From: a virus
Strand: one strand, 5' to 3'
Virus record (IMG/VR): IMGVR_UViG_3300047446_000122
Coordinates: 1-32,216 of that record
DNA length: 32,216 nucleotides
The first letter of the stretch is position 1; each line of letters begins with the position of its first letter. Below are positions 1 to 32,216 of this stretch, one piece after another. The position numbers were made by a program, and so were the translations under genes. A model generated the notes under the pieces. The model had not been told where the DNA came from, did no database searches, and worked only from the letters and a program-made list of their open reading frames with translations.

Positions 1-127
1 TCGCCGATGCCCTCTCGAAAGTCGCGATCGCGCACATCGACCAAACGCACGAGAGCGATCTTTCGTTTCTCACGCGCCTCGCAAAGCGTTATGACGCCGT
101 GATGAACGTGAAAGACACGAACTTGCT
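1..127. repeat. Terminal direct repeat, copy 1 (assembly overlap of a circular molecule)
   Basis: Bases 1-127 are identical to 32090-32216. The repeat lies inside gene D and restores its reading frame when the ends are joined. 127 is a k-mer size commonly used by short-read assemblers, so this looks like the overlap left on a circular contig rather than a biological terminal repeat. Confidence 0.95.
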
Positions 128-635
128 ATTCATGCCGATCGGACACGGCACGACCGCGAGCGGCACGAAACTCGAATCGATCGAGCTGACGAGAAAGGAA
201 GGCGACCGGCATCGATTCCACGTCGCCGAGCGCGAGAACTATGCGGGCGTGCGCGCGCACTATCACGCGACCGGCCGCGCCAAGCGCAAGAGCGTCGTCG
301 TCGGGGGCGAGAACAATCACAACATCAAGGTTTTGCCCGAGACGTATGCGACCGAAGCCGAGGCGCGCGCGGCGGCGACGGCCGAATTCAATCGCACGAA
401 GCGAAGTCAAGCGACGATGGACTACACACTTGCCCTCGGCCGCCCCGATCTTTACCCCGAGATTCCCGTTTATCTGAACGGGTTCGGCAAGCCCGAGATC
501 GACGATGCCTCATGGCTGGCTAAGAAGGTGAAACACACGATCGAGGATGGCGGCTTTACGACCGCGCTCGAGCTCGAGACGCGCGACGATCCGACGAGCG
601 ACCGGCATCGCTCACATTTCCGCAAGGGCGGATAG
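1..635 (+). CDS. D: Late control protein D, tail protein (C-terminal part, continues from window end)
   Basis: This is the 3' part of P2 gene D, a baseplate hub/tail protein related to gp27 of T4 that sits between tail tube and spike. The first complete codon is at position 3. The frame is open to the window edge and joins exactly to the reading frame that starts at 31687, because bases 1-127 repeat 32090-32216. The joined gene is 1038 nt, 345 residues, close to P2 gpD (387). A family-typical segment is DQTHESDLSFLTRLAKRYDA followed by a basic C-terminus. It is the last gene of the tail operon and is followed by an intrinsic terminator. The family call is sure; the split is only an artefact of where the circle was cut. 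Confidence 0.95.
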   Translation, partial: ADALSKVAIAHIDQTHESDLSFLTRLAKRYDAVMNVKDTNLLFMPIGHGTTASGTKLESIELTRKEGDRHRFHVAERENYAGVRAHYHATGRAKRKSVVVGGENNHNIKVLPETYATEAEARAAATAEFNRTKRSQATMDYTLALGRPDLYPEIPVYLNGFGKPEIDDASWLAKKVKHTIEDGGFTTALELETRDDPTSDRHRSHFRKGG

Positions 636-666
636 GCGCGTCGCCAGGCATCAAAAAACGATCGTT

Positions 667-778
667 TACTTTACGGTTCGGCTTTGGGGCGTTTGACGCC
701 CCTTTTTTTCGCCCGTACCGTAAAGAAACCCGGTAAAGTAATCAACGTAACAAAAACCCTGCCCCTACCGGGTTTCTT
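667..778. repeat. Nested inverted repeats between gene D and the DUF6884 gene
   Basis: Two perfect inverted repeats are interleaved here. CTTTACGGT at 669-677 pairs with ACCGTAAAG at 717-725 and encloses the D terminator. AAGAAACCCGGTA at 723-735 pairs with TACCGGGTTTCTT at 766-778. The element CSGTAAAG therefore occurs three times (669 inverted, 718 and 731 direct). No T-tract follows the second repeat, so it is not a plain terminator. It could be an operator for the downstream pair of genes or recombination sites for the serine recombinase at 1561; neither is shown. Confidence 0.55.
686..709 (+). terminator. Intrinsic terminator after gene D
   Basis: A six-base GC stem (GGGGCG 686-691, CGCCCC 697-702) with a five-base loop is followed by seven Ts (703-709). 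It lies 50 bases after the stop of D and closes the long late tail operon. Confidence 0.85.
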
Positions 779-794
779 AACGCAAGGCGACCAT

Positions 795-1568
795 ATGCAA
801 AAAACCCTCGTTCTCATGGCGTGCTCGGCGACGAAAGCCGATGCGCCCGCGCCAGCCCTCGAGCTGTATCGCGGCGTCATGTATTCGACCTTCAAAGCCA
901 ACGCGGCGAGCACGCAAGCCGTTGTGATCCTCTCGGCCAAGCACGGTTTTGTCGGAGCCGGCCAGGTTATCGAGCCGTATGAGCAACGCATGACCGAGGC
1001 GCGCGCCGATGAAATGATTTCGGAGCTCCCCGACTTCGATGCGATCGCCTGGCCGCGCAATGTGGGCTCGATCCTGCTCGCCGGCGGCAAGGCATATCGG
1101 CGCGTGATGCGCGCGGCGATCGAGCGGCGCATCGAGCTCGGCGTGCTCGCGGCCGATGTTGAGCTCAAAGAGACGGACGGCGCCGGCATCGGCTATCAGC
1201 GCGCGCAGCTCGGCGCGTATCTGCGCGAGAGCGCGGCGACGCCCGAGCTCGTGTGCGGCCCGATTAGCGATGAAATCCGCGATGCGCTCAAGGCCGCGAT
1301 CGCCAAGCGCGAACCCGTTACGCTCACGCCTGGCGGCGGCATTGTGTTCGTCAACTACGGCACGTCTGAGCAAGACATGATCGACGCGGCCGAGCTCGCT
1401 TGCCCGCATTGCGGCGGAAGCGGACATAAAGACGACGTGATAAAGCCGGCCGACGCATACCCGATCGCCGTCGAGCTCTGGAAAGCGGCGAACGCTGTCG
1501 GGTTCGGCGAGTTTCAAACCATCGTTGAGCGCCTACTCGTGACGAACGGGAGCGCGAGCCATGCGTGA
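795..1568 (+). CDS. DUF6884-like protein with C-terminal CxxCxGxGH motif
   Basis: The 257-residue product starts at ATG 795, after an AAGGCGA ribosome site; longer in-frame starts would run through the D terminator. The N-terminal ~130 residues resemble DUF6884 proteins: a start of the form LVLMACSATK, then a LYRGVMYSTFKA segment and VVILSAKHGFVGAGQVIEPY. The biochemical role of that family is not established as far as I know, although a nucleotide-processing fold has been suggested for related proteins. Near residues 200-210 is CPHCGGSGH, one DnaJ-type zinc-knuckle half. The end overlaps the recombinase start by 8 bases, so the two genes are probably translated together. The family match is from memory; function is unknown. 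Confidence 0.6.
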   Translation: MQKTLVLMACSATKADAPAPALELYRGVMYSTFKANAASTQAVVILSAKHGFVGAGQVIEPYEQRMTEARADEMISELPDFDAIAWPRNVGSILLAGGKAYRRVMRAAIERRIELGVLAADVELKETDGAGIGYQRAQLGAYLRESAATPELVCGPISDEIRDALKAAIAKREPVTLTPGGGIVFVNYGTSEQDMIDAAELACPHCGGSGHKDDVIKPADAYPIAVELWKAANAVGFGEFQTIVERLLVTNGSASHA

Positions 1569-2235
1569 TCCGGCCGATAAAGGAACGCTCGATATCGTCA
1601 CGGGCGGCATGCGTATCGGCTATGCGCGCGTGTCAACGGTCGATCAAAATCTCGAGCTGCAGCGCGACGCCCTCGCTCGAGCTGGATGCGTACAGGTGTA
1701 TGAAGAAAAGGCGAGCGGCAAATCAAAGTCGGGGCGGCCCGAGCTCGCGAACATGCTGCGCGCATTGCGCAAGGGCGACACGTTGATCGTGTGGCGCCTC
1801 GATCGCCTCGGCCGCTCGCTTGCTGATCTCGTGCATATCGTCGCCGAGCTCGGCGAGCGCGGCATCGCATTCGAGAGCATGTCGGAAAAGATCGATACGT
1901 CGAGCGCGCAAGGCCGCATGTTTTTCGGTTTCATCGCGGCGATGGCGCAATATCAACGCGACGTGATTAGCGAGAACACCCTCGCCGGATTGAAAGCGGC
2001 TCGAGCTCGAGGGCGCAACGGCGGCCGCCCCCCTGCGCTCGACGATGCCGCGATCGTCGAGATTCGCGCACTCATGCAAAGCCCTGATATCTCGATGACG
2101 AGCATTGCAAAGCGTTATGGCGTGAGCAAGCCGACGCTATACAACACCCTCAAACGAGCGGAGAAGAAAGAAGCCGAAACGCTCGCGGCGAAACCTACCG
2201 CACGCGACACACGTGCGCGACGCAATACCCGATGA
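1561..2235 (+). CDS. Serine recombinase of the resolvase/invertase family
   Basis: The 224-residue protein is a small serine recombinase like Hin, Gin and Tn3 resolvase, which cut and rejoin DNA through a serine-DNA link. Visible parts are the catalytic YARVSTVDQN (Ser25, Arg23), WRLDRLGRSL (Arg82, Arg85), the long E helix near 125-150, and a C-terminal helix-turn-helix at about 164-200 (MTSIAKRYGVSKPTLYNTL). ATG 1561 follows GGGAG and overlaps the upstream gene; ATG 1609 would give the usual short N-terminus (MRIGYARVST) but has a weak ribosome site. No invertible segment was seen near it or in the tail-fibre gene. In a plasmid prophage the simplest role is resolving multimers; this is inference. 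Its 3' end overlaps the convergent repressor gene by 41 bases. Confidence 0.9.
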   Translation: MRDPADKGTLDIVTGGMRIGYARVSTVDQNLELQRDALARAGCVQVYEEKASGKSKSGRPELANMLRALRKGDTLIVWRLDRLGRSLADLVHIVAELGERGIAFESMSEKIDTSSAQGRMFFGFIAAMAQYQRDVISENTLAGLKAARARGRNGGRPPALDDAAIVEIRALMQSPDISMTSIAKRYGVSKPTLYNTLKRAEKKEAETLAAKPTARDTRARRNTR

Positions 2236-2860
2236 TCTCTATGTCGTCGGCGTGATCGGCCTCGATCACGTCTGTCGCATAGTGCGGGTTATCACAGTGC
2301 AAGTGCAGCGCGCCCCCGTGCATACGCTGCACGCGTCGTATTCTCATACTCTCGCCCACGCGCACCACATATACGCCGTCTGTATCTCGCGGCCGTCTAT
2401 CGATTAGCAACACGTCGCCGTCGCATATCGTCGGCGACATGGCATCGCCCCCGTTTCGCATCGCGATCGTGTCGTCGATGCTTACACCCTGCCCCTCTAG
2501 CCAACCGATCGGAAACCTAAGCGTAAGCCTCGCATCGCCCTCTAAGAAAGTCGCCATGTCGAAAGCCCGCACCTCGACATGGTTCTCGCTCGAGCTGGCC
2601 TCGACCTCGGGATGCAATGCGAGCTCGGGCTCGTCGATGCCTGGCAAACCTCGGCCGAGCACAAGCCAATCTAGGCTGATCCCTTTTTGTTCGGCAATAG
2701 CTAGGCACTCGGCGAGCGGCAAGCGTTCGCGGATTTTCCAGACTGCAACTTGACTGCGCGATACCCCTATCGCCTCGGCCAATTCCACATCCTTAGAAAC
2801 CCCTAATACCTCTTTCATTCTGTCAACGATGGCTTGAATAAGCACCTTTTTATCTCGCAT
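2195..2860 (-). CDS. CI-like phage repressor with degenerate S24 peptidase domain
   Basis: This is a leftward 221-residue repressor counted from ATG 2860. A TTG at 2902 would add 14 residues (235 in all), but that codon lies almost on the predicted transcription start. The N-terminal helix-turn-helix (GVSKDVELAEAIGVSRSQVA, then WKIRERLP) resembles the Phage_CI_repr/XRE fold. The C-terminal half has the S24 (LexA/CI) layout, but the catalytic Ser of the usual GDSMxPT is Ala (GDAMSPTICDGD) and the Lys of VKR is Arg (RIRRVQR), residues 154 and 189 of the long form. Dimerization and DNA binding may persist, but self-cleavage should not. It is divergent from the early operon and shares a palindromic control region with it. 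It should maintain the lysogenic plasmid state. Confidence 0.9.
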   Translation of the reverse strand: MRDKKVLIQAIVDRMKEVLGVSKDVELAEAIGVSRSQVAVWKIRERLPLAECLAIAEQKGISLDWLVLGRGLPGIDEPELALHPEVEASSSENHVEVRAFDMATFLEGDARLTLRFPIGWLEGQGVSIDDTIAMRNGGDAMSPTICDGDVLLIDRRPRDTDGVYVVRVGESMRIRRVQRMHGGALHLHCDNPHYATDVIEADHADDIEIIGYCVAHVCRVR

Positions 2861-2912
2861 TTCGGCCGTTAAATATTTCAATAAATTATGTGCGTTTGGC
2901 AACGGTAAGGCA

Positions 2913-2918
2913 TATAAT
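2913..2918 (+). promoter_or_regulatory. Candidate early promoter -10 box (rightward)
   Basis: A perfect TATAAT stands at 2913-2918, about 48 bases before the ribbon-helix-helix gene. No good -35 is found at 17 bp; TTGGCA at 2896-2901 is too close. The promoter would overlap the leftward repressor promoter, as expected for a lysis/lysogeny switch. Confidence 0.45.
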
Positions 2919-2943
2919 TACGTTCAGTAACACTTAGCGACAA
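2915..2943 (-). promoter_or_regulatory. Candidate repressor promoter (leftward)
   Basis: Read leftward, TTGTCG (2943-2938) and TAATTA (2920-2915) are separated by 17 bases, each matching 4 of 6 consensus positions. Transcription would start near 2908, giving a leader of about 48 bases to ATG 2860. The -35 element overlaps the palindrome at 2941-2957, which would allow autoregulation. Confidence 0.45.
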
Positions 2944-2957
2944 TCTGTTACAGATTG
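2941..2957. promoter_or_regulatory. 17-bp operator-like palindrome
   Basis: CAATCTG-TTA-CAGATTG is a perfect inverted repeat with 7-base arms around a 3-base centre. It lies just before the early gene at 2966 and over the -35 of the repressor promoter. It is the best candidate for a binding site of the CI-like repressor or of the small ribbon-helix-helix protein. Confidence 0.55.
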
Positions 2958-2965
2958 AAAACAAA

Positions 2966-3148
2966 ATGCCTCTTACCACTGCGAATCAAACGGCGAAACG
3001 AGTGCCGATCACCATGAGCGGCGACGAAATCGACACATTGCAAACCCTTGCCAAAGCCAACGAACGGAGCGCCGCGTCGATGGCACGCATTATCTATCTC
3101 GAGGGACTTAAAACGTATGCGCTCACAATTAAAAAGCGCAAGCGTTAA
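2966..3148 (+). CDS. Small ribbon-helix-helix (CopG/Arc-like) protein
   Basis: The 60-residue protein is the first gene of the early operon. A short basic strand (KRVPITMS) is followed by two helices (about 19-30 and 35-52) and a basic tail ending KKRKR, which fits a ribbon-helix-helix DNA-binding dimer. Placed opposite the repressor it occupies the position of Cox/Cro-type proteins in P2-like phages, so it may counter the repressor. That role is inferred from position only. The ribosome site is weak. It could instead be a copy-number or partition regulator of the plasmid. Confidence 0.6.
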   Translation: MPLTTANQTAKRVPITMSGDEIDTLQTLAKANERSAASMARIIYLEGLKTYALTIKKRKR

Positions 3149-3220
3149 GCGTCTTATTAAAAAGGATTGACCGTTAGGAAGGCCGGGGGCGGATACCTTA
3201 CCGAGCGGAGAAACAAAACA

Positions 3221-3469
3221 ATGCGAATCACTCTGTCCTGTCCGCATTGCCGTAGTCGCGTGATAGCACGCACGTCGCGAGAGCTCACGACCACGCTGCG
3301 AGAGATTACTTTTATGTGCATGAACGCTATGTGCGGACATACGTTTGTTGCGAATCTCGAAGCGGTTCGAACTCTGTCGCCGAGCGCGATGCCGAATCCG
3401 GCGATCGCTCTGCCGATCTCGATGCACGTGAAAGAGCGCGTAATGCAACAACTTCAATTGCTCGACTGA
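3221..3469 (+). CDS. ogr: Ogr/Delta-family late transcription activator
   Basis: The 82-residue product is a zinc-finger activator of phage late promoters, the P2 Ogr family, which recruits RNA polymerase through its alpha subunit. The four zinc ligands have exactly the family spacing: Cys7-x2-Cys10-x22-Cys33-x4-Cys38, followed by GHTFVANLEAVRTLSPSA, a hallmark stretch. ATG 3221 was chosen because it follows a GGAG site and gives the canonical N-terminus; the frame is open upstream to 3167. In P2 itself ogr lies beside D; here it sits in the early operon behind the switch, so late gene expression would follow derepression. Confidence 0.93.
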   Translation: MRITLSCPHCRSRVIARTSRELTTTLREITFMCMNAMCGHTFVANLEAVRTLSPSAMPNPAIALPISMHVKERVMQQLQLLD

Positions 3470-3493
3470 CGAGCGAACACGAGGGACCAAACA

Positions 3494-3901
3494 ATGCAAA
3501 ACAACATCGATCAAACAATGCACTATGTTGCGCTTGGTTTCCTGGCTCAACACCAGGGCGAACACCTCGCGCACGATCGGCCGTTGCTCGTCGAGCGTTG
3601 TGTCGGATACCTGATGGAAAATCACATGCTCTCGAGCCGTGAGGCGGAAATCGTCGCGCTGCAAGCACTCGGCGAATTCGACTCGCGCGGCTGCCGTGCG
3701 TATGTCGATATGTCGCTCACGACGAGTCACAGTGTTTTCGTGCGCGATCCGGCCAACGGCCGCATGCGTGTGTTCACCGTCGCCGAGCTGATCGATCTTG
3801 TTAAGACGCCCGCGCTCGCGAGCCTGCCCGTGCCGAGCACGCGTCGCATGTTCGAGAACGGCCTCAACGACAACGCCCGCGACGCGCAGCTCGCACAGTA
3901 A
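3494..3901 (+). CDS. Hypothetical protein, early operon
   Basis: The 135-residue protein has a GAGGGA ribosome site 8 bases before ATG 3494. I do not recognise a family. It is acidic to neutral, predicted mostly helical (residues 1-65), with a mid segment SHSVFVRDPANGRMRVFTVAELIDL that looks like a beta-hairpin and helix. There is no signal peptide and there are no membrane segments. It lies between ogr and the primase on the same strand, so it is probably a replication or regulatory accessory protein. Confidence 0.65.
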   Translation: MQNNIDQTMHYVALGFLAQHQGEHLAHDRPLLVERCVGYLMENHMLSSREAEIVALQALGEFDSRGCRAYVDMSLTTSHSVFVRDPANGRMRVFTVAELIDLVKTPALASLPVPSTRRMFENGLNDNARDAQLAQ

Positions 3902-3915
3902 GAAATCCCCCGAAC

Positions 3916-3990
3916 ATGACGAACGATGCCGCGCTCGCTGGAGCTGCGGCCGGGGGGAAGTCACGCCCGCGTTTCGCGAACACTGAATAA
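3916..3990 (+). CDS. Possible 24-residue leader peptide before the primase
   Basis: An ATG at 3916 opens a 25-codon frame ending in TAA at 3988-3990, three bases before the primase ATG and in the same frame as it. Neither start has a clear ribosome site, so coupled re-initiation is possible. It could equally be chance. Confidence 0.25.
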   Translation: MTNDAALAGAAAGGKSRPRFANTE

Positions 3991-3993
3991 AAC

Positions 3994-6759
3994 ATGGCAT
4001 CGATTGACGAACTCAAGAAACTGATCGACCTGCACGACCTGGCCGATCGTTTAGGCATCAAGCAAGGCAAGGGCGGCGAAAAGGCGAACTACCATTCGCC
4101 GCATAGCGCCGACAAAAACCCCTCGCTCTCGATCTTTCCGGCACGCCCCGCGCGCGGCACCGGGTTTAAGGATCACTCGGCCAATATCGGCGGCTCGTGC
4201 GTTGATCTGGTTATGCACGTGCAAGGTTGCGACGTGACCGAGGCAATGCGCTACCTGCACGACGCGTTCAATATCCCGCGCGATCGCCCCGAGGCGCCCG
4301 CCGAGCGACGCCCGAAAACGGCGATCGACTATGCGGCCGAGCGCGCGATCGAGAACCGCCAGAAAGCACGCGACTATCTCAAGTCGCGCGGCATTCTCGA
4401 TGCGGCAATCGACCGCGCCCTCAAGTGCGAAACCCTGGGTTTCAACGATTGGACAAGCCCGAAAAAGCCGGCCGGCGAAGTCGGGCACGGCGGCCCCGCT
4501 GCGGCATTCGTCATACGAGAGCACAACGGCACGCGCGCCGTCGCCGTTGACATGCGCTATATCGACCCCGCGCTCAATGGCGGCGTTAAGACGCAGACGA
4601 TCGGCGAAAAAGACGGTTACGGATGGACGGCTGATCCGCGCAAGCTGGAAAAGGCCGAGCGCGTCGTGATCGTCGAGAGCGCGATCAATGCCCTCTCGAT
4701 CGACTCGTGCAACATCGGCGCGACGGCGACCTATGCGATTCGCGGCGTCGGCAATGTGCACAACATCGATTTTTCGTTTCTGCGCGGCAAGCAAGTCGTG
4801 ATCTGTCTGGACAACGACGAGCCGATCGCGGACGGCCCGCGCAAGGGCGAGCGCCCCGGCCCCGACGCGGCGTGTGCGCTGTATGAGCGCCTTACCGCGC
4901 TCAACATCGCGGCGATGCTCGTCGATCAATCCGAATGGGTTCGCGACCTGGCTGACGGCGCGACGACGAAGAAAGAGACGATCAACGATGCAAACGACTA
5001 CCTGCAATTGCGCGGCGCCGACGAGCTGCGCAAGGCGTTGTTTCGCCTCGAGCCCTGGATCATTGCCGGCATGTCGCCCGATGCCGGCGAACATGCGCGC
5101 GTGTGGCTGCCCGAGCAAGATCACCGCCAGTACAGCCGATATCGCACGCGTGCCGACTTTCTTAGCTACATGGCAAAGACCGGCGACGGCGAAGATGAAA
5201 AGCCGTCTTATATCGACGTTGCCGGTTTTCGCGTTGCCTCGCTCAGTCGTGTAGCTGTCGCGAGCGCACAGGCGACCATGACCGGCGATCCGGACAACGC
5301 CCCGACGCCCTATTTCGCTGTGACCGTGCAGACGCCTCGCCACGGCGCGAACCTCACGCGCTCAGTGCTCAACGACAAGCAAGTGCACAACCTCGCCATG
5401 TGGCAACAATTCGGCCCGATCTGGGAGCCGAAACGCTTTTCGCGCATGCTGTCGATCCTCGAGCGCACCGCGCACCTCGGCGCACGCAGCGCGTCGAATT
5501 TCGTCGGCCTGGCCTGGCGCGATGGCCGGCTCGTCGTCAATGAAGGCCCGGACTGTTACTTTACGAACCCCGAGCAACAATGCCCGTATTACAACCTCAC
5601 CTTTACGACCGGCACGCCCTCGGACGCGGCCCGCGTCATTCAGAAATACCAGGAGACGTTTAAGCAAAACGCGGCATCGATCGCGCTCGTGTGGGGGCTC
5701 GGCGGGCACCTGAAAGCGTTGCTCGGATTCTGGCCGCACATGATGATGCAAGCCGACAAGAGCGCCGGTAAATCGACGCTTATCAAGGCGATCGAGCGCA
5801 CGATCGGTTTCACGATGTTCTCGGGGCAATCGCTGCAAACCGAGTTTCGCTTGCTCACAAGCATCTCGCACACGTCGCACCCTGTCGGATGGGAAGAATT
5901 GAGCGCGCGCAAGCAAGACGTGATCGATAAAGCTGTCGGACTGCTGCAGGAAAACTACCAATACACCATCACGAAGCGCGGTTCGGAAATGACGGAATAC
6001 GTGCTTTCGGCGCCCGTGTTGCTCGCTGGTGAGGACGTGCCCGTTAAATCGCTGCACGGCAAGCTCTGCCGCACGAACCTCACCGGCAAGAAAGGCCCGA
6101 TGTTGCCGCGCGATCTGCCGCGTTTCCCCGTGCGTCAATGGCTGCAATACCTCGCCGAGCTCGACCGTGCGGCCGTGCTCGACAAATACGACGAGCTGCG
6201 CGCGTATTGCATTTCTAAGAGCTGCGCGAGCCCCGACGATGAAGGCGGAAAGCGCATGGCGAGCAACTATGCCGCGATGCTGCTCGCCTGGGGCTATCTC
6301 TGCGACTTCGCCGGCTTGCCGACGAGCGCCGGCAACTTTGGCGCCGACTTGCTCGCCGAAATGAATCGCCACGTGTCGGAGACGACCGCCGAGCGTTCGC
6401 CCTGGGTTTGGATTCTCGAGAGCGCGCTCTCGGAGATCGACGCCGGCAATTTCAAGCACCCGTTTAAGTTTGATGACGTGGACGGCGAAGATTGTTTGCT
6501 CGTGCGGCCCTCGCACATCATGGATCACATTTCCGGCTCGAGCGGCTTGCGCGACAAGTGGAACGGCTTGCCCGTGAAATCGCCGGCCGTGTTCCGCCGG
6601 CAATTGCTCTCGGCCGGCGTCACTGTCGGCGACAAAGAGATCGAGCGCACGATCTTTATGAAGCGCGTCGCGCACCTCACGCCCCTTTCGCTGTCGCGCC
6701 TGGCGTCGTATGGCCTCTCTGTCGGCCGACGCCTCGATCACGTTCACGAGAACGCCTAA
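3994..6759 (+). CDS. TOPRIM primase fused to DUF927-type helicase
   Basis: This 921-residue replication protein combines primase and helicase. The N-terminal ~75 residues align in layout with the CHC2 zinc domain (YHSPHSADKNPSLSIF and FKDHSANIGGSCVDLV), but the metal-binding cysteines are mostly replaced. The TOPRIM domain lies near residues 222-320, with catalytic Glu228 (VIVESA) and the DxD pair at 273-275 (CLDNDE). The C-terminal half is DUF927/superfamily 3-like, with a Walker A at 586-595 (QADKSAGKST) and an acidic VGWEE segment downstream. It would prime and unwind the plasmid-phage origin together with Rep. P2 has no counterpart; similar proteins occur in plasmids and prophages. The start follows the 24-codon frame by three bases. 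Confidence 0.9.
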   Translation: MASIDELKKLIDLHDLADRLGIKQGKGGEKANYHSPHSADKNPSLSIFPARPARGTGFKDHSANIGGSCVDLVMHVQGCDVTEAMRYLHDAFNIPRDRPEAPAERRPKTAIDYAAERAIENRQKARDYLKSRGILDAAIDRALKCETLGFNDWTSPKKPAGEVGHGGPAAAFVIREHNGTRAVAVDMRYIDPALNGGVKTQTIGEKDGYGWTADPRKLEKAERVVIVESAINALSIDSCNIGATATYAIRGVGNVHNIDFSFLRGKQVVICLDNDEPIADGPRKGERPGPDAACALYERLTALNIAAMLVDQSEWVRDLADGATTKKETINDANDYLQLRGADELRKALFRLEPWIIAGMSPDAGEHARVWLPEQDHRQYSRYRTRADFLSYMAKTGDGEDEKPSYIDVAGFRVASLSRVAVASAQATMTGDPDNAPTPYFAVTVQTPRHGANLTRSVLNDKQVHNLAMWQQFGPIWEPKRFSRMLSILERTAHLGARSASNFVGLAWRDGRLVVNEGPDCYFTNPEQQCPYYNLTFTTGTPSDAARVIQKYQETFKQNAASIALVWGLGGHLKALLGFWPHMMMQADKSAGKSTLIKAIERTIGFTMFSGQSLQTEFRLLTSISHTSHPVGWEELSARKQDVIDKAVGLLQENYQYTITKRGSEMTEYVLSAPVLLAGEDVPVKSLHGKLCRTNLTGKKGPMLPRDLPRFPVRQWLQYLAELDRAAVLDKYDELRAYCISKSCASPDDEGGKRMASNYAAMLLAWGYLCDFAGLPTSAGNFGADLLAEMNRHVSETTAERSPWVWILESALSEIDAGNFKHPFKFDDVDGEDCLLVRPSHIMDHISGSSGLRDKWNGLPVKSPAVFRRQLLSAGVTVGDKEIERTIFMKRVAHLTPLSLSRLASYGLSVGRRLDHVHENA

Positions 6760-6860
6760 ATCCGGCCGCCAGGCGCCCCGCGCGCCGGCCGCCCTCACAT
6801 TCCCTCGACCAACCCTCGCCGGCCGCGTGTGCGGCCCGCCAGCAAGCCAGGAAAAAGAAC

Positions 6861-7058
6861 ATGCAGACCACGAAAGCCCGCGCGCGGCGCATCAAGAATT
6901 CGACGGTATGGCTCGTCACTCACGCCGACACACCCGTGTCGGCAATTTGGCCCCTGCCGCACGACGCGGCGAAAATGCTGATCGAGTCGGCCGTGCGCGA
7001 CGCGCAGCTCGGCATCGAACATCGCTCGATGACGCCGATCGCCGAGGCGCGAGCATGA
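6861..7058 (+). CDS. Small hypothetical protein
   Basis: The 65-residue protein starts at ATG 6861 after AGGA, with a very basic N-terminus (KARARRIKN) and a central STVWLVTHADTPVSAIWPLP segment. Its stop overlaps the start of the next gene (ATGA at 7055-7058), so it is translated as part of the primase operon. No family recognised. About 100 GC-rich bases without a gene separate it from the primase. Confidence 0.6.
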   Translation: MQTTKARARRIKNSTVWLVTHADTPVSAIWPLPHDAAKMLIESAVRDAQLGIEHRSMTPIAEARA

Positions 7059-7510
7059 GCGCCGGCCGCAAGCCGACGATCCGGCTAAAGATCCTCGACA
7101 TGCTTCGCCAGTACGGCCCGATGAGCGTGCGCGAAATGGCCGACGAGCTCGGCGTCGCCCCGCAAAACGTCAAGAGCTCGATTCGCTCGATGCGCGAAGC
7201 CGAGGCGCGCGGCGAGCCCCGCCTCGTCTATGTGTGCGAATGGGAATTTCCGTCGCGCCCGCATGGCGGCCGAGAAAATGCCTTGTGGGCTCTCGGTTCG
7301 AAGAAGGATAAGAAGCGCCCGCCGACCGATCCGCGGATCGCGTGGAACCGCTACGAGCGCGACAAACGCGGCCCGATTCGCCGCGCGCAACGCCTGGCCG
7401 CGAAAGTCGCGAAGGAAGTCGGCGCCGGCGCCGGCGCCGCGTCGGGCAATCCGTTCGGCCTGATGATCGCGCAGCTCGCGCGCAGCTCGACCGAGAGCGC
7501 CGCGCAATGA
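7055..7510 (+). CDS. Winged-helix DNA-binding protein
   Basis: The 151-residue protein carries an N-terminal helix-turn-helix of the winged type: RLKILDMLRQYGPMSVREMA then DELGVAPQNVKSSIRSMREA, followed by a wing-like VYVCEWEF. The rest is basic and low in complexity (KKDKKRPP, a GAGAGAASG linker). It overlaps both neighbours by four bases (ATGA). Function is unknown; position suggests control of replication or copy number. The fold call rests on pattern only. Confidence 0.65.
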   Translation: MSAGRKPTIRLKILDMLRQYGPMSVREMADELGVAPQNVKSSIRSMREAEARGEPRLVYVCEWEFPSRPHGGRENALWALGSKKDKKRPPTDPRIAWNRYERDKRGPIRRAQRLAAKVAKEVGAGAGAASGNPFGLMIAQLARSSTESAAQ

Positions 7511-7746
7511 ATACCGTTCAACTGTCGGCGATGCTGCCGCGCGACGCGCGCTTTCGCGACTTCGTTCGCGCCTTTGTCGATTTCGATGACGTGACCGAGC
7601 TCGACGCGGCGCAATTCATTCGGCTCGTGTGTGAGATCGAGTCGCGCCGCGAGCTCGAGACGAACAAAGAAGCCGAGCGACGCTTTCACGAATACTTGCG
7701 GCGCACGTTCGTCGCCTGGCGTGATGGCCGGCTGACGCTGCAATGA
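7507..7746 (+). CDS. Small hypothetical protein, end of replication operon
   Basis: The 79-residue, largely helical, charged protein contains LDAAQFIRLVCEIESRRELE and a C-terminal RTFVAWRDGRLTLQ. The ATG at 7507 overlaps the stop of the previous gene by four bases. It is the last gene before the terminator pair at 7746-7830. No family recognised. Confidence 0.6.
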   Translation: MNTVQLSAMLPRDARFRDFVRAFVDFDDVTELDAAQFIRLVCEIESRRELETNKEAERRFHEYLRRTFVAWRDGRLTLQ

Positions 7747-7779
7747 AAAAGGCCGCCAGGCGATCGACGCCGGCGGCCT
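7746..7779 (-). terminator. Leftward intrinsic terminator of the parA operon
   Basis: Read leftward, AGGCCGCC (7779-7772) pairs with GGCGGCCT (7757-7750), with a further inner GGCG/CGCC pairing, and is followed by TTTTT. It faces the end of the HNH gene. Confidence 0.65.
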
Positions 7780-7806
7780 CACGAAATACCCCCTGCCGTT
7801 CCTTTG

Positions 7807-7830
7807 GCCGCCCTCGAGGCGGCTTTTTTT
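7807..7830 (+). terminator. Rightward intrinsic terminator of the replication operon
   Basis: GCCGCC (7807-7812) pairs with GGCGGC (7818-7823) across a five-base loop and is followed by seven Ts (7824-7830). It ends the early/replication operon where it meets the leftward HNH gene. Confidence 0.85.
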
Positions 7831-8141
7831 CATTGCGTCACGATCTGAGCTCGTCGTCGATCGGCTGCAGCTACGGCGAGCCTAAAAGCCGATGCCGCAT
7901 CGCTCACAAGCGCCGCGAGAATATGCGCCTCGATCAAGAGCTCGCGCTCGAGGCAAGCGTCAAGCCGTTCGCCGCCCTTTCTCGCGTTGCAAGGGCGACA
8001 ACTTGCCGTCAAATTGTCCGGATCGTCGCTCCCCCCTTGCACGCGCGGCACGATATGGTCGGCTGAATCCGCCTCGCCCCCGCAATACCGGCATCGATAG
8101 CCGTTCACAAGTAGCACCGCACGCGTTAATCCTGGCCTCAC
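7830..8141 (-). CDS. HNH endonuclease
   Basis: The 103-residue leftward HNH nuclease has a zinc-bound beta-beta-alpha core: CRYCGG near residue 17, the DHIVPRVQGGSDDPDNL catalytic stretch (His29 general base, Asn43), and CRPCNARKGG. It starts at GTG 8141 after a strong AAGGGGG site. Small HNH proteins in many phages act beside terminase or as homing or host-DNA nucleases; the role here is not known. It is the third gene of the parA operon, behind an array of partition-type repeats, and its start region closely copies that of parA (GATACCAAGGGGG versus GATACCAAAGGGG). It could have its own regulation by the partition protein. Confidence 0.85.
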   Translation of the reverse strand: MRPGLTRAVLLVNGYRCRYCGGEADSADHIVPRVQGGSDDPDNLTASCRPCNARKGGERLDACLERELLIEAHILAALVSDAASAFRLAVAAADRRRAQIVTQ

Positions 8142-8152
8142 AAAACCCCCTT

Positions 8153-8190
8153 GGTATCTTGATGCCTTGGCATCAAGGCATCATGGCATC
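8153..8190. repeat. Partition-type repeat array 1 (five hexamers, 8-bp period)
   Basis: GGTATC 8153, GATGCC 8161 (inverted), GGCATC 8169, 8177 and 8185 are exactly 8 bp apart, separated by two-base A/T-rich spacers. The array fills the gap between the ribbon-helix-helix gene and the HNH gene and abuts the HNH ribosome site. Confidence 0.75.
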
Positions 8191-8193
8191 ACA

Positions 8194-8499
8194 TCAACGG
8201 AGTCGCGTGCCTGTCAACGGCGGCAAGCCTTTCGACGCGCGAATCATATTCAAGCCCTGAATAAAGAGCTCTTGCAATGACGTATCGACGCGCATCGCAA
8301 ACTCTTTCGCCTCGTACCATTGTTCGTGCGTCATTCGCACCGGCACGGTTTTAGGCGGCTTGGCCCCGCCCTTTTTGACGGCCGGCTCGAGCTCGAGCTC
8401 GTCGTCGCGCCGCTCGACGGCTGCGGCCGGCGCGCTCGCGTTCGCCGGATTGTTCGCGCTGATTTTCAAGGCGCCAAAACTCGATTTTTTCGTGCTCAC
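8194..8499 (-). CDS. Ribbon-helix-helix centromere-binding protein (ParB/ParG/Omega type)
   Basis: The leftward gene directly follows parA. With GTG 8499, which overlaps the parA stop (GTGA) and has GGAG eight bases upstream, the product is 101 residues; ATG 8520 would add seven. A flexible Ala/Glu-rich N-terminal tail (1-50) precedes a ribbon-helix-helix fold: strand KTVPVRMT, helix EQWYEAKEFAMRV, helix SLQELFIQGLNMIRAS. Size, fold and position match the small partner proteins of type Ib partition systems (ParG, Omega), which bind short phased repeats and repress the operon. The three 8-bp repeat arrays nearby are the likely targets. Sequence identity to named members was not tested. Confidence 0.75.
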   Translation of the reverse strand: MSTKKSSFGALKISANNPANASAPAAAVERRDDELELEPAVKKGGAKPPKTVPVRMTHEQWYEAKEFAMRVDTSLQELFIQGLNMIRASKGLPPLTGTRLR

Positions 8500-9128
8500 T
8501 TCAATCTCTCCATAAGCCATTGATAGACCGCCCTCGCCTCGTCGCGGGCATCTTGCTCGCGCTTGGTCCTGGTTTCTGTGACTGCCCGCCCCGATGACAA
8601 CGCACGCGCATAGGCACGGCGATCCGCAAACATCGCCGCGCACACCGGCGCGATCTCTTTGAGCGTGTCGATCGCCTCGCTCGTTTCCGGCGCCGTCTTA
8701 TCGGCACGGTTCAACACGAACACGAACGGTTTGCCGGCTGCCGTGACGACCGAAAGCGCCGCATTGAGCGCCGCCATGTCGGGGAAAGTTGGCTGCACGG
8801 GCACGACGACGAGATCGGCGACGCCGACGAGCTCGGCCGCGCCGGCGACGATATGCGGCGGGCAATCGACGAACGCCAATTCATAACCCTCGGCCTCGGC
8901 CGACTCAAGCAATTCGCGGATATTCGACGGCGAACCCGGCACGACCGCCGGCTCGTCTTTCTCTCGCCCGCTCGCCCAGGCTTGCCCCGTGCCTTGTCCA
9001 TCGGCATCGATCAACGCGGTTTTGTATTGGTTCGACGCCTCGACGCTCAGGTGTATCGCGGCCGTCGATTTCCCGCTGCCCCCCTTCTGACTGAATACGG
9101 CAATCACCCGCATACGCTTTGTTTTCAT
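8496..9128 (-). CDS. parA: ParA-type Walker partition ATPase
   Basis: From ATG 9128 the product is 210 residues, the size of the small type Ib ParA/ParF proteins; a GTG at 9149 would add seven residues but falls inside the repeat array. The deviant Walker A QKGGSGKST (Lys15 signature, Lys20 nucleotide-binding) follows strand MRVIAVFS; Walker A' (LIDADGQGTG) and Walker B (LAFVDCPPH) follow. The protein forms ATP-dependent dimers on the nucleoid and positions plasmid copies. The AAGGGG ribosome site lies six bases upstream, directly beside array 2. It is first in a leftward operon with the ribbon-helix-helix partner and the HNH gene. It strongly supports a plasmid prophage. Confidence 0.93.
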   Translation of the reverse strand: MKTKRMRVIAVFSQKGGSGKSTAAIHLSVEASNQYKTALIDADGQGTGQAWASGREKDEPAVVPGSPSNIRELLESAEAEGYELAFVDCPPHIVAGAAELVGVADLVVVPVQPTFPDMAALNAALSVVTAAGKPFVFVLNRADKTAPETSEAIDTLKEIAPVCAAMFADRRAYARALSSGRAVTETRTKREQDARDEARAVYQWLMERLK

Positions 9129-9141
9129 GCCAAACCCCTTT

Positions 9142-9171
9142 GGTATCACGGTATCAAAGTATCAAGGTGTC
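9142..9171. repeat. Partition-type repeat array 2 (four hexamers, 8-bp period)
   Basis: GGTATC 9142, GGTATC 9150, AGTATC 9158 and GGTGTC 9166 are 8 bp apart with two-base spacers. The array covers the parA leader up to its ribosome site and includes a leftward TTGACA (9173-9168). Binding here would repress parA. Confidence 0.75.
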
Positions 9172-9207
9172 AAACCCTGAAACCCTTTGTGCGTAAGCAC
9201 TTCCGGC

Positions 9208-9216
9208 ATTTTAGCA
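9208..9216 (-). promoter_or_regulatory. Candidate parA promoter, extended -10
   Basis: Read leftward, TGCTAAAAT (9216-9208) is an extended -10 motif lying between arrays 2 and 3. Its -35 region would fall inside array 3, so the centromere-binding protein could control it directly. Confidence 0.4.
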
Positions 9217-9217
9217 T

Positions 9218-9263
9218 GGTACTTTGATGCCTTGGCACTTTGGTATCACGGCATCATGGCATC
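9218..9263. repeat. Partition-type repeat array 3 (six hexamers, 8-bp period)
   Basis: GGTACT 9218, GATGCC 9226 (inverted), GGCACT 9234, GGTATC 9242, GGCATC 9250 and GGCATC 9258 keep an exact 8-bp period. This is the largest array and the best candidate for the plasmid centromere (parS). Confidence 0.75.
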
Positions 9264-9597
9264 AATGCAACGGGCACCGAAACGGAGAGGGAAGGGCGGC
9301 CGACGAGCTGCGCGCCAGGCGCCCGCGCACGCCCGCGTCGCTCGCCCGCACATTGGATACGGCCGGCTGTCGATCGCCTCGGCTGCCGGCCGCGCCGGCG
9401 CGCGCGGCACGTGCTCGGCCTGGCCGGCGCCGGCCCCTCGAGCGCCGCGCAGCTCGTCGCGGCGGCCGAGATCGACGGCGATCGAGCGGCCGGCGCGCGT
9501 CGGCGTCTTTTTCCGCAAGTCGGCACAGGCATGTTTAAAAACCCGTGGAAATCGGCCCGCTTTCCGCCTAAGTCATTGATTACCGTAAAAAACATAT
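9264..9597. other. GC-rich stretch without a supported gene
   Basis: Frames are open on both strands because of extreme GC content, but none has a ribosome site with a recognisable product or the codon pattern of the neighbouring genes. Apart from an inverted CCGTGG at 9543-9548 (on the edge of the 21-bp repeats) I see nothing specific. Confidence 0.5.
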
Positions 9598-9660
9598 CCA
9601 CGGCTTACCCCGTTTTTTCCACGGCCGCCCCGTGTTTCCCCACGGCCGCCCCTCGCCGCG
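9598..9660. repeat. Three 21-bp iterons with CCACGGC core
   Basis: CCACGGC occurs at 9598, 9619 and 9640, exactly 21 bp (two helical turns) apart; copies 2 and 3 share CCACGGCCGCCCC. The first is preceded by ATAT, so each resembles a weak DnaA box (TATCCACGG). They lie next to an AT-rich stretch. This is the arrangement of an origin or regulator-binding site, but unlike the iterons beside rep. Confidence 0.6.
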
Positions 9661-9663
9661 CCT

Positions 9664-9724
9664 TTACTCTCTCTCTCTCTTAAATTATTGAGAAGAAAGA
9701 GAAAGATAGGCATTGAGAGAAAGA
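9664..9724. other. AT-rich, CT-repeat segment (possible unwinding element)
   Basis: A (CT)n run at about 9666-9680 leads into TTAAATTATTGAG and purine-rich GA repeats. It is markedly less GC-rich than all surrounding DNA and adjoins the 21-bp iterons, as unwinding elements of origins do. Confidence 0.4.
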
Positions 9725-9785
9725 GCGCGCGCCCACACATGCACACACGGTTTTCCTCGGGTTTTCGAACTGCCTATTTTTTAAT

Positions 9786-9833
9786 CCACGGATTCCACAC
9801 GTTCCACGGGGCTAACTCGTGGATCGTCCGTGG
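9786..9833. repeat. Cluster of 9-bp-phased CCACGG repeats with inverted copies
   Basis: CCACGG 9786, CCACAC 9795 and CCACGG 9804 are spaced 9 bp apart (unit close to ATTCCACGG) and are followed by inverted CGTGG at 9818 and 9829. Two more copies occur at 9892 and 9900 (TCCACGTATCCACGGC). They extend the CCACGG theme of the 21-bp iterons. Confidence 0.5.
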
Positions 9834-9844
9834 GCTGCAAAGCC

Positions 9845-10207
9845 TTATGGCATAAGGGTTTCAGCCGTCGCCACACGCAATCCACGTATCCACGGCGAAA
9901 ACGCCTGTCCCCCCTGATGATCCCGCCAGGAATTCGCCCTTTTCGGCCGCCTCGCATTGGCGGCCGTCGATGACCCCTGAAATCGACCCATGCCCGCATC
10001 GATCCGCATCACGCCGACCCCCTCGGCAATCCGCTCGAGCCCGCGCCAGGCCGGCCCCCGGCGAGATTTCATGCCCCGCATGAAAAGGAGCGACCCAAGA
10101 AGCCGGCGGGCGCGGAGGGGTGTCTGAATTTTTCGGGCTGCAATCCCTGGTAAATCGGCCCGCCAGGCCGCCGGCGCTTCGACGACCGGCCCGACCCCTA
10201 CCGGCAC
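9845..10207 (-). CDS. Doubtful open reading frame in the origin region
   Basis: A leftward 120-codon frame ends with a basic tract (NARRPKRANSWRDHQGG) and PWIRGLRVATAETLMP. The tail reads like protein rather than random GC-rich translation, but codon use (many CGG, AGG and GGG codons) differs from every confident gene here, the start is uncertain (internal ATGs near 10080), and a second long frame overlaps it. No function is proposed. Confidence 0.25.
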   Translation of the reverse strand: MPVGVGPVVEAPAAWRADLPGIAARKIQTPLRARRLLGSLLFMRGMKSRRGPAWRGLERIAEGVGVMRIDAGMGRFQGSSTAANARRPKRANSWRDHQGGQAFSPWIRGLRVATAETLMP

Positions 10208-10467
10208 AATGGCGGGCGCCTGGCGGCCCCGTGGCGCCCCTCGCGGGGGCTCGGCAATAGCAGGGCGGCCCCGACGCGGCCGGCGCGTTAGAGAGCGTCT
10301 TATGGCCTCGAGCGGCCCGCGCGCGCCGAGCGAAAGGCGACGCCCTGCCGAGCTGCCCCCTCATTGCTGAACCTGTCGGCCGTTGCATCACGAGCGCATC
10401 ACGAGCTGCCGAGGGGTTAGGGGGTGAGCTGTTGCAATCTTTCAGAGACGTTCGCGCGCCTCGCGCG
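10208..10467. other. GC-rich intergenic stretch without a supported gene
   Basis: No gene is supported here. The only structure seen is a short tandem of GCATCACGAG at 10386 and 10397. Confidence 0.4.
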
Positions 10468-10535
10468 GTTTCTTTAACGTTTCTTAAACGTTTTTAAGAG
10501 CCCGCAAACCCAATACTGGCAAGGGTTTGCGGGCT
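10468..10535. other. AT-rich tract and strong hairpin beside rep iterons
   Basis: The AT-rich stretch at 10468-10498 holds TTTAACGTTT and TTAAACGTTT. It is followed by a perfect 13-bp inverted repeat, AGCCCGCAAACCC 10499-10511 with GGGTTTGCGGGCT 10523-10535. With the adjacent iterons and DnaA boxes this looks like part of the vegetative plasmid origin. Confidence 0.55.
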
Positions 10536-10540
10536 GCTAT

Positions 10541-10598
10541 TCGGACATTTCTGCGGTTTCATCGGACATTTTTGCGGTTTATCGGACATTTTTGCGGT
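10541..10598 (+). repeat. Three rep iterons upstream of rep
   Basis: TCGGACATTTYTGCGGT occurs at 10541, 10562 and 10582 (spacing 21 and 20 bp), all in the same orientation. These are typical binding sites for a Rep_3-type initiator. Inverted half-copies (TCGGAC / GTCCGA) recur in the rep promoter. Confidence 0.9.
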
Positions 10599-10599
10599 G

Positions 10600-10632
10600 C
10601 TATCCACAGGCCCGCGACGCAACTTATCCACA
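10600..10632 (+). promoter_or_regulatory. DnaA boxes of the plasmid origin
   Basis: TTATCCACA at 10624-10632 is a perfect consensus DnaA box; CTATCCACA at 10600-10608 matches 8 of 9. They directly follow the three iterons, the standard arrangement of an iteron-type oriV. Confidence 0.85.
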
Positions 10633-10648
10633 AGGCATATCAGGACAC

Positions 10649-10703
10649 TTGACCGACAATGTGCGAATGTGCACAATTCGGACTTCGTTTTTTGTTGTCC
10701 GAA
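10649..10703 (+). promoter_or_regulatory. rep promoter with inverted-repeat operator
   Basis: TTGACC 10649-10654 and CACAAT 10672-10677 are 17 bp apart. TTCGGAC 10677-10683 and GTCCGAA 10697-10703 form an inverted repeat over the transcription start; a further GTCCGAA reaches the start codon at 10717-10723. Because these are half-iterons, Rep dimers probably repress their own gene. Confidence 0.55.
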
Positions 10704-10722
10704 TAACCGCAAGGGTGTCCGA

Positions 10723-11481
10723 ATGAAGAAACCACGCGCCGCGCTGACGATGAACCCCGACGCGCCGATCGCCGAGAAAAAAGTGAACATGAGCAACGCG
10801 CTCACGCGTGCGGCGCATAGCCTCTTGCTCGCTGAAAAGCGCCTGATCTCGGCGTGCATTTCCAAGATCGATTCAATGCCGGCCGGCATGCCGATCGTGC
10901 AGCATGGCGCCTGGACCGTTCGACTATCGGCGGCCGAGTATGCCGAGGCGTTCGATGTTGATCTCGATACGGCTTACACGCAGCTCAGAGACGCGAGCGA
11001 AAAGCTCTTTAATCGTTACGTGCGTTCGACGCGCGAGACGCGCAAGGGCATCGAGGAACATAAGTTTCGATGGGTCGGGGGCGTCAAGTATCACAAGGGT
11101 GAGGGATGGGTCGAGCTGCACTGGTGGCATGAAGTCGTGCCGCACCTGTACGGGCTGCGCAAAGAATTCACGTCCTATAAGCTCAAGCAAGCGGCGGCAC
11201 TGCGCTCGGCTTATAGCTGGCGCCTGTTCGAATGTTTTCAGTCATGGAAGGCGACCGGCTGCTATATGCCGACGATCGAGGATTTTCAACGCGCGATGGA
11301 CGTGCCGAAAAGTTGTGTCGCCGACTTCAAAGCCCTGCGCGTTCGTGTGATCGAGCCCGCTGTGAAAGAGCTGCGCGAAAAGAACGGCCTCGAAATTGAA
11401 TGGGACACGCGCCGCGCCGGCCGCAAAGTGATCGGCTTGCAATTCAATTTCAAGCCGGACCCACAAACGACGCTGTTTTGA
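10723..11481 (+). CDS. rep: Rep_3-family plasmid replication initiator
   Basis: The 252-residue protein has the two winged-helix layout of iteron-binding initiators (RepE, Pi, RepA). The N-terminal signature is VNMSNALTRAAHSLLLAEKR followed by LISACISKI; then come LSAAEYAEAFDVDLDTAYTQ, a central YKLKQAAALRSAYSWRLFEC, and the second winged helix TIEDFQRAMDVPKSCVADFK. ATG 10723 has AAGGG seven bases upstream. It binds the iterons at 10541-10598 and probably the inverted pair at 11486-11563, recruits DnaA and helicase, and should repress itself through the half-sites in its promoter. It replaces P2 gene A, the rolling-circle nickase, which is not seen in this genome. Confidence 0.93.
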   Translation: MKKPRAALTMNPDAPIAEKKVNMSNALTRAAHSLLLAEKRLISACISKIDSMPAGMPIVQHGAWTVRLSAAEYAEAFDVDLDTAYTQLRDASEKLFNRYVRSTRETRKGIEEHKFRWVGGVKYHKGEGWVELHWWHEVVPHLYGLRKEFTSYKLKQAAALRSAYSWRLFECFQSWKATGCYMPTIEDFQRAMDVPKSCVADFKALRVRVIEPAVKELREKNGLEIEWDTRRAGRKVIGLQFNFKPDPQTTLF

Positions 11482-11485
11482 TCTG

Positions 11486-11563
11486 ACCGCAAAAATGTCC
11501 GAATAGAACGCGGCCGGCGCCTTACGGGGCGGGGCTCTATCGTTCAACCGCAAAAATGTCCGA
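11486..11563 (-). repeat. Two inverted rep iterons downstream of rep
   Basis: ACCGCAAAAATGTCCGA at 11486-11502 and 11547-11563 is the exact reverse complement of the upstream iteron. The copies are 61 bp apart, each followed by ATAG. Such outside copies usually titrate Rep or support handcuffing and incompatibility. Confidence 0.85.
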
Positions 11564-11640
11564 ATAGCAAAACGCCAGGCCCGCGAGCTGCGGAACCTGG
11601 CGTTTTGCTTTGGTCGATCGATAGGGCGGGGCGCCCTGGC
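11526..11640. other. Candidate cos (packaging) region
   Basis: GGGGCGGGGC at 11526-11535 and AGGGCGGGGCGCCC at 11623-11636 lie between rep and the 3' end of Q, the place that corresponds to cos in P2. The P2 cohesive end as I recall it contains GGCGAGGCGGGG, which these GC blocks resemble. Assignment is by position and weak similarity only. Confidence 0.35.
11567..11608. terminator. Bidirectional intrinsic terminator between rep and Q
   Basis: GCAAAACGCCAGG (11567-11579) and CCTGGCGTTTTGC (11596-11608) form a perfect 13-bp stem with a 16-base loop. The A and T runs within the arms serve both directions, and the two flanking genes converge on it. Confidence 0.75.
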
Positions 11641-11642
11641 CG

Positions 11643-12704
11643 CTATGCTGCGGCCGGCGTGATGCGATAGGGATTGAAGCGCACAACCTCGTCGCCTAGC
11701 CATTCATTGAGCTGCGCGAACCTCGCTTGCAATGGCGCGATCTCGTTCGCACCGAACACCTCGGCGGCCGTGTCGGCCGCGCCAAAGCCCCCGGTATTGC
11801 TCGGCACGATCCCCATGAGCTGCGGCGGGATGCGATGCGCCGCGAGCAAGTCGTCGCGCGTGACGTTCTTGATGTTGAAAAACTCGTCTTTCGCCGTGAC
11901 CTCTGAAACGGGTATGAGCTGGATGCCCTCTTTCTTTCCGCCAGGCGCGTACATGAACAAGTTGCGGAAATTCCCTGGCCCTTTGCTCTGCTTCAATGCC
12001 TCGCGCAGATTATCGACATCCTCTTGCTTTTGCGCGGCATCGGTCATGTAGAGAATGAAACCGGCATGCGAGCCGTTCTCGTAGTACTTCCGGCGAAAGA
12101 GCGTCGCGCTCTCGTTCAACCAGGCCGCGTGCAGCGCGCCGAGATATTCGGGCAAGCCGTACACCTCTTGATTAATGTCGGGCTCCATCAAGTGAAAGAT
12201 CGTGTCGGCATCGAACTCGTGCTCGATCTGCCAACCGTTGACCTGGTAGAAGCCCTGCAAGTCTGTCGAGCGGCGCACGTACTTCGCCGGCGCGCGTTTG
12301 AGCGGCAAGCGGCCGTTGAGTCTATTTTTCGCGGCCTCGATCGGGGCATTGCCAAACACGAGGAAGTCGAGCGCCCACTTGCCGAACTCGTCACGCGAGA
12401 GCAACTTGTGAGGGATGAACGTTGACGCGAGCACGTTGCGTTTGAAGTAAATCGCCGAGCTGTGATGCACGCCCGCGCGAAACGACTTCGCCAGGCCGGC
12501 GAATGACACCGGCGGCTCAAACCATTTACCGGCCGCCCACGTTTCAACGTAATCGAGGATTTCAGCGCGCTCGAGCACGGGCGTCGGATCGCCGAACGTG
12601 AACGCCTGGGCGCTGGCCGTCGCGGCCGGCGTCGGCGGAACCGGCGTTGCGGCCGGCGTGAACGTCGCCGACTCGCGGCGCATGCGTGTGTGTCGCTTAC
12701 TCAT
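11643..12704 (-). CDS. Q: Portal protein (P2 gpQ)
   Basis: The 353-residue leftward protein is a PBSX/P2-family portal, the dodecameric ring through which DNA enters and leaves the capsid. P2 gpQ has 344 residues. Typical stretches are FGDPTPVLERAEILDYVETW, KWFEPPVSFAGLAKSFRAGV, HHSSAIYFKRNVL, YGLPEYLGALHAAWLNESAT and the C-terminal RIPPQLMGIVPSNTGGFG. The ATG overlaps the terminase stop by one base (TAATG), so the two are translated together. A Pro/Ala-rich N-terminal tail (residues 14-32) is specific to this protein. Confidence 0.96.
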   Translation of the reverse strand: MSKRHTRMRRESATFTPAATPVPPTPAATASAQAFTFGDPTPVLERAEILDYVETWAAGKWFEPPVSFAGLAKSFRAGVHHSSAIYFKRNVLASTFIPHKLLSRDEFGKWALDFLVFGNAPIEAAKNRLNGRLPLKRAPAKYVRRSTDLQGFYQVNGWQIEHEFDADTIFHLMEPDINQEVYGLPEYLGALHAAWLNESATLFRRKYYENGSHAGFILYMTDAAQKQEDVDNLREALKQSKGPGNFRNLFMYAPGGKKEGIQLIPVSEVTAKDEFFNIKNVTRDDLLAAHRIPPQLMGIVPSNTGGFGAADTAAEVFGANEIAPLQARFAQLNEWLGDEVVRFNPYRITPAAA

Positions 12705-14485
12705 TAAGAGAACTCCATAAAGCCGGTATTGTTTGCGCTGAAGCCCTCGAGGGGTTCATTCCCGAGCGCGTGCAGACACGCCCATGCCAAATCAGCATGG
12801 CCCGTTTCCTCGTTCCTGTGCGCCTCATAAGTGACTTTCTTTCCGCTCGGCGTGACCGTCTTTCGAATCGCCATGAACGAGTGCGCTAAGTCAGTCCAAC
12901 CGCGATCGAACTCGAGCCGACCCTTGCCGACAACGGACAAGCCTTTAAGCACGAGACGCCCTTTCACCTCGGGCGAGTAGTTGAGCGCGACCGCATGCGG
13001 ATAGAACGTTTTGACGATTTGATAGACACCTTGCCCGATGCCTGTCGTATCGATCGCCATGTATTCGACATTGAATTGTTGCGTGATGCGCTTGATCGCC
13101 TCGGCTTGCGCTTCAAAGTCGATGCCGCGCCATTGCTCTTTGTGCAACACGCGAAACTTGCCGCCAGGCACGGCCGGCGGGGCGACGACGACCAGGCCGG
13201 CCGAGTCGCCGGAAAGCGCCGGATCATAGCCAACCCACACGGGTTTAAAGCCGAACGGGCGCGCGGCGAACGGCTTGAAATCCTCGTGCCACTCGTCCCA
13301 GGAATCGACGAGGCATCGCTCGATATCGGCGAACTTAAACACCGACGCTGTATCGTCGATGAACTGGCACATCAAGAGATTCGCGTATTCCTCGGGGCTG
13401 TATTCGCGGCGCAGCTCGTCGAGATCAAAGAGATCGCAACCGCCGGCGACCGCATCCTCGACCGTCACGATCTGGCGCCACTGACCATCCTCGCCAAGCC
13501 GGCCGCCGGCGAGTGCCTTGTGCGTTACGTCGAGATGAAGGTGATCGAGTTTCGCTCGGCCGCGATTCGCGTGATCGCCCGACCAAAACGGATAGGCCGC
13601 ATGCCCCATGCTTGAGGGCGTCGAGAAATACGTCTTTCTCCATTTCTTGTGCATCGCCATGCCCGAGGCGACCTTGTTGAGCTGCTGAAACCCGCCGACC
13701 CAAAAATATTCGTCGAAATAGAAATTGCCGTGATAGCTCTGAGCTGTGCGCGCGTTCGTGCCGAGGAAATAGAGAATCGCCTCATTCGGCAAGATGATCG
13801 GCTCGCCCGTGAGCTCTACATCGGCCGCCTCGCGCGCGAACTGGCAAATGTACTGCCGAAAAACGTGCGCTTGTGCCTTGCTCGCGGATAGAAAAATCTG
13901 ATTTCGGCCCGTGCCGATCGCGTCGTCTAATGCCTCGCGGGCGAAATACCAAGTCGCGCCGATCTGCCGCGACTTGAGAATGTTGCGCGTGCGCTGATGC
14001 CCTTGCCGGAACCACACCTTTTGATAGGGAAACAACGAGTCGAGAAACGCCTCGCGAATGCGCTCGGCCTGTAGCTCGCTGATCTCATTGCGCACGGCTT
14101 TGCGCTCTTTCCTGGGCGCCGCGTTGCGTGCCTCGATGTTCGGGTTTAAGTCGCTCTCTTTCCCCGTTTCCCCATATTTGCGCACGCGCGCCATGCGTTC
14201 GACCTGTCGGCCGAGCAAGTCGATCTCTTTGTAATCGCCCCCGGATTTCACGTCTTTCGCAATGAGCGCCATGAGACGCACCTCGATCGACGACTCGATG
14301 CGCTCGATCACGGGCGCCTCGGTCCATTTGTCGCGCTGTTTCCATGCCTCGACCGTGGGGCGTTTCTCGTTCAAGTGTCGAGCGATCGCCGACACGCGCC
14401 AACCCTGCCAGTAGAGCGCGCGCGCAATACGGCGTGGATCGGAGTTGGCATTGAGGACGGGGGCGATATCGGCGGTTTCTAGCAT
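12704..14485 (-). CDS. P: Terminase large ATPase subunit (P2 gpP)
   Basis: The leftward gene encodes the packaging ATPase. From ATG 14485 the product is 593 residues (P2 gpP 590); a TTG at 14596 would add 37 atypical residues. An N-terminal helix-turn-helix (YWQGWRVSAIARHLNEKRPT) precedes the ATPase core with the P-loop-like LKSRQIGATWYFAREA (around 171-179) and the Walker B-like NFYFDEYFWV. The C-terminal nuclease-fold half includes VGYDPALSGDSAGLVV and MAIDTTGIG. It works with small subunit M to cut cos on circular DNA and drive packaging through portal Q. The divergent O operon starts 164 bases away. Confidence 0.96.
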   Translation of the reverse strand: MLETADIAPVLNANSDPRRIARALYWQGWRVSAIARHLNEKRPTVEAWKQRDKWTEAPVIERIESSIEVRLMALIAKDVKSGGDYKEIDLLGRQVERMARVRKYGETGKESDLNPNIEARNAAPRKERKAVRNEISELQAERIREAFLDSLFPYQKVWFRQGHQRTRNILKSRQIGATWYFAREALDDAIGTGRNQIFLSASKAQAHVFRQYICQFAREAADVELTGEPIILPNEAILYFLGTNARTAQSYHGNFYFDEYFWVGGFQQLNKVASGMAMHKKWRKTYFSTPSSMGHAAYPFWSGDHANRGRAKLDHLHLDVTHKALAGGRLGEDGQWRQIVTVEDAVAGGCDLFDLDELRREYSPEEYANLLMCQFIDDTASVFKFADIERCLVDSWDEWHEDFKPFAARPFGFKPVWVGYDPALSGDSAGLVVVAPPAVPGGKFRVLHKEQWRGIDFEAQAEAIKRITQQFNVEYMAIDTTGIGQGVYQIVKTFYPHAVALNYSPEVKGRLVLKGLSVVGKGRLEFDRGWTDLAHSFMAIRKTVTPSGKKVTYEAHRNEETGHADLAWACLHALGNEPLEGFSANNTGFMEFS

Positions 14486-14649
14486 GGGCTCAAGTTTCGC
14501 GTGTCGCGCGCGCGCAAGCACGTCTAACTCTATGTATCCAAAGCGAAAACACCCGCGAATCGTTGAGGCATTGACGCGTTGATCGCAAGATATCAACTCG
14601 CGCTGGACCTTTTATTTACCCCCTCTGAAACCTTGTTGGAGAACTAACG
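14486..14649. promoter_or_regulatory. Divergent P/O late promoter region
   Basis: These 164 bases separate leftward P from rightward O and must hold both Ogr-dependent late promoters. A candidate dyad is GTTGAT 14578-14583 with ATCAAC 14592-14597. I could not fit a clear TGT-N12-ACA activator site, so the exact elements are open. Confidence 0.4.
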
Positions 14650-15735
14650 ATGCACAAACGCATCTTGTCGCTAATGCCGGTCGTCGTCGCCGCGATCGCA
14701 TTCGGATTCTCGATCGATGCACATGCGGCGATCGCCGTGAGCGCCGCGCTCACTCACGTCGATCTCGTCGGCTCTCTGACTCACTACGGCGCCGGCCTCG
14801 GCGCGCTCGGCCTGGCCGGCATGGCGATCGGCTCGACCGCCGACGCGACGCAGCTCGCCAAGTCGAAAATGTTTCGCATCGCTGTCGAGGGCGCGACGAC
14901 TGACGGCCGCGTGATCGAACGTTCCTGGCTCGAGCAAATCGCGGCGACCTACTCGGCGACGAAATACGGCGCACGTGTGAACCTCGAGCACTATCGCGGC
15001 ATCGTGCCCGATGGCCCTTTCAAGGCATACGGCGATGTTCTCGCCGTGGAAGTGCGCGAGCTCGAGGGCGAATTCGCCGGCAAGCTCGGGCTGTATGCGC
15101 AAATCGCCCCGACGCCCGAGCTCGTCGCGATGACGAAGGCCGCGCAGAAAATCTATACCTCGTGCGAAATCGATACGAATTTCGCGAACACGAAGCAAGC
15201 CTATCTCGTCGGCCTGGCCGTGACCGATAGCCCCGCGAGCCTCGGAACGGAAATCCTCTCTTTCGCCGCTCAGAACCCGGCCGCCTCGCCGTTCGCGCAT
15301 CGCAAGCAAAGCGCGACGAACCTTTTCACCGTGGCCGAGGAAACCTCGATCGAGCTCGAGCCCGCGACGGAAGCGCCGGCAAGCCTGGGCGCAATCATGT
15401 CGGGCGTGAAAGAACTGCTCAACAAGCTCGGCATCGCCAAGCCGGCCGCAAGCACCGGCGCGACGCCGGCCGCCGGCGCCGACGCGGCGCATTTCGCTCA
15501 GATGGCCGAAGCCGTCGAAAAGCTCGCAAAGCACGCGATCGAGCAAGCGCAAGCGTCGATCGACGCAGAGAAGCGCATCGCCGAGCTCACCGCGCAAGTG
15601 AGCGCATTGAGCGACGCGCGCGACGCCGATCGCCAGGCGTTCGACGAGCTGCACACGCAGCTCTCCAACACCGGCACCGCGACGCCCCGGCCGGCATCGA
15701 CCGGCACGCCGGCGGCCGTTGTGACCGACTGCTAA
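14650..15735 (+). CDS. O: Capsid scaffold/protease gpO with signal-peptide-like N-terminal extension
   Basis: The 361-residue protein contains complete P2 gpO, the internal scaffold and serine protease that cleaves capsid proteins and itself. The gpO homology begins near residue 72 (SKMFRIAVEGATTDGR). Likely catalytic residues are Asp85, His114 (NLEHYRGIVPDGPF) and Ser171 (KIYTSCEID), all about 65 positions later than in P2. A coiled-coil scaffold domain lies near 275-340. The first ~70 residues are extra: MHKR, a hydrophobic run (LSLMPVVVAAIAFGFSI), an AHA-A cleavage-like site and a Gly/Ala-rich hydrophobic stretch. ATG 14650 has GGAG eight bases upstream, while internal ATGs at 14821 and 14869 have no ribosome site, so the long form is probably made. 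Confidence 0.92.
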   Translation: MHKRILSLMPVVVAAIAFGFSIDAHAAIAVSAALTHVDLVGSLTHYGAGLGALGLAGMAIGSTADATQLAKSKMFRIAVEGATTDGRVIERSWLEQIAATYSATKYGARVNLEHYRGIVPDGPFKAYGDVLAVEVRELEGEFAGKLGLYAQIAPTPELVAMTKAAQKIYTSCEIDTNFANTKQAYLVGLAVTDSPASLGTEILSFAAQNPAASPFAHRKQSATNLFTVAEETSIELEPATEAPASLGAIMSGVKELLNKLGIAKPAASTGATPAAGADAAHFAQMAEAVEKLAKHAIEQAQASIDAEKRIAELTAQVSALSDARDADRQAFDELHTQLSNTGTATPRPASTGTPAAVVTDC

Positions 15736-15781
15736 CCCGCCCCCTCGCCCTCACCGTTCTACCACCCGGAGCAACCGAAAC

Positions 15782-16792
15782 ATGCAGAACAAAACCCGCG
15801 AGCTGTTCAATGCGTACCTCGATCACCTCGCCAAGTTGAGCGGCGTGATCGACGCGACGAAGAAATTCGCCGTCGCGGCGGCCGTGCAACAAACCCTCGA
15901 GTCGCGCATGCAGGAATCGAGCGCGTTTCTCAAGTCGATCAACGTCGCGCCCGTGACCGAGCAACAAGGCGAAAAGCTCGGCCTCGGCATCGGCGGCCCG
16001 ATCGCCGGCACGACCGATACGAACGTCAAGGCACGCACGACGATCGACCCGACCGACCTGGATGCGATCGGCTACCTCGCCACGCAAACGAATTTCGACA
16101 CGCATATCTCGTTCGCGAAGCTGGATATGTGGGCGAAGTTTCCCGACTTCCAAACGCGTATTCGCGATCTGATCCTCGTGCGTCAAGCCCTCGATCGCAT
16201 CATGATCGGCTTTAACGGCGTGTCGCGTGCGGCGTCGTCCGATCGCGCAGCAAATCCGCTGCTGCAGGATGTCAACAAGGGCTGGCTGCAGAAGTATCGC
16301 GAAGGCGCGGCGCAACGCGTGATGGATCACGGCGCGGCACCGGACAAGATCACGATCGGCGCGACCGGCGATTACAAGAACCTCGATGCGCTGGTGTACG
16401 ACGCAAAGAGCTCGCTCGTCGATCCGTGGCACCGTCAAGACACGCAGCTCGTCGCGATCCTGGGCGATGCGCTGATGGCCGATAAGTATTTTCCGATCCT
16501 GAATCGCGATAACGCGCCGACCGAGCAAATCGCGGCCGACATGGTTATCTCGCAAAAGCGTGTCGGCGGCTTGCCGGCTGTGACCGTGCCTTACTTCCCG
16601 GCCGATGCTGTTTTCATCACGCGCCTCGACAATCTCTCGCTGTACTTCCAAGAGGGTTCGCGCCGTCGCACTGTCGTCGAGAACGCCTCGCGCGATCGCA
16701 TCGAGAATTTCGAGTCGAGCAACGATGCGTATGTCGTCGAGGATTTCGGCGCCGGCTGCCTCGTCGAGAACGTCGCTCAAGCGGAGGCATAA
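15782..16792 (+). CDS. N: Major capsid protein (P2 gpN)
   Basis: The 336-residue protein is the P2-family major capsid precursor, which forms the icosahedral shell and is trimmed by gpO. P2 gpN has 357 residues. Family-typical stretches are the N-terminal TRELFNAYLDHLAKLSGV, FLKSINVAPVTEQQGEKLGL, the central QALDRIMIGFNGVSRA, and the C-terminal GLPAVTVPYFPADAVFITRL with NLSLYFQEGSRRR. The start has CGGAG about 11 bases upstream. Confidence 0.97.
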   Translation: MQNKTRELFNAYLDHLAKLSGVIDATKKFAVAAAVQQTLESRMQESSAFLKSINVAPVTEQQGEKLGLGIGGPIAGTTDTNVKARTTIDPTDLDAIGYLATQTNFDTHISFAKLDMWAKFPDFQTRIRDLILVRQALDRIMIGFNGVSRAASSDRAANPLLQDVNKGWLQKYREGAAQRVMDHGAAPDKITIGATGDYKNLDALVYDAKSSLVDPWHRQDTQLVAILGDALMADKYFPILNRDNAPTEQIAADMVISQKRVGGLPAVTVPYFPADAVFITRLDNLSLYFQEGSRRRTVVENASRDRIENFESSNDAYVVEDFGAGCLVENVAQAEA

Positions 16793-16796
16793 GGCA

Positions 16797-17513
16797 ATGA
16801 AAAGCCCCGCTCGGCGCCACTATGAACGCGCGACCGCTGCGATCGCGGCGGCATCGGCCTCACCAGGAGACACGCTGGCCGGCGCGAGTGCTTACGAGCT
16901 GATGCTCGTCAAGCTCTCGACCGATCGGCGACGCCTGAAATCGATCGCCTCGATCGAGCAAAAGATCAAGGTGAAACGTGACGAGCTCTTGCCCGATTAC
17001 GTCGATTACGTGGCCGGCGCGCTCAGTGGCGGGCGGGGCGCCCAAGACGATGTTTTGACGAGCGTGATGATCTGGCGTGTCGATGCCGGCGACCTCGACG
17101 GCGCGCTCGAGATCGCGCGCTATGCGATCAAGCATCGTATGACCCTGCCCGATCAATACGACCGGCCGCTCGCGACCGCGATCGCCGAGGAATTCGCCGA
17201 GGCGGCACTCAAGGCGGCGAAGGCCGGCGGCGAAGTACTCACGGCGCCGCTGCTCGAAGTCGCGCAGCTCACCGAATCTCACGACATGCACGATCAAGTG
17301 CGCGCGAAGCTGCACAAGGCGATCGCGTACTCACTCGCGTCTGAGATCGGCGACGGCCCCCTTGCCGGCCTGGCACTCAAGGCCGCACGTTTCGCCCTGG
17401 ACAACCTACGCCGTGCGCTCGAGCTCGATGCGCGCGCCGGCGTCAAGCAAGACATTGCTCGACTTGAAAAGCTGTTGAGCAATGCGGCCGACGACACCGC
17501 CGGCCGCACGTAA
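16797..17513 (+). CDS. M: Terminase small subunit/endonuclease (P2 gpM)
   Basis: The 238-residue protein is the cos-cutting terminase subunit of P2 (gpM, 247 residues). It starts at ATG 16797, five bases after the N stop, within GGAGGCATAAGGCAATG. Recognisable stretches are SPARRHYERATAA, YELMLVKLSTDRRRLKSIAS, KRDELLPDYVDYVAGAL, and DDVLTSVMIWRVDAGDLDGA. It recognises and nicks cos on circular phage DNA together with gpP. Confidence 0.94.
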   Translation: MKSPARRHYERATAAIAAASASPGDTLAGASAYELMLVKLSTDRRRLKSIASIEQKIKVKRDELLPDYVDYVAGALSGGRGAQDDVLTSVMIWRVDAGDLDGALEIARYAIKHRMTLPDQYDRPLATAIAEEFAEAALKAAKAGGEVLTAPLLEVAQLTESHDMHDQVRAKLHKAIAYSLASEIGDGPLAGLALKAARFALDNLRRALELDARAGVKQDIARLEKLLSNAADDTAGRT

Positions 17514-17555
17514 GGAGCCAACCCCGGCCGAGGCGGCGCCGGCTGACGATTCGCC

Positions 17556-17621
17556 ATGCCTAACGGTTACGCGATATCCGACGCCGGCTCACCGCCTCAC
17601 TTTTCCGAGCTGAAACGATGA
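17556..17621 (+). CDS. Possible 21-residue coupled peptide before L
   Basis: ATG 17556 opens 21 codons whose TGA overlaps the L start (ATGA). It lies in a 104-base gap between M and L, and another short frame overlaps it. It may serve only translational coupling, or be chance. Confidence 0.2.
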   Translation: MPNGYAISDAGSPPHFSELKR

Positions 17622-18109
17622 CGACTTTTAACGCGATCGCACAACCGACCAACACGCCCGACGCAACCCCGCCGGCGCCCGAGCTGATCGTCGAAAACGT
17701 CGCATGGTTTCCGCCTATCGACCTGGCCGACATGCGCGGCGCCGTGCGCCTCGATGGCACCGTGACACATGCACGGCTGCGCTCGTCTGTGATCGACGCG
17801 ATCGACCAGGTGAATTCCGAGCTCGCAACCTGGCGCGCAACGCACCAGGCCGCCGGCATCGCCTCGCTCGCCGAGCTGCCCGCCGACAAGATCGGCGGCG
17901 AAAGCGTGCAGCTCGCGCGATATCGCCGCGCCGTCTATTGCCTCGCGCGCGCGGACCTCACCGAGAAATATCGCGACTTCGATTCAACGAAGTCGGGCGC
18001 GCACGACGCCGACGAACGTGAGACGACGATCGACGCCGATCGCCGCAACGCACGCAACGCCCTCAACGACATGCGCGGGCTCTCGCGCATCACGATCGAG
18101 CTGATCTGA
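17618..18109 (+). CDS. L: Head completion/stabilization protein (P2 gpL)
   Basis: The 163-residue protein is the P2 gpL head-completion family (169 in P2), which closes the filled head so that the tail can join. Family stretches are AWFPPIDLADMRGAVRLDGT, the central LRSSVIDAIDQVNSELATWR, and a C-terminal DADRRNARNALNDMRGLSRI. It is followed one base later by X. Confidence 0.95.
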   Translation: MTTFNAIAQPTNTPDATPPAPELIVENVAWFPPIDLADMRGAVRLDGTVTHARLRSSVIDAIDQVNSELATWRATHQAAGIASLAELPADKIGGESVQLARYRRAVYCLARADLTEKYRDFDSTKSGAHDADERETTIDADRRNARNALNDMRGLSRITIELI

Positions 18110-18110
18110 C

Positions 18111-18317
18111 ATGCGCGTATTCGCACGCCAGGGCGACACCGTTGACGCCCTCTGTTATCGGCACCTCGGGCGCACGAAAGGCGTCGTCGAGGCGACGCTC
18201 GAGCTCAATGCCGGCCTAGCCGATCTCGGCCCCGTTTTGCCTCATGGCTATGCCGTGGAGCTGCCCGACGCGCCGAACGATCAAACGATCGTCAAGCTCG
18301 TCAACCTTTTCGACTAA
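18111..18317 (+). CDS. X: Tail protein X
   Basis: The 68-residue protein is P2 gpX, a small LysM-like tail protein: QGDTVDALCYRHLGRTKGVV, then LNAGLADLGPVLPHGYAVEL, then a C-terminal VKLVNLFD. It starts one base after the L stop and so depends on coupling. Confidence 0.95.
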   Translation: MRVFARQGDTVDALCYRHLGRTKGVVEATLELNAGLADLGPVLPHGYAVELPDAPNDQTIVKLVNLFD

Positions 18318-18333
18318 CCAGGAGCGCCCACAC

Positions 18334-18672
18334 ATGGCCGAACCTAGCACCACCGCGCTCGCTGCCGCTGCCGGCATCGGACTCGCCAGCATGTTTCCGG
18401 GCATCGACGGCAATGCGCTGATCGGCGCATTCACGGGCGCCGCGCTCGTCGTCGTGACCTCGAAAGACCTATCGCTCGGCAAGCGATTCGCCTATCTCGT
18501 GATCTCGCTGATCGCGGGCTATCTGGCCGCGCCTGATCTCGTGAACGCGACGCCGATCAAGAGCACGGGCGTCGCCGCGTTTTTCGCTGCGGCCCTCGCG
18601 ATCACCGTCACGCTGCAATTGATCGAGCGCGTCAAATCGTTCGACTTGCTCTCGCTTTTTAAGAAGGGCTGA
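18334..18672 (+). CDS. Holin-like membrane protein
   Basis: The 112-residue protein follows an AGGAG site. It has three hydrophobic segments at about 8-22 (weak), 30-45/50-64 and 78-95, and a basic C-terminus ending LFKKG. It is like the putative holins that precede the second holin and endolysin in Burkholderia P2-like phages. It should form the membrane lesion that releases the endolysin; whether this gene or the next is holin versus antiholin cannot be told here. Confidence 0.75.
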   Translation: MAEPSTTALAAAAGIGLASMFPGIDGNALIGAFTGAALVVVTSKDLSLGKRFAYLVISLIAGYLAAPDLVNATPIKSTGVAAFFAAALAITVTLQLIERVKSFDLLSLFKKG

Positions 18673-18675
18673 CCC

Positions 18676-18948
18676 ATGCACAACCCCCTCGCATTGATCG
18701 CGTTGATCGCGTATTGCCTCGCGGCTTTCCGCATCCTCGCCTATCGCCGCGACGGCGCGCGGCATCGGCATCACGTGAGCTGGTTCGCCTGGCTGCTACT
18801 CGTCGCGCTCGGCGGCTCGGCCCTCGAGATCGTCGTCAACGCGAAATCTGTCGGCATGTTCGACGCAGCTCGAGCGGCCCTTTTCTCTGTCCTGGTGTTC
18901 GGCTCGCGCGGCAACGTGGCGCGGCTGTTGCGGCCTCACGTGGAGTAA
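18676..18948 (+). CDS. Second holin, Phage_holin_3 type (three membrane segments)
   Basis: The 90-residue protein has hydrophobic segments at about 4-20, 36-54 and 62-78, and basic ends (AYRRDGARHRHH and GNVARLLRPH) typical of the 3TM phage holin family PF05449. It starts four bases after the preceding gene and is followed by the endolysin. Confidence 0.8.
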   Translation: MHNPLALIALIAYCLAAFRILAYRRDGARHRHHVSWFAWLLLVALGGSALEIVVNAKSVGMFDAARAALFSVLVFGSRGNVARLLRPHVE

Positions 18949-18954
18949 CCCGCG

Positions 18955-19755
18955 ATGATCTTGAAACTCGGAAGCGTCGGCGATGACGTTGCCTTGCTGC
19001 AAAAGCGCCTCACGCGCGCCGGCTTTGCCGTGGATATGACGCACGTATTCGACCAGGCGACCGAGGCGGCCGTGATGGCCCTGCAGCGCGCGCGCGGGCT
19101 CGTCGTCGATGGCATCGCCGGCCCGAAAACGATGATCGCTCTGCCAGGCGCCGCGCTCGTCGCGCACCTGTCCGACGCCGATCTCGTCAAATCCGCGGCG
19201 ACTCTCGGCGTGCCCGTGGCGGCCGTGCGCGCCGTCAATGAAGTCGAATCGCGCGGGCAAGGTTTCTCGCCCGATGGCCGGCCCGTGATCCTGTTCGAGC
19301 GGCACGTGTTTTATGCACGGCTGCGCGCGCTCAAAATCGACGCCGACGCGCTCGCCGCGAAATATCCGAACATCGTTTCGCCCTCGCGCGGCGGATACAT
19401 GGGCGGCTCGGCGGAGTACTCCCGCCTCGAGGCGGCCGTGCGACTCCATGCGGACGCGGCCCGCGAGTCGGCCTCATGGGGCGCGTTTCAAATCATGGGC
19501 TACCACTGGCAAGCCCTGCAGTATTCGAGCATCGACGAATTCGTGTCGTGCATGTATCGCTCGGAAGCCGAACACCTCGACGCGTTCGTGCGTTTCATCG
19601 CCGCAAATCGCAACTTGCTCGCCGCTCTCAAAGCCAAGAAATGGGCGAAGTTTGCCGAGGGATACAACGGCGCCGACTATCGCGCGAACCTGTACGACAC
19701 GAAGCTCGAGCGCGCATATGAACGGTACGCCGAGCTCGACAAGGCGGCGGCATGA
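18955..19755 (+). CDS. Endolysin: peptidoglycan-binding domain plus DUF3380 muramidase
   Basis: The 266-residue lysis enzyme is modular. Residues ~5-62 form a PG_binding_1 domain (LGSVGDDVALLQKRLTRAGF; VVDGIAGPKTMIAL). Residues ~85-262 form the DUF3380 N-acetylmuramidase domain, with VNEVESRGQGF (Glu96/Glu98, the likely catalytic acid), PVILFERHVFYARL, ASWGAFQIMGYHW and FAEGYNGADYRANLYDTKL. It replaces P2 lysozyme K. There is no signal peptide, so it needs the holins for release. Confidence 0.95.
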   Translation: MILKLGSVGDDVALLQKRLTRAGFAVDMTHVFDQATEAAVMALQRARGLVVDGIAGPKTMIALPGAALVAHLSDADLVKSAATLGVPVAAVRAVNEVESRGQGFSPDGRPVILFERHVFYARLRALKIDADALAAKYPNIVSPSRGGYMGGSAEYSRLEAAVRLHADAARESASWGAFQIMGYHWQALQYSSIDEFVSCMYRSEAEHLDAFVRFIAANRNLLAALKAKKWAKFAEGYNGADYRANLYDTKLERAYERYAELDKAAA

Positions 19756-20183
19756 ACGCGATCGCCGCTCGCATCGTCGCCGGCCTGGCCGCGATCCTCG
19801 TCGCATTCGGCGCGTGGCAATACGTTCGCGCGCTGCGCGGCGAGCTCGAGCTCGCGCAGACCAACGCGCGCCAGGCGAAAGACGAGCTCGGCACGCGCGA
19901 CGCGACGATCGCCCGCATGCAACGCGAAGCCGACGCGCACGCGCGCCAGCTCGCGCAGCTCGAGGGCAAGCGTCAAAGCATTGCCGCCGACCTGGCGGCC
20001 CGTGAATCCGATATCGAGGCATTGAAAAATGAAAACGCGACCGTGCGCGCCTGGGCTGATGGCCCTTTGCCTGATGACGTTGTGCGCCTGTACGCTTTCC
20101 CCGCGCAAACCGGAGCCGACGCCCCCGGCGCCGTGCCCGCCGATCACCGCATGCACGATGCCGGCGAGCTCGTCGCGCACTAA
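19752..20183 (+). CDS. lysB: LysB/Rz-like inner-membrane spanin
   Basis: The 143-residue protein has one N-terminal membrane segment (about 6-24, IVAGLAAILVAFGAW) followed by a long periplasmic coiled coil (25-100) and a C-terminal RAWADGPLPDDVVRLY, typical of P2 LysB and Rz. Its ATG overlaps the endolysin stop by four bases. It pairs with the nested lipoprotein to fuse the inner and outer membranes. Confidence 0.9.
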   Translation: MNAIAARIVAGLAAILVAFGAWQYVRALRGELELAQTNARQAKDELGTRDATIARMQREADAHARQLAQLEGKRQSIAADLAARESDIEALKNENATVRAWADGPLPDDVVRLYAFPAQTGADAPGAVPADHRMHDAGELVAH

Positions 20184-20322
20184 TGGCGATCTCGCGACGG
20201 CCCTCGATCGCGCGCGTGCGGCCTGGCGCGACTGCGCGGCCCGCGTCGATCTGATCCTCTCGTGCCAGGCGCGCGGCGTGCCCGCCCTGGCCGCATCGGA
20301 GCTCAGTGCCGACCATGAATAA
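20029..20322 (+). CDS. lysC: LysC/Rz1-like outer-membrane spanin lipoprotein, overlapping LysB
   Basis: The 97-residue product starts inside lysB in another frame. A basic N-terminus and hydrophobic run lead to a lipobox (TLCAC, modified Cys near residue 21), then a Pro-rich segment (PRKPEPTPPAPCPP) typical of Rz1. The nested position is the normal spanin arrangement. The stop overlaps the start of R. Confidence 0.85.
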   Translation: MKTRPCAPGLMALCLMTLCACTLSPRKPEPTPPAPCPPITACTMPASSSRTNGDLATALDRARAAWRDCAARVDLILSCQARGVPALAASELSADHE

Positions 20323-20746
20323 GGCCAACTCGTTTCGCGCTGCGCTCACGGCCGCGCTGCCGGCTCTCGCGACCGATCCCGACAAGCTGCTCGTCTTTAT
20401 CGACGCCGGCCGCGTGATCGCGACCGACGCGCCCTCGCTCTCGTTCGAATATCGCTTTACCCTCAATGCGATCCTGCTCGACTTCAACGGCGACGCCGAT
20501 CGCGTTTTCGTCGCGCTGATCGCCTGGGTTAAAGCGAACCAACCCGACTTGCTCGCCAACGAGACGACACGAAAAGACGGCATCTCTTTCGAAGCCGAAC
20601 ACCTCACAAACGACACGTGCGACCTCTCGCTCAAGATTCAACTTTCCGAGAGCGTCGTCGTCGGCGTCGATGCCGACGGCGCGCAGACGATCACGCACGC
20701 CGACGAGCCCGTGCTCGAGTGGAACCTCGATAGCTTTATCGCCTGA
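20315..20746 (+). CDS. R: Tail completion protein R
   Basis: The 143-residue protein (from ATG 20315; a GTG at 20306 would add three residues) is the P2 gpR family, which finishes the head-proximal end of the tail. Typical stretches are DPDKLLVFIDAGRVIAT, LSFEYRFTLNAILLDFNGDA and ALIAWVKANQPDLLAN. It overlaps lysC and ends one base into S. Confidence 0.92.
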   Translation: MNKANSFRAALTAALPALATDPDKLLVFIDAGRVIATDAPSLSFEYRFTLNAILLDFNGDADRVFVALIAWVKANQPDLLANETTRKDGISFEAEHLTNDTCDLSLKIQLSESVVVGVDADGAQTITHADEPVLEWNLDSFIA

Positions 20747-21207
20747 TGGACGATCTCACCGCGCTCGAGTCATGGGCGGGCGGGCTGCTGTCGCGGCTCG
20801 AGGCGCCCGCCAGGCGCGCAGCTCTGCGCGAGATCGCCCGCGAACTGCGCAAGCGCCAGCAAGCGCGCATCGCGCAGCAAAAGAACCCGGACGGCTCGAG
20901 CTATGCCGCGCGCCGGCCGCGCCATGAGAAGAAGTTGCGCCACAAGCAAGGCAAGATCAAGCGCGCGGCGATGTTCGCCAAGCTGCGGCAAGCGCGCTAT
21001 CTGCGCGCCGAGTCGGACGCGACCGGCCTCGCTGTCGGGTTCGTCGGCCGCATCGCCCGCGTCGCTCGCGTGCACCAGTACGGCGAGAGCGATCGCGTCG
21101 CGCCAGGCGGCCCCGAACACAAATACGATGCGCGTGTGTTGCTCGGCTTTACGCCCGACGATCTCGACATGATCCGCGATTCGTTGCTCAAACACCTCAC
21201 GAAATAA
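20746..21207 (+). CDS. S: Tail completion protein S
   Basis: The 153-residue basic protein is P2 gpS (phage virion morphogenesis family): RKRQQARIAQQKNPDGSSYA, KIKRAAMFAKLRQARYLR, and ARVARVHQYGESDRV. TGATG overlap with R. It acts with R at the connector end of the tail. Confidence 0.95.
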   Translation: MDDLTALESWAGGLLSRLEAPARRAALREIARELRKRQQARIAQQKNPDGSSYAARRPRHEKKLRHKQGKIKRAAMFAKLRQARYLRAESDATGLAVGFVGRIARVARVHQYGESDRVAPGGPEHKYDARVLLGFTPDDLDMIRDSLLKHLTK

Positions 21208-21225
21208 CCCGTTCGCCCCCCTAAC

Positions 21226-21244
21226 TATGTGCCCGGAGCACATA
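21226..21244. promoter_or_regulatory. Palindrome in the V-operon late promoter region
   Basis: TATGTGC 21226-21232 and GCACATA 21238-21244 form a perfect inverted repeat with a 5-base centre in the 85-base gap before V, where P2 has an Ogr-dependent promoter. The TGT/ACA triplets are 9 bases apart rather than the 12 of P2, so the link to Ogr is only probable. Confidence 0.5.
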
Positions 21245-21292
21245 CAAAGCTGATCGCGTGACTCGCGCACGCGTGGCCGGCAACATGGGGGC

Positions 21293-21949
21293 ATGAACTC
21301 CAACGAATCCAAACGCCAATTTCTGAACGGCATACGCAAAGGCACCGTGATAGGTCTGTCGGGCGCGTTGTGTCGTGTCGAGAGCGGCGATTTATCTACC
21401 GACTGGATTCAATGGTTCGTACCTTTCGCCGGAGAAACCATCGAGTGGCAAGCGCCCTCGATGGGCGAAGGTGTTTTGTTGCTCTGTCCGAGCGGCGACC
21501 CGGCGCAAGCCCTCGCACTGCGCGGTTTCTATTCCGAAGATTTCCCCGCGCCTAGCACTGATCCGAATAAGCACCTGCGCGTGTATCGCGACGGCGCGAG
21601 CGTCGAATATGACTCGGCCGCTCACTCTTTCAAAGTCAACTTGCCGGAAGGCGGCACCGTCGAGATCGTCGCGCCTGGCGCCGTCAATGTGACGACGCAA
21701 ACGGCGACCGTGAAAGCCGAGAGCGTCACGCTCGACGCCGAGCAAACGACCGTCACGGGCGCGATGCTCGTGAAAGGCGCATTCACTTTCGAGTCGGGCA
21801 TGACCGGCAAGGGCGGCGCCGGCGGCGCAACGATGACCATCGACGGCGCGGCCGAATTCTCGGGCGAAGTGAAATCGCAAGGTATCAGCCTGCCGAAGCA
21901 CAAGCACCGCGAGCAAGGCGACGGCAATCTCGTGAGCGACCCGCAATGA
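21293..21949 (+). CDS. V: Baseplate spike protein V
   Basis: The 218-residue protein is the membrane-piercing spike of P2-like phages (gpV). An N-terminal OB-like domain (RKGTVIGLSGALCRVESGDL) is followed by a beta-helical shaft (about 110-195) and the C-terminal LPKHKHREQGDG, whose His-x-His motif binds iron at the tip in P2. It is first in the baseplate/fibre operon. Confidence 0.96.
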   Translation: MNSNESKRQFLNGIRKGTVIGLSGALCRVESGDLSTDWIQWFVPFAGETIEWQAPSMGEGVLLLCPSGDPAQALALRGFYSEDFPAPSTDPNKHLRVYRDGASVEYDSAAHSFKVNLPEGGTVEIVAPGAVNVTTQTATVKAESVTLDAEQTTVTGAMLVKGAFTFESGMTGKGGAGGATMTIDGAAEFSGEVKSQGISLPKHKHREQGDGNLVSDPQ

Positions 21950-22308
21950 TCGGCATGAACGCAACGACCGGCCGCGCGACGAGCGGCCTCGATCACCTGT
22001 ACCAATCGATCGAAAAGATTTTGACGACACCGCTCGGCACGCGCCTCGCGCGCCGTGATTTTGGTTCCGAGCTGCCCGAGCTCGTCGATGCGCCTAACAA
22101 CCCGACGACGCGCGTGCGCCTGTATGCGGCCGTCGCGACCGCTCTGATGCAATGGGAGCCCCGTTTGAAACTGACTCGCGTATCTCTCGCTATGGACGCC
22201 TCGACCATGTACGGCGGCGCCCAAGTGATCGACATTGAAGGCACGACGACGCTCTCGACCGATCTCGTATCGACGAGCGTGCAGCTCACCAACGGGGCAA
22301 AGGCATGA
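21946..22308 (+). CDS. W: Baseplate wedge protein W (gp25-like)
   Basis: The 120-residue protein of the GPW/gp25 family has the hallmark EKILTTPLGTRLARRDFGSE. It starts in an ATGA overlap with V; an ATG three codons later is also possible. It joins J and I in the baseplate wedge. Confidence 0.95.
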   Translation: MIGMNATTGRATSGLDHLYQSIEKILTTPLGTRLARRDFGSELPELVDAPNNPTTRVRLYAAVATALMQWEPRLKLTRVSLAMDASTMYGGAQVIDIEGTTTLSTDLVSTSVQLTNGAKA

Positions 22309-23213
22309 GCACGACGCCGATCGATCTTTCCCGGCTGCCCTCGCCCGAGATCGTCGAGACGATCGATTTCGAGACGATCCTCGCCGAGCGTAAAGCGCGC
22401 CTCGTGTCGCTCTATCCGGCCGCGCAGCAAACCGAAGTCGCCGCGACGCTCGAGCTCGAGTCGGAGCCGATGAATATCGCGCTGCAGGAAAACGCATATC
22501 GCGAAGTCGTGTTGCGGCAACGCGTCAACGATGCCGCGCGCGCCGTGATGCTCGCTTACGCGAAAGACGGCACGCTCGATAACCTCGCCGCGCTGTTCGG
22601 CATCAAACGGCTCACACTCGTCGAAGCCGACCCGGCGAACGATATCGCGGCCGTGATGGAATCAAACGACGATCTGCGATATCGCACGCAGCTCGCCCCG
22701 CAAGGTTTCTCTGTCGCCGGCCCCGAGGGCGCCTATAAGTCGCACGCGCTCAACACCGACGCGAACGTGCTCGACGCCTCGGCAACGAGCCCCGCGCCGT
22801 GCGAAGTGCTCGTGACGATCCTCTCGCGCCTGGGCGATGGCACGGCCGACGCCGAGCTCGTCGGCAAGGTAACGGCCGCTCTCCAAGCCGATGACGTTCG
22901 CCCGCTTACTGACCGAGTGACCGTGCAATCGGCCGAGATCGTGCCGTATCAAGTGCGCGCGACGATCTACACCTATGCCGGCCCCGATTCGAGCGTCGTG
23001 ATCGCCGAGGCGAATGCGCGCCTCGCGGCATACAACGCGGCGTCGCACCGCCTCGGCCGCGACGTGACTCTCTCGGGACTGTATGCCGCGCTGCACGTCG
23101 ATGGCGTGCAAAGCGTGCAGCTCGTCGAGCCCATTGCGACCCTCGTGATCGAAAAGACGCAAGCCCCGTATTGCACGAGCGTCGAAGTCACTTACGGGGG
23201 CGTCAATGAGTAA
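22305..23213 (+). CDS. J: Baseplate protein J
   Basis: The 302-residue protein is the P2 gpJ family: SRLPSPEIVETIDFETILAE, VLRQRVNDAARAVMLAYAKD, and GTLDNLAALFGIKRL, with a C-terminal SHRLGRDVTLSGLYAALHVD. ATGA overlap with W; it overlaps I by eight bases. Confidence 0.96.
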   Translation: MSTTPIDLSRLPSPEIVETIDFETILAERKARLVSLYPAAQQTEVAATLELESEPMNIALQENAYREVVLRQRVNDAARAVMLAYAKDGTLDNLAALFGIKRLTLVEADPANDIAAVMESNDDLRYRTQLAPQGFSVAGPEGAYKSHALNTDANVLDASATSPAPCEVLVTILSRLGDGTADAELVGKVTAALQADDVRPLTDRVTVQSAEIVPYQVRATIYTYAGPDSSVVIAEANARLAAYNAASHRLGRDVTLSGLYAALHVDGVQSVQLVEPIATLVIEKTQAPYCTSVEVTYGGVNE

Positions 23214-23748
23214 CTTGCTCGCCCCTAACGCGACGCAGCTCGAGCGCAACCTCGCGAGCGTCAACGCGGCGATTTCGGATATTCCGTCGCCGATCGCCGA
23301 TCTCATGGACCCGGCCAAGATCCCGGCCGCGTTTCTGCCCTGGCTTGCCTGGCACCTCGGCATCGACGCATGGAAAGACTATTGGCCCGAGCAAATCAAG
23401 CGCGCCCGCGTTAAGTCGGCGATCGCGATCGCACGCAAAAACGGCACCGCTGCGGCCGTGCGCGAAGTCGTCGCCGCGTTCGGCGGAAACCTTGCATTGC
23501 GCGAATGGTTTGAGATGAACCCGCCAGGCGAGCCCGGCACGTTCGACGTTGTGTTGACCGTCGCCGCGCGCGAAGGCCAAGCGCCGACCGCGACTTTCAT
23601 CGCCGACATTCTCGCGGAGATCGACCGCACGAAGCCCGTGCGCTCGCACTACTCATTCACCCAGGGTTTCGCCATGCAGGGCACGCAACGCGTCGCGGCG
23701 GCCGTGCGGCCGGCCCTGTATTGCCGACTCCAACTCTCGGAAGCCTGA
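23206..23748 (+). CDS. I: Baseplate/tail protein I
   Basis: The 180-residue protein is P2 gpI: LLAPNATQLERNLASVNA, AAFLPWLAWHLGIDAWKDYW, and GTAAAVREVVAAFGG. It connects tail fibres to the baseplate and lies just before the fibre gene. Confidence 0.96.
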   Translation: MSNLLAPNATQLERNLASVNAAISDIPSPIADLMDPAKIPAAFLPWLAWHLGIDAWKDYWPEQIKRARVKSAIAIARKNGTAAAVREVVAAFGGNLALREWFEMNPPGEPGTFDVVLTVAAREGQAPTATFIADILAEIDRTKPVRSHYSFTQGFAMQGTQRVAAAVRPALYCRLQLSEA

Positions 23749-23751
23749 CCT

Positions 23752-25599
23752 ATGGCCGGAACCCTTATCACGATCACGAACGCGGGGCGCGCGGCACTCG
23801 TCACGCCCGCGAACGATGGCACGAACGCGCACAAGATCACCGCGATCGGCCTCGCGACCGCGCCTTTCGACTCGAGCGACAAGACGCTCGACGCGTTGCC
23901 TCACGAGCTCAAGCGCATCGCGACATTCGCCGGCGAGAACGTCGCCGACGATACGATTCACGTAACGTTGAAAGACGACACGACCGACCAATACACGCTT
24001 TACGGGTTCGGCCTGTATCTCGAGGATGGCACGCTGTTCGGCGTCTTTAGCCAAGCGTCGGCCGTGATGGAAAAGTCGCCGGCCGCGATGCTGTTGCTCT
24101 CGGCCGACATGCAATTCACCTCGATCGACGCGGCGGCCCTGACGTTCGGCGATGCGACTTTCACGAACCCGCCGGCCTCGACCGAGCGGCAAGGCGTCGT
24201 CGAGCTCGCGACGATCGCCGAGGCGACCGCCGGCACCGACGACCGGCGCGCAGTCACGCCGGCCGGCATGAAAGCGGCGTTCGTGCCCGCGATCGCCAAC
24301 AAGTCGGACAAGGGACACCATCACCCGATTCTCGAGATCGACGGCTTGCAAACCGCGCTCGATGGCAAGTCGCCGATCGGGCACGGGCATGCGATCGCGG
24401 ACGTGAGCGGACTGCAAAGCGCCCTCGACTCGCGCCTCGGCGTGTCGGGCGGAACCGTGAGCGGCGATGTTCGGCTCAAGTCGAATACGGCCGGCTATAG
24501 CACATACCTTTACCTCGACGCGAACGGGTACGCCCCTTTTCTGCGCTCGAGCTCGGTGCAACAACGCCTCGAAATCGTCGATTCGGCGAATCAAAATATC
24601 AACGCGCATTTGACCGAGGCGGGCGTGCTCACGCTGCCGCGTGCGCGGCCGTCATGGGCGGGGCTCACGCCGTGGGATAGCGGCAATCTGCCGAACCCGT
24701 ACACGACCGCCGGCGGCGTTCTCGCGAACAATGCTTCGGTTCAAACGCGCACGGCATGGGGCAATCAGGCGTTTCGCGTGACTGCCCCTGATAGCCAGGG
24801 CATCGGCGGCGGATGGTCCGATTGGAACGCCAACCGCACGCCCGCATTGCAAATCGACGCGCCGGCCGTGGGCTCGGCTTACATGGGGATGCGCTGGACC
24901 CGCCAGGGCGGCCGGCACCTCGCCGCGATCGAGGCTTACGAAGGCGGAAGCACGACGAGCGCCCCGACTATCGTGATGCACGTCGACGGCCAAAACAACG
25001 CCTGGACGATCGGCCGCACCGATATCACGCGCGGCGCCGGCGGTTACGTGTACGGCACGTGGAATCTGAATCCGTACCCCATGAGCGGCGGCTCGCTCAA
25101 CGGCCCCTTATCGACGAACTATCGCGTTCAAGGCGGCGATGTTGTGTCGAACGGCTATTTGTATTCCGGCGGCGGCTCGTCATACGTGGCGAGCGATGGG
25201 AACTTGTACGGCACCGTTTGGGGCGGCTGGCTTTCGAACTGGATCAACAACAACAAAGTGCCGATTCAAGGCGGCGGCGCCTACGGCTATGTACGCAATG
25301 ATCGCGGCAATCTCGTAAATATCCCGTGGGGCTCGAATGGCCTCGAGGCGTGGATCGACGGCTCGTTTCAAGGTTTCATCCTCACAACGAACCAATTTAC
25401 GAATTGGGCGGCCCCGCGTGGCGTGATCGACTACGACGGCATGTATTCGTATATCTATTCGAAGTACTACAACAACAACAACCATAACCCCGGCATTGCA
25501 TACGGAACGAACGTCACCATCCCCGGACACCCCGGCACATGGCAATCGCGAAGCCAGCAAAGCGGCATCGACGAACACTTGTATATCCGCGTCGCTTAA
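23752..25599 (+). CDS. H: Tail fibre protein H
   Basis: The 615-residue receptor-binding fibre has an N-terminal DUF3751/tail-collar domain (LITITNAGRAALVTPANDGT; DKTLDALPHELKRIATF) that attaches to gpI. Shaft repeats follow (HHHPILEIDGLQTALDGKSP, HGHAIADVSGLQSALDSRLG). The C-terminal half (about 290-615) is rich in Gly, Asn, Tyr and Trp and ends in a DEHLYIRVA tip. Codon use in the C-terminal half is a little more relaxed (NNN, NNNN runs), as expected for an exchangeable host-range tip. Chaperone G follows. Confidence 0.92.
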   Translation: MAGTLITITNAGRAALVTPANDGTNAHKITAIGLATAPFDSSDKTLDALPHELKRIATFAGENVADDTIHVTLKDDTTDQYTLYGFGLYLEDGTLFGVFSQASAVMEKSPAAMLLLSADMQFTSIDAAALTFGDATFTNPPASTERQGVVELATIAEATAGTDDRRAVTPAGMKAAFVPAIANKSDKGHHHPILEIDGLQTALDGKSPIGHGHAIADVSGLQSALDSRLGVSGGTVSGDVRLKSNTAGYSTYLYLDANGYAPFLRSSSVQQRLEIVDSANQNINAHLTEAGVLTLPRARPSWAGLTPWDSGNLPNPYTTAGGVLANNASVQTRTAWGNQAFRVTAPDSQGIGGGWSDWNANRTPALQIDAPAVGSAYMGMRWTRQGGRHLAAIEAYEGGSTTSAPTIVMHVDGQNNAWTIGRTDITRGAGGYVYGTWNLNPYPMSGGSLNGPLSTNYRVQGGDVVSNGYLYSGGGSSYVASDGNLYGTVWGGWLSNWINNNKVPIQGGGAYGYVRNDRGNLVNIPWGSNGLEAWIDGSFQGFILTTNQFTNWAAPRGVIDYDGMYSYIYSKYYNNNNHNPGIAYGTNVTIPGHPGTWQSRSQQSGIDEHLYIRVA

Positions 25600-25615
25600 T
25601 CGATCGAGCTCCTAA

Positions 25616-26113
25616 ATGTCAACGATCCCCGTTCTATACGATTCCGGCACCTCGGCGGCATCGATCGCCGAAGCAAAGCCGATCGTCGTGTCGCATGCCA
25701 CGGACCTTAAATGGCTTGATGCCGACAAGACTTCGTTCTCGTGCGTCGTCACGTTTTCCACGCACCCGCTCGGCATTACCGAGCCGTTGCCTTTCATCGC
25801 TCACATGAACGATCCCGAGGCGCACGGCAAGGAGATTTTTTATCGCGCGCTGCAAGGCGAATTCGGCGCGATCGCCGACTTTGCCCCCGACCTCGATGCG
25901 CTCGCCGCTGATGCCCGTGCCAAGCGCGACGCGCTGCTCGATTCGACGCAACGCCTCGTCGATCGGCATCGCGACGAGCTCGATGCCGGCGTGGCGACGA
26001 CGCTCTCGAGCTCGACGTATGCCGCGCTGCAGACCTATCGCCAGGCGTTGCGCGACCTCACCGATCAAGACGGTTTCCCGCTCTCGATCACCTGGCCCGT
26101 TTCACCCGTTTAA
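25616..26113 (+). CDS. G: Tail fibre assembly chaperone G
   Basis: The 165-residue protein contains a C-terminal YRQALRDLTDQDGFPLSITW, the signature of phage tail-fibre assembly chaperones; the N-terminal half carries an FIAHMNDPEAHGKEIF segment. It follows the fibre by 16 bases and should help trimerise it. The pair is a usual unit of host-range exchange. Confidence 0.88.
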   Translation: MSTIPVLYDSGTSAASIAEAKPIVVSHATDLKWLDADKTSFSCVVTFSTHPLGITEPLPFIAHMNDPEAHGKEIFYRALQGEFGAIADFAPDLDALAADARAKRDALLDSTQRLVDRHRDELDAGVATTLSSSTYAALQTYRQALRDLTDQDGFPLSITWPVSPV

Positions 26114-26147
26114 CCCGCCCCTTTCTCTCAATACCTGGAGTTTCGAA

Positions 26148-26468
26148 ATGCCCCTGCAAAAGACCGTTTTGATCGCAACGATCGGCGTGCCCGCCTCGTT
26201 TCACCGCGTTCGCGCCGTGAGCATCGACCTCGAGCACAAGCAAACCGCGATTCAAGTCGCGAGTTACTTCAATGCAGAAGTCGCCGCACAAGGCGCGCAA
26301 GCGATCGGCACGGCAAGCGTGCAAGTCGATGGCGTGCCCGCAAAGGGCGATGACCTCGCCGCGTATTGCGAGCGCGTGCTCGCGGCGCCGATGCCCGAGG
26401 GCGTCGATCCGGCAACGCTGCCGCAAAACCGTTTCGTGTTCGCCGACGCCGAGATCGTCGCGTCGTAA
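26148..26468 (+). CDS. Hypothetical protein between G and FI
   Basis: The 106-residue protein begins at ATG 26148, eight bases after TGGAG. It has alternating beta-like and helical stretches (TVLIATIGVPASFHRVRAVS; IQVASYFNAEVAAQG) and no membrane segment. P2 has no gene here; its place between the fibre chaperone and the sheath suggests a minor virion or fibre-associated protein. No family recognised. Confidence 0.7.
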   Translation: MPLQKTVLIATIGVPASFHRVRAVSIDLEHKQTAIQVASYFNAEVAAQGAQAIGTASVQVDGVPAKGDDLAAYCERVLAAPMPEGVDPATLPQNRFVFADAEIVAS

Positions 26469-26513
26469 GCCCTCGACCTTCCCCGTTTTCGCTCACCTTT
26501 AGGACTTAGAGAA

Positions 26514-27689
26514 ATGGCGACTCAATACCATCACGGCGTGCGTGTTTTGGAGATCAACGGCGGCACGCGCCCGATCCGCACCGTATCGACGGCCGTGATC
26601 GGCCTGGTAGCAACGGCCGAGGATGCCGACGCGGCAATGTTCCCCCTCGACACGCCCGTGCTACTGACGAACGTGCAAGCGGCGATCGGGAAAGCCGGCG
26701 TTCAAGGCACGTTGCGCTCGTCGCTCGCTGCGATCGCCGCGCAAACCAAACCGATCACTGTCGTCGTGCGCGTCGCCGAGGGCGTCGATGAAGCGGCGAC
26801 AACTTCGAATGTGATCGGCACGACCACGGCCGATGGCAAATACACCGGCATGCAAGCGTTGCTCAGTGCGCAAGCAAAGCTCGGCGTAAAGCCCCGCATT
26901 CTCGGCGTGCCGAAACTCGACACGCAAGCCGTCGCGGCGGCCCTGGCGACGATCGCGCAAAAGCTGCGCGGGTTCGCTTACGTGTGGGCGAACGGCGCCA
27001 AGACGAAAGAAGATGCGTCGCTGTATCGCAAGCAATTCAGCCAACGCGAAGTCATGGTTATCTGGCCGGATTTCATCGGCTGGGATACGACGATCAACGC
27101 GGCAACCGAGCTGCCGGCCGTGGCATGCGCGCTCGGCTTGCGCGCCAAGATCGACGAGGAAACGGGCTGGCACAAGACGCTCTCGAATGTCGGCGTCAAC
27201 GGCGTGACCGGCATTAGCGCGGATGTTTTCTGGGACTTGCAAGACCCCTCGAGCGATGCCGGCTACCTCAACGAGCAAGACGTGACGACGCTGATTAACT
27301 CGGGCGCCGGCTATCGCTTCTGGGGCTCGCGCACGTGCTCGGATGATTCGCTGTTCGCATTCGAGAACTACACGCGCACCGCGCAAGTGCTGGCCGACAC
27401 GATGGCCGAGGCGCATCTCGAGTACGTCGATAAGCCGATGCACCCCTCGCTCGTGCGCGACCTGATCGAGAGCATCAATGCGAAGTTTCGCGAGCTGATC
27501 GCGAACGGCTATTTGATCGGCGGCTCGGCCTGGTATGACCCGGAGCCGAACACGGTCGAATCGCTCAAGAGCGGGCAACTCTATATCGATTACGACTACA
27601 CGCCAGTTCCGCCGATCGAAAACTTGATGCTGCAACAACGCATCACCGACCGTTACCTCGCCGACTTCGCCTCGCGCGTCACGGCATAA
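26514..27689 (+). CDS. FI: Tail sheath protein FI
   Basis: The 391-residue contractile sheath protein (P2 FI 396) has the starting motif YHHGVRVLEINGGTRPIRTV, then MVIWPDFIGWDT, SDVFWDL-like NGVTGISADVFWDLQDPSSD, and GYRFWGSRTCSD, and a C-terminal FEN/IDYDYTPVPPIENLMLQQ. The ribosome site is AGGACTTAGAGA. It contracts to drive the tube through the envelope. Confidence 0.97.
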   Translation: MATQYHHGVRVLEINGGTRPIRTVSTAVIGLVATAEDADAAMFPLDTPVLLTNVQAAIGKAGVQGTLRSSLAAIAAQTKPITVVVRVAEGVDEAATTSNVIGTTTADGKYTGMQALLSAQAKLGVKPRILGVPKLDTQAVAAALATIAQKLRGFAYVWANGAKTKEDASLYRKQFSQREVMVIWPDFIGWDTTINAATELPAVACALGLRAKIDEETGWHKTLSNVGVNGVTGISADVFWDLQDPSSDAGYLNEQDVTTLINSGAGYRFWGSRTCSDDSLFAFENYTRTAQVLADTMAEAHLEYVDKPMHPSLVRDLIESINAKFRELIANGYLIGGSAWYDPEPNTVESLKSGQLYIDYDYTPVPPIENLMLQQRITDRYLADFASRVTA

Positions 27690-27705
27690 CCAGGAGTAAG
27701 CAGAC

Positions 27706-28215
27706 ATGGCATTGCCGAAGAAACTGAAAGCGTTCAACGTCTTTCAAGATGGCGACAACTATCGCGGCGAGTGCACCGAAGTCGAATTGCCGAAGCTCTC
27801 GCGCAAATTCGAGGAGTACCGATCCGGCGGCATGAACGGCTCGATTGATGTCGATCTCGGGCAAGAAAAGATCGAGCTCGGTCACACCTACGGCGGCTTT
27901 ATGAAAGCCGTCTATGAAAAGTACGGCGTGATGAAGCATGACGGCGTGCAATTGCGCTTTGCCGGCGCCTACCAGGCCGAGGATTCGACCAAGCCCGATT
28001 CGATCGAGATCGTCGTGCGCGGCCGGCACAAAGAGATCGACCCCGGCACGGCGAAAGCCGGCGACGACACCTCGCTCAAGGTTTCGACCTCGTGCAGCTA
28101 TTACAAGCTGACGGTCAACGGCGCGACCGTGATCGAGATCGATATCGTGAATATGGTTCTCAACGTCAACGGCGACGACTTGCTCGCCGAGCTGCGCACC
28201 GCGATCGGCCTGTAA
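27706..28215 (+). CDS. FII: Tail tube protein FII
   Basis: The 169-residue protein (P2 FII 172) forms the inner tube: LPKKLKAFNVFQDGDNYRGE, FEEYRSGGMNGSIDVDLG, VVRGRHKEIDPGTAKAGDD. It has a strong AGGAG ribosome site. Confidence 0.97.
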   Translation: MALPKKLKAFNVFQDGDNYRGECTEVELPKLSRKFEEYRSGGMNGSIDVDLGQEKIELGHTYGGFMKAVYEKYGVMKHDGVQLRFAGAYQAEDSTKPDSIEIVVRGRHKEIDPGTAKAGDDTSLKVSTSCSYYKLTVNGATVIEIDIVNMVLNVNGDDLLAELRTAIGL

Positions 28216-28232
28216 CGCACGCGCAGCTCACC

Positions 28233-28261
28233 CCGCTCGCCTGGCTCGCCCAGGCGAGCGG
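28233..28261 (+). other. Strong RNA hairpin between FII and E
   Basis: CCGCTCGCCTGG (28233-28244) and CCAGGCGAGCGG (28250-28261) form a perfect 12-bp stem with a 5-base loop and no T-tract. It probably stabilises the abundant FII message or reduces read-through to E and T. Confidence 0.6.
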
Positions 28262-28293
28262 CCTCAACACCTAAAACCTAAACAGAGAAAGAA

Positions 28294-28575
28294 ATGCCCG
28301 ACCAAAAGCCGAACACCATCACCCTCGACACCCCGATCAAGCGCGGCGAGCAAGTCATTGCCGAGATCACCTTGCGCAAGCCGAGCGCCGGCGAGCTGCG
28401 CGGCACGTCGCTCAATGCGCTCGTGAATCTCGACGTGGATGCGCTCGGCAAAATCTTGCCCCGCATTTCATCGCCCACGCTCACCGAGTTTGACGTGCGC
28501 GAAATGGACCCGGCCGACCTCGTGCAATTGGGGGTGGCGTTTGCAGATTTTTTGCTGCCGAATCGGGCACGCTGA
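28294..28575 (+). CDS. E: Tail assembly protein E
   Basis: The 93-residue protein is P2 gpE: TPIKRGEQVIAEITLRKPSA, then LRGTSLNALVNLDVDALGKI and MDPADLVQLGVAFADFLL. It contains the slippery site used to make the longer E+E' form and acts as a chaperone on the tape measure protein. Confidence 0.95.
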   Translation: MPDQKPNTITLDTPIKRGEQVIAEITLRKPSAGELRGTSLNALVNLDVDALGKILPRISSPTLTEFDVREMDPADLVQLGVAFADFLLPNRAR

Positions 28576-28724
28576 CGCACGGCATACCCGACGAAGTTGA
28601 CGAAGCGATGGCCGATATCGCGACGGTTTTTCACTGGACACCGAGCGATATGGACGGCTTTTCATTGGCCGAGCTGGCCGAGTGGCGTGAGCGCGCAAGA
28701 GTGCGCTCGACTTATAGCGAATGA
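28294..28724 (+). CDS. E': Tail assembly protein E+E' made by -1 frameshift
   Basis: The heptamer T TTT TTG at 28548-28554 lies in the right phase (zero-frame codons TTT 28549 and TTG 28552). Slipping back one base continues at GCT 28554 and runs to TGA 28722-28724, giving about 143 residues (P2 E+E' 142). The extension includes the conserved MADIATVFHWTPSDMDGFSL and AELAEWRERARVR. Its stop overlaps the T start. The two products in a fixed ratio help assemble the tail around gpT, as in P2 and lambda G/GT. Confidence 0.92.
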
Positions 28725-31249
28725 CGATGGCGAACGATCTGAAACTGCGCGTGCTGTTTGATATGGTGGACGGGGCGACTCGGCCGATCCGCAACATCAT
28801 GAGCGGCAACAAGGGGCTCGCCAAGTCGCTAAAAGAGTCGCGCGTCGAGCTCGGCAAGCTACAGGCCGCGCAAAAGGACGTGGCCGCGTTTCGCGATATG
28901 CGCGTCGGCCTGGTGAGCGCGAAACGCGACATGCAATCCGCGCAAGCGCGCGTCGCCGAGCTGGCGCGCGCAATTGAGACGACCGACGCGCCGACGAAAA
29001 AGATGCGCGCCGAATTCGAGCGCGCCAAGCGCACGGCCGCGCAGCTCGCCCAGGCGCACGACACCCAGGCGACGAAAGTGCGCGAGCTGCGCGATCGCCT
29101 CACGGGCGCCGGCATCGACACGCGCAACCTCTCGCAACACGAGCGCACCTTGCGCTCGTCGATCGCCGAGACTACGGCCGCGATGGGCGCGCAGCAACAA
29201 CGGCTTGCCGATCTCACGGCCCGCACGAAGCGCCTCGGCGAAGCCCGCGAGCGCATGAACAAGACGAAAGAGCTCGGCGGCAAGATGGCCGGCACCGGCG
29301 TGCGCATGATGGCCGGCGGCGCCGCGATCGGCGCGGGCACGATCGTGCCGATCGCCGAGTATGCAAAGGCCGAGGATTCGGCGACGCAGCTCTCGAGCGC
29401 GCTGATGCGCGCCGGCGGCGTCGTGCCCCCTGAATTCGAAAAGATCAACGCGCTCGCGATGAAACTCGGCGACCGGCTGCCCGGTACGACCTCGGATTTT
29501 CAGGACATGATGACGATGCTGACCCGCCAGGGTATCAGCGCGCAATCGATCCTCGGCGGCATGGGCGAAGCGACGGCCTATCTCGGCGTGCAGCTCAAAA
29601 AGACGCCGGCCGAGGCGGCCGAATTCACGGCCAAGCTGCAAGACGCCACACGCACGACCGAGAAAGACATGCTCTCGTTGACGGACGTGATCCAAAAAGC
29701 ATTCATGCTCGGCGTTGACGACAACAACATGCTGCAGGGTTTCGCCAAGCTCGGCCCCGCGATGGACACGATCAAGCAAAAGGGCATCGAGGGCGCGAAA
29801 GCCCTCGCGCCGTTGCTCGTGATGGCGGATCAATCGGGCATGGAAGGAAGCGCGGCCGGCAATGCCTATCGGAAGGTGTTCCAGCTCGGGTTAGATGCGA
29901 AGAAAGTCGGCAAGGCGAACAAGCAACTCGCCCCCGCTCAACGCCTGGATTTCACGAACGGCAAAGGCGAATTCGGCGGGCTCGATAAGATGTTCGCCCA
30001 ATTCGAAAAGCTCAAGACGCTCAACACGCAAAAGCGCCTCGGCGTGTTGAAAGAAGTGTTCGGAGACGACGCCGAAACGCTGCAAGTGATTTCCCTGATG
30101 ATCGAAAAGGGAAAGGCCGGCTATGACGAAGTGCAAGCCAAGATGGCCGCGCAAGCGTCGATGCAAGAGCGCGTGAATAAGCAACTCGGCACACTGAAAA
30201 ATCTTTGGGAGGCGGCCGGCGGCACTTTCACGAATGGCCTCGTCGCGTTCGGCGAGTCTGTCGCGCCCGAGGCGAAAGCCGTTGTCGAATGGCTCGGCGA
30301 TATGTCGCAACGCATGGGCGCATGGGCGCGCGAGAATCCGCGGCTCGCCGGCGGCCTGATGAAATTCGCCGCAATCATGGCAATCGTGATGACCGTGATC
30401 GGCGGCTTGCTCGTCGTGCTCGGCGCGCTGATGGCGCCGATCGGCGCGATCGCATTCGCATTCACTGCTGTCGGCGGGGCGGCCCTGGCAACTATCGCCA
30501 CATTCGCGGGCGTGGCGATCGGCATTGTCGCGGCGATCACGGCCGTCGCCGTCGCCGTCTATACCTACTGGGAGCCGATCAAGGGATTTTTCGCCGGCCT
30601 ATGGGACCAGGTAAGGCAAGCATTCGCCGGCGGCCTGGCGGGCGTCGCCGCGCTCGTGCTCAATTGGTCCCCGCTCGGCTTGTTCTATTCCGCATTCGCG
30701 GCCGTGTTGCAATGGTTCGGCATCGACATGCCGGCGCGTTTCACTGAATTCGGAAGCAACCTTATCGCCGGCCTCGTCAACGGCATTACTTCCGGCATCG
30801 GCGCCGTGCAAGCGGCGATCACGAACGTCGCATCAAGCACGGTCGGATGGTTCAAGGAAAAGCTCGGCATTCATAGCCCCTCGCGCGTGTTCGGCGAGCT
30901 CGGCGGATTCATCACCCAGGGCGCCGCGATCGGCATGGACGGCGAGAAAGCGCGCATCGCGAAAGCGGCTGTCGGCCTGGCGACGCTCGCGGCGACGAGT
31001 TTCGCGGGCGCCAATGGCCCCGACACGCCCCTCGGCGGCCCTGGGATAGCCGTTGACACTCGCCCCGCCCTCGCATCGCGCCCTGCGGCCGGAAAATCGG
31101 CCGGCGGCGCATCGGCGGCCGGCGGCGACACGTATGTGTTTCACATCAACGGCGGCGACGGCAAGGCGATCGCCGAGCAAATTCGCGTCGAGCTGGAAAA
31201 GATCGAGCGCCAGAAGCGCGCGAGCGCCGGCTCACGCCTGTCGGATTAA
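28721..31249 (+). CDS. T: Tail tape measure protein T
   Basis: The 842-residue tail length ruler (P2 gpT 815) starts in an ATGA overlap with E'. The N-terminal ~180 residues are coiled coil with RVLFDMVDGATRPIRNIMSG. A TP901/tape-measure core follows at about 190-480 (TTSDFQDMMTMLTRQGISAQ; GSAAGNAYRKVFQLGLDAKK). A long hydrophobic region at about 545-620 holds several membrane-like segments, followed by GIHSPSRVFGELGGFITQGA. It sets tail length and may enter the inner membrane during injection. Confidence 0.96.
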   Translation: MTMANDLKLRVLFDMVDGATRPIRNIMSGNKGLAKSLKESRVELGKLQAAQKDVAAFRDMRVGLVSAKRDMQSAQARVAELARAIETTDAPTKKMRAEFERAKRTAAQLAQAHDTQATKVRELRDRLTGAGIDTRNLSQHERTLRSSIAETTAAMGAQQQRLADLTARTKRLGEARERMNKTKELGGKMAGTGVRMMAGGAAIGAGTIVPIAEYAKAEDSATQLSSALMRAGGVVPPEFEKINALAMKLGDRLPGTTSDFQDMMTMLTRQGISAQSILGGMGEATAYLGVQLKKTPAEAAEFTAKLQDATRTTEKDMLSLTDVIQKAFMLGVDDNNMLQGFAKLGPAMDTIKQKGIEGAKALAPLLVMADQSGMEGSAAGNAYRKVFQLGLDAKKVGKANKQLAPAQRLDFTNGKGEFGGLDKMFAQFEKLKTLNTQKRLGVLKEVFGDDAETLQVISLMIEKGKAGYDEVQAKMAAQASMQERVNKQLGTLKNLWEAAGGTFTNGLVAFGESVAPEAKAVVEWLGDMSQRMGAWARENPRLAGGLMKFAAIMAIVMTVIGGLLVVLGALMAPIGAIAFAFTAVGGAALATIATFAGVAIGIVAAITAVAVAVYTYWEPIKGFFAGLWDQVRQAFAGGLAGVAALVLNWSPLGLFYSAFAAVLQWFGIDMPARFTEFGSNLIAGLVNGITSGIGAVQAAITNVASSTVGWFKEKLGIHSPSRVFGELGGFITQGAAIGMDGEKARIAKAAVGLATLAATSFAGANGPDTPLGGPGIAVDTRPALASRPAAGKSAGGASAAGGDTYVFHINGGDGKAIAEQIRVELEKIERQKRASAGSRLSD

Positions 31250-31264
31250 ACGGAGAAAGGAAAG

Positions 31265-31690
31265 ATGCTGGCGTGCCTCGGGCAATTCGTTTTCGACCTC
31301 ACCAACCTCTCGTATCAAGAGCTGCAGCGCCGCACGAGCTGGAAGCATGCGAGCACGTCGCGCGTCGGCGGGCGCAACGCGCGGCAATTCACCGGCCCAG
31401 GCGACGATTCGATCACTCTAAGCGGCTGGTTTGCACCCGGCCAAATCGGCGGCAAGCTCGCCTCGTTGACCGAGCTGCGCAACATGGGCGACGCCGGCGA
31501 AGCGTATGCGCTCGTCGATGGCACGGGCTCGGTTTATGGCGCGTTCGTGATCGAAGGGCTCGACGAGGGGCAATCGCTGCACACCAACAACGGCACGCCG
31601 TTGCGCGTCGAATTCACGCTCAACCTCATGCGCGTCGATGACGGACTCGTTAAGACCAAGACGGACGTGAACAAGAAGGCCGACACATGA
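31265..31690 (+). CDS. U: Tail protein U
   Basis: The 141-residue protein is P2 gpU, a tail-end protein: LACLGQFVFDLTNLSYQELQ, RTSWKHASTSRVGGRNARQF, GDDSITLSGWFAPGQIGG. It has an AAAGGAAAG ribosome site and overlaps D by four bases. Confidence 0.96.
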   Translation: MLACLGQFVFDLTNLSYQELQRRTSWKHASTSRVGGRNARQFTGPGDDSITLSGWFAPGQIGGKLASLTELRNMGDAGEAYALVDGTGSVYGAFVIEGLDEGQSLHTNNGTPLRVEFTLNLMRVDDGLVKTKTDVNKKADT

Positions 31691-32216
31691 AGCAACCGAC
31701 TCCGATCGCGCAAATCACCCTCGACGGCCGCGATCTCACGAGCAAGATCGCGCCGCGCCTCATTACCCTCGGCCTGTCCGAATCGCGGAGCGACGAAGCC
31801 GACACGCTCGATCTCACGCTCTCCGACTCGCAAGGCGATCTCGCTATACCCGCTCGAGGCGCATTGCTGCGCGTCGCGTTTGGATGGGATGACACGGGGC
31901 TCGTCGATAAGGGCTCTTTTACCGTCGATGAAGTCGAGCACTCGGGCTCGCCCGATACGCTCGTGATCCGCGCGCGATCGGCGTCGATTACGAAGGAGCT
32001 CGGCGAGCGCATCGAAAGGAGCTGGCACGGCGAGACGATCGGCTCAATCGTTCGCAAGATCGCCGGCAAGCACAAGCTCAAGCCGGCGATCGCCGATGCC
32101 CTCTCGAAAGTCGCGATCGCGCACATCGACCAAACGCACGAGAGCGATCTTTCGTTTCTCACGCGCCTCGCAAAGCGTTATGACGCCGTGATGAACGTGA
32201 AAGACACGAACTTGCT
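31687..32216 (+). CDS. D: Late control protein D, N-terminal part (continues at window start)
   Basis: ATG 31687 overlaps the U stop. The frame encodes IAQITLDGRDLTSKIAPRLI, then DEVEHSGSPDTLVIRARSAS, then RSWHGETIGSIVRKIAGKHK, the hallmark of P2 gpD, and runs off the window end into the frame that resumes at position 128 after the 127-base overlap. The whole protein is 345 residues. Confidence 0.96.
   Translation, partial: MKQPTPIAQITLDGRDLTSKIAPRLITLGLSESRSDEADTLDLTLSDSQGDLAIPARGALLRVAFGWDDTGLVDKGSFTVDEVEHSGSPDTLVIRARSASITKELGERIERSWHGETIGSIVRKIAGKHKLKPAIADALSKVAIAHIDQTHESDLSFLTRLAKRYDAVMNVKDTNL
32090..32216. repeat. Terminal direct repeat, copy 2
   Basis: Identical to 1-127. Removing one copy leaves a circle of 32,089 bp. 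Confidence 0.95.

Follow-up and report, generated by a model that had tools for sequence, protein, structure and literature searches.

We found that the window, by which we mean the whole 32,216-nucleotide stretch that was analysed (IMG/VR virus record IMGVR_UViG_3300047446_000122), carries three arrays of short hexamers around an operon for a ParA-type ATPase and a small ParB protein. These arrays are very probably the centromere of a type Ib partition cassette, in which ParA is paired with a ribbon-helix-helix (RHH) ParB, in a Burkholderia phage that is probably maintained as a plasmid.

The window as a probable KS14-like phage-plasmid genome

The two ends of the window share 127 bp (positions 1-127 and 32090-32216), and this terminal redundancy indicates that the record is a complete genome, circular and about 32,089 bp (~32.1 kb) in length. 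Among Burkholderia phages, FLC10 has a Rep3 initiator about 82% identical to that of the window and KS14 has one that is 66.5% identical; both phages belong to Kisquattuordecimvirus (Peduoviridae). As in the phage-plasmids of that genus, P2-like structural genes, a Rep3-type initiator and a par locus are found together on a circle of ~32 kb, the P2-like phage backbone being recognised from the presence of portal-like and primase homologues. Judged by this gene content, the window is probably the genome of a KS14-like phage-plasmid (Kisquattuordecimvirus, Peduoviridae). KS14 itself has been recovered from lysogens as a plasmid and is reported to be a plasmid prophage (PMC3091744), and maintenance of the window phage as a plasmid would be expected from its relatives, its Rep gene and the circular record.

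The Rep3 initiator gene lies at 10597-11481, 1.5 kb from the arrays. Immediately before it, at 10537-10597, there are three direct repeats of ~20 bp (TTTATCGGACATTTTTGCGG), which are likely replication iterons. At the other side of the par locus, just downstream of the first array, is a gene for a small HNH endonuclease (7830-8141, minus strand); it is also present in L002/L009 and L003/L010 and was not found in L004-L008 or L011.

The parA and parB genes

The parA gene (8496-9128, minus strand) codes for a 210-residue deviant-Walker partition ATPase with the motif KGGSGKST near its N terminus. It matched the Pfam families AAA_31 (2.4e-13) and CbiA (3.6e-12), the PHROG ParA-like partition protein (1.5e-34) and, at 6.6e-42, which is below that model's cut-off, the NCBIfam ParA_partition model. 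This is a short Walker-type ParA without an N-terminal DNA-binding domain, as is found in type Ib systems. The parB gene (8194-8499, minus strand) overlaps parA by 4 nt (GTGA) and codes for a protein of 101 residues, with an RHH-like C-terminal domain predicted at about residues 49-97; this size and the 4-nt overlap fit the small ParB of type Ib. When ParB was aligned with its relatives (alignment A1), it could be seen to comprise a conserved N-terminal MSTKKxxFxxLKI, a linker of variable length and a conserved C-terminal block. In one relative (L010, parB linker at 3630-3980) the linker includes several copies of the peptide VEHE, which correspond to 12-bp tandem repeats in the gene.

The earlier note on this DNA had taken the 101-residue protein to be of the RHH class, and this assignment was borne out in part. 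The C-terminal block matched, in a profile-profile comparison, a profile of plasmid ParB-like proteins (A2; probability 93.8, E 1.7e-7) that was built from the products of small genes following parA on Nitrosomonas, Comamonas, Zymomonas and Thiothrix plasmids and in one Burkholderiales genome. Pfam Antitox_RHH was in turn matched at 1.5e-5 by the A2 member from L043, which falls just short of the curated cut-off, and at 2.1e-15 by a Komagataeibacter plasmid protein encoded at the same gene position. The direct match of window ParB to Antitox_RHH was weak, however (E 0.033), its AlphaFold2 model was poor (mean pLDDT 64, one long helix), and a ParB profile found no counterpart among PDB sequences at E 10. 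On the basis of the profile match to A2, an RHH fold for ParB is likely.

Three hexamer arrays with an exact 8-bp step

The fifteen hexamers previously described as three arrays of five, four and six copies with an exact 8-bp step were all recovered, two of them inverted (8161 and 9226). All three arrays keep the step exactly, with two-base spacers. Array 1 (8153-8190), a putative downstream centromere, starts directly past the parB stop codon and comprises five units at 8153, 8161, 8169, 8177 and 8185, which read, in order, GGTATC, GATGCC (inverted) and three times GGCATC. Array 2 (9142-9171), a putative operator and centromere, has four units (GGTATC, GGTATC, AGTATC and GGTGTC), and the parA start codon is 13 bp beyond its end. 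Array 3 (9218-9263), a putative upstream centromere, lies ~90-135 bp upstream of the parA start codon and has six units (GGTACT, GATGCC, GGCACT, GGTATC, GGCATC and GGCATC), of which those at 9218 and 9234 are degenerate and that at 9226 is inverted. The consensus GGYATC is matched exactly by 11 of the 15 hexamers, with one mismatch by two (AGTATC and GGTGTC) and with two mismatches by the remaining two (GGTACT and GGCACT). Since the starts of arrays 2 and 3 are 76 bp apart, these two arrays do not share an 8-bp register.

The three arrays are far above chance expectation. At the 8-bp step the window has exact runs of 5 and 3 units and, when one mismatch per unit is allowed, runs of 5 and 4. 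Order-1 Markov simulation of the window, repeated 400 times, reached at most 2 units for exact runs and at most 3 with one mismatch. When the period was varied from 6 to 19, the longest exact run was 5 at a period of 8 and 1-2 at the others, except for 3 at a period of 16, and no further 8-bp hexamer runs were found elsewhere in the whole window. Similarly, the lag spectrum upstream of window parA gave z 7.4 at lag 8 and z -0.8 at lag 7.

Between arrays 2 and 3 we identified by eye a candidate extended -10 element of the parAB promoter (TGCTAAAAT, 9208-9216, minus strand), and the -35 element of this putative promoter would fall within array 3. The candidate element (TGCTARAAT) is kept in L004-L008 and not clearly in L009-L011; a scan with the sigma-70 consensus found no promoter. 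A near-palindrome (GTGCGTAAGCAC) is also present between the two arrays at 9189-9200, again kept in L004-L008 and not in L009-L011, and is possibly a leader or operator element.

The arrays accompany the par genes

Eight IMG/VR loci (L004-L011) encode a ParA and a ParB of the window type (74-87% and 62-79% identical, respectively), L011 probably being one and the same contig as L012 (Paraburkholderia bryophila LMG 23644). It can be seen that all eight keep this three-array layout, with one array upstream of parA, a second immediately in front of parA and a third that directly follows parB. The second of these is the most conserved, with four units in every relative when degenerate units are counted; the third ranges from 5 to 7 units, a further upstream array is present in L010 and L011, and the changes in array length among relatives are mostly of whole 8-bp units. 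Loss of the arrays from relatives that keep both genes had been named beforehand as the finding that would count against a link between the two; every relative that we found with both genes keeps them. A scan of a genome collection gave Paraburkholderia bryophila LMG 23644 as the only match; phages searched with the DNA of the par region, and phages and plasmids searched with the ParB protein, gave none. From 398 genomes of the family to which P. bryophila belongs, a profile search returned one weak frame with a stop codon (L088) and no convincing 8-bp array, and no convincing array was seen at a distant viral match (L086).

Sibling phages with other par genes gave a different picture. L015-L017 have a Rep that is 87-92% identical to that of the window, yet they carry a KS14-type ParA/ParB pair together with 11-bp arrays, and this type of pair is also found in L019, L020, L024, L025, FLC10 and KS14 itself. 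KS14 and FLC10 resemble the window in their genus-type backbone, their Rep family and their pairing of a ParA with a small RHH protein (that of KS14 matches Pfam RHH_1 at 7.1e-5); they differ from it in that KS14-type ParA is only 27% identical to window ParA, their ParB has no detectable similarity to window ParB and their arrays have an 11-bp step. In KS14 (L013) these 11-bp repeats, which are GTTGATATCAA-like, lie at 1313-1410 and 2083-2130, and similar repeats are present in L015-L017, L019, L020, L024, L025 and FLC10 (L032). The arrays before parA and between parA and parB gave a combined z of 19.4 at lag 11 and 13.6 at lag 22, values that also take in L021 and L022 and are inflated because many of the loci are close kin (L025 and L013 are both KS14). 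Among eleven loci with other par genes there was no three-unit 8-bp run, apart from one three-unit, one-mismatch run when the whole 32.9-kb FLC10 genome was scanned. Upstream of parA in L021 and L022, whose ParA is about 73% identical to that of KS14, we noted a third kind of array that is rich in CATGTG/CATGCG, with lags of 6/18/24 or 13.

In L006-L008 the reverse applies, a ParA of the window type (87%) and 8-bp arrays occurring there with a Rep that is only 39% identical. The type of array thus tracks the par genes and not Rep, which indicates that the arrays travel with the par cassette rather than with the phage backbone, and this is the behaviour expected of a centromere. Short phased repeats near the operon and linked to the par genes are, moreover, what is found in type Ib systems. 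The proposal that the arrays form a centromere is therefore well supported, since they flank parA and the small parB gene and are absent from siblings with another pair.

A possible mode of action and alternatives to it

By analogy with known type Ib systems, ParB would form RHH dimers, each of which would place a two-stranded ribbon into the major groove of one hexamer, and neighbouring dimers would sit cooperatively every 8 bp, the step setting the contacts between dimers. Type Ib RHH proteins bind direct and inverted repeats comparably through the pseudo-symmetry of the dimer, as shown for Omega (PMC5016525), and the two-fold symmetry of an RHH dimer should likewise make the orientation of a hexamer immaterial here. 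Arrays 3 and 2 flank the likely parAB promoter and precede the parA ribosome-binding site, so that their filling may repress parAB, while array 1, behind parB, would be a second centromere cluster. Proteins of this kind repress their own operon, and their flexible N-terminal tail has been implicated in stimulation of ParA (PMC5016525); on filled arrays the conserved N-terminal tail of ParB might correspondingly stimulate the ATPase of nucleoid-bound ParA, which would move and space the phage-plasmids such that one copy reaches each daughter cell. In pSM19035, full stimulation of the ParA ATPase needs at least four contiguous repeats (PMC9499535), a requirement that each of the window arrays, with four units or more, would fit.

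A potential explanation that would place the true centromere elsewhere is that the arrays are operators only, bound by ParB or by another RHH repressor that controls parAB and the HNH gene. Arrays 2 and 3 do bracket the promoter region, array 1 adjoins the HNH gene, and autorepression is an established property of RHH partition proteins (PMC5016525). However, fifteen sites in three places that vary in number by whole repeats are seldom needed for an operator, the ~20-bp set that immediately precedes rep accounts for the other repeats that we saw in the stretch from the arrays to rep, and the centromere and operator boxes of known type Ib systems are of the same kind (PMC5016525). We consider this explanation improbable.

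Less credible still is that the arrays are iterons for the Rep3 initiator. Iterons are short phased repeats and the initiator is near enough for the idea to be raised, but rep has its own separate set of ~20-bp repeats, and phages with a Rep 87-92% identical lack 8-bp arrays while phages with a Rep 39% identical have them; as the arrays do not follow Rep type, we rejected this reading. Neutral tandem repeats that have grown by slippage and have no function would account for unit numbers that vary between relatives mostly by whole 8-bp steps. They would not account for three places kept down to ~62% ParB identity, for inverted units that stay in phase or for confinement to one par type, and we give this possibility just as little credence. 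A type Ib centromere thus remains the preferred reading of the arrays.

Comparison with known partition systems

The ParF-ParG-parH system of TP228 (type Ib) likewise has a ParA-type ATPase, a small RHH protein and upstream direct and inverted repeats. Upstream of a TP228-type parF (the IncX1 copy in NZ_CP091674) we found lag peaks at 8, 16 and 24 (z 4.4, 3.5 and 3.0). The TP228 boxes are ACTC/GAGT-like with AT-rich spacers, in contrast to GGYATC in the window, and TP228 ParA is 29% identical to window ParA over 126 residues; the searches that we ran did not link window ParB to ParG, the Pfam search giving no ParG match. The delta-omega-parS system of pSM19035 also has an RHH protein that acts on short repeats, tightly phased and present in either orientation (PMC9499535, PMC5016525). 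Its step is 7 bp, however, and its two genes are transcribed separately, whereas in the window the two par genes overlap and the arrays keep an 8-bp step; the window therefore lacks the heptad step of the Omega family. On the Psychrobacter plasmid pP62BP1 (type Ib), a parA-parB operon is preceded by seventeen adjacent 8-bp repeats (AATACTCA), called only putative in that report (PMC3346939), which differ from those of the window in being all direct, identical and of another sequence. Clusters on both sides of parAB, as in the window, are described for the parC1-parA-parB-parC2 layout of pB171 par2 (PMC4270457).

Closer counterparts were seen on two conventional plasmids, as opposed to phages. 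Nitrosomonas eutropha C91 plasmid p1 and Laribacter pHLHK22 encode a ParA 39-40% identical to that of the window and a ParB of the profile-matched family, and both have 8-bp arrays, although the hexamers differ from the window's. The Laribacter motifs are TATGACGC/CATAGCGT. The par locus of Nitrosomonas p1 (L033) holds two different 8-bp motifs, with eleven perfect copies of TGAAACCA before parA and 5.75 copies of CATGCAAC, likewise perfect, after the small ParB gene.

The 8-bp step at other ParA loci

We surveyed 18 other loci, on plasmids and phages, that pair a ParA with a small ParB, comprising hits to window ParA and one TP228-type parFG, by measuring base identity per lag in the non-coding flanks, with coding and shuffled sequences as controls. 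In this sample, which is small, chosen by ParA similarity and unweighted for phylogeny, the combined z was 12.1 at lag 8, 10.7 at lag 16 and 7.6 at lag 24, and at most 2.6 at every other lag. Removal of the four strongest loci left z 6.2 at lag 8, and the coding and shuffled controls gave no signal at that lag. Lag 8 was the best among lags 5-14 in 14 of the 18 loci, and the other four peaked elsewhere, none strongly. The repeat motifs themselves vary between the surveyed loci (TGAAACCA, CATGCAAC and TATGACGC are examples).

The earlier note had contrasted the 8-bp step with the 7 bp of Omega and suggested a distinct centromere code. This suggestion is contradicted by the 8-bp step of TP228-type parFG, by the seventeen repeats of pP62BP1 (PMC3346939) and by the 18-locus survey. 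The window cassette is thus ordinary in kind, the 8-bp step being already usual for such systems. What is mildly new is that the 8-bp register seems to extend across the family and that sibling phage-plasmids swap par cassettes of differing register. With slightly more doubt than conviction, we put forward a joint reading in which the 8-bp register is general for a ParA with a small RHH-like ParB and sibling phages swap par cassettes as incompatibility types. The register would then be set by the packing of neighbouring dimers, whatever the sequence of the hexamer, and the swapped cassettes would differ in register or motif (8 bp; 11 bp; CATGTG-rich in L021 and L022) independently of the replication gene.

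Siblings with a related rep and different par genes provide a ready-made comparison for asking if the type of partition system determines which phage-plasmids can share a cell, and an 8-bp phase is a simple rule that can help to locate centromeres beside parA on many plasmids. The arrays also give an annotated partition-site candidate for a genus of P2-like phage-plasmids in which the par genes are partly labelled hypothetical. In FLC10, gp42 (30878-31192) and gp43 (31230-31880) are annotated as hypothetical proteins and correspond to a KS14-type ParB (73%) and ParA (89%), respectively.
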